From: Gemmatimonadaceae bacterium
GTDB taxonomy: Bacteria; Gemmatimonadota; Gemmatimonadetes; Gemmatimonadales; Gemmatimonadaceae
Direction of reading: 5' to 3'
NCBI GenBank assembly: GCA_019752115.1
Contig: JAIEMN010000010.1
Span: 1-64,000 of the forward strand
Length of the DNA: 64,000 bases
A program made the translations under genes and the position numbers. A model generated the notes under the pieces. The model saw only the letters and a program-made list of their open reading frames with translations. It was not told the origin of the DNA and searched no databases. Shown here one piece after another: positions 1-64,000 of the stretch. The stretch's first letter is position 1; every line of letters begins with the position of its first letter.

Positions 1-54
1 AGCGCCTCCAGAGCCCGCTGCATGGGCTCGCGCAACACGTCCCAGATGATCTGA
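1..54 (+). CDS. Possible 3' end of an upstream gene (partial)
   Basis: The first frame is open from the window edge to a TGA at 52-54, giving a 17-residue C-terminal fragment that cannot be identified. It is listed because the TGA overlaps a CTG at 51 in the cheB frame, in the style of the 4-bp overlaps common in this window. A chemotaxis gene such as cheA or cheR would be the expected neighbour, but nothing in 17 residues shows that. Confidence 0.25.
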   Translation, partial: SASRARCMGSRNTSQMI

Positions 55-68
55 AAGTACACCGCCGC

Positions 69-1127
69 GTGCTCGTGGTCGACGACAGTGCGTTCATGCG
101 TCGGCTCGTCAGCGATGTGGTTACCGCGACCGGCGAGTTCGAGGTGGTCGGGACCGCGCGCGATGGCGAGGACGCGCTCCGACAGGTGCAGGCGCTGTCG
201 CCGGATCTCATCACGCTCGATGTGGACATGCCCGGCCTCGATGGTTTGTCGGCGCTGCGCCGCGTCATGGCCGAGTGCCCGCGCCCGGTGGTGATGTTGA
301 GCGCGGGCGGCAGCGACGGCGGCGCCGAAGCGACCCTGCGCGCGCTCGAGGCCGGTGCGGTGGAGTTTGTCCGCAAGCCGTCGGGGGCCATCAGCCTCGA
401 TCTTGAGGTGGTCGGGGAACGCCTGCTCGAGGCGCTGCGGGCGGCCGCGGTTGCCACGCTGCGCGTGCCGCGCCCCGCGTATGCCGCCACGGTGGCCACG
501 CCGACGCCGCGCGCGCCGGCGCCCGCGGTGGTGCAGGCGCCGCGGCAGGTGGTGGTGGTGGCGGCCAGCACCGGTGGGCCAGCTGCTCTCGCGCAGGTGG
601 TCCCGGCGCTCCCCGCATGGCGGGATACGGCTGTCCTGATTGCGCAGCACATGCCGGCGGGCTTCACCGCGAGCTTCGCGCGTCGGTTGCATGCGCAGTC
701 GCAGCTGCGGGTCGAGGAAGCCACCGACGGCGCCCCATGCGAAGCGGGCGTGGCCTATATCGCACCGGGCGGACGCCACCTCCGGGTCGAGCGGAGCGGC
801 GATCGGGTGCGGCTCGCCCTGAGCGACGAGCCGCCGCGCTGGGGCGTGCGACCGGCGGCCGATCCGCTGTTCGCCTCGGTGGCCGAGCACTTCGGCGCCC
901 GCAGTGTGGGCGTGGTCATGACCGGCATGGGCTGCGATGGCGCCGAGGGACTGACGGCGATTCGCCGCGCGGGAGGCGTGGGGATCGTGCAGGAGGCGGC
1001 GAGCTGTGTCATCGCCGGGATGCCCGACGCCGCGCGCGCCGCGGCTGGTGCAGACGTGGTGGTGCCGCTCGGGGAACTGGGCGCGGCGATCGCGCGGGCG
1101 GTGCAGCAGCTGGCGGCGACCCGATAG
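69..1127 (+). CDS. cheB: Chemotaxis protein-glutamate methylesterase CheB
   Basis: Response-regulator enzyme that demethylates (and in many species deamidates) chemoreceptor glutamates in the cytoplasm. Numbered from the GTG at 69, the receiver domain (about 1-120) shows acidic D5/D6, phospho-acceptor D51 in LDVDMP and K103. A Pro/Ala-rich linker (about 132-158) leads to the methylesterase domain with the triad S167 (ASTGGP), H194 (QHMPAGF) and D290 (MTGMGCDG). The length, about 352 residues, is usual for CheB. The start is uncertain: no ribosome site precedes GTG 69, and the frame stays open upstream to the window edge. A CTG at 51, overlapping the TGA of the preceding frame, would give a more typical N-terminus (MKVHRRVLVVDD). 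No other chemotaxis gene is visible downstream, so it is probably the last gene of an operon outside the window. Confidence 0.95.
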   Translation: MLVVDDSAFMRRLVSDVVTATGEFEVVGTARDGEDALRQVQALSPDLITLDVDMPGLDGLSALRRVMAECPRPVVMLSAGGSDGGAEATLRALEAGAVEFVRKPSGAISLDLEVVGERLLEALRAAAVATLRVPRPAYAATVATPTPRAPAPAVVQAPRQVVVVAASTGGPAALAQVVPALPAWRDTAVLIAQHMPAGFTASFARRLHAQSQLRVEEATDGAPCEAGVAYIAPGGRHLRVERSGDRVRLALSDEPPRWGVRPAADPLFASVAEHFGARSVGVVMTGMGCDGAEGLTAIRRAGGVGIVQEAASCVIAGMPDAARAAAGADVVVPLGELGAAIARAVQQLAATR

Positions 1128-1136
1128 CTTCGACGC

Positions 1137-2012
1137 ATGTCCACGCTCGCCTCGATGGCCGCCCGTTTCGCTGAACTCCAGACCGCGCTGGCGACCGCGC
1201 AGGCGCGTGCGACGGCCGGCGAACTGGCCGGCGGCGAACGGGACGCGCTCAAGGAGCAGATCATCGCCCTCTACAAGGAGGTCGATGCGGTGGTCGGCGA
1301 GGCGCAGGCGCTCAAGGAGCAGGTCAAGACGCTCGCAGGTACGTGGAAGCATCTGGGACCCTCGAGCACCGGTGCCGCCACGACGCTGGCGAACGCCGGG
1401 CCGCTGCGGGTGGACCATCTGGGGGCCTCCACGTTCATCGAGAAAGGGTGGTCGAAGCTGTCGCTGGGCGACCCCGTGGGCGCCGAAGCCACGCTGCGGA
1501 AGGCGCTCCAGCTGGCTCCCGGCAGTAACGAAGCGGAAACGCTGCTCGGGTGGTCGCTCATGCAGCAGGACCAGCTCGATGCCGCCACGCAGCATTTGCA
1601 CGCCGTGCTGCTGCGCGACAGCACGCATGCCCTCGCGCGCGCCACATTGGGGGCCGTCTGTCTCAAGCGCGGTGACGCCAACGCGGCCATCGAGCATCTC
1701 GGGCAGGCCATTCGGGGCGACCGCGACCGCAAGGCCACGCTCTACGCGCATCTCTATCTCGGGCAGCTCTATCGTGAGCGCGCGATGTACGACGATGCCG
1801 AAGGGTTCTTCCACAAGGCGCTCGAGCTCGGACCCAACCTGCTGCAGGCGTGGTATGAACTCGGATGGACCTACTGGCTCGCGGGGCGTCCGGGCGACGC
1901 GGTCGCGGCGTGGCGCACGGGCGCCGAGGCCAACAAGTTCAGCCCATGGGGGAAGCGCTGCGCCGAGGTGATCGTCGAGGTGGAGCAGGGCGGCACACCC
2001 GCGCTGCGCTGA
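1137..2012 (+). CDS. TPR-repeat protein with N-terminal coiled coil
   Basis: A 291-residue protein with no signal peptide. Residues 1-75 are Ala/Glu/Lys-rich and predicted to be helical or coiled-coil. From about residue 95 there are at least four tetratricopeptide-like helical pairs with the usual small-residue spacing (for example WSKLSLGDPVGAEATLRKAL, LGQLYRERAMYDDAEGFFHK and WYELGWTYWLAGRPGDAVAA). TPR domains are protein-protein scaffolds; no catalytic motif is visible. The ATG at 1137 lies 9 bp after the cheB stop, with a TAGCTT hexamer (1125-1130) between them. Adjacency to cheB hints at a link with signalling or motility, but nothing in the sequence proves it. Confidence 0.8.
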   Translation: MSTLASMAARFAELQTALATAQARATAGELAGGERDALKEQIIALYKEVDAVVGEAQALKEQVKTLAGTWKHLGPSSTGAATTLANAGPLRVDHLGASTFIEKGWSKLSLGDPVGAEATLRKALQLAPGSNEAETLLGWSLMQQDQLDAATQHLHAVLLRDSTHALARATLGAVCLKRGDANAAIEHLGQAIRGDRDRKATLYAHLYLGQLYRERAMYDDAEGFFHKALELGPNLLQAWYELGWTYWLAGRPGDAVAAWRTGAEANKFSPWGKRCAEVIVEVEQGGTPALR

Positions 2013-3043
2013 TCCTGGCGCTCGCGGGTGCGTTCGCGGGTGCGCTCGCGGCCGCGCCCGCGTTCGGCCTCGGGCGCATGGTGCCCGCGCTGTCGGCGCA
2101 GGCGGCCCCGCCGGTGGGCGACTCCCTCACGCTGCAGGCCGGGCGCTTTTCGCTCGTGGCGTCCCCGCGCGATGACCGGCTCGCGCGCACGTTGCTGCGC
2201 GCGGCCCAGGCGCAGGACACGTTTCCCGGGTTGCCGCGGCCACAGGCGCCGGTGCGCATCGAGCTGGCCCGCGACGCCGCCGACTTTCGCGCCCGCACCG
2301 CCGGGGCCCCCGAGTGGGGCGCCGCCATCGCGATCCCCGACGAGGGGCGCATCGTCCTCCAGGGGAGCCGCGCCGGCTCCGATGCCGGCGACCCGGTGGT
2401 CGTGTTGCGCCACGAGCTGGCGCACCTGGCGCTGCACGAGGCCATGGGCCCGCTGCCGCCCCGCTGGTTCGACGAAGGCTACGCCGGCGTCGCCGCCGGC
2501 GAATTCACGCGCGAGCAGGTGTTCGAGACCTCACTGGGGATGGTCTGGCGCACGCTGCCGTCGTTGGACGCACTCGAGGACGGCTTCGCCCACGGCGGCA
2601 TGGAAGCCGGGTGGAGCTACGCCATCGCCTATCGGGTGGTCAGCGAACTGGAGCAGCTCGGCGGGGCGACCGGGCTGACCCAGTTTTTCGGGTACTGGAA
2701 GACGACTGGCTCGTTTGAGAAGGCCGTTCGGCAGGCCTACGGCATGACCGGCGAGGGCTTCGAGCAGCACTGGAAGAAGCAGACCCGGCGCCGGTACGGG
2801 GCGCTGTCGGTGGTGACGAATGTCTCGGCGGCCCTGGGGCTCTTCGGCGTCCTGCTGCTCCCGCTCTTCGTGATCAAGCGGCGGCGGGACCAGCGGAAGC
2901 TCGAGGCGATGCGGGTGGCCGACGCGGCGCAGGAGGCCCGGGAGCGGGAAAGTGCGTTACAGGCGCTGCTCGACGCCCCGCCCGCGCTTCCGGACCCGGC
3001 GCCCTTGCCGGGGCCGGCGGACCTTCGGTATCCTGCGGGATGA
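1946..3043 (+). CDS. Membrane-anchored gluzincin-type metallopeptidase (peptidase MA-like)
   Basis: Predicted extracytoplasmic zinc peptidase. From ATG 1946 the N-terminus is Arg-rich and followed by a hydrophobic Ala/Leu stretch (about residues 23-42), consistent with a signal peptide or anchor. The zinc motif HELAH has H156, E157 and H160. A second glutamate in WFDEGYAG (E177) suits a gluzincin HExxH...E site. A C-terminal transmembrane helix (about 293-312) is followed by a KRRRDQRK stop-transfer cluster and a short cytoplasmic tail. The chosen start overlaps the TPR gene by 67 bp; it gives a sensible signal peptide, while CTG 2009 is the alternative. The stop overlaps the ATG of the next small gene (ATGA). 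The substrate is unknown. Confidence 0.75.
   Translation: MGEALRRGDRRGGAGRHTRAALILALAGAFAGALAAAPAFGLGRMVPALSAQAAPPVGDSLTLQAGRFSLVASPRDDRLARTLLRAAQAQDTFPGLPRPQAPVRIELARDAADFRARTAGAPEWGAAIAIPDEGRIVLQGSRAGSDAGDPVVVLRHELAHLALHEAMGPLPPRWFDEGYAGVAAGEFTREQVFETSLGMVWRTLPSLDALEDGFAHGGMEAGWSYAIAYRVVSELEQLGGATGLTQFFGYWKTTGSFEKAVRQAYGMTGEGFEQHWKKQTRRRYGALSVVTNVSAALGLFGVLLLPLFVIKRRRDQRKLEAMRVADAAQEARERESALQALLDAPPALPDPAPLPGPADLRYPAG
3005..3034 (+). promoter_or_regulatory. Candidate promoter TTGCCG-N18-TATCCT
   Basis: The -35-like TTGCCG (3005-3010) and -10-like TATCCT (3029-3034) lie 18 bp apart inside the 3' end of the peptidase gene. The -10 ends 5 bp before the ATG at 3040, so a transcript from here would be leaderless. 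Pattern match only. Confidence 0.3.
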
Positions 3044-3210
3044 CCGAAATGGACAAGCCTCGCTCGAAGGCGCTCCTGTACTGGGGCGCGACGGCCGTCA
3101 CCCTGCTGGCCGGCTATGCCGACCTGGCGCGCGGCGGCGAGACGATCGCCCCCGTACTGCTCGTGATCGGCTACGTCGTGCTCGTTCCGCTCGCCATCCT
3201 CAAGGGCTGA
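3040..3210 (+). CDS. Small two-helix membrane protein (56 aa)
   Basis: A 56-residue open frame whose ATG overlaps the stop of the upstream metallopeptidase gene (ATGA), implying translational coupling. The sequence starts MTEMDKPRSK, then has two hydrophobic segments (about 11-28 and 36-54) joined by a short charged loop (DLARGGE), and ends in LKG. This looks like a hairpin inner-membrane miniprotein with cytoplasmic ends. No family is recognised. A partner, chaperone or inhibitor role for the neighbouring membrane peptidase is possible but is only inference from position. Confidence 0.6.
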   Translation: MTEMDKPRSKALLYWGATAVTLLAGYADLARGGETIAPVLLVIGYVVLVPLAILKG

Positions 3211-3400
3211 GCGTCCCGCACCCACCGGTGCGAAATCCGGGCCGAGTCGCGCCCGTCAGGTGCGTCGAGCCGTGGCAGCCGGGACAGTCCGCGCCCCTTC
3301 GTGACAATCCGATTAATTTGTGCCCTTTCCGGGAACAGCGTCTACCCGCCGATGTAGTTTGGTGCAGGAGCGGTCAGGGCGTGGTGTTCTCGGGCAGTGC

Positions 3401-3474
3401 GGGCGAATAGCTCAGCTGGTTAGAGCACCTGTCTTACACACAGGGGGTCGGGGGTTCGAATCCCTCTTCGCCCA
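3401..3474 (+). tRNA. tRNA-Val (anticodon UAC)
   Basis: Full cloverleaf of 74 nt. The acceptor arms GGGCGAA (3401-3407) and TTCGCCC (3467-3473) pair. The D arm is GCTC...GAGC. The anticodon stem CCTGT/ACAGG (3428-3432/3440-3444) encloses loop CTTACAC with anticodon TAC at 3435-3437. The T-arm contains GGTTCGAATCC. Discriminator A is at 3474 and CCA is not encoded. Nothing gene-like is visible in the roughly 190 bp on either side. Confidence 0.97.
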
Positions 3475-3665
3475 TTCCGCTCTTCGGTAGTTGCATCGGT
3501 TGTCCGCAGGTCAGTACTCCCCGTCGGATTCGGCTTGCTCATTGCCGCATCCAACCGCAGTTTCTGCGTTCCCCCAGACCCGCATGGCTACGCACGGCCG
3601 CGGGTTGCACGATCCACCCGGCGCGTCCGGGTCCCACGGCTCACGGTGCGGAGGTTACGACATTG

Positions 3666-5372
3666 ATGTCACGGCATATCCAGGCGATCGCCGGGATCGG
3701 TTTGGCCCTCGGAGGCACGCTCGTTCCCGCCATGGCGGAAGCGCAGGGCGCGTTCAACCGGGTGCCCGATCCCAATGCGGCGCGAGTGTTCGTCGCCACG
3801 TTCCGCTCGACGGAGAAGGGTCTGGGGGTCCAGGCCGCCGACGCGGTACGCAACCGCATGAATTCGGACATCCCGTTCAAGCAGATGTATGTCCTGCCGA
3901 AGCAGGACATCGTGTCGTACCTCGAAGCCTCGGGCTTCCCGGTCAACGAAGCGCTTGAGCCGCATGACCAGAAGGCGCTCGCGTCCATCCTGCGCGCCGA
4001 TGAGTACGTCACCGGCACGATCACGAAGACCGCGACGGGCGTGAAGGTCGATGCCAATCTCGTCCTCGCGCGCGACAACCTGCTCGTGCAGCCGCTGGGC
4101 TCGTACGAGGTGAAGGGTGCGGGCGACGCGTCGGCGCCGATCACCAAGGAACTCAAGGAAGCGCGCAAGCAGCTCGATGCGGAAAAGAAGTGCCGCAACG
4201 CCGGCCGCGCGCAGAAGTACGACGAGGCCATTGCCGCCGCCAAGGAAGGCGTGACCGCCTATCCGAAGGCCACGCTGGCGCGCCTCTGCTGGGCGCAGGT
4301 GCTGATCTCGAAGAAGGCGCCGCCGGCCGAGCAGCTCACGGTCGCGCAGGAAATCCTGAACATCGATCCGCGCAGCCGCTACGCCCTCGAAATCGCGGCG
4401 CAGTCGTATCGCGATCTCAACCAGTCGGACTCGGCCGTCGTGACGCTCACGCGTCTCCTCTCGACCGACCCGAAGAACCCGCGCCTCCAGAAGGACGTCG
4501 TCGAGGCCCTCACCGTCCTCGCGAACCCGAAGGTCGCCAAGCCGGTCATCGACCAGGCCGTGCAGGACAACCCGGGTGACCCGGACCTGCTCAAGCTTCG
4601 CTGGCTGATCCTGCTCGCCACGAAGGACTACAAGGAAGCGATGGCGCAGGGCGACGAGCTCGTGAAGCTCGACACCTCGTTCGCCGACACGACCTACTTC
4701 GTGAAGACGACGCTGGCCCTCGCCGCCGACTCGCAGTTCGCCAAGTCGGCCGAAGTGGCCGCCAAGGGGCTCCAGAAGTTCCCGAACCAGCCGGACCTGG
4801 TCTACTCGCAGATCGTCGGTCTGCGTAACGCCGGGCAGCTGCAGCCGGCCCTCGAGGCGCTGGACAAGGCCGTCGCCGCCAAGGTGAAGGTCGACAACGC
4901 CACCGTCCTCCGCATCACGCTGCTCAAGGACCTCAAGAAGGACGACGAAGTGATCCCGGCCATCAAGGGCGCGATCGCGGCGGGTGACACGTCGAGCAAC
5001 CTGCGCGTGCTGCTCATGCAGGGCGCCAACGATCTCTACAAGAAGGCGGCCGCCAGCAAGGATCCGGTCGACTTCCAAAATGCGATCGACATGCTCAAGT
5101 ACGCCGACGGCGTCGTAAGCGGCCAGTTCAAGCCGCAGGCGCAGTTCCTGCTCGGCGCCACCTACGTGCAGTTTGGCCAGACCAAGCTCACGGCGGCGCA
5201 GGCGGGCAAGACCTGCCAGCCGGCCAAGGAAGCGAAGGACATGTTCGTCGAGGCGCAGATCCTCCTGCCGAAGGGTGGGTCGTTCGCTCCCGACGCCATG
5301 CGCCAGCTGATGGGCGCGGTCATGCAGATGGACGGCCCGGCCGACCAGATGATCAAGGCGTTCTGCAAGTAA
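3666..5372 (+). CDS. Secreted TPR-rich protein
   Basis: A 568-residue protein with a signal peptide (hydrophobic IGLALGGTLVPAMA, cleavage likely after AEAQ). Residues about 25-135 form an alpha/beta region. From about 150 onward there are many TPR-like repeats (for example QKYDEAIAAAKEGVTAYPKA). Two Cys near the C-terminus (KTCQ and the final FCK) could form a disulfide, with a third in KKCRN. GGAGG at 3650-3654 is the ribosome site. It sits 8 bp from TTG 3663 and 11 bp from ATG 3666, so either start is possible. The gene stands alone between tRNA-Val and a strong terminator, in the place just upstream of rsmH where many bacteria have mraZ. Probably a periplasmic scaffold; function unknown. 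Confidence 0.8.
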   Translation: MSRHIQAIAGIGLALGGTLVPAMAEAQGAFNRVPDPNAARVFVATFRSTEKGLGVQAADAVRNRMNSDIPFKQMYVLPKQDIVSYLEASGFPVNEALEPHDQKALASILRADEYVTGTITKTATGVKVDANLVLARDNLLVQPLGSYEVKGAGDASAPITKELKEARKQLDAEKKCRNAGRAQKYDEAIAAAKEGVTAYPKATLARLCWAQVLISKKAPPAEQLTVAQEILNIDPRSRYALEIAAQSYRDLNQSDSAVVTLTRLLSTDPKNPRLQKDVVEALTVLANPKVAKPVIDQAVQDNPGDPDLLKLRWLILLATKDYKEAMAQGDELVKLDTSFADTTYFVKTTLALAADSQFAKSAEVAAKGLQKFPNQPDLVYSQIVGLRNAGQLQPALEALDKAVAAKVKVDNATVLRITLLKDLKKDDEVIPAIKGAIAAGDTSSNLRVLLMQGANDLYKKAAASKDPVDFQNAIDMLKYADGVVSGQFKPQAQFLLGATYVQFGQTKLTAAQAGKTCQPAKEAKDMFVEAQILLPKGGSFAPDAMRQLMGAVMQMDGPADQMIKAFCK

Positions 5373-5395
5373 GTTCACGCCCCATCCGTGGTTGC

Positions 5396-5434
5396 GAGGC
5401 CCGCCGTCATGCGACGGCGGGCCTCGTCTTTTGT
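5396..5434 (+). terminator. Rho-independent terminator
   Basis: A perfect 13-bp stem, GAGGCCCGCCGTC (5396-5408) with GACGGCGGGCCTC (5413-5425), and a 4-nt loop ATGC, followed by GTCTTTTGT. It ends the TPR gene transcript and insulates the dcw cluster. Confidence 0.9.
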
Positions 5435-5494
5435 ACCGCATCACATCCATGCGAGCGCACGACTAATGCACATTTTCGAGCGCATCAGCCTCGC

Positions 5495-5524
5495 TTGACG
5501 GTGCCTCCTCGCCCTCACTAACAT
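5495..5524 (+). promoter_or_regulatory. Promoter of the dcw cluster, TTGACG-N18-TAACAT
   Basis: A good sigma70-type pair: TTGACG (5495-5500), 18-bp spacer, TAACAT (5519-5524). It lies between the upstream terminator and rsmH, where a promoter is expected. The -10 overlaps the first possible rsmH ATG (5523), so transcription would begin near 5531, after that ATG. Confidence 0.6.
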
Positions 5525-5621
5525 GACGCCTCATGACGCTCCCCTCGACGTGCGCTCAGTGTGCGCACGCGTCGGCGTCGGTGGCATTCCAGAGGCGCCT
5601 GATCGTGTCATTCCCCCGCCC

Positions 5622-6572
5622 GTGAGCCCGGTCCGAACGCTTCCCACAGGGCGTGGCAGCGCCTATCACGTCCCGGTCCTGCTCGCAGAGATCGAGACCC
5701 TCCTGGCCGACGCCCACACGCTGCTCGACTGCACGCTCGGCGGCGGGGGGCACACCTCGGCCTTCCTCGACCACGGCGTGCGCGTGACCGGCATCGATCG
5801 CGATCCGCGCGCGCTGGCGGCGGCGCGCGAGCGGCTCGCCGAGTTCGAGCGCGCCGGCCAGTTCCGCGCCCTCCTCGGCAACTATGCCGATGTCGCCGCG
5901 GCCGGTCTCGCCGAGTCCGAGAAGTTCGATGGCATTCTGCTCGACCTCGGGGTCTCGTCCCATCAGTTCGACGATGCGACGCGCGGCTTCACGTTCCGCG
6001 AAGGGGCGCCGCTCGACATGCGCATGGGCACCGATGCCGACATCGACGCCGCTGAGCTGCTGAACACGATCGACGAGGTGGACCTGTCGGCGTTGCTACG
6101 CGCCTACGCCGACGAGCCGCGCGCGGCCAAGATGGCGCGCGAGATCACGCGGCGCCGCGCCCGTCGCCCGTTCGCCACGGCCGACGATCTGGTCGATGCG
6201 ATTCGCGCCGTGCTGGGGCCGCGCAGTGGGGCCCCCGATTTTGCACGGATCTTTCAGGCGGTCCGCATCGCCGTCAACGATGAGCTCTCGGGGCTTGAAC
6301 GAGCGCTGCCGCAGCTGCGCGACCGGCTCACCCCGGGCGGGGTGCTCGCGATCATCTCGTATCACTCGGGCGAAGATCGCCTGGTGAAGAACGCGTTCCG
6401 CGACTGGAGCACGGCGTGCCATTGCCCGCCGCGCCAGATGATCTGCACCTGTCGCGGGGTGCCGCTGGGCGAAACGCTCACCAAGCGCCCCATTCTGGCC
6501 ACCGAAGAGGAGATCGAGCTCAATACGCGCGCCCGCAGCGCCAAGCTGCGGGCGTGGAGGCTCGCGCGCTGA
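5622..6572 (+). CDS. rsmH: 16S rRNA (cytosine1402-N4)-methyltransferase RsmH (MraW)
   Basis: SAM-dependent methylation of C1402 N4 in the 16S rRNA decoding centre. Visible motifs are the SAM loop DCTLGGGGHTSAFLDHG, the family signature LLDLGVSSHQFDD and DMRMG. The frame is open back to an ATG at 5523 (349 residues), but that ATG lies inside the -10 hexamer of the apparent promoter. The GTG at 5622 gives 316 residues, the usual RsmH length (about 310), and places YHVPVLL near the N-terminus. GTG 5550 and 5559 are intermediate options. No clear ribosome site helps. It is first in the dcw cluster, and its TGA overlaps the next ATG by 1 bp (TGATG). Confidence 0.95.
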   Translation: MSPVRTLPTGRGSAYHVPVLLAEIETLLADAHTLLDCTLGGGGHTSAFLDHGVRVTGIDRDPRALAAARERLAEFERAGQFRALLGNYADVAAAGLAESEKFDGILLDLGVSSHQFDDATRGFTFREGAPLDMRMGTDADIDAAELLNTIDEVDLSALLRAYADEPRAAKMAREITRRRARRPFATADDLVDAIRAVLGPRSGAPDFARIFQAVRIAVNDELSGLERALPQLRDRLTPGGVLAIISYHSGEDRLVKNAFRDWSTACHCPPRQMICTCRGVPLGETLTKRPILATEEEIELNTRARSAKLRAWRLAR

Positions 6573-6871
6573 TGGCCGCCCGCTCGCGTGCGCGCAGCGG
6601 ACGCCTCCGCGTGGCCATCGGGCTCGCGGCGTTCATCGTGGTGACGGCCATCGTGGTGTTCCGTCGCTCCGAGGGGACGCGCGTGGCGCGGCAGATGCGC
6701 ACGATGGAGAGCGAGCTCCGCGAACTGCGGTCGCGCAAGCTGGCCATCAAGACGCAGCTGCGCGGCGCGACGAGCCGCGCCACCGTCATTCGCGAAGCCG
6801 AACGCCGGCTGGGCATGCACGTGGCGAGCGAGGTGCAGACCCGCTCGCTCCCCGAAGCGGGAGCGCGCTGA
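6572..6871 (+). CDS. ftsL: FtsL-like septum protein
   Basis: A 99-residue bitopic protein: a short Arg-rich cytoplasmic N-terminus, one transmembrane helix (about 13-31, IGLAAFIVVTAIVVF) and a periplasmic helical/coiled-coil region (about 35-80) ending in AERRLGMH, typical of the FtsL/DivIC group. Sequence identity in this family is low. The call rests on topology, length and position between rsmH and ftsI. FtsL bridges FtsQ/FtsB and the FtsW-FtsI synthase in the divisome. Confidence 0.75.
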   Translation: MAARSRARSGRLRVAIGLAAFIVVTAIVVFRRSEGTRVARQMRTMESELRELRSRKLAIKTQLRGATSRATVIREAERRLGMHVASEVQTRSLPEAGAR

Positions 6872-6874
6872 CCG

Positions 6875-8986
6875 ATGACTGCCCCGCGCCCCTCCGACGC
6901 GACCACGCCGGCTGGCATTTCGCGGCTGCGTCCGACGGTCGTGCATCTCGGCCTCGTGCTCTTTGGGGCGGCCATCATCGCGAAGGCGGCGCAACTCCAG
7001 CTCGTCGAGCATCGCCAGTGGGCGCTGCGGGCAGACGAGCAGCATGTCGCCGACAACGACGTGACCCCACCGCGCGGCCCGATTCTCGACGCCACCGGCA
7101 GCGTGCTGGTGGAGTCGCGCGAGGTCGTGCAGCTGGAGATCGCGTCGCATGAGTTGCTCCCCGTTCGCCTCAAAGGCGCCGATGGCGAGCGACGCGTGGT
7201 GGATACCCGTGCGGTGGTGAAGCAGGGGCTCAAGGAGCTGGCGGTACCCGACAGCACCATCCGCAAGGTGCTCGCGCGCAAGCGGCAGTGGGTCACGCTG
7301 CCGCAGCTCTTCGTGCCGGCCGATCTCAAGCGCTTCGATGGGCTGCCGGGCATCCACCGCCTGCGCCTCATGAATCGCGTGGTCACCGCGCCGGCGGGCA
7401 TTCGCATGCTCATGGGCGCCATGAAGCCCGATGGCACGCCCAACAGCGGTCTGGAGGCCGAACTCGATCCCTACCTGCGCGGCGAGGAAGGACACGATCA
7501 ACTCGTGCGGGACGGTCGTGGACGTGGTCTCAGTTCGCCGATGCTGACGCGGGTCGCCGCCCGCCCGGGCTATGCGGTCACGCTGACGATCAATCAGTCG
7601 CTCCAGGAGATCACCGAGCAGAAGCTCAAGGCCGCCCTCGATTCCACGGGGGCGAGGGGGGGCGATGTGGTGATCATCGATCCGCGCGACGGTGCGGTGC
7701 TCGCCATGGCGGGCTGGCGCGATCGGAAACCGGCGCCGGCGATGACCGCGCTCACCGAAGCCTACGAGCCGGGCTCGGTCATGAAGCCATTCGTCATCGC
7801 GCGCATTCTCGACCTCAAGCTGGCGCACGCCGACGAGATGATCAACACGGAGAACGGGCGCGCGATGATTGCCGGGCGCCCGCTCACCGATGAACACCGG
7901 GCGCCGCAGATGTCGGTGCGCGATGTCGTGCGTCAGTCGAGCAACATCGGCACGGCCAAGCTGTCCCAGCGTCTGAGCTACGGGCAGCACTATCAGGCGC
8001 TCCGGGACTTCGGCTTCGGCACGCCCACCGGGTTGCCGTATCCGGCCGAGTCGCGCGGCATTCTCAAGGTGCCCGCCAAGTGGGGCACGATGACGCAGAC
8101 GTCGTCGGCGATCGGCTATGAGGTCATGGCGACGCCGATGCAACTTGCCGCCGCGTATACCGCCTTTGCCAACGGCGGCGAGCTGCTGCAACCGGCGCTC
8201 GTGCGCGAAATGCGCGACGAGAACGATCGCGTGCTGTACACGCATCAGCGCCGCGTGCTGCGCCGGGCTGTGTCGCCCGAAGGCGCCGAGTTGATGCGCG
8301 CCATGCTCAAGAGCGTGGTGGACAGCGGCACGGCGCGCGCGGCCGACATGGCGAGCTTCGACGTGGGTGGCAAATCGGGCACGGCGCGTCGCAAGGACGC
8401 GGGTGGCTATCGGGCCGGCGCGTACAACTCGAGCTTTGCCGGCATGTTCCCCATCGAGGACCCGCAGTACGTCGTGGTGGCGCGGCTCATCGACTCCAAG
8501 AACGGCTTCTTTGGCGGCACGGTGGCGGGTGGTCTGGTGAGCAACATCCTCAAGGCCGCCATTGCCACGCGCGAGGTCTCGCTCGATCGCGTGGCGCTGG
8601 CCAAGGTGCGCAAGGCCATTCCGATGCCGGCGCCCAAGCCGCTCACGCCCGCGCAGCGCCTCGCCATGGAGAAGGACTCGCTGCGGCGCGACTCGCTCAA
8701 GGCGCCACCGCCACCCAAGGCGGAGCCCCTCGCGGGGCCGGCCCGTGTGCTGGTGGACCTCACGGTGCCCGCGCGCGTGGAGCGCGTGCGTCCGGAGAAC
8801 GATCTGCGCCCGGTGCCGTCGGTCTTTGGACTCGATCCGCGTCAGGCGGCGCGGACGCTGTACGCGGCGGGCTTTCAGGTGAGCCTCGCCTCCGGCAAGG
8901 CCAATGGACGCGATGTCCGCACCCGACCGGCCGCGGGCGTGCTGGTGCGCGCCGGCAGCACCGTCCAACTGGAGACACTCAAGTGA
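6875..8986 (+). CDS. ftsI: Septal peptidoglycan transpeptidase FtsI/PBP3 with PASTA domain
   Basis: Class B penicillin-binding protein that crosslinks septal murein in the periplasm. It has one N-terminal membrane helix (about 21-40), a dimerisation/pedestal region with the conserved PPRGPI (65-70), and a transpeptidase domain with SVMK (catalytic S301, K304), SSN (355-357) and KSGT (500-503). At 703 residues it is longer than enterobacterial FtsI. The extra length is a Pro/Lys linker (about 575-630) and a C-terminal PASTA-like domain (about 643-703: VPSVFGLDPRQAARTLYAAG), as in SpoVD/PBP2x-type proteins. It begins 3 bp after ftsL and overlaps murE by 4 bp (GTGA). Confidence 0.95.
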   Translation: MTAPRPSDATTPAGISRLRPTVVHLGLVLFGAAIIAKAAQLQLVEHRQWALRADEQHVADNDVTPPRGPILDATGSVLVESREVVQLEIASHELLPVRLKGADGERRVVDTRAVVKQGLKELAVPDSTIRKVLARKRQWVTLPQLFVPADLKRFDGLPGIHRLRLMNRVVTAPAGIRMLMGAMKPDGTPNSGLEAELDPYLRGEEGHDQLVRDGRGRGLSSPMLTRVAARPGYAVTLTINQSLQEITEQKLKAALDSTGARGGDVVIIDPRDGAVLAMAGWRDRKPAPAMTALTEAYEPGSVMKPFVIARILDLKLAHADEMINTENGRAMIAGRPLTDEHRAPQMSVRDVVRQSSNIGTAKLSQRLSYGQHYQALRDFGFGTPTGLPYPAESRGILKVPAKWGTMTQTSSAIGYEVMATPMQLAAAYTAFANGGELLQPALVREMRDENDRVLYTHQRRVLRRAVSPEGAELMRAMLKSVVDSGTARAADMASFDVGGKSGTARRKDAGGYRAGAYNSSFAGMFPIEDPQYVVVARLIDSKNGFFGGTVAGGLVSNILKAAIATREVSLDRVALAKVRKAIPMPAPKPLTPAQRLAMEKDSLRRDSLKAPPPPKAEPLAGPARVLVDLTVPARVERVRPENDLRPVPSVFGLDPRQAARTLYAAGFQVSLASGKANGRDVRTRPAAGVLVRAGSTVQLETLK

Positions 8987-10518
8987 GTGCGCCGCGGCTG
9001 GAGATTCCCGTCGCGCGTGTCATCGATGCGCTGCGCGACGCGGGGCTCTTTGTGTCGCACACGGCGGCACTACCGGCGGTGATCACCGATCTCGTCGACG
9101 ACAGTCGCAAGGTCGAGCCCGGAGCGGCGTTCATCGCCGTGCGCGGGGCCGCGCAGGATGGCCATGCCTGGCTCCCGAAGGCCCGCGAGTTGGGCGCCAG
9201 CATGGCGATCGTGGAAGATGCCGCGGCCGCCGATGCCGCCGGGCTTCCGGCCATCGTCGTGCGGGACGGCCGTCGCGCCGCAGCCGTCGCGGCGGCGGCC
9301 GGCTTCGACTGGCCGGCGCGGCAGCTGTTGCTGGTGGGCGTCACCGGCACGAACGGCAAGACGACCACGGTGGGGCTGTTGCGCCACCTGCTCGATGCGC
9401 CCGACGCGCCCGCGGCCAGCATCGGCACCCTCGGCGTATTGCTCGGCAGCGCCGGTGAGGAGATGCCCGGCGGTGGTGGACTCACCACGCCCGGACCGGT
9501 GGAACTGCAACGGCTGCTGCGCGTGCTGGTCGATCGGGGCGTGCGACGGGTGGCGATGGAAACCTCGTCGCACGCGCTCGATCAGCGACGCGTGGAAGGG
9601 CTGGTCTTTGCGGCCGCCGTGTTCACGAATCTCACGCGTGATCATCTCGACTATCACGGCACCATGGAGGCCTATCGCGACGCCAAGCTCCGGCTCGTGG
9701 GGCTGCTGGCACGTGATGGCGTGGCCTGCATCAACGCCGACGATCCGGCGTGGCGGGGGATCGAGAACGCGCCGCGCCTCCTGACCTGGGGCTCCGACGC
9801 GCAGGCGCAGGTGAGCGCGCGCGATGTGAGCTTCGGCAGCACCGGCAGCCGCTTCCTGCTCGTGGCGCCGACGGGCGCGCACACCGTGGACCTGCCATTG
9901 ATCGGCGACTTCAACGTGGCCAACGCGCTCGGTGCGGCCGCGGTGGCGCTGGCGCTCGGGATGTCGGTCTCCGAGGTCGCCGACAAGCTGTCGCACGCGC
10001 CGCAGGTGCCGGGGCGCCTGGAGCGGCTGCGCACCGCGCCCACCGTGCTGCGCGACTATGCGCACACGCCGGATGCGCTCGAGCGCGCCTTGCTCGCCGT
10101 GCGCCCGTTCACGCGCGCGGCCGATGCGGCCAACGACGGGAACGCGGCCCCCAGCCGACTGATCGTGCTCTTTGGCTGCGGCGGCGATCGCGATCGCGGC
10201 AAGCGCCCGGAGATGGGGCGCATCGCCGAGCAGCTGGCGGATGTGACGATCGTCACCAGCGACAACCCGCGCACCGAGGATCCGGAGCGCATTCTGGACG
10301 ACATTGAGGCGGGCATGACGGGGCAGGGGCACCGGCGGATCGCAGATCGCCGCGAGGCCATTGCCGAAGCCCTGCGCCTCGCCCAGCCGCACGATGTGAT
10401 CGTGCTGGCCGGCAAGGGCCATGAGACGTATCAGATTCGCGGCACCACCTCGTACCCGTTCGATGAACGGGAGATCGTGGCCGAACTGTCGCACACCATT
10501 CTTGGAGAATCGGCGTGA
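8983..10518 (+). CDS. murE: UDP-MurNAc-L-Ala-D-Glu:meso-diaminopimelate ligase MurE
   Basis: Cytoplasmic ATP-dependent ligase adding the third residue of the murein stem peptide. Mur ligase signatures are the P-loop [19 protein letters not shown] and the C-terminal DNPRTEDP (DNPR at about 427-430). DNPR is the known meso-DAP recognition motif, so the wall is of the A1-gamma, Gram-negative type. At 511 residues the length is normal. The GTG start overlaps the ftsI stop (GTGA) and the stop overlaps the murF GTG in the same way. Confidence 0.97.
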
Positions 10519-11927
10519 GCCGTTACAGCATGGCCGGGACGGCGTATGCCGCCGTGCCGGTGGTGCCGCCCGATGCGGCGCACCCCTATTGGACCTTTGA
10601 GCGCGTGGCCGCGGCGCTGGGAACGGGGCCGAGCATGGACGCGCCGCTGGCCGGCGTCTCCACCGATACGCGGAAGATCGGGCGCGGCGATCTGTTCGTC
10701 GCCCTGAAAGGCGACCGTTTCGACGCCCACGACTTTCTGGCGCAGGCAAAGGACGCCGGCGCGGCCGGCTTCGTGGTCAGCGACGCCGAGAAGGCCGCCG
10801 GGCTCGGGATCCCCACGTACGTGGTGCCCGATACGCTCGTGGCGCTCGGCCAGTTGGCCACGGCGTGGCGGCGCGCCTGGGGGCGCAGTGTGATCGCGGT
10901 CGCCGGCTCCAACGGCAAGACGAGCACGAAAGAGCTGCTCAAGGCGGCGCTCGGGCGCACCTTCGTGGTGCACGCCACGGCGGGGAATCTCAACAATCTT
11001 ATCGGTGTGCCGCTGACGTTGCTCGCGATACCGAGCGACGCCGAGATTGCCGTGGTGGAGCTGGGCACGAACGCGCCGGGCGAGGTGGCCACGCTGCGGG
11101 CGATCGCGCGACCGGATGTCGCCGTCCTGACCTCCATCGGCGAAGAGCACCTCGAAGGGTTGGGCGATCTTGCGGGGGTGCTGCGCGAGGAGGCGGATGT
11201 CTTTCACGGCGTCACGCTGGCCATCGTGCCGGAGGCCCACCCCGAAGTGCGCCCGCTTGCCGCAGAGCGCGCCAAGGCCGTCGTCGTGGCGGGGCTGACC
11301 GGCGATGGCGTGGTGCCGACCGAGTGGGGGCTCGACGAGCAGGGGCGTCCATGGCTCGTGGTGGACGGGCAGCGCTTCGCCTTGCCGCTGCGCGGCGCCC
11401 ATCAGGCCGCCAATGCGATGTTGGCCATCGCCGCGGCGCAGGCGTGTGGCGTGCCGCTGGCCGATGCCGCAGCGGGCGTGGCGGCGATGCCGGTGCCGAA
11501 CATGCGCGGCGTGTGGGAGTCGCTCGGGCGCGCGACGCTCATCAACGATGCGTACAACGCCAACCCCGCCAGCATGCGGGCGGCGCTCGATCTGCTCGGG
11601 CGCGTCGGCCATGGGCGGCAGCGGGTCGCTATTCTTGGCTCGATGCGCGAGCTTGGAGCGCAAAGTGCCGAGCAGCATCGCGCGGTCGCGCGGGCGGCGC
11701 TGGCCTCGCCGGCGGAGCTCATCGCCGGCGTCGGGGACTTCGCCGCGGCGTTTGCCGAGGTGGCCCCCGGTGATGCGCGCGTGGTAACGGCGCTCGATCT
11801 CGACGCGCTCTGGCCGTTGCTCGCACCGCGCCTGGCTCCCGATGCCGTGATGCTGCTCAAGGCCTCGCGCGGCATGCAGCTCGAACGTCTGGTTCCGCCG
11901 CTCACCGCGTGGGCCACTTCCCAGTGA
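10515..11927 (+). CDS. murF: UDP-MurNAc-tripeptide:D-Ala-D-Ala ligase MurF
   Basis: Completes the cytoplasmic UDP-MurNAc-pentapeptide. It shows the P-loop [10 protein letters not shown], the N-terminal [18 protein letters not shown] substrate-domain signature and the ligase motif [11 protein letters not shown]. The 470 residues match the family. The GTG start sits in a 4-bp overlap with murE. Confidence 0.97.
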
Positions 11928-11934
11928 CTGCCTA

Positions 11935-13077
11935 GTGCTCTATTTCCTGCTGCAGCCGTACGCCAAGAGCGTCGGCCTCTTCAATCTCCTGAACTACATC
12001 ACCTTCCGCGCGGCGGCGGCCTTCGTGACCGCGCTCGTGATGTGCTTCCTCTTTGGGCCGCTCATCATCCGCCGACTGCGCGCGATGGCCGTGCATCAGG
12101 TCGTGCGCGAGGGCACGCCCGATTCGCATGCCGGGAAGGGGACGACGCCCACCATGGGCGGCATCATCATCCTGCTGGCGACGTTTGTGCCGGTGTTGCT
12201 CTGGGCGCGCCTCTCCAACCGCTACGTGTGGCTCGCCATGGGCGTCACGGCGTGGATGGGTGTGATCGGGTTTCTCGATGACTACCTCAAGCTCAAGCAG
12301 AAGCGCGAGGGGAAGAAGAACGAAGGGCTGGTGGAGCGCTACAAGCTCGCGGGGCAGGTGCTCTGCGGTCTGGGGCTCGGGACGGTGCTGCTCATGGCGC
12401 CGGTCTCCACGCTCCCCGGTGCCAGCACGACGCTCCCGTTCTTCAAGTACGTGCTCATCGTCCCCGCGGTCGCGTGGGCGGCGTGGCTGTACATCCCGTG
12501 GGTGACCTTCATCCTCACCGGCGTCAGCAATGCGGTGAATCTCACCGACGGTCTCGATGGCCTGTCGAGCGGGCTCGTGGCCATCGCGATGCTGACGCTC
12601 GGCATCTTTGCCTATCTGATCGGCCGCGTGGATACCAGCGCGCACCTGCTCATCTTCTACCTGCGCGGCGCCGGCGAGCTGTCGATCTTCTGCGCCGCCA
12701 TTGTGGGCGCGTGCATCGGGTTCCTGTGGTACAACGCCTACCCGGCGCAGGTGTTCATGGGCGACACGGGCTCGCTCGCCCTCGGCGGCGCGGTGGGCGC
12801 GGTGGCGCTGCTGCTCAAGAGCGAGTTCCTGCTGCTCTTCGTGGGCGCGGTGTTCTTCGCCGAAACCGCGTCGGTCATCCTGCAGCGCTCGGTCTTCAAG
12901 TACCGCCGCAAGAAGTACGGGCTGGAGTACGCCCAGAAACACCGGGTCTTCCGACGGGCGCCGTTGCACCATCACTTCGAGATGGCCGGCTGGCCGGAGA
13001 CGCAGGTCGTGATCCGCTTCTGGATCATCGGCATTCTCTGCGCGCTGCTGGCGCTCAGCACCCTCAAGCTGCGCTGA
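11935..13077 (+). CDS. mraY: Phospho-MurNAc-pentapeptide transferase MraY
   Basis: Integral inner-membrane enzyme that makes lipid I from UDP-MurNAc-pentapeptide and undecaprenyl phosphate. About ten hydrophobic helices are visible over 380 residues, with the family motifs TPTMGG, DDYLKL, NLTDGLDGL and FMGDTGSLALGG (Mg2+-binding aspartates) and the histidine-rich APLHHHFE loop. It starts at a GTG 7 bp after murF. Confidence 0.98.
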   Translation: MLYFLLQPYAKSVGLFNLLNYITFRAAAAFVTALVMCFLFGPLIIRRLRAMAVHQVVREGTPDSHAGKGTTPTMGGIIILLATFVPVLLWARLSNRYVWLAMGVTAWMGVIGFLDDYLKLKQKREGKKNEGLVERYKLAGQVLCGLGLGTVLLMAPVSTLPGASTTLPFFKYVLIVPAVAWAAWLYIPWVTFILTGVSNAVNLTDGLDGLSSGLVAIAMLTLGIFAYLIGRVDTSAHLLIFYLRGAGELSIFCAAIVGACIGFLWYNAYPAQVFMGDTGSLALGGAVGAVALLLKSEFLLLFVGAVFFAETASVILQRSVFKYRRKKYGLEYAQKHRVFRRAPLHHHFEMAGWPETQVVIRFWIIGILCALLALSTLKLR

Positions 13078-13081
13078 TCCC

Positions 13082-14509
13082 ATGACTGCGCGCACCTCGC
13101 ACGAAACCGCCGCCCTGGTGGCGCGTCGCCTCGCGGAACGGCAGGGCGAATTTGCGGTGATCGGCCTCGGGCGCAGCGGGGTGGCCGCCAGCCGCCTGCT
13201 GCGGCGCGCCGGCCTCACGGTGTACGCCTCGGATGCGGGCTCCAGTGAGGCCGTCCGCACGGCGGCGCGCGAGCTCGACGCCATCGGGGCGGGGGTGGAT
13301 GTCGGGGCGCACAATCTCGCGCGCATCCGCGAAGCCAGTGTGGTGGTGGTGAGCCCGGGCGTACCGCCCACCGCGCCACCGTTGCAGGCGGCGGCTGAGG
13401 CGGGCGTGCCGGTGGTGAGCGAGATCGAGATCGCGTTGCGCCTGCTCCCCGCGCTCCGCTACCTGGCGGTGACCGGGACCAACGGCAAGACGACGACCAC
13501 CGCGCTGATGGGGCATCTGCTCCGCGCGTTGGGCGTCGATGCGGCGGATGTCGGCAACATCGGCACGCCGGTCGCCGAGCTGGCGCTGCGCGACACGCCG
13601 CCCGCCTGGGCGGCGCTCGAAGTCTCGAGCTTTCAGCTGCACGACACGCCGGGCATCCTGCCCACGGTTGGCGTCCTGACCACGCTGAGCCCCGATCATC
13701 TCGATCGGTATGCCGGAGTGGCCGAATACTACGCCGACAAGAAGCTGCTCTTCGCGAACGCGACCAGCACCTCGCAGTGGGTCACGACGGCCGACAACAC
13801 CGACGTGCACGAACTCATTCGCGGCGTCCCGGGGCAGTGGAGCCATTTTTCCGTGGTCCGCCGTGATGTGGAGGCGTATCTCGACCGTGATGCCGGCCAG
13901 CTGGTGGTCCTCGGGGCGCCGTTCATGCCGCGCGCCGACGTCGGTCTGGCGGGTGATCACAACGTGGCCAATGTGCTCGCCGCCGTGCTCGCGGTGATGC
14001 TCGCCGACCCGGCGTTCCGGACGCCCGCGGCGCGCGTGACGCTCGCGCAGGCGGTGCGCACCTTCCGGGCGCCGCCGCATCGGCTGGAGCCGGTGGTGGA
14101 TCGGGGCGGCATTCTGTGGCTCAACGATTCCAAGGCGACCAACGTGGCCAGCACGCAGGTCGCGATCGCCGGCATGACGCGCCCCACCGTGCTGCTGCTC
14201 GGCGGGCGGCACAAGGGTGAGCCGTATACGGCGTTGCTGCCGGACATTCGCCGCATCGTGAAGCGCGTGATCGCGTATGGCGAGGCGGCGCCCCTGATCG
14301 AGGCCGATCTCGCTGAACCGTTGGGCACGGCGGTGCCGGTCCAGCGCATCGCCTCCTCGCGCTTTGTTGATGTCATGACCGCCGCCCGCGCGGCTGCCGC
14401 GCCGGGGGATGTGGTCCTCCTGTCACCGGCGTGCTCGAGCTACGACATGTTCAAGAACTACGAAGAGCGCGGCCGCGAATTCGCGCGGCTCGCCGGCGGT
14501 GGCGTATGA
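13082..14509 (+). CDS. murD: UDP-MurNAc-L-Ala:D-Glu ligase MurD
   Basis: Cytoplasmic ligase adding D-glutamate to UDP-MurNAc-L-Ala. It shows an N-terminal Rossmann-like domain (IGLGRSGVAAS), the P-loop [25 protein letters not shown] and the C-terminal LLLGGRHKG and LLSPACSSYDMF. Its 475 residues are close to the usual length. It begins 4 bp after mraY and overlaps ftsW by 4 bp (ATGA). Confidence 0.97.
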   Translation: MTARTSHETAALVARRLAERQGEFAVIGLGRSGVAASRLLRRAGLTVYASDAGSSEAVRTAARELDAIGAGVDVGAHNLARIREASVVVVSPGVPPTAPPLQAAAEAGVPVVSEIEIALRLLPALRYLAVTGTNGKTTTTALMGHLLRALGVDAADVGNIGTPVAELALRDTPPAWAALEVSSFQLHDTPGILPTVGVLTTLSPDHLDRYAGVAEYYADKKLLFANATSTSQWVTTADNTDVHELIRGVPGQWSHFSVVRRDVEAYLDRDAGQLVVLGAPFMPRADVGLAGDHNVANVLAAVLAVMLADPAFRTPAARVTLAQAVRTFRAPPHRLEPVVDRGGILWLNDSKATNVASTQVAIAGMTRPTVLLLGGRHKGEPYTALLPDIRRIVKRVIAYGEAAPLIEADLAEPLGTAVPVQRIASSRFVDVMTAARAAAAPGDVVLLSPACSSYDMFKNYEERGREFARLAGGGV

Positions 14510-15720
14510 CGACCGCCGCGCGACCGATGGCGGCCCGTCCGATCGCGATGGCCGGCACCCGCGAGCGCTGGCGCATGGGCGTGGAAGCCCGCGCGCTGAT
14601 GCTCGTCACGGCGGTCCTCGTCTGCTTTGGCCTCGCGGTGCTGTTCAGTGCGAGCGCGCTGCAGGCGGTGAATCAGAATCAGCCCGGGTATTTCTACGCG
14701 CTGCGCCAGGCCACTGGCGTGGCCGTCGGTATCGTCGCCTTTGCGGTGCTCGCCAAAATGGATGCGGAGAAGTGGAAGCAGTACGCGTGGCCCATCATGG
14801 GGCTCAGCCTGTTTCTCATGCTGCTCATCATTCTGCCCTTCACCAAGTCCATCGCGCCCGTCAAGCTCGGCGCGCGGCGCTACCTGCTCGGCGGGTCCAT
14901 GCAGCCGAGCGAACTCGCGAAGTTCGCGATTCTGGTGTGGTGCCCCATGCTGCTGGTCAAGAAGGGCGAAGCGGTGAAGCAGATCGGCAAGGGGTTGCTC
15001 CCGTTCGTCACCGTGGTCGGCTCGCTCAGTGTGCTGGCGGCTCTGGAACCCGATCTGTCGGTGGCGATGACGTTCTGCCTGTTGATGGCGGTGCTGCTCT
15101 TCGTGGGGGGCGCCAAGGTGTCGCACTTCCTGCTGTTCGGCGCGGTCGGGCTGCTCCTCGTGGGCATTCAGGCCTATCAGAGCACGTATGTGCGAGAGCG
15201 CGTGAAAGTGTTCCTGCAGGGCGGCGCGACCGAAAGGGCCAAGCGTGACCCGAAGGATGATCAGCAGTATCAGTCGCTGGTCGCGGTGGGTTCGGGCGGC
15301 GCGTTGGGGGTCGGCTTCGGGCAGGGCAATCAGCAACGGGGCTGGCTGCCGCTCGCCTACAACGACTTTATCGGCTCCATTATCGGGGAAGAATTCGGCT
15401 TCCTCGGTCTCGCGGGCATCACTGTGGCGTTCGCGCTCTACGGCTGGCTCGGGTTCCGTATTGCCCGGCAGGCGCGAAGTCCGTACACCGCACTGCTCGC
15501 GGTGGGCCTCACCTTTACCACGGTGTTCACCGCGTTCGTGCATCTCGGCGTGGTGATTCGCCTGTTGCCGAACACCGGGCTCACGCTGCCGTTCGTGAGT
15601 TATGGTCGTTCGAATCTGCTGCTCACGCTGGCCATGACCGGGATTCTCGTGAACATCGGCAGTGAGCGCGAAGTCGTGTACGGCACCAACGCCACCGATC
15701 CACTCGGCACGACCGCGTGA
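14506..15720 (+). CDS. ftsW: SEDS-family septal glycosyltransferase FtsW
   Basis: Lipid II polymerase partner of FtsI. From ATG 14506 (overlapping the murD stop) it has 404 residues with about ten membrane helices. Family features are LFSASALQAV in the first helix region, the GSMQPSELAK loop, LLAALEPDLSVAMTF, the long periplasmic loop ending NDFIGSIIGEEFGFLG and RLLPNTGLTLPFVSYGRSN. The frame is open upstream to 14431, but that part lies within murD. It overlaps murG by 4 bp (GTGA). Confidence 0.97.
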   Translation: MTTAARPMAARPIAMAGTRERWRMGVEARALMLVTAVLVCFGLAVLFSASALQAVNQNQPGYFYALRQATGVAVGIVAFAVLAKMDAEKWKQYAWPIMGLSLFLMLLIILPFTKSIAPVKLGARRYLLGGSMQPSELAKFAILVWCPMLLVKKGEAVKQIGKGLLPFVTVVGSLSVLAALEPDLSVAMTFCLLMAVLLFVGGAKVSHFLLFGAVGLLLVGIQAYQSTYVRERVKVFLQGGATERAKRDPKDDQQYQSLVAVGSGGALGVGFGQGNQQRGWLPLAYNDFIGSIIGEEFGFLGLAGITVAFALYGWLGFRIARQARSPYTALLAVGLTFTTVFTAFVHLGVVIRLLPNTGLTLPFVSYGRSNLLLTLAMTGILVNIGSEREVVYGTNATDPLGTTA

Positions 15721-16838
15721 GTCGCGTTCGGCTGTTCTTTGCGGGCGGTGGGACGGGCGGGCACCTGTATCCGGGGCTCGCCATCGCGCGCGCCTGCGTG
15801 CGCCTGTCGCCGCGCGTTGATCCGTACTTCATTGGCGCACAGCGCGGCATCGAACGGGATGTGCTGCCGACCACGGAGTTCGAGCATACACTGCTCGACC
15901 TGCATCCACTCTACCGCCGCACGCCCTGGCAGAACTGGAAGACGATCGCCGGGGCGGTCAGCGCGTGGCGTGCCATCTCCCGCCTCGCGAGCGGTGATCC
16001 GCCGCGTGGGGTGGTCGGTACCGGGGGGTATGCTGCCGGCGTCGCGCTGGCGTGGGCGCGCGCGCATGGCGTGGCCACAATGCTCTTCGAAGCCGACAGT
16101 CACCCCGGACTCACGACCCGCGCCTTCTCCACGGGGGCCAAGTCGCTCTTTCTCGGCTTTCCCGAGGCGACTGCGCGCCTGACCGCGGGTCCCGAAACCG
16201 CGGTGATGCCCTTCGGTTGCCCCATCGAGCCCCCGCCGGCGGTCCGTCGGTCGCGCGCCGAACTCCGCGCGCAGTGGGCCCTCCCGGCCGACGCGTTTGT
16301 GGTGCTGCTCTTTGGCGGCAGTCAGGGCGCGCGGGCGCTCAACGAGGCCATGGCGGCGTGGATCGCGCAGGGGCTCCCCGAGGGCGTCGCCGTGATCTGG
16401 GGGACCGGCAAGCAGCAGGCGGCCGCGTACCTTGATCGTGAGAGCGCGACGGTACGCGTGCGGCCCTATCTCGCGCCGATCGCCGATGCGTACGCGGCGG
16501 CGGACCTGGCCATTACGCGCGCCGGTGCCATGTCTATCGCCGAGCTGTGCGCCTGGCACGTGCCCACGGTGCTCGTCCCATTGCCGACGGCTGCGCAGGA
16601 TCATCAGGCGCACAATGCCCGCGCCACGGCGGCGGCGGGGGCGGCGGTGCACTTGCCGCAACACGAACTGTCGGCCGCTCGCCTCGATGCCATCGTGCGC
16701 GAGCTGCGGGCCGACCCGGCGCGGCTCGAGGCCATGCGCACCGCGGCCGCGGCCCGGGCCAATCCCGACGCCGCCGAACGCATCGCGCACGCCATTCTCG
16801 ACCGGCTGGGAGTTGCGGCCGCTGACCATATTTCCTGA
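15717..16838 (+). CDS. murG: Lipid II synthase MurG (UDP-GlcNAc transferase)
   Basis: Peripheral inner-membrane GT-B glycosyltransferase that converts lipid I to lipid II. N-terminal glycine loop GGGTGGHLYPGLAIA, second loop GGSQGARALNEAM and the acceptor/donor region TRAGAMSIAELCAW are all visible. It has 373 residues, with a GTG start overlapping ftsW. Confidence 0.97.
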   Translation: MSRVRLFFAGGGTGGHLYPGLAIARACVRLSPRVDPYFIGAQRGIERDVLPTTEFEHTLLDLHPLYRRTPWQNWKTIAGAVSAWRAISRLASGDPPRGVVGTGGYAAGVALAWARAHGVATMLFEADSHPGLTTRAFSTGAKSLFLGFPEATARLTAGPETAVMPFGCPIEPPPAVRRSRAELRAQWALPADAFVVLLFGGSQGARALNEAMAAWIAQGLPEGVAVIWGTGKQQAAAYLDRESATVRVRPYLAPIADAYAAADLAITRAGAMSIAELCAWHVPTVLVPLPTAAQDHQAHNARATAAAGAAVHLPQHELSAARLDAIVRELRADPARLEAMRTAAAARANPDAAERIAHAILDRLGVAAADHIS

Positions 16839-16839
16839 C

Positions 16840-18246
16840 ATGACTGCGTCGCCCTCGCCCATTCTGCTCAACCCCGCCGATCCGCGCCCGGTGCACTTCG
16901 TGGGCATCGCCGGCGCGGGGATGAGCGCGCTCGCCGAACTGCTGGCGCGTCGCGGCGTCGCCATTCAGGGGACCGACGCGAATCCGACCGGCGCCCCCGA
17001 TCTCGCGCGCTACGGCATCACGGTCTCGGCGCACGATGCCAGCATGGTCGCGCAGGCGCGGGCTCTGGTGTATTCGTCGGCGATTCCCGCCACGCATCCG
17101 GAGATGGTGGCGGCGCGCGCACTCGGTATCCCGGTGGTGCGCCGCGCCGAAGCGCTGGCCGAAGCGGTGAGCGGCGGGTCGCTGGTCGGCATCGCCGGCA
17201 CGCATGGCAAGACCACCACCACGGTGATGACTACCGAAGCGCTCGCGGCCGCCGGACGTGATCCGACGGGCGTGGTGGGCGGGCGCGTCGGGCTGTGGGG
17301 CGGCAACCTGCGGCTGGGGGGCACGACGTACGTCGTCGAAGCCGACGAGTACGACCGCTCGTTTCTGGCGCTGACGCCGGAAGTCGCCGTGGTCCTCAAT
17401 GTCGAGGCCGATCACCTCGACATTTATCGCGACCTCGACGACATCACGCGCACCTTCGAACAGTATCTGCAACCGGCACGCACGCTGGTGCGCTGCGCCG
17501 ACGACGCCGGCGCCATGCATCTGCGCGTGGCGGCGAGTCGCGAGGTGATCGCCTACAGCGCCACCACGCCGGGGCAGGCGCCAAGTGCCGGCGCCGCCGA
17601 TGCGCGCCTCGTGGCCGATGCGCTCGTGCTCGATCCCAGTGGCTCGCGCTTCGTGGTGCGCTTCGATGGCGACGCCCTCGGCGAGGTGCAACTCGCCGTG
17701 CCCGGCGTTCACAACGTCCGCAACGCGCTGGCGGCGATCGGCGTGGGGCTCGCCTTCGGGCTCACTGTGCCGGCGATGGCGCCGGGATTGGCGGCGTTTC
17801 GCGGCGTCGAACGTCGCTTTCAGCGACTGGGGCACGCGCGCGAGATCGAGGTGGTGGATGACTATGCCCATCATCCCACCGAAGTGCAGGCCACGATTGC
17901 CGCCGCCCGTCATGCGTTCCCGGGGCGTCGCCTCGTGCTCGTGTTTCAGCCGCATCTCTACTCCCGCACGCGCGATCTGCAGGCGGAGTTCGCCGACGCG
18001 CTCGGCTCGGCGGATGTCCTGCTCCTCTGCGACATCTACGGCGCCCGTGAGGCGCCGGAGCCTGGCGTGACCGCCGATCTCATTGGCGATCGGATCACCA
18101 CCGGTGCGCTGGCGTGGCGAGGCCCGCGGAGTGCTGCGGCCGCCCACCTCGCCTCGATCGTACAGCCCGGTGATGTCGTGCTCACGATGGGCGCTGGTGA
18201 CATCACCAAGACGGGCCCCGAGCTGTTGGAGCGGCTCCGCGCGTGA
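16840..18246 (+). CDS. murC: UDP-MurNAc:L-alanine ligase MurC
   Basis: First amino-acid ligase of the stem peptide. From ATG 16840, 1 bp after the murG stop, it has 468 residues. It shows GIAGAGMSALAE (nucleotide-sugar loop), the P-loop GTHGKTTTTVM, VEADEYDRSFL, NVEADHLDIY and DDYAHHPTEVQ. The murB and ddl genes that often follow are not here. Confidence 0.97.
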   Translation: MTASPSPILLNPADPRPVHFVGIAGAGMSALAELLARRGVAIQGTDANPTGAPDLARYGITVSAHDASMVAQARALVYSSAIPATHPEMVAARALGIPVVRRAEALAEAVSGGSLVGIAGTHGKTTTTVMTTEALAAAGRDPTGVVGGRVGLWGGNLRLGGTTYVVEADEYDRSFLALTPEVAVVLNVEADHLDIYRDLDDITRTFEQYLQPARTLVRCADDAGAMHLRVAASREVIAYSATTPGQAPSAGAADARLVADALVLDPSGSRFVVRFDGDALGEVQLAVPGVHNVRNALAAIGVGLAFGLTVPAMAPGLAAFRGVERRFQRLGHAREIEVVDDYAHHPTEVQATIAAARHAFPGRRLVLVFQPHLYSRTRDLQAEFADALGSADVLLLCDIYGAREAPEPGVTADLIGDRITTGALAWRGPRSAAAAHLASIVQPGDVVLTMGAGDITKTGPELLERLRA

Positions 18247-18281
18247 GGCACCCCCTGATGCGTGCGCGCCGGGTGGTGTAG

Positions 18282-19043
18282 ATGGCCACCGGCGTGATCG
18301 ACGCCCGCTCGCCCGAGGAGGCCACCGTGACGGTCCCGCGTGAACCGCGGGAGCGGCCGCGGTGGCTCCGGCTCGTGCGCCTCTCGGCCGCCGTCGTGGC
18401 CGTGGTGGCGGTAGCCACCTCGCCCTGGTGGGGGCCGCGGGCGCTGTCGCGACTTGATTACTTCCACGTCCGGCGGGTGGAGTTCTTTGGCGTGCGCTAC
18501 GCCAAAACCTCCGAGCTGCTCGCCTTGCTCCACGTGGACACCCTGCAGTCGGTCTGGCAGCCCCTGGAGCCGCTGGCGCAGCGACTGCAGGCGCACCCGC
18601 TGGTGCGCACGGTCGAGGTGGACCGCGAACTGCCCGGGCGGCTGTCGGTGCACGTGGTGGAGCGGGAGCCGGCGGCATTGGTGCCGGGTGACGGGCGGCT
18701 GCAGCCCGCGGACGCCGCCGGCCATCTGTTGCCGATCGATCCGGTCCGGGTGCCCCTCGATCTGCCGCTGGCGGCCCAGTCCGACAGTGCGCTGCTGGCG
18801 GTGCTCGATGCCCTCCGGCAGTCGGCCCCGGAGCTGTACGGGCGGATCGTGCAGGCGGAGCGCGTGGGCAAGGAGGAGCTCCGCTTCCGCCTTGGCACCC
18901 TGATCGTCCGGACGACCCCCGACGTGACCGTGGCCCGCTTCAAGGACATATTACCCGTGGAAGCCGACCTCACGCGGAATGCGTTGCGCGTGGTCGAGCT
19001 CGATCTGCGCTTCCGTGACCAGGTGATCGCCCGCCAGCCATGA
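18282..19043 (+). CDS. ftsQ: FtsQ/DivIB-type divisome protein
   Basis: Bitopic membrane protein of 253 residues. It has a charged cytoplasmic N-terminus (PREPRERPRW), a single transmembrane helix (about 31-47), then a POTRA-like domain (about 60-130: FHVRRVEFFGVRYAKTSELL, PLVRTVEVDRELPGRLSVHV) and an FtsQ-type beta domain. Identity is supported by architecture and its place between murC and ftsA. FtsQ links the cytoplasmic and periplasmic parts of the divisome. The ATG directly follows an in-frame TAG that ends a 7-codon mini-frame (18258-18281). The stop overlaps ftsA (ATGA). Confidence 0.88.
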   Translation: MATGVIDARSPEEATVTVPREPRERPRWLRLVRLSAAVVAVVAVATSPWWGPRALSRLDYFHVRRVEFFGVRYAKTSELLALLHVDTLQSVWQPLEPLAQRLQAHPLVRTVEVDRELPGRLSVHVVEREPAALVPGDGRLQPADAAGHLLPIDPVRVPLDLPLAAQSDSALLAVLDALRQSAPELYGRIVQAERVGKEELRFRLGTLIVRTTPDVTVARFKDILPVEADLTRNALRVVELDLRFRDQVIARQP

Positions 19044-20293
19044 GTTCCGAACCCATCGTCGCCGCCCTCGACATTGGCACCGCCCACACGACGGCCCTCG
19101 TGGCCACCGTGCACGGCGATCTGCCGCGCGCCCCGCGCGTGAAGGTGCTCGGGGTGGGGCAGAGCCGGACCATGGGGCTCCGCCGGGGCACCGTGTCGGA
19201 TATCGAGGAGGCTACGCGCTCCATCCGCGCCGCCGTCGAAGAAGCGGTGCGCAATGCGGGCGTGCAGCCCGACGGGCTCTACGTGGGCATCGCCGGCGAG
19301 CACGTGCGCGCGGTGAACGAGCGCGGCGTCGTGGCCATCAGCGGCGATGAAATCACGCGCGCCGATGTGGACCGGGTGAACGAGGTGTCGCGCGCCATGA
19401 CCATTCCGCAGGATCGCGAGCTGCTGCATGCGATTCCGCAGGAATACACGGTGGACAAGGCCGACGGCATCCGCGATCCCGTCGGCATGATCGGCACGCG
19501 TCTCGAGACGGAGATGTATCTCGTCACGATCGGCAGCGCGCCGGCGATGAATCTGCGCAAGGCCATCGAGCGCGCGGGCTATCGCACGCGGGAGCTCGTG
19601 CTCGAGCCGCTCGCCAGTGCGCTGGCCGTGCTCTCCGAAGAAGAGAAGGAACTGGGCGTCGTGCTCCTTGAACTCGGCGCCGGCACCACCGATCTCGCGG
19701 TGTTCCATGAGGGGAAGATCCGCCATCTCGGTTCGTTCCCGTACGGCGGGCACACGGTCACGAGCGATCTCGTGCAGGGGTTGGGCATCACGCAGCATGA
19801 TGCCGAACTGCTCAAGGAAGCGTATGGCTGTGCCTACGAGCCGCTCGTCGATCCGTCGCAGGTCATCGCCATGCCGCCCTCGGGCAATCACGGCGAGCGC
19901 CATCTGTCGCGTGAGCTGATGACGCACATCATCCATCAGCGCATGGATGAGATCTTCGACAAGGTGCAGCGCAACGTGCATCAGGCGGGCTTCACGGGCC
20001 GCCTCAATGCCGGTATCGTGCTCACCGGCGGCGGCGCGCAACTCGAAGGCATCACCGAACTCGCGCAGGACGTCTTCAGCATGGGTGTGCGCGTCGGCGT
20101 GCCGGGCGAAAAGCTCGATGGGCTGGTGGAGCAGGTCGCGAGCCCGTCGCATGCCACGGTGGCCGGACTCGCCCTGTACGGCGCGCATCGCGTGGCGCTG
20201 GGGGGCGTGGTGGCCCGCAAGACGACGCGCAGCGGTGCCGGCGTGGATAAGCTCGCGGGCCGCGTGAAGACCTGGCTGCAGGATTTCTTCTGA
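19040..20293 (+). CDS. ftsA: Cell-division actin-like ATPase FtsA
   Basis: Cytoplasmic actin-fold protein that tethers FtsZ to the membrane. Seen: phosphate-1 loop ALDIGTAHTTALVA, SHS2/1C region, the second ATP loop LLELGAGTTDLAVF, the adenosine motif VLTGGGAQLEGI and a C-terminal amphipathic segment (RVKTWLQDFF) expected to bind the membrane. It has 417 residues. It is last in the forward dcw run: 23 bp downstream an opposite-strand response-regulator gene ends, and ftsZ comes only 6.3 kb later. Confidence 0.96.
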   Translation: MSSEPIVAALDIGTAHTTALVATVHGDLPRAPRVKVLGVGQSRTMGLRRGTVSDIEEATRSIRAAVEEAVRNAGVQPDGLYVGIAGEHVRAVNERGVVAISGDEITRADVDRVNEVSRAMTIPQDRELLHAIPQEYTVDKADGIRDPVGMIGTRLETEMYLVTIGSAPAMNLRKAIERAGYRTRELVLEPLASALAVLSEEEKELGVVLLELGAGTTDLAVFHEGKIRHLGSFPYGGHTVTSDLVQGLGITQHDAELLKEAYGCAYEPLVDPSQVIAMPPSGNHGERHLSRELMTHIIHQRMDEIFDKVQRNVHQAGFTGRLNAGIVLTGGGAQLEGITELAQDVFSMGVRVGVPGEKLDGLVEQVASPSHATVAGLALYGAHRVALGGVVARKTTRSGAGVDKLAGRVKTWLQDFF

Positions 20294-20316
20294 GTCCCGC
20301 GTAGTTCCCGCCCGTC

Positions 20317-21018
20317 TCACCGCACCAGCCGATACCCCGTCTTCCGCACCGTCAGCAGGTGTCGTGGCTCCGCCGGATCCGCTTCGAGTTTGCGCCGCAG
20401 CTCCGCCATGTGCGTATCCACCGTGCGACTCACCACCGACTCGTCGTATCCCCACACCTCGCGGAGCAGGACGTCGCGGGTGACCACCTGACCCACGCGG
20501 CGCAGGAGGGCGGCGAGGAGATCGAACTCCTTGGGACGCAGCGGTACGTCGGCACCGGCGCGCTGCACGGTGCGGAGGGTGAGATCGATCGTGACATCGC
20601 CCAGCTGGTCCACCACGGCGGGCGGCGCCGAGCGGCGGCGACGCAGCAGTGCCTCGACGCGCGCCAGAAACTCGAGCAGCCCGAACGGCTTCGTCACGTA
20701 ATCGTCGGCGCCGTCGCGCAGTCCGCGGACCTTGTCGGCCTCATCCCCCCGCGCGGTGAGAATCAGGACCGGCGCCTCGACGCCCCGCGCGCGCAACGTG
20801 CGGAGTACGGTGAGACCATCCATGCCGGGCAGCATCAGGTCGAGCACGATGCAATCCGGATGCTCGGTAGCCGCCAGTCGCAAGCCGTCTTCACCGGTCG
20901 GCGCCACCAGCACGCGATGCCCCTCGAACTCGAGATTGCTGCGCACACCGGCGGCGAGGAGGGCATTGTCCTCGATCACCAGCACCGTGGCCGTAGTGGG
21001 GAGCGCCATCGTCGTCAC
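20317..21018 (-). CDS. OmpR/PhoB-family response regulator
   Basis: DNA-binding response regulator of 233 residues. The receiver domain shows E16/D17 and phospho-acceptor D60 (VLDLMLPGMDGL); the C-terminal winged helix ends in TVRKTGYRLVR. The GTG at 21018 overlaps the upstream histidine-kinase stop (GTGA), the same coupling style as elsewhere, so it is preferred to ATG 21009. The upstream extension of the frame is non-coding on this strand. Target genes are unknown; a role in envelope or division control is only suggested by position beside ftsA. Confidence 0.93.
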   Translation of the reverse strand: MTTMALPTTATVLVIEDNALLAAGVRSNLEFEGHRVLVAPTGEDGLRLAATEHPDCIVLDLMLPGMDGLTVLRTLRARGVEAPVLILTARGDEADKVRGLRDGADDYVTKPFGLLEFLARVEALLRRRRSAPPAVVDQLGDVTIDLTLRTVQRAGADVPLRPKEFDLLAALLRRVGQVVTRDVLLREVWGYDESVVSRTVDTHMAELRRKLEADPAEPRHLLTVRKTGYRLVR

Positions 21019-22268
21019 GAGGCCCCCTGCGCGGCGAGCGTGCTGGCCATGGGCAGCTCCACGACGAAGCGCGCGCCGCGCCCATCCCGCGCGACCGGTT
21101 CGCACGACACGCGCCCGCCCATCGCTTCGGTCAACGACCGCACGATCATCAGCCCCAGTCCGGCGCCTGTCGCTTCGCCTGCGCGACGCCCCTGGGTGAA
21201 TGGCTGCCAAATGCGCCCCTGATCACCGGGCGCGATCCCCGGGCCTTCGTCTTCCACCGAGAGGCGGACATGCGCCGCGCGCGTCTCGACGCGGGCGGTA
21301 ATGCGCTGCGCGCGTGGGCCATGTTTGACCGCGTTGTCGAGCAGGTTGAGGAGCACCTGCCGCACCGCGTCCGCATCGGCCAGCGCCACGGCGGCAACGG
21401 GCGCATGCACCGCAATCGCCACGTCGCTCGACTCGGCGAGCGGCGCGAACTGCCTGGCCGTGTCCTGCACCAACGTGTCTACGGCGACCGGCTCCTGTCG
21501 CAGCGCCGGCGGGCCCTGCTCGAGGCGCGTGAAGCGCAGCACGTTGTCCACCAGGCGCATCAGGCGCCGCGCTTCCTGCACGATGGCGCCCAGCGCGAGG
21601 GTGCGGTCGGCATCGCTCCGCGTGCGTCCGAGCTGCAGCGTTTCGGCAAAAAGCAGGATCTGGGCCAGCGGCGTGCGCAGCTCGTGCGACACCGCACTCG
21701 CAAAGGTGGAGCGCACGGAGCTCGCGACATGCTCGCGCCGCAAGCGCACGAGCAGCGCACCGCCAATGGTCGTGGTGATCGCGAGCAGCGCCACGACGAG
21801 CGCCATAAGAACCTGCGGGCCGACCGGCGCAAGCGCCACGCCGCCACGCTCCACCGCGCGGTTCACCACGAGCGTGCGGGAGACGCCCTGCACCTGCACG
21901 GGGCGGGTCACGAGGGCACCGGCAATGGCTTGGGTGATGACGGAGGCATCCACGATCCCCGTCGTGGTGGCAGCCGTGGGCATCGAATCCATCGCGACGT
22001 GCAGCCCCGTGCTGTCCGCGAGCGCCCGCAGATCGGGGCGCGAGGCCAGCGCGCCGGCCAGGGTGCCCCCCGACGTGACCAGCGGCGCGAGTTCGGCGAC
22101 CACCACGCGCGCGGCCGCGCGCTGAAGTTGCATCGTCGCCTGTTGCTGCAGGCGCGCCAGCCCGAAACAGGCGAGCACCAGCCACAGGAGCAGGCCAACG
22201 GTGAGCGAGACCAGCACCGTGAAATCCGTGCCGGCCGAGCGGAACGCGCGGGAAGCGGGGACGAGCAT
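21015..22268 (-). CDS. Sensor histidine kinase
   Basis: Partner kinase of the downstream response regulator, 417 residues from ATG 22268, which has GGAG 6 bp upstream. Two membrane helices (about 14-38 and 160-180) flank a periplasmic sensor region of about 120 residues with no recognised fold. No clear HAMP is seen. HisKA has the phospho-accepting His in AVSHELRTPLAQ. The HATPase domain has the N box NLLDNAVKHGP and the G boxes VEDEGPGIAPGD and GAGLGLMIV. A TTG start at 22316 would add 16 residues and is less likely. The signal sensed cannot be read from the sequence. Confidence 0.92.
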   Translation of the reverse strand: MLVPASRAFRSAGTDFTVLVSLTVGLLLWLVLACFGLARLQQQATMQLQRAAARVVVAELAPLVTSGGTLAGALASRPDLRALADSTGLHVAMDSMPTAATTTGIVDASVITQAIAGALVTRPVQVQGVSRTLVVNRAVERGGVALAPVGPQVLMALVVALLAITTTIGGALLVRLRREHVASSVRSTFASAVSHELRTPLAQILLFAETLQLGRTRSDADRTLALGAIVQEARRLMRLVDNVLRFTRLEQGPPALRQEPVAVDTLVQDTARQFAPLAESSDVAIAVHAPVAAVALADADAVRQVLLNLLDNAVKHGPRAQRITARVETRAAHVRLSVEDEGPGIAPGDQGRIWQPFTQGRRAGEATGAGLGLMIVRSLTEAMGGRVSCEPVARDGRGARFVVELPMASTLAAQGAS

Positions 22269-22487
22269 CAGCAACTCCGGGCCAGAGGCGGGGCGCCCGA
22301 CGCGCCCTCTGGTCAAGAATGCAGCGCCGGGCCGCCCCCGGAAGTGCGAATTGTCCGAATTCCGTCAGAACGAACTGAGGCGTCCCCTTGCCGAACGGCA
22401 CTCCCGCCTGCTGCGTACTCTCAGGGTTCCCCCGCGTGGCGTGCGACTCGGCGCGCTGCGCTCCCATTCGCCCCTTGGAGCATTTCC

Positions 22488-25358
22488 GTGACCCTTGCCG
22501 GCAGCTTGCGGCGGACCGCGATCGGCGCCCTCGCCCTCGCCCCGTTGACCGTCTCGGCCCAGCAGCTTTCGCTGGATACCCGCGATCCCAACCAGAAGCA
22601 GGACTCCACCTACTTCAAGAGCTACCAGGAGTGGCTCGCGAATCCGAAGCACGGGAGCCCGCTGGTGGATCACCTGCCGCTGGCGGACGGGATTCCGACG
22701 CCGCGGGACGTGCTGGGCTATCACATCGGTGCGCCGCGCAAGCTCACCTACTACGCCGATCAGCTGAAGTACTACCGGGCGCTCGAGAAGGCGGCGCCCA
22801 AGCGCGTGAAGGTCGAGACCATCGGCAAGTCCGATGAGGGGCGTGAGCTGGTCGTGGTGTGGATCTCGAGCGAGGCCAACATGGCCAAGCTCGACCAGAA
22901 CCGGAAAAACCTGGCGAAGATCGCCGATCCGCGCGGGATGACCGACGCGCAGGTCAAGACGCTGCTCGCGCAGACCAAGCCGCACTATCACCTCATGGGT
23001 GGGCTGCACAGCGGCGAGACCGGGCCGTCGGAAACGCTGATGGAGCTGGCGTACCGTCTCGTCGTCGAAAGCTCGCCCATTCTGAATCAGGTGCGTGACC
23101 AGCTCTACGTCTCCATCACTCCGGCGGCCGATGCCGACGGACGTGACCGGAACGTGGACTGGTTCTTCCGTGGCCTCGAGGCAGCGCCGGCGGCTGGCAC
23201 GCCGGGCGGCGGTGGCTTCGGCGGCGGTGGCGTGCCGTACTGGGGCAAGTACGTGTACCACGACAACAATCGCGACATCAACATCAAGCTCCAGCAGATG
23301 CGCGCGATCATCGATTGGTATTTCACGGCGTATCCGCCAATCATGCACGACCTGCATGAGGCGCAGCCGCTCATGTACACGTACACGGGTGGCCCGCCGC
23401 AGAACCCGAATCTGGATCCGATCCTCTTTGCCGAGCTCCCCTGGTTTGGCAACTGGGAACTCGCGCAGATGACGAAGTGGGGCATGCCGGGCGTCTACAC
23501 GCACGCCTTCATGGACGGCTGGTCGCCTGGCTACCTCGGCTCGGTCGCCTACAATCACAACGGGCTCATGAAGATGTACGAGACCCAGAGTGGTCGTGAC
23601 CTCGACAGCGCGGCCATGGCAGCGGCGCGGCGCGGTGAAGCCCCGAGCGCCGGTGGCCCCGGCGGTGGTGGTGGCTTTGGCGGCGGGCGTGGTGGCGCTG
23701 TGCCGACCGGCCGCGGCGGCGCGCAGGACCGCGAGTGGTACCGTGGCAATCCGATCGGCTTCAACGACATGGCCACGTTTACCCGACGCTCGAACGCGAA
23801 CTACATGCAGAGTGGCGTGATCTCCGCCTTGCAGCTGGCGAGCATGTTCCCGCAGACCGTGCTCGAGAACTTCTACATCAAGACGAAGAACAGCATCGAG
23901 GAAGGGAAGACCAAGGCGCCGTACGGCTTCGTCATCCCGGTGCAGAAGGACATGACGCGCGTCGCCGAATTCGTAAACCTGCTGCGCGTGCAGCGCATCG
24001 AGATCGGGCAGGCGACGGCGCCGGTGAAGGTCGGCAACACCACCTATCCGGCCGGCTCGTACGTCATCAAGCGCGACCAGCCGTACGGCCGCTTGGCGAA
24101 GAATCTGATCGAGCGGCAGCAGTATCCCGATGCGCGCCTCAACACGTACGACGACAGTGGCTGGTCGATGGGCCTCGCCATGAACGTCGATGTGGTGGAG
24201 GTCGCCGACAAGAGCATCCTGGCGGCGCCCACCACGCCCGTCGACAAGATCGTCCTCAAGGGCACGGTGAAGGGCACGAGTGGCAACACCATCGCCGTGG
24301 CGCATCTTGGCTCCAACAACATGGTCGCCTTCCGCTATCTGCTGAAGAGCATTCCCATGAAGGTCGCCGAGAAGAGCTTTGCCGCGGGCGACACGACGTA
24401 TCCCGCCGGGTCATTCCTCATCGAGGCCAAGCACGCCACGGTGGTTCGCAAGCTGGTCGATTCGCTCGGCCTCACGGCGACCTATCTGGCCAGCGCCCCC
24501 ACCGTGGCCACGCACGACGCCGACGTGCCGCGTGTGGCGATCTACTCGCAGTGGAGCGGGACGCAGAACCTGGGCTGGTACCGCCTGACCTTCGACGAGT
24601 TCAAGATCCCGTACGACCTGATCTACAAGGAACGCGTTGTGCTGGGGAACCTGAAGAAGGACTACGACGTGATCCTCGTGGCCGAGCAGCCGCTCGGGAA
24701 GACGCAGGTCATGCAGGCCCCTGCGTCGCGCGCCGTGCCGTACGTGAAGAGCGACAAGTACAAGTTCCTCGGCATGTACGGAGAATCGAAGGACATCACC
24801 GGCGGCTTCGGTCAGCCGGGCGTCGATGCGTTCGCAAGCTTCCTCGAAGCCGGTGGCACGTTGATCGCCGTGGGCGAAAGCGCGCGGTTGCCGATTGAAT
24901 TCGGCTGGGCGCGCACGGTCGATAAGACGAACGTCCCCGGGCTCACGGCGCAGCGGCCGCTGGTGGATGCGGAGATCACGCGCCCCGAACACCCGGTCTT
25001 CTACGGCTTCGGCAAGACCGTGATTCCCGTGAAGTACGTCGGCGGCACACCGTTCAAGGTCGGCATCGCCGACGAAGGCAACGTGCTCGCCAAGTACGTC
25101 GGTGGCGACAAGAGCGTGCTGTCAGGGCTCATGACCGGCGCCGACTCGCTGCGCAATCGGCCCTTCGCGGTGGACATCCCCAGCGCCGTGAAGGGGAAGG
25201 GGCGCGTGATCATGTTCGCCAACAACCCGATCTATCGGTGGCAGAACCACGGCGAGTTCAACATGATCTTCAACAGCATCATCAACTGGAACGACGCGGG
25301 GGCGGCCAAGGAAGAGAAGCCGGCCGTCACGAACACGCAGGTGCCGCGCGGGCGGTAG
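22488..25358 (+). CDS. Secreted M14-family zinc carboxypeptidase-like protein
   Basis: A large (956-residue) exported peptidase. GTG 22488 has GGAG 7 bp upstream and begins a clean signal peptide (cleavage near TVSAQQ); the frame is open far upstream, but that part is antisense to the kinase. The M14 domain (about 85-480) shows the zinc pair H174/E177 in GGLHSGETG, the RD pair in NNRDINIK and a third His in MHDLHEA (H287 or H290). Two glycine-rich inserts (about 239-248 and 370-395) interrupt it. The C-terminal half (about 500-950) includes a region resembling glutamine-amidotransferase-like folds seen in related secreted M14 proteins. Probably periplasmic or extracellular; substrate unknown. 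It is transcribed alone and ends in a terminator. Confidence 0.9.
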   Translation: MTLAGSLRRTAIGALALAPLTVSAQQLSLDTRDPNQKQDSTYFKSYQEWLANPKHGSPLVDHLPLADGIPTPRDVLGYHIGAPRKLTYYADQLKYYRALEKAAPKRVKVETIGKSDEGRELVVVWISSEANMAKLDQNRKNLAKIADPRGMTDAQVKTLLAQTKPHYHLMGGLHSGETGPSETLMELAYRLVVESSPILNQVRDQLYVSITPAADADGRDRNVDWFFRGLEAAPAAGTPGGGGFGGGGVPYWGKYVYHDNNRDINIKLQQMRAIIDWYFTAYPPIMHDLHEAQPLMYTYTGGPPQNPNLDPILFAELPWFGNWELAQMTKWGMPGVYTHAFMDGWSPGYLGSVAYNHNGLMKMYETQSGRDLDSAAMAAARRGEAPSAGGPGGGGGFGGGRGGAVPTGRGGAQDREWYRGNPIGFNDMATFTRRSNANYMQSGVISALQLASMFPQTVLENFYIKTKNSIEEGKTKAPYGFVIPVQKDMTRVAEFVNLLRVQRIEIGQATAPVKVGNTTYPAGSYVIKRDQPYGRLAKNLIERQQYPDARLNTYDDSGWSMGLAMNVDVVEVADKSILAAPTTPVDKIVLKGTVKGTSGNTIAVAHLGSNNMVAFRYLLKSIPMKVAEKSFAAGDTTYPAGSFLIEAKHATVVRKLVDSLGLTATYLASAPTVATHDADVPRVAIYSQWSGTQNLGWYRLTFDEFKIPYDLIYKERVVLGNLKKDYDVILVAEQPLGKTQVMQAPASRAVPYVKSDKYKFLGMYGESKDITGGFGQPGVDAFASFLEAGGTLIAVGESARLPIEFGWARTVDKTNVPGLTAQRPLVDAEITRPEHPVFYGFGKTVIPVKYVGGTPFKVGIADEGNVLAKYVGGDKSVLSGLMTGADSLRNRPFAVDIPSAVKGKGRVIMFANNPIYRWQNHGEFNMIFNSIINWNDAGAAKEEKPAVTNTQVPRGR

Positions 25359-25382
25359 TGCGCGGGGCATGGCCAACGATGC

Positions 25383-25414
25383 AAACGGGCGCCTCCAAAG
25401 GGCGCCCGTTTTGT
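25383..25414 (+). terminator. Rho-independent terminator
   Basis: 11-bp stem AAACGGGCGCC (25383-25393) with GGCGCCCGTTT (25401-25411) and a 7-nt loop, followed by TGTC; the stem's own TTT supplies part of the U-tract. It ends the M14 peptidase transcript. Confidence 0.85.
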
Positions 25415-25488
25415 CGTCGGCAGCGATGACCATAAAAAAGTGCCACGCCCTTCACCACGCTCCGTCCCCAGGTCATGCACCGCCCTCT

Positions 25489-25575
25489 GGGATGCCTAGG
25501 ATGACTGGGATGCCTGGTGACCTGCAGTTCTCTCACGCCTCACCGCTCACCTCTCACGATCTCACATCTCACGCC
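25489..25575. repeat. Degenerate short-repeat tract at a convergent junction
   Basis: An imperfect direct repeat (TGGGATGCCTAGGATGAC followed by TGGGATGCCTGGTGAC, about 25488-25521) runs into a string of TCTCAC/CTCACG units (about 25530-25572). The tract reaches the 3' end of the ceramidase gene, covering its stop and last codons. It lies between two genes that point at each other and has no coding look. Confidence 0.55.
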
Positions 25576-26239
25576 GTCGCTCCGCGACCGCCGAGAAGCG
25601 CGCCCAGGCCAGCCACGCCGCGACCGCCGACCCGATGTGCCAGAGCGCATGTCCCTGCAGCAGCGAGTCCGGCGTGCACCACCAGCGCAGCAGATCCAAC
25701 GTCCAGATCACGAACGATGCGCCGAGCACGAGGAGGGCGGGCACGAGCGCGCGCCGTTCCGATGGCGTGGCCAGCAGCACCGTGCACATGACGAGAGCCG
25801 CGAAGACGTAGCGGCGGAGTTCCGGCACCAGCACCAGGCCGCTCAGCAACACGCTGTTCGCCAGCACATACAACACGGCGACGCGCCCGCTACGCCAGGC
25901 GAAACGGCGCGCGAGGATCGCGAGCACGAACCAGGTCACCACCAGATACATGCCGAGGACGTCGGCGGTCTGCGTGGCAAAGGTCAGCGTCGCGTGGAAG
26001 GCGAACGACGCCGCGCCCACGAGCAGGACGGCCAGCGCATAGAGGCGATCACCGCCGCCCCGGCTGCGCGCGAGCACCAGCAGCGCGACGCCCACGAAGG
26101 CCAGGTTGCTCAGCGCGTTGGATGGCTGGAGCAGGGGCCCGGCGTCCGGCGCGGTCCGCGGGGCCTCGCAGAAACAGTGATCGGGCCAGCAGCTGGCCGG
26201 GGAGACCGGCACGCCGGCGGGAGGCAAGAGATCGGGCAC
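25562..26239 (-). CDS. Alkaline ceramidase-like membrane hydrolase (CREST family)
   Basis: A 225-residue protein with about seven membrane helices. It carries the full CREST active-site set: D20/E25 in PDHCFCEA, QPSN(A)LSNLAF (38-48), S78 and H82 in ASFAFHA, D93, and H197/H201 in GHALWH. The spacings S-4-H, H-11-D and H-4-H equal those of human ACER3 (S77, H81, D92, H217, H221), where the three His bind zinc. It is therefore predicted to hydrolyse the amide of ceramide or a related lipid. It is divergent from ftsZ, with 378 bp between. Whether this organism makes sphingolipids cannot be told from the window. Confidence 0.85.
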   Translation of the reverse strand: MPDLLPPAGVPVSPASCWPDHCFCEAPRTAPDAGPLLQPSNALSNLAFVGVALLVLARSRGGGDRLYALAVLLVGAASFAFHATLTFATQTADVLGMYLVVTWFVLAILARRFAWRSGRVAVLYVLANSVLLSGLVLVPELRRYVFAALVMCTVLLATPSERRALVPALLVLGASFVIWTLDLLRWWCTPDSLLQGHALWHIGSAVAAWLAWARFSAVAERRREM

Positions 26240-26343
26240 GTCGGGAATATGACGGGCGCATCAGACGGAGACATCACATCCGTGCGAGGCGCACATGTCA
26301 GCCGGTGCATCCAATGTCACGCGAGCGCGAAAACGGTGCCTGA

Positions 26344-26352
26344 TGTGGATAA
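26344..26352 (-). promoter_or_regulatory. DnaA box (exact TTATCCACA)
   Basis: The forward sequence TGTGGATAA is the exact complement of the consensus 9-mer DnaA box TTATCCACA. It sits about 70-100 bp upstream of the candidate ftsZ promoter. DnaA binding is inferred from the match alone. Confidence 0.55.
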
Positions 26353-26419
26353 CTCGCCACCCGAAAACGGACCGGCCCGGAGCGTGATGAAATCCGCCAA
26401 GTTGCGTCAAATCCACGGG

Positions 26420-26447
26420 TTGCGCGGCACGAACGAACGTGTATTCT
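26420..26447 (+). promoter_or_regulatory. Candidate ftsZ promoter TTGCGC-N16-TATTCT
   Basis: TTGCGC (26420-26425) and TATTCT (26442-26447) are separated by 16 bp, in the gene-free region upstream of ftsZ. Transcription from here would leave a long leader of about 165 nt. Pattern match only. Confidence 0.4.
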
Positions 26448-26617
26448 AGGGTGGTTCGGCCTGTAGTCTCCGCTCCGTCCACATTTGCACATCCCGCCGG
26501 CAGCGCGGACCACCAATCCCGGTGGTGCTCGCCGCGCCGGCTTCAGGGCCCGGTTCCCTCCCCGGGTTCTGCGACCTCCACCCTGTGCCCGCCAAGCCCC
26601 GTATGGAGCTCCCCCGG

Positions 26618-27892
26618 ATGACGTTCGAGTTCGAAGAGAACGCCCCTCAGAACGCCCGCATGAAGGTCGTGGGTGTCGGGGGCGGCGGCGGCAACGCCGT
26701 GAACCGCATGATCGAGGAACACCTCGAGGGTGTGGAGTTCATCTCGGTGAACACCGACGCGCAGGCCCTGATGAACTCGAAGGCCGACGTCAAGATCCAG
26801 ATCGGTAAAAAGCTCACGCGCGGCCTTGGGGCCGGCGCGCGCCCGGAGATCGGGCGCCAGGCCATCGAGGAGAATCGCGAGGATGTGAAGCGCGTCATCG
26901 GCAACGCCGATCTCGTCTTCGTGACCTGCGGTATGGGCGGCGGCACCGGCACCGGTGCCGCTCCCGTCGTCTGCCAGCTTGCCCGCGAAGCCGGCGCCCT
27001 CACCGTCGGCATCGTCACGCGCCCCTTCCTGTTCGAAGGGCGCAAGCGCATGCGGCAGGCCGAGGAAGGCATCAGCGAGATGCGCAAGAATGTCGACACG
27101 ATGATCATCGTGCCGAACGAGCGCCTGCTTGCCGTCGTCGGCAAGGGGATTCCGTTCCACGAAGCGCTCAAGAAGGCCGACGAAGTGCTGCTGCACGCCA
27201 CTCAGGGCATCTCGGTGCTGATCTCCGAGACGGGCCTCGTGAACGTCGACTTTGCCGACGTCCGGACCGTCATGGCGAACGGCGGCTCGGCGCTCATGGG
27301 CACCGGCATCGGCCGTGGTGAAAATCGCGCGGTGGAAGCCGCGCAGCAGGCGATTGCCTCGCCGCTGCTCGACAACGTCTCCATCTCCGGCGCCACCGGC
27401 GTCCTCGTGAACATCACCGGCGGCGAAGACCTCACCCTCGGCGAAGTCCACCAGATCAACGACATCGTGCACGATGCCGTGGGCGACGACGCGGAAATCA
27501 TCTTCGGCGCCGTCCACGAGCCGGCCATGATGGGCGAGATCCGCGTGACGGTCATTGCGACCGGTTTTGACCGCTATATGCAGACGGGCACCCCGGCCGC
27601 CGAGACCCGCGGCGTGGGCCACCCGGTCAGCCACGGCGGCCATCAGAGCTTTGCCCCTTCCGCCGGCCAGCCGGCCGGGGCATCTTTGCCTCCTGCCGCT
27701 GCCAAGCAGCCCGGCTCGGTTCTGCCGTTCCCCCGGCCGACGAGCGGGAGACCTGCCAACCAGCCTGCTCGTCCAGCACCGTGGGAAGGGGCGCCGCCTC
27801 GGCCGCCCCGGGTTCCGCCGCCAGCGCCGTCATCGAGCACCGAGTTCGATGACATGGAAATCCCGACGTTCATACGGAGACAGATGGATTGA
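26618..27892 (+). CDS. ftsZ: Cell-division tubulin FtsZ
   Basis: GTPase that polymerises into the division ring. From ATG 26618 (GGAG 9 bp upstream; ATG 26603 is the alternative) it has 424 residues. Nucleotide-binding [10 protein letters not shown] (19-28) and the tubulin signature GGGTGTG (107-113) are intact, as is the T7-loop NVDFADV. A Pro/Ala-rich disordered linker (about 335-410) leads to the C-terminal peptide [14 protein letters not shown], the expected FtsA-binding tail. It is separated from ftsA by 6.3 kb, and its stop overlaps the TTG of the next gene (TTGA). Confidence 0.98.
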
Positions 27893-29160
27893 CTTCCTCG
27901 CGTGGTAAGCTGCTCATCGCCGCCGGATGCCTCGGACTCGGAGCGGCTGCCATCGCGATTGGACGTCCCGTCACGGAACGCCCCGCGGCCAGCGTGCTGG
28001 CTGCGGGGTCTCGTGTTTCTGTCGCCTCCCGCTGGCGCGAACGCGTCGACACCATTCACCGCGGTGAGCCGCTCGCCCGCGTGCTGGAGCGTGCCGGCCT
28101 CGATCCCAAGGACGCGGCCTCGGCGCTCCTCGCGTCGCAGAGCATCAATGCCCGCAACGTGCGGGCGGGCACCACGATCACGACGCGCGTCAATCCCGAC
28201 TCCGGCAACTCGGAGATCGTCTTCCAGTTGGCCATCGATCGCATCGTCCGCCTGACCCGATCGGCAGCGTCGTCCTGGACCGAGAAGGAAGAGCGCCTGC
28301 CGTGGACCACCGACACGGTGCTGGTGGGCGGGGTGGTGAACTCCACCCTGGTGAACGCCATCGCCGATGGCGCCGGGGCCTTCCCGGCCGCCCAGCGCAT
28401 GGAGCTCGCGTACGCACTGGCCGATCTGCTCGAGTATCGCGTCGATCTGTCGCGCGATCTGCAGAAGGGCGATTCCGTGCGCGTGCTCGTGGAGCGTCAG
28501 CAGGCTCCCAACGGGCTGGTGCGCACCGGCAACATTCTCGCCGCGCGACTGACGGTGGATGGCAAGCCGGTCGAGACGATGCGCTTCGAGCAGAATGCGC
28601 GGGCCTCGTATTTCGATGCCGACGGCAAGTCGATGCGCGCGGCGTTCCTCCGCGCCCCGCTCGCGTTCCGCCGCATCTCGAGTGTCTTCGGCATGCGCAA
28701 GCACCCCATTCTCGGGATCACGCGGGCGCACCAGGGCATCGACTACGCCGCCGCGTCGGGCACGCCCGTGCGCGCGCTGGGCAATGGCCGGGTGATCTTT
28801 GCCGGCTGGAAGGGCGGCTACGGGCGCGTCGTCGAGATTCGGCACGCCAACGGTTTCGTGACCCGCTATGGGCACCTGAGTGCGTTCGGCGCAGGGATCC
28901 GCGCCGGCTCGGCGGTGTCGATTTCGCAGACCATCGGTAAGGTGGGGGCCTCCGGCCTCGCGACGGCGCCGCACCTCCACTTCGAAGTGCTCGTGGGCGG
29001 CGTGCATCGCAATCCGAGCCAGGCCTTCAAGAACCAGACGGGGGAGCCCTTGGCCCCGGGCCAGCGCGCGGCCTTCGATGCACTCAAGGCACGCCTCCTC
29101 GCGGCGCTCGAAGGGCGCAGCACCGACGCCCCCCGCTCGGTCCGTGTGAGCGGCGACTGA
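27889..29160 (+). CDS. M23 (LytM-type) murein peptidase
   Basis: A 423-residue exported zinc endopeptidase. It has an N-terminal hydrophobic anchor or signal (about 8-24), then a region (about 50-230) laid out like the LysM/OapA-type N-terminal part of membrane-anchored M23 proteins ([16 protein letters not shown]). The C-terminal LytM domain (about 265-375) shows zinc motifs HQGIDY and HLHFEV and the conserved RYGHLS. The TTG start overlaps the ftsZ stop (TTGA), with GGAGA 8 bp upstream, so its translation should be tied to ftsZ. Likely cuts murein crosslinks during constriction or activates amidases; this role is inferred from context. Confidence 0.9.
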
Positions 29161-29225
29161 GACGCGCGGCGTCTGCCGGCGTCCGTGCCATCGTGAGCGG
29201 AGGGGACCCCCTCCGCGTAAAGCGA

Positions 29226-29267
29226 ACGGGGCAGGGGAATGCGAATTCTCGTGCCCCGTCCCCTTTC
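29226..29267 (+). terminator. Possible terminator after the ftsZ-M23 transcript
   Basis: Stem ACGGGGCA (29226-29233) with TGCCCCGT (29252-29259) and an 18-nt loop, followed by CCCCTTT. The loop contains the first possible ATG (29239) of the next gene, which argues that the real start is further on. Confidence 0.35.
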
Positions 29268-29298
29268 TCCCCGTCTGCCGCTCCGTGAGTTTTCGCCT

Positions 29299-31191
29299 GT
29301 GATTCGTTGGACGATTGCCATCGCCGTGGGCCTCGTGGCCGCCTGGCTCGCGTACGGGCGAGGCGGGAGCTCGGCGCGCGCCCATGCCTGGTGGCTCGCG
29401 GCCCTGCGTGCGCTCGCGGTGACTGCCGTGGCGGCGCTCCTCGTTGGCGCACCGGCCGGTCGTGCGACGCCGCTGGCGCCGCTGGTGGCGGTGGATGTGT
29501 CGAGCTCCGTTCGCCGCGCCAGCGGCGATGACAGCACGGCCGTGCGCGCGTGGCGTACCCGTCTCGCCGACAGTCTGAGTGCGTGGAGTGGCGGCGGACC
29601 GCTCGTGGTCGTGGGCGACTCGGTACGCGAGGCGACCAGCAGCGACCTCAAGACGTGGACGCCGAGCGACGCCACGTCGCGCGTGCGCAGTGCGGTAGAT
29701 CGCGCCGCCTCGTTGGGCCGCCCGTTGGTGCTCGTGACTGATGGCGAAGTGGATGACGCCGAAAGTCTCGCCGATGCGCCGGCCGGTTCTCGGGTCGCGT
29801 CGTGGCCCGCGTCGACCAAGCGCGATGTGGCCCTCGCCGACCTCACCGTGCCGGCGTCGGCCACGGGCGGCGATTCGCTGAGCGTATCGGTCGCGGTGGC
29901 CTCGGGTGGCGTGGCGACCCCTGACGGCACGCTGCAGCTGCGATTCGATGGCACCCCCGCGGGCAGCGCGGCCATTCCGGCGTTGGCACCGTATTCGACC
30001 ACGCGCATCACCACCACCGTCGTCGTGCCGCGCGGCACCGCGGTGGCACTGGTGCAGGCCGTCGCGCAGGTCGCCGCGGATGTTGAAGCGCGCAATGACA
30101 CGCTGACCGCGGCGGTGGAAGTTGGCGATCGCCCCAGTGCGGTGTTTGTGAGCACCGCGCCCGATCTCGATGTGCGCGAAGCGCTCACCGTGCTCCGCGG
30201 CGCGCTCGATGTGCCCACGAAGGCGTATCTCCGCATCGCGCCGAACGTGTGGCGCGTGGAAGGGTCGTACGCGCCGGTGAGTGAAGCCGAGGTGAAGGCC
30301 CGTGCCGCCCAGGCGGGTCTGCTGATTTTGCACGGCGACACCACTTGGCAGGGCGCCGTCACCAGCGGTGACACGACCGCCCGCGCGCGTGCGGCGGCGC
30401 GCGCACTGTGGACGCCGGCGCCGCCGACCACCGTGGCGAAGGCCGGCGAGCTCACGCGCACCCCCGAGTGGTACGCGAACGCCGCGCCGGCGTCGCCGTT
30501 GATGGCCGCGCTGGCCACGCTCCCGTTCGACTCGCTGCCGCCGATTACGCTGGCCGGCCCGGCGACGGGCGCACAGCCCGTGCTCACGGCGCAGTTGGGC
30601 AAGCGCGGTGCGGCCGTCGCGGCGGTGGCAACCCGCGAGGAGCGCGGCGTGCGCACGGCCGTCGTCTCAGGCTCCGGCTGGGCGGGCTGGTCGCTCCGCG
30701 GCGGGCGCAGCCGCGACGCATTCACCGCCCTGTGGGGCGCCCTCTTCGATTGGCTCGCCGCCGGTCGCGGCGATGTCCGTGCCGCACGCCCCGTGTCGGG
30801 TGTCGTGCGCGCCGGGGAACCGGTGCTCTGGCGCCGCGGCGGTGCCGACACGGTCGTGGCCGTCCAGCTGCGGAAGCGGTCGGCCGCCAACACGACCGCG
30901 GACACCACGACCCTGACGCTGCGCTTCACCAATCAGCGATTCGAAGCCGCCTCGCCCGCCCTCGCCACTGGGGTGTATGACGTCCAGGCGCCCGGCGGCC
31001 CGAGTGTGCTGGTGGTGAACGCGTCACGCGAGTGGATCCCGCGCGCGCCGACCGTCACCGCTGGCCCGGCCACCAAAGCGGCCAGCAGCAGCGACGCCCC
31101 GCGCTTTGCCGATATGGGCTGGCCGTTTGTGCTGGCACTGCTGCTCCTCTGCGCCGAGTGGGTCGGTCGCCGACTCGCTGGCCACCGTTAA
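29299..31191 (+). CDS. Membrane protein with VWA-like MIDAS motif
   Basis: About 630 residues from GTG 29299, with two N-terminal membrane helices (about 4-18 and 33-50), a large extracytoplasmic region and a C-terminal helix (about 608-624) ending WVGRRLAGHR. The extracytoplasmic part starts with a VWA-like core: DVSSS (66-70), a MIDAS D-x-S-x-S motif, and LVTDGEVDD. The layout resembles the large membrane proteins of BatA/BatB-like or uncharacterised VWA families. An ATG at 29239 would add 20 residues but lies inside a hairpin. It is followed 14 bp later by ftsY. Function unknown; metal-dependent protein binding is the usual VWA role. Confidence 0.7.
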   Translation: MIRWTIAIAVGLVAAWLAYGRGGSSARAHAWWLAALRALAVTAVAALLVGAPAGRATPLAPLVAVDVSSSVRRASGDDSTAVRAWRTRLADSLSAWSGGGPLVVVGDSVREATSSDLKTWTPSDATSRVRSAVDRAASLGRPLVLVTDGEVDDAESLADAPAGSRVASWPASTKRDVALADLTVPASATGGDSLSVSVAVASGGVATPDGTLQLRFDGTPAGSAAIPALAPYSTTRITTTVVVPRGTAVALVQAVAQVAADVEARNDTLTAAVEVGDRPSAVFVSTAPDLDVREALTVLRGALDVPTKAYLRIAPNVWRVEGSYAPVSEAEVKARAAQAGLLILHGDTTWQGAVTSGDTTARARAAARALWTPAPPTTVAKAGELTRTPEWYANAAPASPLMAALATLPFDSLPPITLAGPATGAQPVLTAQLGKRGAAVAAVATREERGVRTAVVSGSGWAGWSLRGGRSRDAFTALWGALFDWLAAGRGDVRAARPVSGVVRAGEPVLWRRGGADTVVAVQLRKRSAANTTADTTTLTLRFTNQRFEAASPALATGVYDVQAPGGPSVLVVNASREWIPRAPTVTAGPATKAASSSDAPRFADMGWPFVLALLLLCAEWVGRRLAGHR

Positions 31192-31205
31192 TCCGATCGT
31201 CTGTT

Positions 31206-32115
31206 ATGGCTCGCCTGTTTCGCAAGAAAGATGATGTGCCCAAGCGCTCCCTCTGGCAGCGCGTCAAGGATGTCGTTCGCACCGATCTGGGCGTCCTGTT
31301 CAAGGGCGTCGATGAAGGCTCGCTCGAAGCGCTCGAAACGCTCCTCATCGAAAGTGATTTCGGCGTGCCCACCGCGCTCGCGCTGGTGGCTGAAGTCGAA
31401 CGCCGGCACAAGCGCGGTGAGGTCAAGACCGAAACGGAATTCCGCACCGCGCTGGCCGATGGCGTGGAAGCCGCGTTGCGGAAAGGGAACAGTGATCCGG
31501 CCATGCACGAGGCGGCGAGCGGCCCCACGGTGCTCCTGGTCATCGGCGTGAACGGCGCGGGCAAGACCACGTTCATCGGCAAGCTGGCGGCGCGCTACAA
31601 GGCGCAGGGCAAGCGCATTCTGCTTGGCGCGGCCGACACATTCCGGGCCGGGGCGATCGATCAGCTGCGCGTCTGGTCGGAGCGCGCGGGCGTGGAGTTC
31701 GTGGGCGGGGCGCCCGGCAGTGATCCGGCGTCGGTTGCCTACGATGCCGTCGACGCGGGTGTCACCCGCGGCGTGGATCTGGTGATCGTCGATACGGCCG
31801 GACGATTGCACACCAGTGACGATCTGATGACGGAGCTGCGCAAGATTCACCGCGTGATCAAGAAGCGACTCCCCGACGCGCCGCACGAGGTGCTCCTCGT
31901 GCTCGACGGGACCATCGGCCAGAACGCGCTCTCGCAGGCGCGCACCTTCTCGGCGGCGGTCCCGGTCACGGGCATTGTCGTCACCAAGCTCGATGGCACG
32001 GCGAAGGGCGGGATCGTGGTGGCGGTGCATGAGGCGCTCGATGTCCCCATCAAGTTCGTCGGGCTCGGCGAGCAGGTGGGCGATCTCGAGCCGTTCGACG
32101 CGGGCGACTACGCGC

Positions 32116-32135
<20 letters not shown>
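31206..32135 (+). CDS. ftsY: Signal recognition particle receptor FtsY
   Basis: SRP-type GTPase that docks ribosome-SRP complexes at the inner membrane. ATG 31206 gives 309 residues: the N domain (about 15-90), then the G domain with G1 GVNGAGKTT, DTFRAGAIDQL, G3 DTAGRLH, G4 TKLDGTAKGG and the closing GLGEQVGDLEPFD. It lacks the long acidic A domain of the E. coli protein; the basic MARLFRKKDDVPKR N-terminus probably serves as the membrane-targeting sequence. Its last 20 bp overlap the recG start. Confidence 0.97.
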
Positions 32136-34233
<2,098 letters not shown>

Positions 34234-34248
34234 CCCGTCGGATCGCCC

Positions 34249-34270
34249 GCCGGGCGACCGCCGGGCGACC
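34249..34270. repeat. Two tandem copies of an 11-bp unit
   Basis: GCCGGGCGACC occurs twice head to tail just after recG. It can fold into short G/C hairpins, but there is no T-tract, so a terminator role is unclear. Confidence 0.4.
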
Positions 34271-34381
34271 GACGCGGGGCGAGACGCCAGCGATTACCTG
34301 ACAGCGGGGGGCGTTATCGGGCGATACCGTGTGGGACCCACCCCGGTCCTGCCGATTGTCCGCCCCGCTAGTCCGCTCTGC

Positions 34382-36517
34382 ATGTTCTTGACGCTCCACT
34401 CCACGCCGCCCCGGGCGTGGCGCGTTGCCGCACTCGTGCTGCTCGCCGGCGCCGCGGTTGGCCTGCTGATCGAGCGGTCGTATCGCGCGCAGTTACTTCG
34501 CGCCGAGCGCGTGCGAGCGCCGGAAGCGGCGGCCCCATTTGCCGACGCGCTGGAACTGGCATTCAATCAGCACATTGGGCAGTTGGGGGGCGTCCGCGCC
34601 TTCGTAGACGCCGCCCCGAACCGGGCGGCACTCGATTCCGCGTTCCCAGTCGTCGCGGCCGGGTTGCTGCAGACCGCCGGCGAGGTGCGCAGCGTCTACT
34701 TGGTCGAGGATGGGCGCATCGTGCAGGTCTATCCGCTCGCGCTCGCGCGGCAGTATATCGGTCACGACCTGCGAACGGACACCCGCCCCGGTATCGCCGC
34801 CAATCTCGCCCGTGCCGCGCGCAGCGATACCGTCGTGGTCTCCGGGCCCATGCCGCTGCTGTCTGGGGGCCGTGGCCTTTCGCTGCGCCAGCGACTCGCG
34901 AGACCGCGCCCCGGCATGCCGGACATGGTGTCCATGGCCCTCGATCTCGACTCGCTCCTCGATCACGCGGCGCGTACCCCGCTGCCGGCCGGGCTGCAGA
35001 TCGAGCTGCGCGATCAGCGCGGCGCCCTGCTGGGTGGGGAGGCGTTGCGAGACGGCGCCACCTTCGAGCCCGGGGTGGAATTGGGCGACGTGCGCTTCGT
35101 CTTGCGCGTGGCGCCGCGGGCCGGGTGGGCGGCGGCCATCGCACCGCAACTGTTCCCCATTCGCGTGGCGATCGTGGAGATCGTGCTGCTCCTCGCGGTG
35201 GTAGCGCTCAGCGTGACGGGGGCGCGCGAGCGACTCGAGCAGGCCGTGGAGGTGCGGACCAGAGAGTTGGAAGGCGCGAACGCCCGGCTTCGCCGCGAAT
35301 CGAACGAACGCGCGAGTCTCGAAGAGCAGCTGTTGCACTCGCAGAAAATGGAAGCGGTCGGCACGCTCGCCAGCGGCGTCGCGCATGATTTCAACAACCT
35401 GCTGACGGCGATCCTCGGCTTCACGCAGCTCGCCGAAGAGCAGGTGCAGGGGGTGCTCGATGACGGGACTGATCCCCCCCTCCAGGCGCATCTGGTGGAG
35501 GTCCGTCAGGATCTCACCGAGATCCTCAAGGCTGCCGATCGCGCCTCGCTGCTCACCTCCCAACTGCTGGCCTTCAGCCGCCGACAGAAGGTCTCGCCGG
35601 CGCCGCTCGATGCGAACGTGGTCGTGAACGACCTCGAGCGCATGCTGCAGCGCCTGATCGGCGAAACGGTCTCGCTGGTCACCGAGCTCGCGACTGACCA
35701 CCTGCCGATCATGGCCGACAGTGGCCAGTTCTCGCAGGTCGTGTTGAACCTGGTGGTGAATGCGCGCGATGCCCTGCCGCGCGGCGGGCTGGTGCGGGTG
35801 CACACGGGTCCCCTCACCCTGGCGGCGCCGGCGGCCGATGGGCCCGTGGCCGGGCTGTCCGCCGGTGCCTGGGTGCTCGTGACCGTCGAGGACAATGGCA
35901 CGGGCATGACGCCCGAAGTGCAGGCGCGCATGTTCGAACCCTTCTTCACCACCAAGCCGCTCGGACACGGGACCGGGCTCGGGTTGAGCACCGTGTACGG
36001 CATCGTCACGCAGGCCGGCGGGCAGCTGTTCGTGGATAGCCTCCCGGGGCGGGGCACGACCGTCACCGTGGCCTGGCCGCGCTTCGAGGGCGTCTTGGTG
36101 CCGCCCGCGCCGTCGCCGGCCGACCGTGAGCGGAATGACGCCCTTGTCCTCGTGGTGGAAGACGAGCCGGGGCTCCGGCGCCTGGTCGCCGAGATTCTGC
36201 GCCGCCGTGGGCACCGGGTCCGCGTGGCGGAACACGGCGTCGCGGCGCTCGAACAGCTCGACGCCGGGCTCGAACCGGCCCTCGTCGTGACGGACGTGGT
36301 CATGCCGCGGATGGGCGGGCGCGAGCTGGCGAGCCAGATCGCCAGCCGAGGACTGACGGTCCCGGTGCTGTTCATGTCCGGCTATCAGGCGGGTGAGGAG
36401 CTTCCCGATGACGAGGCCCACCGCTTCATCGGCAAGCCGTTTACCCCGGACACCCTCGTGCAGGCCGTGCGGCAGGCCATCGACGGCGCCACGGTTCCGG
36501 GGGCCGGCGGGCGTTGA
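34382..36517 (+). CDS. Hybrid sensor histidine kinase with CHASE-like sensor and receiver
   Basis: A 711-residue membrane kinase from ATG 34382 (GTG 34331 is an alternative). Membrane helices at about 13-30 and 259-282 enclose a periplasmic domain resembling CHASE (FVDAAPNRAALDSAFP, YPLALARQYIGHDLRT). Next come a coiled coil, HisKA with H335 (GVAHDFNNLLTAILG), HATPase (NLVVNARDALP, GTGLGLSTVYGI) and a C-terminal receiver with phospho-acceptor D638 (VVTDVVMPRMGG). This order is typical of hybrid kinases that signal through a phosphotransfer protein or remove phosphate. No cognate output gene is adjacent. The sensed ligand is unknown; CHASE domains bind small molecules. Confidence 0.92.
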   Translation: MFLTLHSTPPRAWRVAALVLLAGAAVGLLIERSYRAQLLRAERVRAPEAAAPFADALELAFNQHIGQLGGVRAFVDAAPNRAALDSAFPVVAAGLLQTAGEVRSVYLVEDGRIVQVYPLALARQYIGHDLRTDTRPGIAANLARAARSDTVVVSGPMPLLSGGRGLSLRQRLARPRPGMPDMVSMALDLDSLLDHAARTPLPAGLQIELRDQRGALLGGEALRDGATFEPGVELGDVRFVLRVAPRAGWAAAIAPQLFPIRVAIVEIVLLLAVVALSVTGARERLEQAVEVRTRELEGANARLRRESNERASLEEQLLHSQKMEAVGTLASGVAHDFNNLLTAILGFTQLAEEQVQGVLDDGTDPPLQAHLVEVRQDLTEILKAADRASLLTSQLLAFSRRQKVSPAPLDANVVVNDLERMLQRLIGETVSLVTELATDHLPIMADSGQFSQVVLNLVVNARDALPRGGLVRVHTGPLTLAAPAADGPVAGLSAGAWVLVTVEDNGTGMTPEVQARMFEPFFTTKPLGHGTGLGLSTVYGIVTQAGGQLFVDSLPGRGTTVTVAWPRFEGVLVPPAPSPADRERNDALVLVVEDEPGLRRLVAEILRRRGHRVRVAEHGVAALEQLDAGLEPALVVTDVVMPRMGGRELASQIASRGLTVPVLFMSGYQAGEELPDDEAHRFIGKPFTPDTLVQAVRQAIDGATVPGAGGR

Positions 36518-36542
36518 AGTCGCTCGGCGGGCGGCCTACCTT
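36514..36542 (+). promoter_or_regulatory. Candidate asnS promoter TTGAAG-N17-TACCTT
   Basis: TTGAAG (36514-36519) and TACCTT (36537-36542) are separated by 17 bp. The -35 covers the stop of the hybrid kinase gene. The leader to the asnS ATG would be about 20 nt. Confidence 0.5.
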
Positions 36543-36569
36543 GCTGCCTCCCTCTCACCCGCCGCCGCC

Positions 36570-37877
36570 ATGGGCCTTTCCCAGCAGACCACCCGCATTG
36601 CCGACCTGAAGCACCACGTCGGCGCCACCGTGACCGTCCGCGCGTGGATCACCCATCTGCGCTCCAAGGGCAAGCTGGGCTTCGCCGTGGTGCGCGACGG
36701 CACCGGCGTCATGCAGGCGGTGGTCGTGAAGGCCGAGGTCCCCGAGACGGCCTGGGAAACGTTTGGCGCGCTGACGCAGGAATGCAGCGTCGCGCTCACC
36801 GGCGAAATCCGCGCCGACGCGCGCGCCCCGGGTGGCTACGAGATGGGCGTCAAGGAGCTCACGCTCATCGGCGCGAGCCCGCTGGATTACCCCATCCAGC
36901 CCAAGGAGCACGGGATCGACTTCCTGCTCGACAACCGCACCTTCTGGCTGCGCAGCCAGCGTCAGGCCGCGATCATGCGCGTGCGGCATGAGCTCGAGCA
37001 GGCCGTGCACGACTTCTTCTATGCGCGCGATTTCGTGCGCTGCGATACGCCCATTCTCACCGCCGCCATCGGGGAACGCGCGGGGCTCTTCAGCACCGAG
37101 TATTTCGACGAAGGCACGGCGTATCTCGCGCAGACCGGCCAGCTGTACGGCGAGGCGCTTGCCGCGGCGCTCGGGCGCATCTACACCTTCGGCCCGACGT
37201 TCCGCGCCGAGAAGAGCAAGACGCGCCGCCATCTCACCGAGTTCTGGATGATCGAACCGGAGATGGCGTGGTACGATCAGGACGACAACATGGACCTGCA
37301 GGAAGACTTCGTGCGCTACCTGGTGGGCCGCGTGCTCGAGCGACGGCAGGAAGAGCTCAAGGTCCTCGAGCGCGACACGAGCAAGCTCGATTGCGTGTCG
37401 CAGCCGTTCGTCCGTCTCGACTACGGCGAGGCGGTGAAGCTCGCGCAGAGCAAGGGGAGCGACATCCAGTGGGGCGACGACCTCGGCGCGCCCGACGAAG
37501 CGATGATCGTGGACGAGTATCAGCGCCCGGTCTTCGTGGTGAACTACCCGAAGGAAGCCAAGGCGTTCTACATGAAGGAGAACCCGGCCGACCCGCGTAC
37601 CGTGCGCTGCGCCGATCTCCTCGCCCCCGAAGGCCGCGGCGAAATCATCGGCGGGTCGCAGCGCGAAGACGACTACGACAAGATCCTCGCGCGCCTCACG
37701 CACGAGGGGCTCCCCGTCGAGGCGTACGGCTGGTATCTCGACCTCCGCAAGTACGGCACCTTCACGCACTCGGGCTTCGGTCTGGGCCTCGAGCGCACCA
37801 TCGCCTGGATCTGCGGGATCGAGCATATCCGCGAGGTGATTCCGTTCCCGCGGTTGATGGGACGCATCGCACCGTAG
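36570..37877 (+). CDS. asnS: Asparaginyl-tRNA synthetase
   Basis: Class IIb aminoacyl-tRNA synthetase of 435 residues. It has an N-terminal OB-fold anticodon-binding domain (about 15-100, VTVRAWITHLRSKGKLGF). The catalytic domain has motif 2 FRAEKSKTRRHLTEFWM and motif 3 GFGLGLERTIAW. The ending HIREVIPFPR and the segment IGGSQREDDYDKI fit AsnRS better than AspRS. The ATG at 36570 is the first after the promoter-like element. It ends at a large palindrome shared with the convergent mazG gene. Confidence 0.94.
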   Translation: MGLSQQTTRIADLKHHVGATVTVRAWITHLRSKGKLGFAVVRDGTGVMQAVVVKAEVPETAWETFGALTQECSVALTGEIRADARAPGGYEMGVKELTLIGASPLDYPIQPKEHGIDFLLDNRTFWLRSQRQAAIMRVRHELEQAVHDFFYARDFVRCDTPILTAAIGERAGLFSTEYFDEGTAYLAQTGQLYGEALAAALGRIYTFGPTFRAEKSKTRRHLTEFWMIEPEMAWYDQDDNMDLQEDFVRYLVGRVLERRQEELKVLERDTSKLDCVSQPFVRLDYGEAVKLAQSKGSDIQWGDDLGAPDEAMIVDEYQRPVFVVNYPKEAKAFYMKENPADPRTVRCADLLAPEGRGEIIGGSQREDDYDKILARLTHEGLPVEAYGWYLDLRKYGTFTHSGFGLGLERTIAWICGIEHIREVIPFPRLMGRIAP

Positions 37878-37879
37878 TA

Positions 37880-37959
37880 ACCCAGAACCCACGACCAAAA
37901 ACCCGAAACCCTGAACTGATCAGTTCAGGGTTTCGGGCTTTAGGTCATGGGTTCCGGGT
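37880..37959. repeat. 80-bp inverted repeat, probable bidirectional terminator
   Basis: The core 37902-37937 is a perfect 36-bp palindrome centred on TGATCA. Flanks 37880-37901 and 37938-37959 are also complementary at 18 of 22 positions. The right flank contains the stop and last codons of mazG (stop at 37940-37942); the left flank begins just after the asnS stop. Short A-rich and T-rich ends on each side fit termination in both directions. Confidence 0.85.
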
Positions 37960-38770
37960 GGTCTTGGGTTCGCTCGGCCTCCTTCACCGCGTCCCAGTAC
38001 CCATCCTGCTCCTCCAGGCTCAGCGTCGTCAGCGTCTTCCCATCCGCTTCCGCCAGCCGCTCCATCGCGGCGTAGCGCCGCACGAACTTTGCGTTCGTGC
38101 GATCGAGCGCGAGCGCGCCGTGCACCGCGGTCTTGCGGCACAGGTTCACCACGGCGAAGAGCAGATCACCCAACTCCGCTTCGAGCGCGTCCTGATCGCG
38201 CACCGCCCCCGTCTCGGGATCGATCAGCGACGCCACCTCCTCGACTTCCTCGCGCACCTTGGCGAGGGGACCGAGGGCGTTGTCCCAATCAAAGCCAACA
38301 CCGGCGGCGCGGTCCTGCAGGCGATGCGCGCGATGCAGCGACGGCAGACTCGCCGGGAGCCCTTCCTCGAGCGTCGAGCGCTTCGCCTTCGCGGCCTTCA
38401 TGCTCTCCCACGAGCGCTTGACGCCGTCGCCGTACAGGTGCGGGTGGCGCGCGTGCATCTTCGCGATGAGGGCGCCCGCCACGTCCGGCATGGCAAAGGC
38501 CCCGCGCTCTTCGGCCACCACCGAGTGAAAGAGCACCTGCAGGAACAGGTCGCCCAACTCGTCGCGCAGCACGGCGTCGTCGCCGCCGGCAATCGCGTCG
38601 TCCACCTCGTGCGACTCCTCGATCAGGTACGGGCGCAGCGACTCGTGGGTCTGGACACGGTCCCACTCGCACCGCGCGCGCAGGTCGCGCATGAGCGCGA
38701 GGGCGTCGTCCATGGTGCGGGGGGCGGGCGCGGAGGGCGTGGCGCCCTCGGGAGCAGAGTCAGCAGACAT
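37940..38770 (-). CDS. mazG: Nucleoside triphosphate pyrophosphohydrolase MazG
   Basis: Hydrolyses NTPs/dNTPs to NMP and PPi, cleaning nucleotide pools. The 276-residue length and two tandem MazG domains fit the E. coli-type protein. The first (about 20-130) has EESHEVDDAI and DELGDLFLQVLFH (the EExxE/ExxD metal-binding pattern). The second (about 165-250) has REEVEEVAS and EAELGDLLFAVVNLCRK. The first 19 residues are Pro/Ala/Ser-rich, and ATG 38713 is a possible later start. The 3' end runs into the palindrome. It is divergent from alr with only 58 bp between. Confidence 0.94.
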   Translation of the reverse strand: MSADSAPEGATPSAPAPRTMDDALALMRDLRARCEWDRVQTHESLRPYLIEESHEVDDAIAGGDDAVLRDELGDLFLQVLFHSVVAEERGAFAMPDVAGALIAKMHARHPHLYGDGVKRSWESMKAAKAKRSTLEEGLPASLPSLHRAHRLQDRAAGVGFDWDNALGPLAKVREEVEEVASLIDPETGAVRDQDALEAELGDLLFAVVNLCRKTAVHGALALDRTNAKFVRRYAAMERLAEADGKTLTTLSLEEQDGYWDAVKEAERTQDHPEPMT

Positions 38771-38791
38771 GCGAACCGGGCCAGGTCAGAG

Positions 38792-38820
38792 TCGACGGGG
38801 AAGTTCGCGGTGGCTAGCTT
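38792..38820 (+). promoter_or_regulatory. Candidate alr promoter TCGACG-N17-TAGCTT
   Basis: TCGACG (38792-38797) and TAGCTT (38815-38820) are separated by 17 bp in the 58-bp mazG/alr gap. The -10 ends 8 bp before the alr ATG, so the mRNA would be nearly leaderless. Confidence 0.4.
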
Positions 38821-38828
38821 CAAAGGCT

Positions 38829-39959
38829 ATGCCTCACCCTGCCTCGACCCACGACCGGGCCTGGCTCGACGTCGATCTGGGCGCCGTCCGCCACAACGCC
38901 GCGCAACTCCGCGCGCGCGCGGGCGTGCCGTTGCTCTGCATGGTCAAGGCGAACAGCTACGGGGTCGGGGCCGAGGCCGTGTGCCGGGCCCTGGGCGTCC
39001 CGTTCGATCGGGGGCCCGTGGCCGCCGTGGGCGAGGCGCCGTGGGGGGTCGGCATTGCCTCGCTCGACGAGGCCGACGCGCTCCGACAGGCTGGGTGCAC
39101 CGGGCGGATCGTTTGCACGACACCGCTGCTCCCGAACGAGCTCCCGCGGGCGCGTCGCCTGGATGTGCGCCCCACGCTGCACCGGGCGTCCGACATCACC
39201 GTCTGGGGCACCCTGGGGGGCGCGCCCTGGCATCTGGCGATCGACACCGGGATGGCGCGCGCCGGCGTGCGCTGGGACGCCGTGGCCCCCCTGCGCGAGG
39301 CCATCGCGGCCGTCCCGCCCGAAGGCGTGTTCACGCACTTCCACTCGGCCGACGAGCACCCGGAGTCCCGGGACGCACAGGACGCCCGGTTTGAGGCCGC
39401 GGTTGGGGTGTTGCGGGACGTGCTCCCAAGCGGCGTCCTCGAACATCGCGACAACAGCGCGGGCATCGTCTCGCGCGCCGGTGGATCGCCCGGCCATCTG
39501 GCCCGCCCCGGCATCGCGCTCTACGCCGGCCTGTTCGCCACCGAGCTGGCGCTGCGGCAGGTGGTCCATCTGCGGGCCCGCATCGTGGATCTGCGCGAGG
39601 TGCATGCCGGCGAGACGGTGTCCTACGGGGCCACGTGGACGGCTCCGGCGACGCGCCGCATTGCCACGCTCGCGGTCGGGTACGCTGACGGGTACCGCCG
39701 GCACCTCGCCAATGCCGGGCAGGTCCTCGTGCACGGGCAGCGGTGCCCGGTGGTCGGCCGTGTGACCATGGACATGACCATGGTGGACGTGACCGGCACC
39801 ACGGCGGCGCTCGGCGACGTGGCGACCCTCATCGGCCGCGACGGCGCCGACGAACTGACCACCGACATGGTGGCAACCCTTGGTGGGGTGTCACCGTACG
39901 AACTGCTCGTGGGACTCACCCTTCGGGTCCCCGCCGTGCACCACGACGTCCTGCCATGA
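38829..39959 (+). CDS. alr: Alanine racemase
   Basis: PLP enzyme making D-alanine for murein. From ATG 38829 it has 376 residues. The PLP-binding lysine is K40 in CMVKANSYGVGA. AIDTGMARAGV, PGIALYAG, SYGATW, AVGYADGYRR and GRVTMDMTMVDV are family signatures of the barrel and the C-terminal beta domain. The frame is open upstream, but that part is antisense to mazG. It overlaps deoB by 4 bp (ATGA). D-Ala supply feeds the MurF step encoded in the dcw cluster. Confidence 0.96.
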   Translation: MPHPASTHDRAWLDVDLGAVRHNAAQLRARAGVPLLCMVKANSYGVGAEAVCRALGVPFDRGPVAAVGEAPWGVGIASLDEADALRQAGCTGRIVCTTPLLPNELPRARRLDVRPTLHRASDITVWGTLGGAPWHLAIDTGMARAGVRWDAVAPLREAIAAVPPEGVFTHFHSADEHPESRDAQDARFEAAVGVLRDVLPSGVLEHRDNSAGIVSRAGGSPGHLARPGIALYAGLFATELALRQVVHLRARIVDLREVHAGETVSYGATWTAPATRRIATLAVGYADGYRRHLANAGQVLVHGQRCPVVGRVTMDMTMVDVTGTTAALGDVATLIGRDGADELTTDMVATLGGVSPYELLVGLTLRVPAVHHDVLP

Positions 39960-41149
39960 CCCCTCCCGCCAACGCCACCGACCACCGCCGCGCCCTCATC
40001 ATCGTGCTCGATGGGGTCGGCTGCGGCGCCGCGCCTGATACCGACGCCTACGGCGACACGGGGAGCGACACGATCGGCAACGTGGCCCGCGTCTCCGGTG
40101 GGCTGTCGCTCCCGAACCTGCAGCGCCTCGGGCTGGGCAATCTGTCCGAGATCGCCGGGGTCGCGCCGGTGGCGCATCCGGTGGGGGGCTATGGGGTGAT
40201 GCTTCCCCGGTCCTCGGGGAAGGACTCCACCACGGGCCACTGGGAGATCGCCGGGCTCCACCTCGAGCGGCCCTTTCCGACCTACCCGCAGGGCTTTCCC
40301 GCCGAGGTGATCGAGGCCTTCGCGAAGGCCACCGGCCGCCCCGTGATCGCCAACTGCGTCGCCAGTGGGACCGCGGTGATCACGGACTTTGCCGAGGCCC
40401 AGCAGCAGACCGGGGCGTGGATCGTGTACACCTCGGCCGATTCGGTCTTCCAGGTCGCCGCCCACGAGGAGTGGATCCCCCTCGAGGAGCTGTACGCGGC
40501 CTGTGAGACCGCCCGCCGGATGCTCGTGGCGCCGCATGACGTCTCCCGGGTCATCGCTCGGCCGTTCGTGGGAACCCCAGGGGCCTGGCGGCGTACCGCC
40601 AACCGCCGCGATTACTCCATCCAGCCCCCCGGCACGACGCTCCTGGACGTGCTGGCCGAGGCCGGCATCCCGCGGGTCGGGGTGGGGAAGGTGGACGACC
40701 TGTTCGCCGGGCGGGGGATCACCTCGCGCCACACGGCGGACAACGCCGAGGGGGTGGCCGCCCTGCTGGAGTGGCTAAATGGCGACACGCGTGGGTTCTG
40801 CTTCGCCAATCTGGTAGATTTCGATCAGTTGTTCGGGCATCGGAACGATGTCCCGGGTTTTCGGGGAGCGCTCGAGGCGTTCGATCAGGTGCTCCCCTCG
40901 CTGTTGGCTGCCCTTCGGGAGGACGACCTGCTGTTCATCACCGCCGACCACGGCAACGACCCCACCACGGCTTCGACCGACCACGCGCGCGAGCGCGTGC
41001 CGATTCTGGCCGTGGGGGCGCCGGTGCGCGGGGGCCCGCTGGGGGTGCGTGACACGTTCTCCGATCTGGGCGCCACGGTGGCGCACTGGTTCGGGAGCGC
41101 GTGGCGCGGTCGCGGTACGTCGTTCCTGCCCGAGCTGTTGCACGCGTGA
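39956..41149 (+). CDS. deoB: Phosphopentomutase DeoB
   Basis: Interconverts (deoxy)ribose 1- and 5-phosphates in nucleoside salvage. It has 397 residues, as usual. N-terminal metal and nucleophile region VLDGVGCGAAPDTDAYGDTGSDT, then KDSTTGHWEIAG and the C-terminal FITADHGNDPTT of the alkaline-phosphatase superfamily are visible. Coupled by 4-bp overlaps to alr (upstream) and cdd (downstream); with cdd it forms a pyrimidine-nucleoside salvage pair. Confidence 0.96.
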   Translation: MTPPANATDHRRALIIVLDGVGCGAAPDTDAYGDTGSDTIGNVARVSGGLSLPNLQRLGLGNLSEIAGVAPVAHPVGGYGVMLPRSSGKDSTTGHWEIAGLHLERPFPTYPQGFPAEVIEAFAKATGRPVIANCVASGTAVITDFAEAQQQTGAWIVYTSADSVFQVAAHEEWIPLEELYAACETARRMLVAPHDVSRVIARPFVGTPGAWRRTANRRDYSIQPPGTTLLDVLAEAGIPRVGVGKVDDLFAGRGITSRHTADNAEGVAALLEWLNGDTRGFCFANLVDFDQLFGHRNDVPGFRGALEAFDQVLPSLLAALREDDLLFITADHGNDPTTASTDHARERVPILAVGAPVRGGPLGVRDTFSDLGATVAHWFGSAWRGRGTSFLPELLHA

Positions 41150-41565
41150 GCGCCGATATCGCGCCGGCGCACCTCGCGCGGCTACGAGAAGTGGCGGACG
41201 CGGCCCGGGCCAACGCCTGGTGCCCGTATTCGCAGTTCCCGGTCGGGGCGGCGCTCGAAACCGACGATGGGCGCGTCTTCGCCGGGTGTAACGTCGAAAA
41301 CGCGTCCTATCCGGCCGGGACCTGTGCCGAGCGCGTCGCGCTCGGGACAGCCATTGCGGCCGGGGCGCGGTCGTTCGTTCGGGTGGTCATCACCACGGCG
41401 GTCTCGGAGCCGACGCCGCCGTGTGGAATTTGTCGTCAGGCGCTGGTGGAATTCGCCCCAGCGCTCGAAGTCTTTGCGGTCACGCCCGACGGGCGCTGGA
41501 CCCGCTGGTCGCTGGCAGAGTTGCTGCCGGCACCGTTCACGCCTGCTTCGCTCGAGAATGCCTGA
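41146..41565 (+). CDS. cdd: Cytidine deaminase
   Basis: Zinc-dependent deamination of (deoxy)cytidine to (deoxy)uridine. From GTG 41146 (GTGA overlap with deoB) it has 139 residues, the size of tetrameric CDAs. Motifs: CPYSQFPVGAAL, NVENASYPAGTCAERVA (zinc Cys plus catalytic Glu in TCAE) and PPCGIC (two zinc Cys). Its last codons overlap the next gene's ATG. Confidence 0.95.
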   Translation: MSADIAPAHLARLREVADAARANAWCPYSQFPVGAALETDDGRVFAGCNVENASYPAGTCAERVALGTAIAAGARSFVRVVITTAVSEPTPPCGICRQALVEFAPALEVFAVTPDGRWTRWSLAELLPAPFTPASLENA

Positions 41566-42865
41566 GCGCGTTCGTATGTCGCCGTGGCGCCGTCAGTGGT
41601 CGCGACTGCGTACCCCCCTGCTGATCCTCAGTGCGGTGGGCACGGCCGTCTTTGCTGCCGCCTGTACCGAAGAACTCGAGGGTGGGGCCGCGTGTCCCAC
41701 CCTGTGTCCGACGCGCGCAGAAAGCTTCAAGGACACCACGTTCGAGGCGGTGTCGCTCGATACGGCCTTGTCCGGGTATCCGGTGATGGGGCTCGCCCCT
41801 GAACTGTTGCTCGCGAACCGCCCGGATACCCTCGTCACGCGGATGGTGATTCGCGTGGACGGGCTGACCCAGGAGTACGCCAAGAACAAGACCGGGGCGA
41901 CGGAGCCGATCTCCAACACCGACTCGGTCTACCTCCGGCTCACGGTGGATTCGCTCGGCGCCAAGGGCACCGACTCGGTCACCATCAGCCTGTTCAACGT
42001 CGACACCACGGCGAACGATTCGGTGAGCACGGTGGTGAAGCGGCTCTTCACACCACGGCGGCTCATCGGCTCGCTCCGAGTCGTGCCGAAGAGCGTGAAG
42101 GACTCGCTGCGCATTCCGATCGACCGGCGCGTGATGGATTCGCTCATCGTTGGCGGCTATCGCCTGCGCGTGGGGCTGCAGATCACCGCCGGCAAGGGCC
42201 AGTTGCGACTGCTCGCCTTCTCGAGCGGCGCCGCGGCGCCGTCGGTGCAGTACGATCCGAGTACCGATACGACGTACGCGCCGATCATCGTCCCGGCGAA
42301 CACCTCGATTCCTCAAGGGACGACCGAACAGATCCTGGCCTACACGGTCTACAACCTGCTGGACGTCGGCTCGCCGCCACCGCCGACCAATACGCTCACC
42401 GTCGGCGGCTTCCCGGCGTGGCGCAGCTATCTGCGCTTCCAGATCCCGGCGCGCATCTCCGACTCCAGCACGATCGTGCGCGCGCAGCTGCTGCTCACGC
42501 AGCGCCCGAGCTATTTCGGCAACTTCGCCGACAGCGTCGCGCTCCTCCCGATCATTCCCACGGGAACCGCGTTGGTGACGGATCTGCGGCGTTTGCTCGA
42601 TCTCTCGGCCGACGGCGTCTTTGCGTCGGTCGACTCCACGCGGCTCGTGCCGCGCGACTCCGGCGTAAAGAGCATCAACGTGCTCACGCTCGCCCGCTCG
42701 TGGCCGGCGCTGCCCTCCGGCGTGGCGCGGTCCCTCGCGTTTCGCATCAGCGGGGAAGGGGCCCAGCCGGCAGAACTCCGTTTCTTCAGCAGCGAGGCGC
42801 CCGTTGGGCTGCGCCCGCGGCTCCGGATCACGTATCTCCCCCGAACGGAGTTCGCGCTGCCGTGA
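41558..42865 (+). CDS. Lipoprotein with DNRLRE-like beta domains
   Basis: A 435-residue predicted lipoprotein. It has an Arg-rich start, a hydrophobic helix and a lipobox-like AVFAAAC with the lipidated Cys at 36. Two long, Thr/Ser/Asp-rich beta regions follow. The second contains SYLRFQIPARISDSSTIVRA and ends in a segment like PRLRITYLP, both reminiscent of DNRLRE-type cell-surface domains; this likeness is weak. ATG 41558 overlaps cdd by 8 bp; ATG 41576 is an alternative. The next gene overlaps its stop and encodes a beta-barrel, so the two probably act together at the outer membrane. Function unknown. Confidence 0.7.
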   Translation: MPERVRMSPWRRQWSRLRTPLLILSAVGTAVFAAACTEELEGGAACPTLCPTRAESFKDTTFEAVSLDTALSGYPVMGLAPELLLANRPDTLVTRMVIRVDGLTQEYAKNKTGATEPISNTDSVYLRLTVDSLGAKGTDSVTISLFNVDTTANDSVSTVVKRLFTPRRLIGSLRVVPKSVKDSLRIPIDRRVMDSLIVGGYRLRVGLQITAGKGQLRLLAFSSGAAAPSVQYDPSTDTTYAPIIVPANTSIPQGTTEQILAYTVYNLLDVGSPPPPTNTLTVGGFPAWRSYLRFQIPARISDSSTIVRAQLLLTQRPSYFGNFADSVALLPIIPTGTALVTDLRRLLDLSADGVFASVDSTRLVPRDSGVKSINVLTLARSWPALPSGVARSLAFRISGEGAQPAELRFFSSEAPVGLRPRLRITYLPRTEFALP

Positions 42866-44055
42866 TGACTCGTCCTCTGCAGGTCACGGGTACCCTCGGT
42901 ACCGCGCGACGCCACCTGCGCACCCTGACGGCCGCAACGGCGCTGCTCGTCGCACCGCCGGTCGCGCTGCACGCGCAGGGCTCGCTCAGCACGCTCGGCT
43001 TCGGCTACCCGGTCGGTGGCATGAGCACCCGCGTCAGCGGGACCGCCGGGGCGTTTGGTGAAGTGGATGCGCTCACGCCGGCCAATCCGTCGGCGCTTGG
43101 CGGAATCACCCGCACGGTGCTCAGTGCGCAGGCCGAGCCCGAACGGCGCACGCTGCGGATCGGGAGCGTCAAGGAAACCACCAGTGCGCAGCGTATCCCG
43201 CTGCTCAGTGTGATCTTCCCCGCCGGTCACGGCGTGGCGGTTGGGCTCAGCGCGTCGAGCGTGCTCGACCGCTCGTACACGATCAACACCACGGGCCGCG
43301 TCCTCTTCGACAAGGACACGCTCACCACGACCGATCGCCTCAACGTGCGTGGCGCCATCGGCAAGCTGACGGCCGGTGCGGGCTGGCAGGTGAATCCCCG
43401 GCTCAAGCTGGGGCTCGCCGGCCATCTCTTCACCGGCGACAATCTCGTGTCGCGCAAGCAGAAGTTCAGCGACACGCTGAGCTTCGGCAGTGTGACCGAC
43501 ACCTCCCAGGTGACCTACTTCGGCACCGCCTTGACCGCGGGCGCGGACGTGCGCCTGGTGAAGGGGCTCGCGGCCACCATGTCGTACCGCACGAGCGGCG
43601 GCCTCGATGCCCGCGTGCGCGACACGGTGCGCGCGTCGGCGAATGTCCCGTCGGCCCTCGGCGCCTCGCTGCGTTACGACGGCATTCCCGGCACGCAGTT
43701 CGTCGTGGCGATGGAGCAGGTGGCCTGGTCCAAGATGCGCGGCATCGGCTCCTCGCTGACCACCACGCACGATGCCACCAATCTGCGTGTCGGCGTGGAG
43801 ACGGCCGGGCCGAAGTGGCGTGGGCTTCCGCTCTTTGTGCGGGCCGGGTTCGCGCGCAATCAGCTGCCGTTCAGCATCAACGCGGAGCAGGTCAAGGAAT
43901 CGCGGTGGTCCACCGGTCTCGGCATCCCGCTCGCGCGGGAATTCGGAACGATCGACTTCTCGCTGCAGCGGGCGACGCGTTCGCTCACCGGCACCACGGC
44001 CCGCGAATCGGCGTGGCTGTTCGGCGTCGGGTTGCAGGTTCGTCCGGGAGGCTGA
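42865..44055 (+). CDS. Outer-membrane beta-barrel protein (PorV/FadL-like)
   Basis: A 396-residue exported protein with a signal peptide (cleavage after LHAQ). The mature part starts GFGYPVGGMSTRVSGTAGAF and ALTPANPSALGGI, like PorV/PorQ and other FadL-superfamily barrels in which a conserved Asn-Pro-Ala/Ser segment plugs the pore. Alternating beta strands continue to a C-terminal WLFGVGLQVRPGG. A GTG at 42862 overlapping the lipoprotein stop is an alternative start. It is tightly packed between the lipoprotein and miaB. Ligand or secretion role unknown. Confidence 0.7.
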   Translation: MTRPLQVTGTLGTARRHLRTLTAATALLVAPPVALHAQGSLSTLGFGYPVGGMSTRVSGTAGAFGEVDALTPANPSALGGITRTVLSAQAEPERRTLRIGSVKETTSAQRIPLLSVIFPAGHGVAVGLSASSVLDRSYTINTTGRVLFDKDTLTTTDRLNVRGAIGKLTAGAGWQVNPRLKLGLAGHLFTGDNLVSRKQKFSDTLSFGSVTDTSQVTYFGTALTAGADVRLVKGLAATMSYRTSGGLDARVRDTVRASANVPSALGASLRYDGIPGTQFVVAMEQVAWSKMRGIGSSLTTTHDATNLRVGVETAGPKWRGLPLFVRAGFARNQLPFSINAEQVKESRWSTGLGIPLAREFGTIDFSLQRATRSLTGTTARESAWLFGVGLQVRPGG

Positions 44056-44058
44056 CGC

Positions 44059-45444
44059 GTGACCACTCCGCGCCCCGAATCCCTTGCGCCCGACGTGTCG
44101 GCGGAACGCAAGCCGACGGTCTACATCGAGACGTACGGCTGCCAGATGAACGTGGCGGACTCGGAGCTGATGTACGGCAAGCTCGCCGCGCACGGCTACG
44201 AACCCATCGACGTACCCGATGGCGCCGATGTCATTCTCGTGAATACCTGCGCGATTCGCGAGAACGCGGAAACGCGCGTGATCGGACGCCTCGGGGAGCT
44301 GCGCCGCTTCATGAAGCCGGACACCATCGTGGGCGTCACCGGCTGCATGGCGCAGCGTCTGGGCCCCCGGGTGCTCGATCAGGCCAAGCACGTGTCGCTC
44401 GTTGTGGGGCCGGATGGCTACCAGGCGCTGCCGTCGCTCCTCGACGGGGCGCGTAAGGGCGAGAAGTTCACCGCCACCGACTTCGACCTCGAAGAGCATT
44501 ACGAGGATGTGGTGGCGCGCCGCTTCGAGGGCGTGAAGGCGTGGATCCCGGTGCAGCGTGGCTGCGACTATCGCTGCACGTACTGCATCGTGCCGTACAC
44601 GCGCGGCCCCGAGCGGAGCCGCAAGCTGGCGGATGTGGTGCGCGAAGTGCAGCAGGTGGTGGAGCAGGGGCTCACCGAAGTGGTTCTGCTGGGCCAGACG
44701 GTGAACTCCTACACCGATGGCACGCACGACTTCGCCGACCTGCTGCGTGCCGTGGGCGCCGTGGATGGCATTCGACGCGTACGCTACACGAGCCCGCACC
44801 CGAACGATTTCAGCGATCGCGTGATCGCGGCGATGGCCGAGGTGGACACGGTGTGCGAACACGTGCATCTGCCCATGCAGAGCGGCTCGACCAGCATGCT
44901 CAAGCGCATGCTGCGTCGCTACACGCGCGAGGACTACCTCGACTGCGTGGCGCGCCTCCGGGCGGCGATCCCGGGCCTCGCACTCACGACCGACATCATC
45001 GTGGGCTTCCCGGGCGAGACCGACGAAGAGTTTGCCGACACGCTCTCGCTCTGTCGCGAGGTGCGCTTCGACGACGCGTTCATGTTCAAGTTCTCGGCGC
45101 GCGAAGGCACGCCGGCTACGAAGATGCCGCCCGAGTGGACCATCCCCGATGCGGTCGTGGCCGAGCGCTTCGACGAACTGGTGCGCACGGTGCGTGGCAT
45201 TTCCCGCGAGAACAACCTCGCGCGCCTCGGTGACACCATGGAAGTCCTCGTGGAGAAGGTCGCGCGCGATGGCGCCCTGCTGCAGGCGCGTTCGCGCGAC
45301 TTCAAGACGGTCATGGTGCCGGCGGATGCGGCGCGCATCGGTGACTATCTCACGGTGCAGCTCACCGGCACCACCGGGGCGACCTTCACGGGGACGCCCG
45401 TCGGTGAGAAGAAGCGAGCCGCCCTGCCGATGGCCGCCGTGTAG
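44059..45444 (+). CDS. miaB: tRNA-2-methylthio-N6-isopentenyladenosine synthase MiaB
   Basis: Radical-SAM methylthiotransferase modifying A37 of tRNAs that read UNN codons. It has 461 residues. The N-terminal UPF0004 domain has three cluster cysteines (YGCQMN, NTCAIRENA, TGCMAQ), the radical-SAM motif is GCDYRCTYCIVPYTRGPERSR, and a C-terminal TRAM domain spans about 385-450. It starts at a GTG 3 bp after the barrel gene and is followed by a strong terminator, so it closes the alr-deoB-cdd run. Confidence 0.96.
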   Translation: MTTPRPESLAPDVSAERKPTVYIETYGCQMNVADSELMYGKLAAHGYEPIDVPDGADVILVNTCAIRENAETRVIGRLGELRRFMKPDTIVGVTGCMAQRLGPRVLDQAKHVSLVVGPDGYQALPSLLDGARKGEKFTATDFDLEEHYEDVVARRFEGVKAWIPVQRGCDYRCTYCIVPYTRGPERSRKLADVVREVQQVVEQGLTEVVLLGQTVNSYTDGTHDFADLLRAVGAVDGIRRVRYTSPHPNDFSDRVIAAMAEVDTVCEHVHLPMQSGSTSMLKRMLRRYTREDYLDCVARLRAAIPGLALTTDIIVGFPGETDEEFADTLSLCREVRFDDAFMFKFSAREGTPATKMPPEWTIPDAVVAERFDELVRTVRGISRENNLARLGDTMEVLVEKVARDGALLQARSRDFKTVMVPADAARIGDYLTVQLTGTTGATFTGTPVGEKKRAALPMAAV

Positions 45445-45467
45445 CGATTGGCGGCTCGCGTTGTTTT

Positions 45468-45512
45468 GACACCCCGTGCGTCGATTCGATGACGCACGGG
45501 GTGTCGTCTTTT
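45468..45512 (+). terminator. Rho-independent terminator after miaB
   Basis: Perfect 15-bp stem GACACCCCGTGCGTC (45468-45482) with GACGCACGGGGTGTC (45491-45505), 8-nt loop, then GTCTTTT. Confidence 0.92.
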
Positions 45513-45525
45513 CGCATCGTGCAAG

Positions 45526-47829
45526 ATGCCGATGCTCGTGCATGCCGTGGCTGCGTGGCTGACCGGTTTGGCGATGGGGCAACTCGCCTATCGCGGCCCG
45601 CTGGTCGCGGGCCTGCTGCTCGCGGGCGCGGTGGCGCTTGCGCGGCGTGCGCCGCGGGCGGCCACGTGGGCGCTGCTTCTCGCCGCTGGCGGCGTGGTCG
45701 CGCACGCCGCCGCGCAGCAGGCGATGCGCTGTCGCGCGGCCTTGCATGACCAGGCGGCGGCCCAGCAGCCGCTCTGGCTGGTGATCGATGCGCCACCGAT
45801 CGCGCCCATGCCATCGCGCGGCGTGCTCACCGGGCGGTCGGGCGCCCTGCGCTGCCGCGTCGCGGCCACGGTGCGCTGGCAGGGGGCACCACCCCCCGAC
45901 GGCTATCGGGTGCAGGTTCGCGCGGCGGCTCGGGTCACCTCGCGCGGCCTCGCCCTGCAGCAGGCCACGGTGGTGGCCGTCGGGCCACTCGATCCGATGC
46001 GGGCGACACGGGCGTGGGCCGCACGCACCATAGATGCCCGGTTCCGCTCCCGGGCGCCGCTCGTGCGCGCGCTGCTGATTGCCGATCAGGATGGCATCCC
46101 GCGCGCGCTGCGTGACCGTTACGCCGACGCGGGGCTGGTTCACCTGCTCTCCGTCTCGGGGATGCATGTCGCGATCATCGCCTCGGCGCTGCTGACGCTC
46201 CTCGGCGGCCTGCGTGCGCCGCTCGCGCTGGCCGAACCGCTGGCGATGGTGGGGGTGGTGCTCTACGTCCTCGTGCTCGGCTGCCCGCCACCGGCGGTGC
46301 GCAGCGCGGTCATGCTGGTCGTCATGGCCCTCAGCCGTCGGGCGCAGCGGCCGGTGCACGCGTGGGCGCCACTGGCGCTCGGCGCCGTAGTGCCGACGGT
46401 CGATCCCCTCGTCGTGACCGATCTCGGATGGCAACTGAGTGCGGGCGGCATGGCCGCGTTGGTGGCGGCACGCGCCTTTCGCCGGAGTGCGCGGCAGTGG
46501 GCCCATCGCGAGGCGCACGCGGTACTCGCGATGCCGCAGGCCGTGGCGCGCTGGCTCGCGACCCGCCGCGGCGCGACCGGATGGCTGGTGACCGAGATCT
46601 CGACGGGGCTGGTCGCGACGGCCGTGACCGCGCCGCTGATCGCGTGGACCTTTGGCCGCCTGAGTCTCGTCGCACCGTTCTCGAACCTGCTCGCCGGGCC
46701 CTGTATCGCACTGCTGCAGCCGGCGTTGTTCCTCGCGCTGGTGCTCGCCCCGTTTCCGCGGGCCTCCGCGGTCGTCGCCGACGCGTCGCAGCCGCTGATG
46801 GCCCTGCTCGACCTCGTCGCGGACCGGAGCGCCGGGGTTCCCGGGGCGGTCCTGCCAGTGGCCCCCTCACTCGTGACCGCGGTCGCCGCCGGTGTCGCGT
46901 CGGCGTGTGTGGTGCGTGGCTCAGCGGCCGCACGGCGCACGCCGTGGATGCTCGCCGCGGCGGCCTCGCTGGTGCTCGGCCTGTGGATTCCCGTGGTACA
47001 CGGCGGGTCCGGTCGCCTGGAGCTGCACCTGATCGACGTGGGGCAGGGGGACGCCGTGGCGCTGCGAACACCCCGCGGCCGCTGGATGCTCATGGACGCC
47101 GGCCCCAGTGGTCGCGCGGGTGACGCCGGCGCACGCGTTGTCCTCCCCTATCTGCGACGGCTCGGCGGACGCGTTGCGCTGGTCGTGCTGTCGCACGCGC
47201 ATGAGGACCACGCGGGCGGCGCGGCCGCGGTCGTACGGGCGACGCGCCCCGCGTGGTGGTGGGAGCCCGCGTTCGTCACCACGAGCCCGGGCTACCGTGC
47301 CGCGCTCGAGGCCGTGGCTGCCGTTGGTGTGCACTGGAAGCGCGTCCGCCCGGGGGATCGCTACGCGCTCGATGGTGTCTCCGTGACCGTGCTGGCCCCC
47401 GATTCCGCCTGGACCGCGGCCCAGGAGAACGCGAACGAAACATCGGTGGTGCTGCGCGTCGCCTATGGCGCACACGCGTTCCTGCTTACCGGCGACGCCG
47501 AGCGAAGCGAAGAGGCCTGGCTGCTGGCCCATCACGCGCCGGCACTGCTCGAGGCAGACGTACTCAAGCTGGGGCATCACGGGAGTCGCACCAGCAGCAG
47601 CGCGCCCTTTCTCGATGTGGTCCGGCCGCGCGTCGGGATCTCGTCGATGGGGTCGGGCAACCGATACGGACATCCGGCTCCGGAAACACTCGCCGAGTTG
47701 GCGGCACGCGCGGTGCCGGTGTTTCGCACCGATCAGGACGGCAGCATCGTGGTGCGGAGTGACGGACGCACGCTCGAGGTCGAGGCGGGTGACACGCGCT
47801 GGATCGTGCCGCCGCGCGGGGCGCGCTGA
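45526..47829 (+). CDS. comEC: DNA internalisation/competence protein ComEC (Rec2)
   Basis: Inner-membrane channel for single-stranded DNA uptake in natural transformation. The 767 residues have three parts. An N-terminal membrane and OB-like region comes first (about 1-165). The competence domain (about 165-455) has many helices, including the characteristic LLSVSGMHVAIIASAL and CPPPAVRSAVMLV. The C-terminal metallo-beta-lactamase domain (about 495-760) has IDVGQGDA, SHAHEDHAGG and KLGHHGSRTSSS. No other competence genes are in the window. Confidence 0.94.
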   Translation: MPMLVHAVAAWLTGLAMGQLAYRGPLVAGLLLAGAVALARRAPRAATWALLLAAGGVVAHAAAQQAMRCRAALHDQAAAQQPLWLVIDAPPIAPMPSRGVLTGRSGALRCRVAATVRWQGAPPPDGYRVQVRAAARVTSRGLALQQATVVAVGPLDPMRATRAWAARTIDARFRSRAPLVRALLIADQDGIPRALRDRYADAGLVHLLSVSGMHVAIIASALLTLLGGLRAPLALAEPLAMVGVVLYVLVLGCPPPAVRSAVMLVVMALSRRAQRPVHAWAPLALGAVVPTVDPLVVTDLGWQLSAGGMAALVAARAFRRSARQWAHREAHAVLAMPQAVARWLATRRGATGWLVTEISTGLVATAVTAPLIAWTFGRLSLVAPFSNLLAGPCIALLQPALFLALVLAPFPRASAVVADASQPLMALLDLVADRSAGVPGAVLPVAPSLVTAVAAGVASACVVRGSAAARRTPWMLAAAASLVLGLWIPVVHGGSGRLELHLIDVGQGDAVALRTPRGRWMLMDAGPSGRAGDAGARVVLPYLRRLGGRVALVVLSHAHEDHAGGAAAVVRATRPAWWWEPAFVTTSPGYRAALEAVAAVGVHWKRVRPGDRYALDGVSVTVLAPDSAWTAAQENANETSVVLRVAYGAHAFLLTGDAERSEEAWLLAHHAPALLEADVLKLGHHGSRTSSSAPFLDVVRPRVGISSMGSGNRYGHPAPETLAELAARAVPVFRTDQDGSIVVRSDGRTLEVEAGDTRWIVPPRGAR

Positions 47830-48057
47830 GTGACGCGCGGCGTTGCGTCCGGGCACTTCAGGGCGTCGTACCTCGTTGAATGCGCAGCCGAATGGACCGA
47901 CGTGCTGTTACATGCGTTTCACGTCGCGTAGAGGCTCGCATCGCGGGGCGTGCCGCGCCGGGCGTGCGGCTGCATCATCCGCGCTGCTCTTCCCCCGCTC
48001 GCCCGAAGTCGTCAGCTTTCCGGCGTTCGCCCGCCCTCCCTCTTCGGAGTCCCTCCC

Positions 48058-49107
48058 GTGGTCAAGCACACTTCGACGTCCGTCGTCACGATCGAGCGCT
48101 TCATCATCGAGCAGGAGCGCATGTTCCCGGAGGCTACCGGTGAGTTGTCCGGCATCCTCTACGACATGGCGCTCGCTGGCAAGATGATCGCGAACAAGGT
48201 GCGCAGCGCCGGGCTCGCCGACATCCTCGGGGCGACGAGTGACACGAATGTGCAGGGCGAAGTGCAGCAGAAGCTCGACGTCATCGCCAACGAGATCATC
48301 GTCAAGGCGTTCGATCACGGCGGACGGCTCTGCGCCATGGCGTCGGAAGAAGAGCCCGACATCATTCACATTCCCGAAGGCTTCCGGCACGGCAAGTACG
48401 TGCTGCTCTTCGATCCGCTCGATGGCTCGTCGAACATCGACGTGAATGTGCCCGTCGGCACCATCTTCTCGGTCTACAAGAAGATCACGCGCGGGACGCG
48501 CGGCGAGATGGAAGACATGCTCCAGCCCGGCCGCCGCCAGGTGGCCGCGGGCTACATCCTGTACGGCTCGAGCACCATGATGGTGTACACGACCGGACAG
48601 GGCGCCCACGGCTTCACGCTCGACCCGTCGATCGGCGAGTTCCTGCTGTCGCATCCGAACATCCGTATCCCGGATCGCGCGCGGTATCTCTCCGTGAACG
48701 ACGCGTACGAGCAGGATTGGCCGGAACCCACGCGCGCGCTGATGCGCCGCTATCGTGGGCTCGACGGCAAGCAGAAGCCGCTCAACGTGCGATACGTCGG
48801 CTCGCTCGTCGCGGACTTCCATCGCAACCTGCTCGGCGGCGGTGTGTTCTGTTATCCCGCGAACGCCAAGTCGCCGCGCGGCAAGCTGCGCCTGCTCTAC
48901 GAGGCCAACCCGCTGGCGTTCATCGCCGAACAGGCTGGAGGGCTCGCGGTCGATGGGCACCGGCGCATTCTTGATGTCGAAGCGACGGAGCTGCATCAGC
49001 GCACGCCGCTCTACATCGGCAGCAAGGCCGAGGTGGAAACGGTGAACGAGTTCCCGCTCCCGGTGCCGGAGCGGCGGCATGTGCCGCGGAAGGACGACGC
49101 CGCCTAA
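48058..49107 (+). CDS. fbp: Fructose-1,6-bisphosphatase, class I
   Basis: Gluconeogenic removal of the C1 phosphate of fructose-1,6-bisphosphate. GTG 48058 has CGGAG 8 bp upstream and gives 349 residues, the class I length. Metal and active-site segments MASEEEPD, LLFDPLDGSSNIDVNV and the sugar-binding RYVGSLVADFHRNLL are conserved; the C-terminus has LYEANPLAFIAEQAGG. The 228 bp upstream, after comEC, contain no gene and no clear promoter. Confidence 0.96.
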   Translation: MVKHTSTSVVTIERFIIEQERMFPEATGELSGILYDMALAGKMIANKVRSAGLADILGATSDTNVQGEVQQKLDVIANEIIVKAFDHGGRLCAMASEEEPDIIHIPEGFRHGKYVLLFDPLDGSSNIDVNVPVGTIFSVYKKITRGTRGEMEDMLQPGRRQVAAGYILYGSSTMMVYTTGQGAHGFTLDPSIGEFLLSHPNIRIPDRARYLSVNDAYEQDWPEPTRALMRRYRGLDGKQKPLNVRYVGSLVADFHRNLLGGGVFCYPANAKSPRGKLRLLYEANPLAFIAEQAGGLAVDGHRRILDVEATELHQRTPLYIGSKAEVETVNEFPLPVPERRHVPRKDDAA

Positions 49108-49141
49108 GGCGTCGCCTCGCGCAGTTCTCTAAATTAGGGGG

Positions 49142-50737
<1,596 letters not shown>

Positions 50738-50741
50738 GACG

Positions 50742-51887
50742 ATGACCGAGCAGGCGCCAGGCGCGCCGCGGCCGCTCCCGGTGCTGCGGGCCATGATCGA
50801 CGCCCTCGATCGGGACCTGCTGCAGATCATGGCCCGGCGGATGGCGCTGGTGGCCGAGGTCGCGGCGTACAAGCGGCAGCACGGCGTGCGCATCCGCGAC
50901 GCCGAACGCGAGCGCGAGGTGCTCCGCGATCGCCATGAACGCGCCGTGGAACTTGGTCTGCCCGCCGGGGAGATCGAATCGATCTTCCGCCTGCTGCTGC
51001 GGTCCAGCCGCGACCATCAGGCGGCGCTGCGCGCCGAAATCCCCCTCAATGAGCCGGTGCGCACTGTTGCCGTGATCGGTGGCCACGGCAAGATCGGTCG
51101 GCTGCTCGCCCGCCTGTTCGGTGATCTCGGGCATCGCCTCCTGCTCGTGGACCGCGACACCGAACTCCGCGCGGCCGAAGCCGCGGCGGCGGCCGACGTG
51201 GTGGTCGTGTCGGTCCCCATTGAGCACACCGAGGCGGTGATCCGGGAGGTCGGCCCGCACGTGCGCGCCGAGTCGCTCCTAATGGACGTCACGAGCATCA
51301 AGGGAGCTCCCGTGCAGGCCATGCTGGAGTCCACCGCGGCCAGTGTGGTGGGCACCCACCCGATGTTCGGTCCCAGCGTGCACACGCTGCAGGGGCAGCG
51401 CGTGGTCGTGTGCCGGGCCCGGGGCGATGCCTGGGCCGACTGGGTGGTGCATACCTTCACCGCGCGCGGCCTGTCGGTGACCGAGACGTCGCCGGCCCAG
51501 CACGATCGGGTCATGAGCGTGGTGCAGGTGCTGACGCACTTTCAGACGCAGGTGCAGGGGATCACCCTGTCGCGCCTCGGGCTCCCGCTCGCCGAAACGA
51601 TGCCGTTCACATCGCCGGCCTACCTGCTCGAGCTCTACGTGGCGGCGCGGCACTTTGCCCAGGACCCCGCACTCTATGGCCCGATCGAGATGCGGAACCC
51701 CCGATCCGCGGACGTGACGGCGGCGTTCAGCGCGTCGGCGCAGGAGTTGGCGCGCGTCATCGCCGAGGGTGATCAGGAGACCTTTGCCCGGCTGTTCGGC
51801 GAGGTGCGCACGTTCTTCGGCGACTTCACCGCCGAAGCGCTCGAGCAGTCCAGCTTCCTCATCGACCGCATCGTCGAACGCAGCTGA
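50742..51887 (+). CDS. tyrA: Fused chorismate mutase / prephenate dehydrogenase (T-protein)
   Basis: Two consecutive steps of tyrosine synthesis in one 381-residue chain. The N-terminal AroQ chorismate mutase helix bundle (about 15-95) shows LRAMIDALDRDLLQIMARRM and the basic AYKRQHGVRIRDAERE. The NAD(P)-dependent prephenate dehydrogenase (about 103-381) begins VAVIGGHGKIGRLLARLF and has GTHPMFGPSV and ETSPAQHDRVMSVVQ (HD and substrate residues). Size and order match the enterobacterial T-protein. ATG 50742 is 4 bp after the mutase gene. Confidence 0.94.
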   Translation: MTEQAPGAPRPLPVLRAMIDALDRDLLQIMARRMALVAEVAAYKRQHGVRIRDAEREREVLRDRHERAVELGLPAGEIESIFRLLLRSSRDHQAALRAEIPLNEPVRTVAVIGGHGKIGRLLARLFGDLGHRLLLVDRDTELRAAEAAAAADVVVVSVPIEHTEAVIREVGPHVRAESLLMDVTSIKGAPVQAMLESTAASVVGTHPMFGPSVHTLQGQRVVVCRARGDAWADWVVHTFTARGLSVTETSPAQHDRVMSVVQVLTHFQTQVQGITLSRLGLPLAETMPFTSPAYLLELYVAARHFAQDPALYGPIEMRNPRSADVTAAFSASAQELARVIAEGDQETFARLFGEVRTFFGDFTAEALEQSSFLIDRIVERS

Positions 51888-51948
51888 CGCGCGCTAAGTC
51901 GCGGCACCGCTTGGGGATCGGAACCACGGCCTCACGCGTTGACCCACT

Positions 51949-52407
51949 ATGTCCACACCCACCCTGCTGCAGCGTGTGAACCCCGTCTACTGGTTCATGC
52001 GGCTCGAACGTGCGATCTGGGCGCTGTTCGCCGAGGTCGAGTATCGCCTCAAGATCGTTCCGCGCGGGACACCGCTCGCGCCGCGCCCCTTCGACCGGCG
52101 GCTGCTGCGCACCGTGCTGATCGTCCTGCCGACGCTGGTGGCGAGTCTGTTCATTCAGCCACCGCTCCGCACACGTCTGCTGCTGTTGCTCTTCGTGCTC
52201 GTGATCCTGGTTGTTGGCGTGATCTTTCTGATCGACGCCCGCGAGGGGATGACCGCGCCCCCCTCGCCCGGGGTCAGGGGCAACGCCCGCCCGCCCGTTC
52301 GCAGCGGTCCGGCGGGCACTCCGGCGGGCTCCGGTGTAGCATCCCCCAAGCGCCCGGTGGCAAATTCCACCGGTCCCGCCCGACCGGGGTCACCACCCCG
52401 GCGTTAA
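51949..52407 (+). CDS. Small membrane protein with Pro/Gly-rich tail
   Basis: A 152-residue protein of unknown function. An amphipathic start (VYWFMRLERAIWALFAEVEY) is followed by two membrane helices (about 50-65 and 72-93, the latter LLLLLFVLVILVVGVIFLI). A disordered Pro/Gly/Ser/Arg-rich C-terminus (about 100-152) ends PPRR. It belongs to no family I recognise. The next gene starts 23 bp downstream on the same strand. Confidence 0.6.
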   Translation: MSTPTLLQRVNPVYWFMRLERAIWALFAEVEYRLKIVPRGTPLAPRPFDRRLLRTVLIVLPTLVASLFIQPPLRTRLLLLLFVLVILVVGVIFLIDAREGMTAPPSPGVRGNARPPVRSGPAGTPAGSGVASPKRPVANSTGPARPGSPPRR

Positions 52408-52430
52408 GTCACTCCCCCAGGATTCCCCGT

Positions 52431-52868
52431 ATGCGTCGTTCACTCCTGCTGTTGCTCGCGGCCACCGGTGTGCTGACCGCCCTGGCGGTCAGCACCCCCG
52501 CATCGGCGCGGCTGCGCGACTGGACCACAACGCTCGCGGGCAGGGACGGCCGCAAGGTCTCCGGCTCGGCGGTGGTGAAGCCCGGGGCCAACGGCGCCGG
52601 TTCCGAGGTCACGGTCACGCTCGACGGCGACACGCCCGGCGCGACGCGTCCGTGGCACATCCACGCCGGCAGCTGCACCAAGAGTGGCGGCGTCGTGGGC
52701 AGTGCGCGGGCCTACAGCCCCATCGCGATTGACCTCAAGGGCCATGGCAGTGCCACGGCCAAACTCGATGTGGCCCTGAGTGATACCAGCACGTACTACG
52801 TGAACATTCACGACGCCGCCGCCGCGATGCAGATCATCGTGGCCTGCGGCGATCTGGCGAAGCACTGA
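52431..52868 (+). CDS. Secreted small protein with HIHxGxC motif (CHRD/SOD-like)
   Basis: A 145-residue exported protein: signal peptide to about residue 27 (cleavage after ASA), then a compact beta-rich domain. Conserved-looking features are PWHIHAGSC, YYVNIHDA and a closing IIVACGDL with a second Cys. This pattern (HIHxG(T/S)C ... NxH ... ACGD) occurs in small secreted proteins annotated as CHRD-like or superoxide-dismutase-like. The His set could bind metal and the two Cys could pair. Enzymatic activity is not established. The ATG at 52431 has no strong ribosome site. Confidence 0.65.
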   Translation: MRRSLLLLLAATGVLTALAVSTPASARLRDWTTTLAGRDGRKVSGSAVVKPGANGAGSEVTVTLDGDTPGATRPWHIHAGSCTKSGGVVGSARAYSPIAIDLKGHGSATAKLDVALSDTSTYYVNIHDAAAAMQIIVACGDLAKH

Positions 52869-52882
52869 GCCCCGTCATCGAT

Positions 52883-53734
52883 ATGCGCATCTTTTCTCGT
52901 CGCCCCCGAGCCCACGTGGCCGGCGCGATGTCGGCCGCCCTGCTGTCGGTCACCCTGGCGGCCACCGCCGGCGCCCAGCAGCGGACCACCATGCAGGACC
53001 GCATCCGGATGGAGCGCGAGCAGCAGCTCGCGCGGCAGGGCGGCTTTGCCGTAATCGACGGCGTCGTGACCGACACACTGCTGACGCCCCTCGATAATGC
53101 CGACGTCACGGTCATCGGTACGGCGGCCAAGGTCATCACCGGGGAGAACGGCCGCTTCCGCATGATGCAGGTGCCGTCCGGTCAGTACCTCATCGTGGTC
53201 CGGCGCATCGGGTTCGCGCCGACCTCCGGCATCATCGAGGTCCCGGCCGGCGACACGGTGCGCCTCGCCTACGCGCTCGTCCGCAGCGGCATGCTCCTCG
53301 ACACCGTGCGCGTGCGCGAACAGCGCGTGTCGCTCCGCATGCTGGAGTTCGAACAGCGCCGCAAGCTCGGCACGGGGCAGTTCGTCACCCGCGATATGCT
53401 CGAACGCCGCGGCTCCATGTACGCCAAGGACTTCCTCCGCAACCTCACCGGCGTGATCGTCTCGCCACTGAGTGGCGATCAGTTCGCCGGCACCGTGGCG
53501 CTCTCCAAGCGTGAAGGCGGCTCGGTCTTTGGGGACGGCGCTGGCGCGTGCGCCATGCAGGTGCTGCTCGACGGCATCATCCTGCCGCGCAACTTCAATC
53601 TCGATCTCCTCCCGCCCCCGAAGCAGATCGCCGGCATCGAGGTCTACTCCGGCTCCGCCACGGTCCCGCCCCAGTTCGGTGGCCCTGATCGGCGCTGCGG
53701 GGTGATCGCGGTGTGGACACGGGACGGCTACTAA
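52883..53734 (+). CDS. Secreted carboxypeptidase-regulatory plus TonB-plug domain protein without barrel
   Basis: A 283-residue exported protein with a signal peptide ending TAGAQQ. Residues about 55-140 form a carboxypeptidase-regulatory-like beta sandwich (GVVTDTLLTPLDNADVTVIG, GENGRFRMMQVPSGQYLIVV). Residues about 170-280 resemble a TonB-receptor plug domain (RDMLERRGSMYAKDFLRNLT, MQVLLDGIILP, IAGIEVYSGSATVPPQF, CGVIAVWTRDGY). No beta-barrel follows: the stop is clean and the DNA beyond is repeats. It may be a stand-alone surface adaptor. It ends in a convergent junction with susD. Confidence 0.75.
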   Translation: MRIFSRRPRAHVAGAMSAALLSVTLAATAGAQQRTTMQDRIRMEREQQLARQGGFAVIDGVVTDTLLTPLDNADVTVIGTAAKVITGENGRFRMMQVPSGQYLIVVRRIGFAPTSGIIEVPAGDTVRLAYALVRSGMLLDTVRVREQRVSLRMLEFEQRRKLGTGQFVTRDMLERRGSMYAKDFLRNLTGVIVSPLSGDQFAGTVALSKREGGSVFGDGAGACAMQVLLDGIILPRNFNLDLLPPPKQIAGIEVYSGSATVPPQFGGPDRRCGVIAVWTRDGY

Positions 53735-53764
53735 GCCGGCACGGTTTCCCATCTCATCGCTCCA

Positions 53765-53855
53765 GTCTCGATGCTCACCGCTCGGCTCTCAGTTCTCAAA
53801 GGAAATAGTCTTGGTTTCCGTTGAGAACCGAGAGCCGAGCCGTGAGCAGCGAGAC
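53765..53855. repeat. Long inverted repeat (41-nt arms, 9-nt loop)
   Basis: Arms 53765-53805 and 53815-53855 are complementary at 37 of 41 positions. It lies between convergent genes and would form a very long hairpin in either transcript. It has no coding look. Confidence 0.85.
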
Positions 53856-53873
53856 CTGAGACCTGAGACCTGA
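53853..53873. repeat. Three tandem copies of GACCTGA
   Basis: Exact 7-bp unit repeated three times (53853-53859, 53860-53866, 53867-53873), abutting the right arm of the inverted repeat. Confidence 0.8.
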
Positions 53874-53889
53874 CCGCTCCCGAAAGCAA

Positions 53890-53922
53890 AACGGCCCCGC
53901 GTGCATCGCACGCGGGGCCGTT
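53890..53922 (-). terminator. Terminator of the susC-susD transcript
   Basis: Perfect 15-bp stem AACGGCCCCGCGTGC (53890-53904) with GCACGCGGGGCCGTT (53908-53922) and a 3-nt loop. Read on the minus strand it ends in TTTTGC, fitting the reverse operon that stops at 53939. It may also act on the forward gene. Confidence 0.85.
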
Positions 53923-53938
53923 GTGTTGCCGGGGGGCC

Positions 53939-55411
53939 TTAGCAGCCCGGGCCGGCCAGCGCGCCCGTCTTGCCCGCGCGGACGAGGCACTCGCCCTGCG
54001 GGATCGGCTGCACGCGCGCCACGAAGTGCGCGTTCGTGCCGGTCGCGATGTCCAGCGGGAGCTGGTTCAGGCGGCCGTAGCGACGCATGTCGATCCAGCG
54101 GTGCCCCTCGAGGAGGAGCGAGTACCGCTTGTTGTACAGCAGTTCGGTCAGCACCGCCGCATCCGTGGACGCGGTGGTGAGCGTCGAGGCGGGCAGGCCA
54201 CCCGACGACTGACGGATCTGGTTGATGATCGCAATCGCACCCGCCTTGTCGCCCGTGGCCAGCAGCGCTTCGGCGCGGAGGAGCAGGAGCTCTTCGTTGC
54301 GGATGATCGGCAGGCTGCTCGACGTCGTCGGATACATGTTGAAGCCGAGCGACGACGCGATGCCCAGACCCTGCGGCGCGTTACGCGTCGCGCGGGTACC
54401 GATCTTGGCCGTGTAGCGATCGTCCGGGTTGCCATCCGCCTTCAGCTGCGCATCCGTCTGAATGCTCATGTGCGCAAACAGGTCGGTGTTCGTGACCGAG
54501 TTGAGCGGATTGTTGGCGTCACCCGAGGCCGTCGAGTACGGATGCGACGGACCCGCGTCGAGCGCCGCACGCGTGGTCGCGCCGGTGTTCATGAACGAGG
54601 CCGTCAGCGCCGTCAGCGCCGCCTGCCAGGCCGCCGTGCCACCACCCGACGTGGCGTAGTAGGCGTTCGCACGCGCCGCGATGGCGCGGTTGAACTGGCG
54701 GAACGTGCTCGGCGTGTTGAAGCCGTTGAAGCCGGCATGCATGGTGAACGGGAACGCGCTCCCGCCCGCCGCCAGCTTCGCCGCACCGTCGTCCAGCGTG
54801 TTGATGATGTACTTGTACGCCGAGTCCCGCGACACGAACGCCGCGAGGTCCGACGCGTTCTGCTTGATCTCCACCACGAGACCGAGCGTATCACGCGTCG
54901 AGATGACGTACAGCAGCTCCAGCCCTTCGAGCGTGCGGGCGAAGCCCAGTGCGGCACTCTTCTGCTCGGCCGTCAACAGCGTCGAATTCGTCGCCGAATT
55001 CTTGAAGTTGAAGATGTCGCGCAGGTTGCCGTACTGCGTGCCCCAGTTCTCCACCGCAAAGCCGGCCGGGTCGAGCTTGTTCTGGCCGGAGATGCCGATG
55101 AGGTAGGCCGACGTGTTACGGCCTTCCTGCGGGGTGTAGATGTACGCTTCGCGGCCAAAGCGGCCGGTGGACGTGATGAACGCGCCGCGGCCGTTGCGGA
55201 GCTGACGGAGCAGGCCGTTGGCCTGCAGCTGCAGCGCCTGCGGGTCCGCCGCCGCCGCTTCCACGGTGGGCGCGTTCGGGTTGCTCAGCACGAGCTTATC
55301 AGAGTTGCAGGCGGCAAGGGCCGCCAGCGACGCGAGCGCGCCGACCGCGCGCAGCGTAGCGAGGGACGTCTTCACGGAATTCGTGGTCGTCTTGAGTGAT
55401 GTCGTCGTCAT
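53939..55411 (-). CDS. SusD/RagB-family outer-membrane lipoprotein
   Basis: Surface lipoprotein that pairs with a SusC-type transporter as a lid over its channel. It has 490 residues; the lipobox LAALAAC places the lipidated Cys at 35. The SusD fold is suggested by the helical N-terminal half (for example YGNLRDIFNFKNSATN, ALGFARTLEGLELL), the IRNEELLLLRAEALL helix and the C-terminal LLYNKRYSLLLEGHRWIDMRRYGRL segment, a hallmark of the family. It starts 3 bp after the susC stop. Its substrate (glycan, peptide or other) cannot be told. Confidence 0.9.
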   Translation of the reverse strand: MTTTSLKTTTNSVKTSLATLRAVGALASLAALAACNSDKLVLSNPNAPTVEAAAADPQALQLQANGLLRQLRNGRGAFITSTGRFGREAYIYTPQEGRNTSAYLIGISGQNKLDPAGFAVENWGTQYGNLRDIFNFKNSATNSTLLTAEQKSAALGFARTLEGLELLYVISTRDTLGLVVEIKQNASDLAAFVSRDSAYKYIINTLDDGAAKLAAGGSAFPFTMHAGFNGFNTPSTFRQFNRAIAARANAYYATSGGGTAAWQAALTALTASFMNTGATTRAALDAGPSHPYSTASGDANNPLNSVTNTDLFAHMSIQTDAQLKADGNPDDRYTAKIGTRATRNAPQGLGIASSLGFNMYPTTSSSLPIIRNEELLLLRAEALLATGDKAGAIAIINQIRQSSGGLPASTLTTASTDAAVLTELLYNKRYSLLLEGHRWIDMRRYGRLNQLPLDIATGTNAHFVARVQPIPQGECLVRAGKTGALAGPGC

Positions 55412-55414
55412 GGG

Positions 55415-58402
55415 TTAGAAGCCCAGGTCGACGGTGAAGAAGAACTGCCGGCTCGACGGGAACGGCGCGAGGTCGATGAACCGGTTGAAGTTCGAGTTGC
55501 CGAAGTTCGAGAACTCCGGGTCGAAGCTCCAGTACTTGGAGATGATCGCGAGGTTACGGCCGCTGAGGTTGAAGCGCATCGAGCGGGCACCCGGGATCTT
55601 GCTGGCCCACGAATCCGGCGCCGTGTAGTTCAGCGTCACTTCGCGGATCTTCACGTACGAACCGTTCTGGATGTAGGGGCGGATGTCGCCCTTGTTGAAC
55701 GTGTCGTAGCGGTCCTTGCCCTTGGCCACGAAGTCGCGCGACTGGCCGCCTTCGTCCCACAGGTTGTTCGTCATGTTCGAGACGTACCCACCGTTGCGCC
55801 AGTCCACGAGCGCCGAGACGCCCCACCGCTTCCAGGTGAAGTCGTTGTTGAACGTCGTCGTGTGGATCGGGTTCGAGTCGAACAGGATCGTGTCGCGCAC
55901 GGCTCCGTTCACGCCCAGCGGGGCATTACCCCAGATGTACGTGGACTTCGTGTCCGTGGCGATACGGTTGCGGCCGTAGGAGGCACCGAAGGAGCCACCC
56001 ACCGCGAACGCCGGCACCGGGATGTTGTCCGTGTACTGCTGGTTCGCGTTGTAGATGATGCGCGTGGTCCACTCGAGGTTGCCCTTGCGGAGCGGCACCG
56101 CCGAGATGACGCCTTCCGTACCGAGCACCGAGAGCTGGCCGCCGTTGATGACCTGGCTGCCGAGACCCGACGACGGGGGCAGCGGGAAGGTCAGGAGCAG
56201 ATCCTTGATCTGGCGCTGGTAGCGCGTGAACTCGAGGCCGAGGCGACCCTTGAAGAGCTGGATGTCGGTACCGAACTCGGTCTCGTTCATCACTTCCGGC
56301 TTGATCTTCGTGTTGCCGAGCGTGCCGTTCGACACGAGCGAGCCACCACCACCGATCAGACCACCGTCGGCGTAGAGCACGTCACGGTCGCCGTAGCGCG
56401 GACGGTTACCCGACTGACCCTTCGCGGCGCGGATCTTGATTTCGTCGATCTTGTCCGTCCACACGTTCGTGAAGCGGTACGACGCCGAGAACTTCGGGAA
56501 GCTGTAGAACTTCTCGCGGTCGCCGTTGGCGCTCGAACGGTCGGCACGGAGACCGGCGTTCACCGAGAGCTTTTCGTTGAGGAGCAGGAGCTGCTCGTTC
56601 ACGTAGTACGACTGGTCACGGAACTCCGACCGGCCGTTCGTGATCGCCAGGTCCTGCGCGCCGGTCGCGATCTGACGCGTCGGCAGCAGGCCGCGGCCAC
56701 GCAGGCTGTACGTGTTCAGGCGCTGGTTTTCGTACGTGCCACCCGTCGAGGTCGTGGCCGACGTGAACCAGCTCCACCCCGGCGTGAACGTCCACACCGC
56801 GTTGATGCCCTGGTTGAACTGGAAGCTCGACGCGTTGACCTGGTTGACCGTGCCGAGGAAGCCGTCGGCCGGCTCGTACTGCATGTAGTTCGGCGAGTAC
56901 TGGAAGCCTTCCTGCTGGAAGCGGTCCACACCCGACAGGTACGAGAGCTGCACCGAGTTCTTGGTGGTCGAGAGCGCCGTGTAGCCGATGCGCGTCGACG
57001 CCGCCTGGCGCCACACGCTTTCGTTGTTCGTCACGCGCTCGAGCACTTCGAACGGATTCGACGTCGCCGTGCCCGGCGTCGCGCTGCCCGTATAGAACGG
57101 CATGCGCACGTAGCGGCCCGTGGCGTCACGCTTCGTCAGGTCGATGATCGCCGGGTTGTAGCCCATGTTGTAGATCGGGCTGATACCGGCGTTGTCGTTG
57201 TTGCCGAAGCCGCGCGCGAAGTAGTTGCGCGTCACGTCGAGACCGGCGCTCACCGTCCACTTGGTGCCGAGCGTCTGATCGAGGTTGATGCGGCCACCCG
57301 TACGACGGGCGCCCGTGTACTTCATGATGCCCGACTCCTGACGGTCGTTGAGCGACACGAAGAAGCGGGTGTTGTTCACGCCGCCGGCCGCCGAGAGCAG
57401 CGTCTCGTACGACGGGGTCGTCTCGCCGTAGAGCTGCTTCTACCAGTCGTAGGACGGGCAGGCGCCCGAGCCGCAGACCGCCTTGGCGATCGAGTCACCG
57501 AGCGAGCCGCCGACGTACGGCGCCACTTCAGCGTAGTTGGCGAAGCTGCGGTGCCCGAGGAGGCGCTGCGCCTGCTGCGAGCCGACGCGCTGCACGACGT
57601 TCCACGTCGGGCGGCCCTGACGGCCACGCTTCGTCGTGATGACCACGACGCCGTTCGTGGCGCGCGAGCCGTAAATGGCCGAGGCCGCCGCCGACTTGAG
57701 GACTTCGATGTTCTCGATGTCGTTCGGGTTGAGGTCGGCCAGGCGGTTCACGACCTGGTCCTGGCTCGAGCCCGTCGAACCGCTCGCGCGGCTGACCGAC
57801 GAGGCACCCGACGAGATGCTGGCGTTCGAGATGATGACGCCGTCCACGACGTAGAGCGGGTCGCCGGAGCCGAGCACCGACGTCGCACCACGGATCTGGA
57901 TCTGCGCACCACCGCCCGGCGCGCCGCTGTTCTCGAACATGCGGGCACCCGCGACCTTACCGGCCAGGTTGCCTTCGATCGAGCGGGCCGGCACGCGGTT
58001 GAGTTCCGCCGTGTTCACCGAGGCCACGGCCGTCGTCGCGACCTTCCGGTCCGTCGTCGTGGCCGCACCCGTCACCGTCACACCTTCGAGCTGCAGTACG
58101 TCCTTTTCGAGGACGAAGTTCGCCGTGTTCTCGTTCGGGCCGACGCGGATCGTCTGCCGCTTGTAGCCAAGCGTGCGCGCGACGACCACGACTTCACCCG
58201 ACGGGACGCGAAGGCGGAACTCGCCCTTCTCATTGGTGCGGACGCCGACCTGCTGGCCGACGATGCCAACCGTCACTTCGGCGATGGGCTGACCGCTTCC
58301 CGCCATCTTCACCGTGCCCGAGATATCTCGGGACTGGGCGTCGGCGCGGAAGGGCAGTGCGGCGACCGCGAGGGCGGTCACCATCCGGAACAACCTGCTC
58401 AT
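55415..58402 (-). pseudogene. SusC/RagA-family TonB-dependent transporter interrupted by an in-frame TAG
   Basis: One continuous frame of 996 codons, the usual SusC length, broken only by TAG at 57442-57440 (codon 321). The upstream piece (58402-57440, 320 residues) has a signal peptide (ending RADAQ), a carboxypeptidase-regulatory domain (DISGTVKMAGSGQPIAEVTV) and a plug (GGGAQIQIRGATSVLGSGDP, LYVVDG, LNPNDIENIEVLKSAAASAI). The downstream piece (55415 back to 57439 in frame) is the barrel, ending QFFFTVDLGF. Around the stop the frame reads YDW-stop-KQLYGETTPSYETLL, where Gln (CAG) would be natural, so a single C-to-T change explains it. It could be a recent pseudogene, a read-through site or a sequencing error. 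It is co-transcribed with susD. Confidence 0.85.
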
Positions 58403-58609
58403 GAGGGCTCCACAAGAGGGAAATGGAGAACAACGAACTGCTGGGGATGGAACGACGACCGCCGGAATGACGGCCCGTCCCAGAATCCGCCGCTCGCGCG
58501 GGACGAGGCAGGCGGCAGAAGGCTGATACTACGGTTGGAACCGCAGATGGCCAGACTTGCGTCACAACGGTCCCATCGATTAGGACCGAAGCGGACTGGA
58601 CTGTAAGTC

Positions 58610-61264
58610 CTACGGGGACGGCGCCGCGAACCGCGCCCGGATCGTGACCGTACGCTCGAGCTCGTCTCGCGACTGCAGCACCTTCTGCCGCAGGTCGGGC
58701 GCCAGCTCGGGATGCCCGGCCAACCACTGGTCCACGATCGCCAGCGCCGCCGGATCGCTCTGCCCGCCCAGCGTCCCCCCCAGCCACGATCCCAGAAAGA
58801 AGATCCGCCGGTTCTGTTGCACCCACGGCAGCGTATCGAGCGCCGGGGCGAGATAGCGCCGCGTGAGCGCCTGCTGCTCCGGCTCATGGAAGGCCCGCAG
58901 GCTCGACGTCACCCACTCCTCATTGAGCGAGGCGTCGCCAAACCACCGCGTGAAGAGCGCCGCCTTCACGGCACTGTCTGGCTTGGCCGCCGCCGCCACG
59001 AAGGCCTGCCGCTGCCCTTCGCTGGTGTTGTCGCGCGCCCGCTCGGCGGCAATGAGCGCATCGGCATCCGGCGCGCCACGGGCCACCAGCCGCGTCACCA
59101 GGCTCCACCGCGTCGGCGCGCGCAGCGGCAGGCCGGCGATCGTATCCCCCGCCAGCCAGCCGCGCAGGCGCCCCAGCGCCGCCGGAGTGCGCGCCAGTCC
59201 GATGTACGTATCGAGATGCGACTTGCGCGTCCCGTAGCTGCGCGTCGAGTCGGCGGCGCCGGTGAGCAGCAGCTGCTCCACCTCCGGCAGCATCGCGTCG
59301 CGCGCCGCCGCGGCCCCGTAGCGCGTCAGCGCCGTGGACAGGCGGCCCACGAGCGTCCCCGCCAGCTGCTCATCGCGTTCCGTCGGCAACGCCCGCATCG
59401 CCATCCGCGCATAGCGCAGCGGATCGAGCTGCGCCTCGCGCACCAGATCCCACAACGAGCCCCAGAGCATCGCCCGCAGGAAATCATCCGGCACCTGCTC
59501 GATGTGCTGCTCGAGCCACTGCACACTGGCACTGTCGGGGAGCACGATCGCATAGCCGTAGTCGCCATCGTTGGCATACACGAAATCCGGCGCGGCCTGG
59601 CCAGCCGCCGCGGTGACGACCGTCGTATCCCCCCGGAGCTCCACCGGCAGCCGCACGGGGGGGCCGCCGGCACGATAAAGCAGCACCTGCATCTTGAGCG
59701 GCCACGTGCCCTTCCCGGAGAGACTGGGTTGCGCCGGCCGCTGCACGAGCGCGAGGCGCGTGATCCTGCCGTTCGCGACCCGTAGCTGCTGCTGCACGAT
59801 GGGCATGCCGGGGCGCAGCATCCACTGTCGGCCCCACGCCGTCAGGTCGCGCCCGGACGCCGTACCGATTGCCGCCAACAGCGCCTGCCACGTCGCATTG
59901 CCGTAAGCATGGGTCCGCAGGAACGTCTGCACCCCGCGCTGGAACGCCGCCGGCCCGACCAGATACTCGAGCTGCCGCAGCACACTCGGCGCCTTGTTGT
60001 ACACGATCGGGCCGTAGTTGCTCTTGGCCTGATCGAGATTCCCGAGCGCCTGCCACACCGGCGTCGTCCCCAGCGTCGCATCGGTCCCGTACGCCACCGG
60101 CTTGTTGCGCAGGTAGAACGTCTTCCACGCGTTCGCCTGTGGATCGACCTCCGCCTGCATCCGCGCCGCCATGAAGGTCGCGAATCCCTCCTTGAGCCAG
60201 AGGTCGTCGAACCAGCGCATGGTGACGAGATCGCCGAACCACTGATGCGCGACCTCGTGGAAGATCGTCGCCTGCCGGCCGAGCAGCTGCGACGTCGTGG
60301 GGCGCTCGCGATAGATGAAACTGTCTTCGTTGTAGAAGACCGCGCCCGGGTGCTCCATCCCGCCAAAGGGGAACGCCGGGGCGAGGAGCGACGCATACTT
60401 GTCGAAGCCGTACGGCGTGTCGAAGTAGCGGCCCAGCCAGCGCAGCGCCTTCGCATTGAGCGCGACCAGCGTATCGCCTTCGGCCTCCTTGGCGCGCGTG
60501 GCCCGCACGAACAGCTGCACGGGGACGGGGGCCGCTCCCTCGCGGATCGCTTCGGCACGCGTATGCACCGCCCAGGGCCCGGCGGCAAAGGCAATGAGAT
60601 ACGTGCTGAGGGGCCGCGTTTCGGCAAAGCGATGCGTGACCTGATCGCCGGTGGTATCGGCGCCCACCTCGGCGCCATTGGCCAGCGCCACCCAGGCCTT
60701 GGGGGCGGTGAGCCGGAAGGTCACGCGGGCCTTGAGATCGGGCTGGTCGAAGCAGGGGAAGAGCAGGTTGGCGTCGGACGGCACGAGCAGCGTGTACAGG
60801 TACGTCTGCCCGTCGGTCACGTCGCGATAGCGGATGATCGCCGCCCCCGCGTTCGCCACCGGCGTCTGGAAGGCCAGGGTGAGTGTGTTGGCGCCCGGCT
60901 TGAGGCGCGCGGCCGGTACGGTGAGGTGCTGGCGGTTCCACGACCGCGCGGCGTCCGGCCAGGGCGCGCCGTTGACGGAGGCCTCGCCGATCCCCAGTCC
61001 CCGGAAGTCCAGGATCACGTCGCCCGCCCCCGAGCGCTCGAAGCGCACGGTCACCCGCCCGCTCGCCGTATCGCCCGCCGAGACGGTCAGGGCGAGGTCG
61101 TAGGCGACGTGGCGCAGGGAGGCCCGACGGACCCCGGCGAGCGAGGCGGAGACGCCGGGCCCGGTCAACGCCGACCGGGGTGACGGTTGGGCGAGGGCCG
61201 GGGTCGCGAACGCCACCAGACCGGCGGCGAACAGGAGCGCAGGGAGCTGGGAACGGAGAGTCAT
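58610..61264 (-). CDS. Secreted M1-family zinc aminopeptidase
   Basis: An 884-residue exported aminopeptidase. The signal peptide ends TPALAQ. The N-terminal beta saddle (about 45-230) precedes the thermolysin-like catalytic domain with the exopeptidase motif GGMEHPG and zinc site HEVAHQWFG...LKEGFA. The C-terminal part (about 500-880) is largely helical, HEAT-like. All zinc and catalytic residues are present. It releases N-terminal residues from peptides, probably in the periplasm or outside. It is transcribed in the same direction as susC, 207 bp upstream of it; that gap shows no gene and presumably carries the susC promoter. Confidence 0.94.
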   Translation of the reverse strand: MTLRSQLPALLFAAGLVAFATPALAQPSPRSALTGPGVSASLAGVRRASLRHVAYDLALTVSAGDTASGRVTVRFERSGAGDVILDFRGLGIGEASVNGAPWPDAARSWNRQHLTVPAARLKPGANTLTLAFQTPVANAGAAIIRYRDVTDGQTYLYTLLVPSDANLLFPCFDQPDLKARVTFRLTAPKAWVALANGAEVGADTTGDQVTHRFAETRPLSTYLIAFAAGPWAVHTRAEAIREGAAPVPVQLFVRATRAKEAEGDTLVALNAKALRWLGRYFDTPYGFDKYASLLAPAFPFGGMEHPGAVFYNEDSFIYRERPTTSQLLGRQATIFHEVAHQWFGDLVTMRWFDDLWLKEGFATFMAARMQAEVDPQANAWKTFYLRNKPVAYGTDATLGTTPVWQALGNLDQAKSNYGPIVYNKAPSVLRQLEYLVGPAAFQRGVQTFLRTHAYGNATWQALLAAIGTASGRDLTAWGRQWMLRPGMPIVQQQLRVANGRITRLALVQRPAQPSLSGKGTWPLKMQVLLYRAGGPPVRLPVELRGDTTVVTAAAGQAAPDFVYANDGDYGYAIVLPDSASVQWLEQHIEQVPDDFLRAMLWGSLWDLVREAQLDPLRYARMAMRALPTERDEQLAGTLVGRLSTALTRYGAAAARDAMLPEVEQLLLTGAADSTRSYGTRKSHLDTYIGLARTPAALGRLRGWLAGDTIAGLPLRAPTRWSLVTRLVARGAPDADALIAAERARDNTSEGQRQAFVAAAAKPDSAVKAALFTRWFGDASLNEEWVTSSLRAFHEPEQQALTRRYLAPALDTLPWVQQNRRIFFLGSWLGGTLGGQSDPAALAIVDQWLAGHPELAPDLRQKVLQSRDELERTVTIRARFAAPSP

Positions 61265-61319
61265 GGGACCAACCTGCGGGCGCTGTCCCCGGCTGTAAAC
61301 CGCTGTCGGCGGTCCCCCT

Positions 61320-61349
61320 CTGACCGCCGATCAGGAACGGGAATAACTT
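61320..61349 (+). promoter_or_regulatory. Candidate sigma-gene promoter CTGACC-N18-TAACTT
   Basis: CTGACC (61320-61325) and TAACTT (61344-61349) are separated by 18 bp, in the 110-bp gap between the divergent M1 peptidase and sigma-factor genes. Weak match; could instead be an autoregulated ECF promoter that I cannot recognise. Confidence 0.35.
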
Positions 61350-61374
61350 CGCCCGTCCCCCCGTCCCCGGGTCC

Positions 61375-61989
61375 ATGACCGCCACTCCCGCTGTCCTCGC
61401 CCGTCGCCAGCAGCGATTCGAGGAACTCGTCACCCCGCATCTCGGCCAACTGCTCGGCTTTGCCGCGCGGCGCATGGCCTCGAGCAGCGACGCCGAAGAC
61501 GCCGTGCAGGACACCTGCGTGCGGGCGTGGAGCGCCTTCGATGAACTGCGCGACCCGACGCGGGTGCGCGCGTGGCTGTACACGATTCTGCGGACGGTGC
61601 TGAGCGATATGGCCGATCGCGCCGGTCGGCGGGCGCGGCTGGTGCCCATGTCCCGCCTCGAGGATGTGCATGAGGCCCTGGTGGCGGGCGAGGGCGATCA
61701 GGTCTTCCTCGATGTCGTCGGCCGCCTGGACGCGGAGCTGCTCCGCGCGGCGCTGGCGAGCATCCCGGAGGACTTCGCCACCGCGGTGGAGCTGCACGAC
61801 ATCTCCGGCTTCAAGTACATCGAGATTGCCGAACTCCTTGGCATTCCCATCGGAACCGTCATGAGCCGCATTTCGCGTGGACGCCGCTTGCTCGCCGGCG
61901 TCATTCAGGAACGGCAGCACGAGTGGGCCCTCGGCGCGGACCTCAGCGCCGAGCCCGTCGCCACGCGCCCCTCGCGGAGGCGCTCATGA
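61375..61989 (+). CDS. ECF-type RNA polymerase sigma factor
   Basis: A 204-residue sigma70-family protein with only regions 2 and 4. Region 2 (about 15-85) has DAEDAVQDTCVRAW and RVRAWLYTILRTVLSDMADR. Region 4 (about 120-180) has IPEDFATAVELHDISGFKY and IAELLGIPIGTVMSRISRGR, a typical helix-turn-helix. Its stop overlaps the start of a ZAS-type anti-sigma gene (ATGA), the usual pairing for a membrane-signalled ECF factor. The regulon is unknown; the envelope protein encoded downstream is a possible target. Confidence 0.94.
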   Translation: MTATPAVLARRQQRFEELVTPHLGQLLGFAARRMASSSDAEDAVQDTCVRAWSAFDELRDPTRVRAWLYTILRTVLSDMADRAGRRARLVPMSRLEDVHEALVAGEGDQVFLDVVGRLDAELLRAALASIPEDFATAVELHDISGFKYIEIAELLGIPIGTVMSRISRGRRLLAGVIQERQHEWALGADLSAEPVATRPSRRRS

Positions 61990-62849
61990 CCGACTGGATG
62001 GGGGGGGCGGTCCCCGGCGCGCGGCCGCAGCCGGAGGACGACGCGACGCGCCAGGCGCGCCACGATATTCTCGCCACGCTGCTCGGGGCCTATGCCGACG
62101 GGGAGCTGCCACTCGAAACCATGACGCAGGTCGAGGCGCACCTCCTGGGGTGCGACCGCTGCCGTCGGGAGGTGCGCATTCAGCAGGCGCTGGCCGACCG
62201 GGTGGCGACGCTCGCGGTCGCGCCCGTCTCGCCGGCGTTGCTCTCCAAGGTCCGCGCAGTGACGAGCGCCATGCCCGCGCCCGCGCCGGTGCCCGCAGCC
62301 CCGGCGCGCGGTTCACGGCGCGTGTGGTGGGCGGCGCTGGTCGGATGCGCGGTGATCAGCCTCGCGGTGGCGCAGACGTGGCCGCGGTGGCGCGCGGGCG
62401 GGGCGAGTACGCCCGCGCCCGTCGTCCTCACGGCCGAACCCACCGTGGTCGCCGCCGTGGCCGCCGATTTCCGCCGGGCGAGTGGTCGTGACCTGCCGGG
62501 GCGCGCGCGCGACCTCGACGCCGTGCGCGCGGCGGTGGCGTTTCCGGTGTGGCCGTTGCTCCGCGATGATCTCCGTCTGGTGGGGGCGTGGACGACCGAG
62601 CTCGATGGGGAGCTGGCGGCGGTGCTCGCGTACCGATGGCACGATCGCGTGATCATGCAGTACGCCCTCTCCGACGCCGCGCTGTTCCGTGCGGTGGACA
62701 TCCGTCGCGCCTTTGGCGCCGGTCAGCCGATCGCCGCGCAGGATGGCAACGTGGGCGTCGTGGGGTGGACCGAAGCGCAGGGCGGTGCGTTTCTGGTTGG
62801 TGACGTGACGTGGCGCACGTTGCAGGGGCTTCAGCCGGTCGCCCGTTGA
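61986..62849 (+). CDS. Anti-sigma factor with zinc-binding (ZAS) motif
   Basis: A 287-residue single-pass membrane protein. The cytoplasmic N-terminus (about 1-105) contains the ZAS pattern HLLGCDRC (H-x3-C-x2-C) preceded by a further His (RHDILATLLGAYADGEL), expected to hold the sigma factor. A membrane helix (about 115-132) leads to a C-terminal extracytoplasmic domain (about 140-287) that probably senses or interacts with an envelope signal. ATG 61986 overlaps the sigma gene stop. The sensory domain has no recognised family. Confidence 0.88.
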   Translation: MTDWMGGAVPGARPQPEDDATRQARHDILATLLGAYADGELPLETMTQVEAHLLGCDRCRREVRIQQALADRVATLAVAPVSPALLSKVRAVTSAMPAPAPVPAAPARGSRRVWWAALVGCAVISLAVAQTWPRWRAGGASTPAPVVLTAEPTVVAAVAADFRRASGRDLPGRARDLDAVRAAVAFPVWPLLRDDLRLVGAWTTELDGELAAVLAYRWHDRVIMQYALSDAALFRAVDIRRAFGAGQPIAAQDGNVGVVGWTEAQGGAFLVGDVTWRTLQGLQPVAR

Positions 62850-62991
62850 CGCCTCCGCTGGTGTGGTGCGCAGGCCGACGACGGGGTGACGACGTGCGAA
62901 CCGCGTGATCACGCTGCGCTTCTGGAAAGGCTGTGACACCAATCAAACGGTTCGAGTTGCGCACGCCGTGCGCACGCCGCCAATTGGGGGC

Positions 62992-64000
62992 GTGTTTCCC
63001 ACCACCGATCTTCCCGGGCGACGGAACGTCGCCCACCGCGTCCGCATGCTGATGCTTGGCGCTGGCCTAGCTGTCGCTGCCCCACGGGCGCCGCTCGACG
63101 CGCAGGTCGCGCCGCCGCGCGACTCGACGTCCACGGCGACGTCGCTCGATTCGCTGGCCGCGCGTCTGGCGCGGACCGAAGAGGCGCTGCGATTGCTCCG
63201 CGAACAGCTGGCGACGGAATCGGCCGCGCAGGTGCGCCTGCGTTCCCGCGCGCAGCTCGAGCTCTCGGCGCGCCTCGTCATGAACAGCTTCCGCTCGTCG
63301 GGCAATCTGCAGGGCGGCGAATCGCCGGTCTTTGCCTCCCCCGACCGCGCCCGCGATCCCGAATACGGATCGGCGGGACGGTCCAATCTGGGGGCGTCGT
63401 TTCGCCAGACCCTCATCGGCGCGACGGCCACGATCGACAGCGTGCTCGGTGGCACACTCGCCGCCGATCTGGAAGTCGACTTCTTCGCGCGCGCCACCGA
63501 CGCCAATCCGCCGCTCTTTCCGGAACCGCGGCTGCGCACGGCGCGCGTCTTTCTGACGCGCCCCAAGACCGACATCATGCTCGGCACCGAGACACCGCTG
63601 ATCTCGGATCTCAATCCGATCAGTTCGGCGGGCGTGGGCATTCCGGTCTTTGCGACGGCGGGCAATCTGTGGAACTGGCTCCCGCAGCTGCGCGTGACGC
63701 GCGAGGTGTGGTCGCGCGCGGGGGCGCGCGCGGTGTCGGTCGCGCTGCAGGGGGCGCTCATGGCGCCGTATGCGAACGAACGCCATCTCGCCAACCTGAC
63801 GGGGCCCGACGCCGCGGCTCTCACCGGCAAGCCGGCGGTGGAGTCGCGCGTGCGCGTGCGTTGGGGGACCGAGCATGATGTCGTGGCCGCGCAGGGCGTT
63901 CACACGCGCGGTGGGGAGATCGGCGTCGGCGTTCACAGTGGAGCGCTCCGCGTCGCCGGCGATTCGTCGCTCCATTCGTGGGCCGTGAGCACCGATCTCC
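62992..64000 (+). CDS. Secreted outer-membrane (porin-like) protein, 5' part
   Basis: An open frame that runs off the window's right edge; 336 codons are visible. From GTG 62992 it has an Arg-containing N-terminus and a hydrophobic signal (MLMLGAGLAVAAP, cleavage near LDAQ). A short coiled coil follows (about 48-75, SLDSLAARLARTEEALRLLR), then alternating strands (RAQLELSARLVMNSF, ATIDSVLGGTLAADLEVDFF) like a beta-barrel porin or phosphate-selective-type OMP. ATG 63046 would leave too little n-region. It lies 142 bp after the anti-sigma gene and may be controlled by that sigma factor. The C-terminal family signature is outside the window. Confidence 0.75.
   Translation, partial: MFPTTDLPGRRNVAHRVRMLMLGAGLAVAAPRAPLDAQVAPPRDSTSTATSLDSLAARLARTEEALRLLREQLATESAAQVRLRSRAQLELSARLVMNSFRSSGNLQGGESPVFASPDRARDPEYGSAGRSNLGASFRQTLIGATATIDSVLGGTLAADLEVDFFARATDANPPLFPEPRLRTARVFLTRPKTDIMLGTETPLISDLNPISSAGVGIPVFATAGNLWNWLPQLRVTREVWSRAGARAVSVALQGALMAPYANERHLANLTGPDAAALTGKPAVESRVRVRWGTEHDVVAAQGVHTRGGEIGVGVHSGALRVAGDSSLHSWAVSTDL

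Follow-up and report, generated by a model that had tools for sequence, protein, structure and literature searches.

Does a ceramidase-like gene beside ftsZ mean that a bacterium turns over sphingolipids of its own, in step with cell division? The question is raised by an open reading frame on the minus strand (25562..26239) of a 64,000-nucleotide stretch of Gemmatimonadaceae DNA (contig JAIEMN010000010.1; the window). An earlier note on this DNA described a ceramidase-type active site encoded there. Both the reading frame and the site are confirmed, and the score against PF05875 lies far above chance. The gene encodes a 225 aa protein, assigned by Pfam and by a structure model to the PF05875/CREST intramembrane hydrolases and termed the hydrolase below. 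Its GTG start is the first start codon past an in-frame stop located 8 codons upstream. PF05875 (Ceramidase) matches the protein with E 8.3e-14 and 52 bits, which passes the Pfam gathering cut-off of 32.5, and is the only Pfam family over its cut-off. PAQR and SID-1 families are absent among the Pfam matches at E ≤ 1, and an NCBIfam search with the protein returned no family. At E ≤ 0.001, the window gene is the only PF05875 match in its own genome. Composition gives no sign of a recent foreign origin: both GC (0.71) and GC3 (0.89) match those of six neighbours (0.65-0.72 and 0.84-0.89, respectively). Phage records searched with the hydrolase yielded no match.

The closest solved structure is that of human ACER3. 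A single-sequence phmmer search of the hydrolase against the PDB gave no match at E ≤ 1. With a profile built from 10 sequences (the window protein and nine homologues), ACER3 (6g7o) tops 14 matches with E 4.6e-7. A structure model was predicted from a three-sequence alignment comprising the window protein and homologues from Minicystis rosea (L002) and a viral contig (L091). It has seven helices, a mean pLDDT of 71.9 and a pTM of 0.65; four other models were less confident (53.8-63.7). The seven helices come from this model, since a plain hydropathy scan yields overlapping or missing segments. In a Foldseek search of the model against the PDB, ACER3 ranks first (E 2.2e-4) and is the sole one of 238 matches with E ≤ 0.001. 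Likewise, VIA-align finds ACER3 to be the best solved match (Z 18.2, rmsd 3.5, 212 residues), followed by the adiponectin receptor AdipoR1 (6krz, Z 15.4; adiponectin receptors overall 13.6-15.4). The best SID-1-type chain reaches Z 13.9, and unrelated seven-helix receptors reach 14.0 and lower. Helical bundles obtain middling Z values by default. The relationship to ACER3 is therefore accepted because ACER3 leads the unrelated structures and the profile match agrees. PAQR/adiponectin receptors and SID-1 share the CREST fold with the hydrolase, but score below ACER3.

CREST proteins are defined by an SxxxH motif ending TM2, an Asp opening TM3 and an HxxxH motif opening TM7 (PMC3146951). The model of the hydrolase has the seven core transmembrane segments and places S78 and H82 in helix 62-84, D93 in helix 87-113 and H197 and H201 in helix 196-224. 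Thus, it shares with ACER3 the seven helices and the order S-x3-H, D, H-x3-H, although identity amounts to only 20-21% in the structural alignments by Foldseek and VIA-align.

All five catalytic or zinc residues claimed earlier are present at the positions given. The SxxxH...D motif with the codons for S78, H82 and D93 (25961..26008, minus strand) aligns by profile to the S, H and D of 6g7o, and the HxxxH motif with H197 and H201 (25637..25651, minus strand) to the HxxxH of 6g7o. The spacings, described as identical to those of ACER3, are so inside the motifs (S+4=H, H+11=D, H+4=H); the distance from D to the first His of HxxxH, however, is 104 versus 125 and thus 21 residues shorter in the hydrolase. 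H82, D93, H197 and H201 are invariant in 12 of 12 sequences including the window, and S78 is found in 11 of them. The exception is the homologue of genome G176 (L074), which has Thr at the S78 place of SxxxH and intact His and Asp residues. In ACER3, the replacements H81A, D92A, H217A and H221A abolish activity, and S77A retains about 0.17% (PMC9436119). Catalysis is ascribed to a Zn-bound water activated by the Asp (PMC9436119; PMC6303388). If these roles carry over from ACER3, H82, H197 and H201 would hold Zn2+, D93 would activate the water and S78 would stabilise the oxyanion. Fold and catalytic residues are common to the hydrolase and the ceramidases; this does not imply a common substrate.

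The unexpected part is a missing calcium site combined with extra cysteines. ACER3 binds Ca2+ by D19, the backbones of W20 and E22, N24 and E33; D19WCE(X)N24 and 32AEF34 are reported to be strictly conserved among ACERs, and ACER3 carries a C21-C196 disulfide (PMC6303388). The counterpart of this loop is an N-terminal lid extending from C17 to Q38 (C17, C22, C24, E25, P27, Q38; 26126..26191, minus strand). It lacks the ACER calcium site: D19, N24 and E33 are replaced by C22, P27 and Q38, and the lid reads C22-F-C-E-A-P27. Q38 was aligned to E33 by the profile, whose alignment to ACER3 begins at ACER3 residue 27; C22-F23-C24-E25-A26-P27 lies outside it and was matched to D19-W20-C21-E22-x-N24 by motif (W-C-E to F-C-E). 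Among 12 sequences, Asp never occupies the D19 place and Asn never the N24 place; at the E33 place, 11 sequences have Gln and Minicystis has Glu. When five plasmid homologues are added, Glu occurs at the E33 place in 3 of 17 sequences, namely Minicystis and two from Paracoccus. Both Paracoccus proteins, which keep E33, have an Asp one place off D19.

Like C21 and C196 of ACER3, C24 and C188 of the hydrolase could form a pair. C188 (codon at 25676..25678, minus strand) is situated near the end of helix 6 and is the proposed counterpart of C196 by position only, as both are unaligned in the profile alignment. It co-occurs with C24: in 15 scorable of 17 sequences, both are Cys in 13 and neither in 2 (G364 and the IMG/VR contig). 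For the extra cysteines C17 and C22, the same 15 sequences in one alignment give both in 10 and neither in 5, gaps counted as absent; this concordance is alignment-dependent, and in another alignment the Minicystis Cys meets C22 while the C17 place is not Cys. The cysteine counts leave out two Hymenobacter rows with short annotated N-termini, which as annotated break the pairing: both have C188 but lack C24, and one has C17 but lacks C22. In Rhodococcus, the protein starts only around the C17 place. Close relatives among the rows (two Hymenobacter, two Paracoccus, G069/G298) mean that the counts reflect few independent changes.

Through the second pair, C17/C22, the D19 place is occupied by a cysteine, and a second disulfide replacing calcium is our reading of these sequences. 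The lid, which is ordered by Ca2+ in eukaryotic ACERs, would then be held by the predicted disulfides C24-C188 and C17-C22. Tentatively, this can be extended to a whole bacterial branch of the ACER family: it might have swapped the Ca2+ site for a second disulfide (D19 to C22, paired with C17). The result would be an intramembrane lipid amidase that faces the periplasm, is constitutively ordered, needs no calcium and acts on an acyl-amide lipid in organisms without sphingolipids. If the exchange of calcium for a disulfide is true, the catalytic core of the family is separable from calcium control. In that case, a bacterial model would be at hand for asking about the substrates of such enzymes and the reason why human ACER3 is destroyed by E33G.

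On which side of the membrane would this site lie? In 17 of 17 sequences, the density of K+R is lower on the side of the N-terminus and active site and higher on the opposite side, with segment borders chosen by the author. In the window protein, the counts are 3 of 48 versus 9 of 29. According to the positive-inside rule, the charge-poor side lies outside the cytoplasm. The charge distribution and this rule together place the lid and the active site outside the cytoplasm, so that both would face the periplasm. For the eukaryotic enzymes, PMC6303388 has the N-terminus of ACER3 on the cytoplasmic side; in contrast, the ACER2 data cited in PMC3146951 place the active site on the lumenal side. 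With a site facing the periplasm, an acyl bond, most likely an amide, would be cut in a lipid accessible through the periplasmic leaflet or from the exterior. The preference for amide over ester is an analogy drawn solely from the resemblance to ACERs; Per1, a member of the same CREST superfamily, is a phospholipase A2 (PMC3146951).

Taken together, the protein is probably a lipid hydrolase. The explanation we favour, and consider somewhat more credible than its opposite, is that of a bacterial CREST (PF05875) hydrolase that is calcium-independent, stapled by disulfides and faces the periplasm, and that cuts acyl bonds within the membrane by means of Zn2+. Its substrate would not be an own ceramide made through serine palmitoyltransferase (SPT), and its gene would be accessory, patchily distributed and outside the division machinery. 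The earlier note predicted a working ceramide or acyl-amide hydrolase. What is supported is a Zn-hydrolase whose fold is that of alkaline ceramidases and whose catalytic site is intact; since the Ca2+ ligands needed by ACER3 are absent, ceramidase activity is not to be taken for granted.

The patchy distribution can be given in numbers. PF05875 exceeds its cut-off in 2 of 30 genus genomes (G000 and G007; genomes 57-99% complete), and a match in G027 remains below it with 18.5 bits. The hydrolase is found in 8 of 395 genomes of a phylum sample and in 7 of 394 genomes of a class sample searched with the profile. These counts characterise the gene as accessory.

Own sphingolipid turnover, as proposed in the earlier note, presupposes sphingoid-base synthesis, and a search for SPT had been suggested there as a check. 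The TIGR01825 profile, which also matches BioF and Kbl, has two strong matches in the own genome. The first is kbl, encoding glycine C-acetyltransferase (NF005394, 489.2 versus a cut-off of 460), directly behind the threonine dehydrogenase gene tdh. The second is bioF (434.8 versus 426.45), directly before bioA. The SPT model NF047599 gives 295 bits for kbl, 276 for bioF and 28 and below for the rest; its cut-off of 500 is passed in 2 of 14 control genomes. Thus, the TIGR01825 and NF047599 searches of a 97% complete genome found no SPT, and with kbl and bioF as the only strong matches from the alpha-oxoamine-synthase family, the superfamily of SPT, the proposal of own sphingolipid turnover is not supported. 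Bacterial PF05875 genes are annotated as 'ceramidase domain-containing protein' together with a GO term for ceramide metabolism. The window gene illustrates that the 'ceramidase' label is poor evidence of sphingolipids: an intact catalytic site occurs in a genome in which no SPT was found.

Other carriers may differ. In four of nine carriers searched (G069, G176, G306, G362), NF047599 yields about 400 bits, under the cut-off and above kbl. To go by these scores, the four may make sphingolipids, and an own ceramide may be the substrate there. SPT-like genes (NF047599, E ≤ 1e-105) are present in 155 of 395 phylum genomes versus 4 of 8 hydrolase carriers, at a threshold that is not SPT-specific, as the E. 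coli control also passes it. All comparisons over 395 genomes rest on three separate searches assumed to cover the same sample. Co-occurrence with SPT was discarded as a guide to the substrate: presence of the hydrolase does not track SPT-like genes in the phylum.

Among the alternatives, a true ceramidase acting on external ceramides survives best and is a possibility to be kept in mind, if an unlikely one. The ceramides would come from soil eukaryotes or sphingolipid-making bacteria, so that the enzyme would serve scavenging instead of own turnover. The intact ACER catalytic site, the predicted periplasm-facing position, the patchy distribution and the failure to find own sphingoid-base synthesis all agree with it, but the Ca2+ ligands required by ACER3 are absent.

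A less probable alternative is turnover of an N-acyl amino-acid lipid made by the bacterium itself and akin to ornithine lipids. In the own genome, an OlsB-like and an OlsA-like gene are adjacent (locus L089, 384-2142). NCBIfam names them best as L-ornithine N-acyltransferase, at 144.8 bits, and as lyso-ornithine lipid O-acyltransferase, at 118.4 bits, yet both scores lie under the equivalog cut-offs of 350 and 300, respectively. An OlsB-like gene occurs in many genus members, which suggests lipids of the ornithine-lipid type in the genus. In the phylum sample, OlsB-like genes (E ≤ 1e-25) are found in 48 of 395 genomes, in 46 of which no hydrolase gene was seen, and in only 2 of 8 carriers (G000, G056). 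Therefore, a lipid of the ornithine type is a candidate in this genome, but can hardly be the substrate in general. As a guide to the substrate, OlsB co-occurrence was dropped, since nothing is gained from these numbers.

The genes around homologues point several ways as to function. Some contexts touch on lipids. In G056, the start of a YhhN gene overlaps the end of the hydrolase gene; YhhN has no match in the own genome. In a contig listed as viral (IMGVR_UViG_3300010167_000049; L091, 1833-4181), a homologue with 29% identity adjoins a lipase-like gene (PF24708), and about 2 kb away lies an ORF which, read by eye, resembles a phage-type integrase. The homologue of Paracoccus liaowanqingii is accompanied by a fatty acid desaturase and an M20 peptidase. 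Lipids are not a theme in the surroundings of the homologues of Paracoccus alcaliphilus (transport and IclR genes), Leptospira and Hymenobacter. The 'Ceramidase domain-containing protein' WP_109022480.1 of Leptospira kobayashii (31% identity over 93% of the query) resembles the window protein in its CFCE...RQPxN lid and its catalytic residues; it differs in being encoded on a plasmid, pE30-1, where it adjoins genes for a TonB receptor and an HmuY-family protein. On Rhodococcus opacus pCP54 (L103, 6915-7841), a predicted NDM beta-lactamase label in PLSDB and a metal ABC transporter substrate-binding annotation conflict over a near-identical span.

Two Hymenobacter plasmids carry homologues annotated as ceramidase-domain proteins (L101, 4073-4705; L102, 3926-4570). 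These are located in a cluster resembling metal resistance, with efflux RND, a heavy-metal-associated domain protein, a metal-sensing repressor and a multicopper oxidase. This cluster, together with the fold that AdipoR and SID-1 share, could be taken to mean that the protein belongs to the receptor-like or metal-homeostasis members of CREST, or that it is a Per1-type phospholipase, and not an amidase. We regard this as improbable: with 26-30% identity to the three query homologues, the Hymenobacter proteins are distant, no such cluster was seen beside the window gene, and the ceramidase family provides both the closest fold and the only Pfam match over cut-off.

In the literature, bacterial hypothetical groups 1 and 2 of CREST were found to group with the alkaline ceramidases, and a test for ceramidase activity was suggested (PMC3146951). 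The window protein is likewise a bacterial protein with affinity to alkaline ceramidases; the cysteine and calcium-site pattern, however, has no counterpart in the passages of PMC3146951 considered here. Apart from PMC3146951, no paper on bacterial PF05875 proteins was found among the titles and abstracts listed in searches of the open-licence literature; PMC4602095 concerns the PAQR-type YqfA of E. coli and not PF05875.

The position beside ftsZ remains to be explained. The hydrolase gene is indeed divergent from ftsZ (26603..27892, plus strand), with 26240..26602 between the start codons as called (ftsZ start at 26603). A promoter and terminator scan of 26240-26602 detected no sigma-70-like or terminator-like site. 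The ftsA gene (19040..20293, plus strand) forms the other end of a variable interval. In the window, ftsA and ftsZ (19040-26603) are about 6.3 kb apart and separated by four genes: those for a response regulator (minus strand), a histidine kinase (minus) and an M14 zinc carboxypeptidase-like protein (plus), which occupy 20317..25358, and the hydrolase gene. M14 was named by Pfam, the response regulator and the kinase from their translations.

Is the arrangement conserved? ftsZ was found in 27 of 30 genus genomes, and 25 of the 26 other loci were compared (L034, being a fragment, has no upstream DNA and was excluded). The ftsZ-proximal DNA of the window aligns in all 25 loci, and none of them has the hydrolase gene. 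In 13 of 25, a single alignment begins at window positions 26395-26414, so that the upstream region of ftsZ is retained in loci that have no hydrolase gene; for the 155-174 bp of the intergenic region on the hydrolase side, the loci of these 13 relatives gave no match. In the other 12, the main block begins at 26575-26579 and is mostly coding. Among the genomes read, adjacency to ftsZ occurs only in the window genome.

The second copy in the genus, that of G007, is located 2 kb behind ftsA in the same orientation as in the window, with metallo-beta-lactamase-fold and epimerase-like genes in between. Its contig ends before ftsZ. The 994 bp of contig sequence available before ftsZ in G007 lack the hydrolase gene. 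The hydrolases of the window and of G007 are 44.5% identical, ftsA and ftsZ of the same two genomes 82-83%. This difference speaks against simple vertical descent; it does not prove separate arrivals. A tree of 12 hydrolase sequences leaves open 7 of its 9 inner branches and does not settle whether the copies of G000 and G007 are sisters.

With these data, it has become very improbable that the protein is a working ceramidase for own sphingolipid turnover co-regulated with ftsZ, as the earlier note suggested: the intact catalytic residues, the divergent arrangement and the G007 copy behind ftsA speak for it, but no SPT was found in the genome, no copy over the cut-off occurs in 28 of the 30 genomes of the genus, the ftsZ-side DNA is conserved without it, and ftsA and ftsZ were not seen in the 3.7-17 kb read around seven other copies in the phylum. 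From the gene orders compared, we conclude that the ftsA-ftsZ interval takes in accessory genes, and that functional coupling of the hydrolase to division is unsupported. Given the G007 position behind ftsA, the place may not be pure coincidence, though the interval varies widely in the genus.

The gap between ftsA and ftsZ is at most 414 bp in L081, L082 and L087. M14 alone was matched in L078 and L080, and response regulator, kinase and M14 together in L077, L083 and L088. Further genes within the interval encode an amino acid permease in L077 and L083, a protein kinase in L084 and, again in L083, a PEP-CTERM protein. With ftsA and ftsZ almost adjacent in some genomes and several kb of differing cargo between them in others, the interval resembles an insertion slot within the division cluster.
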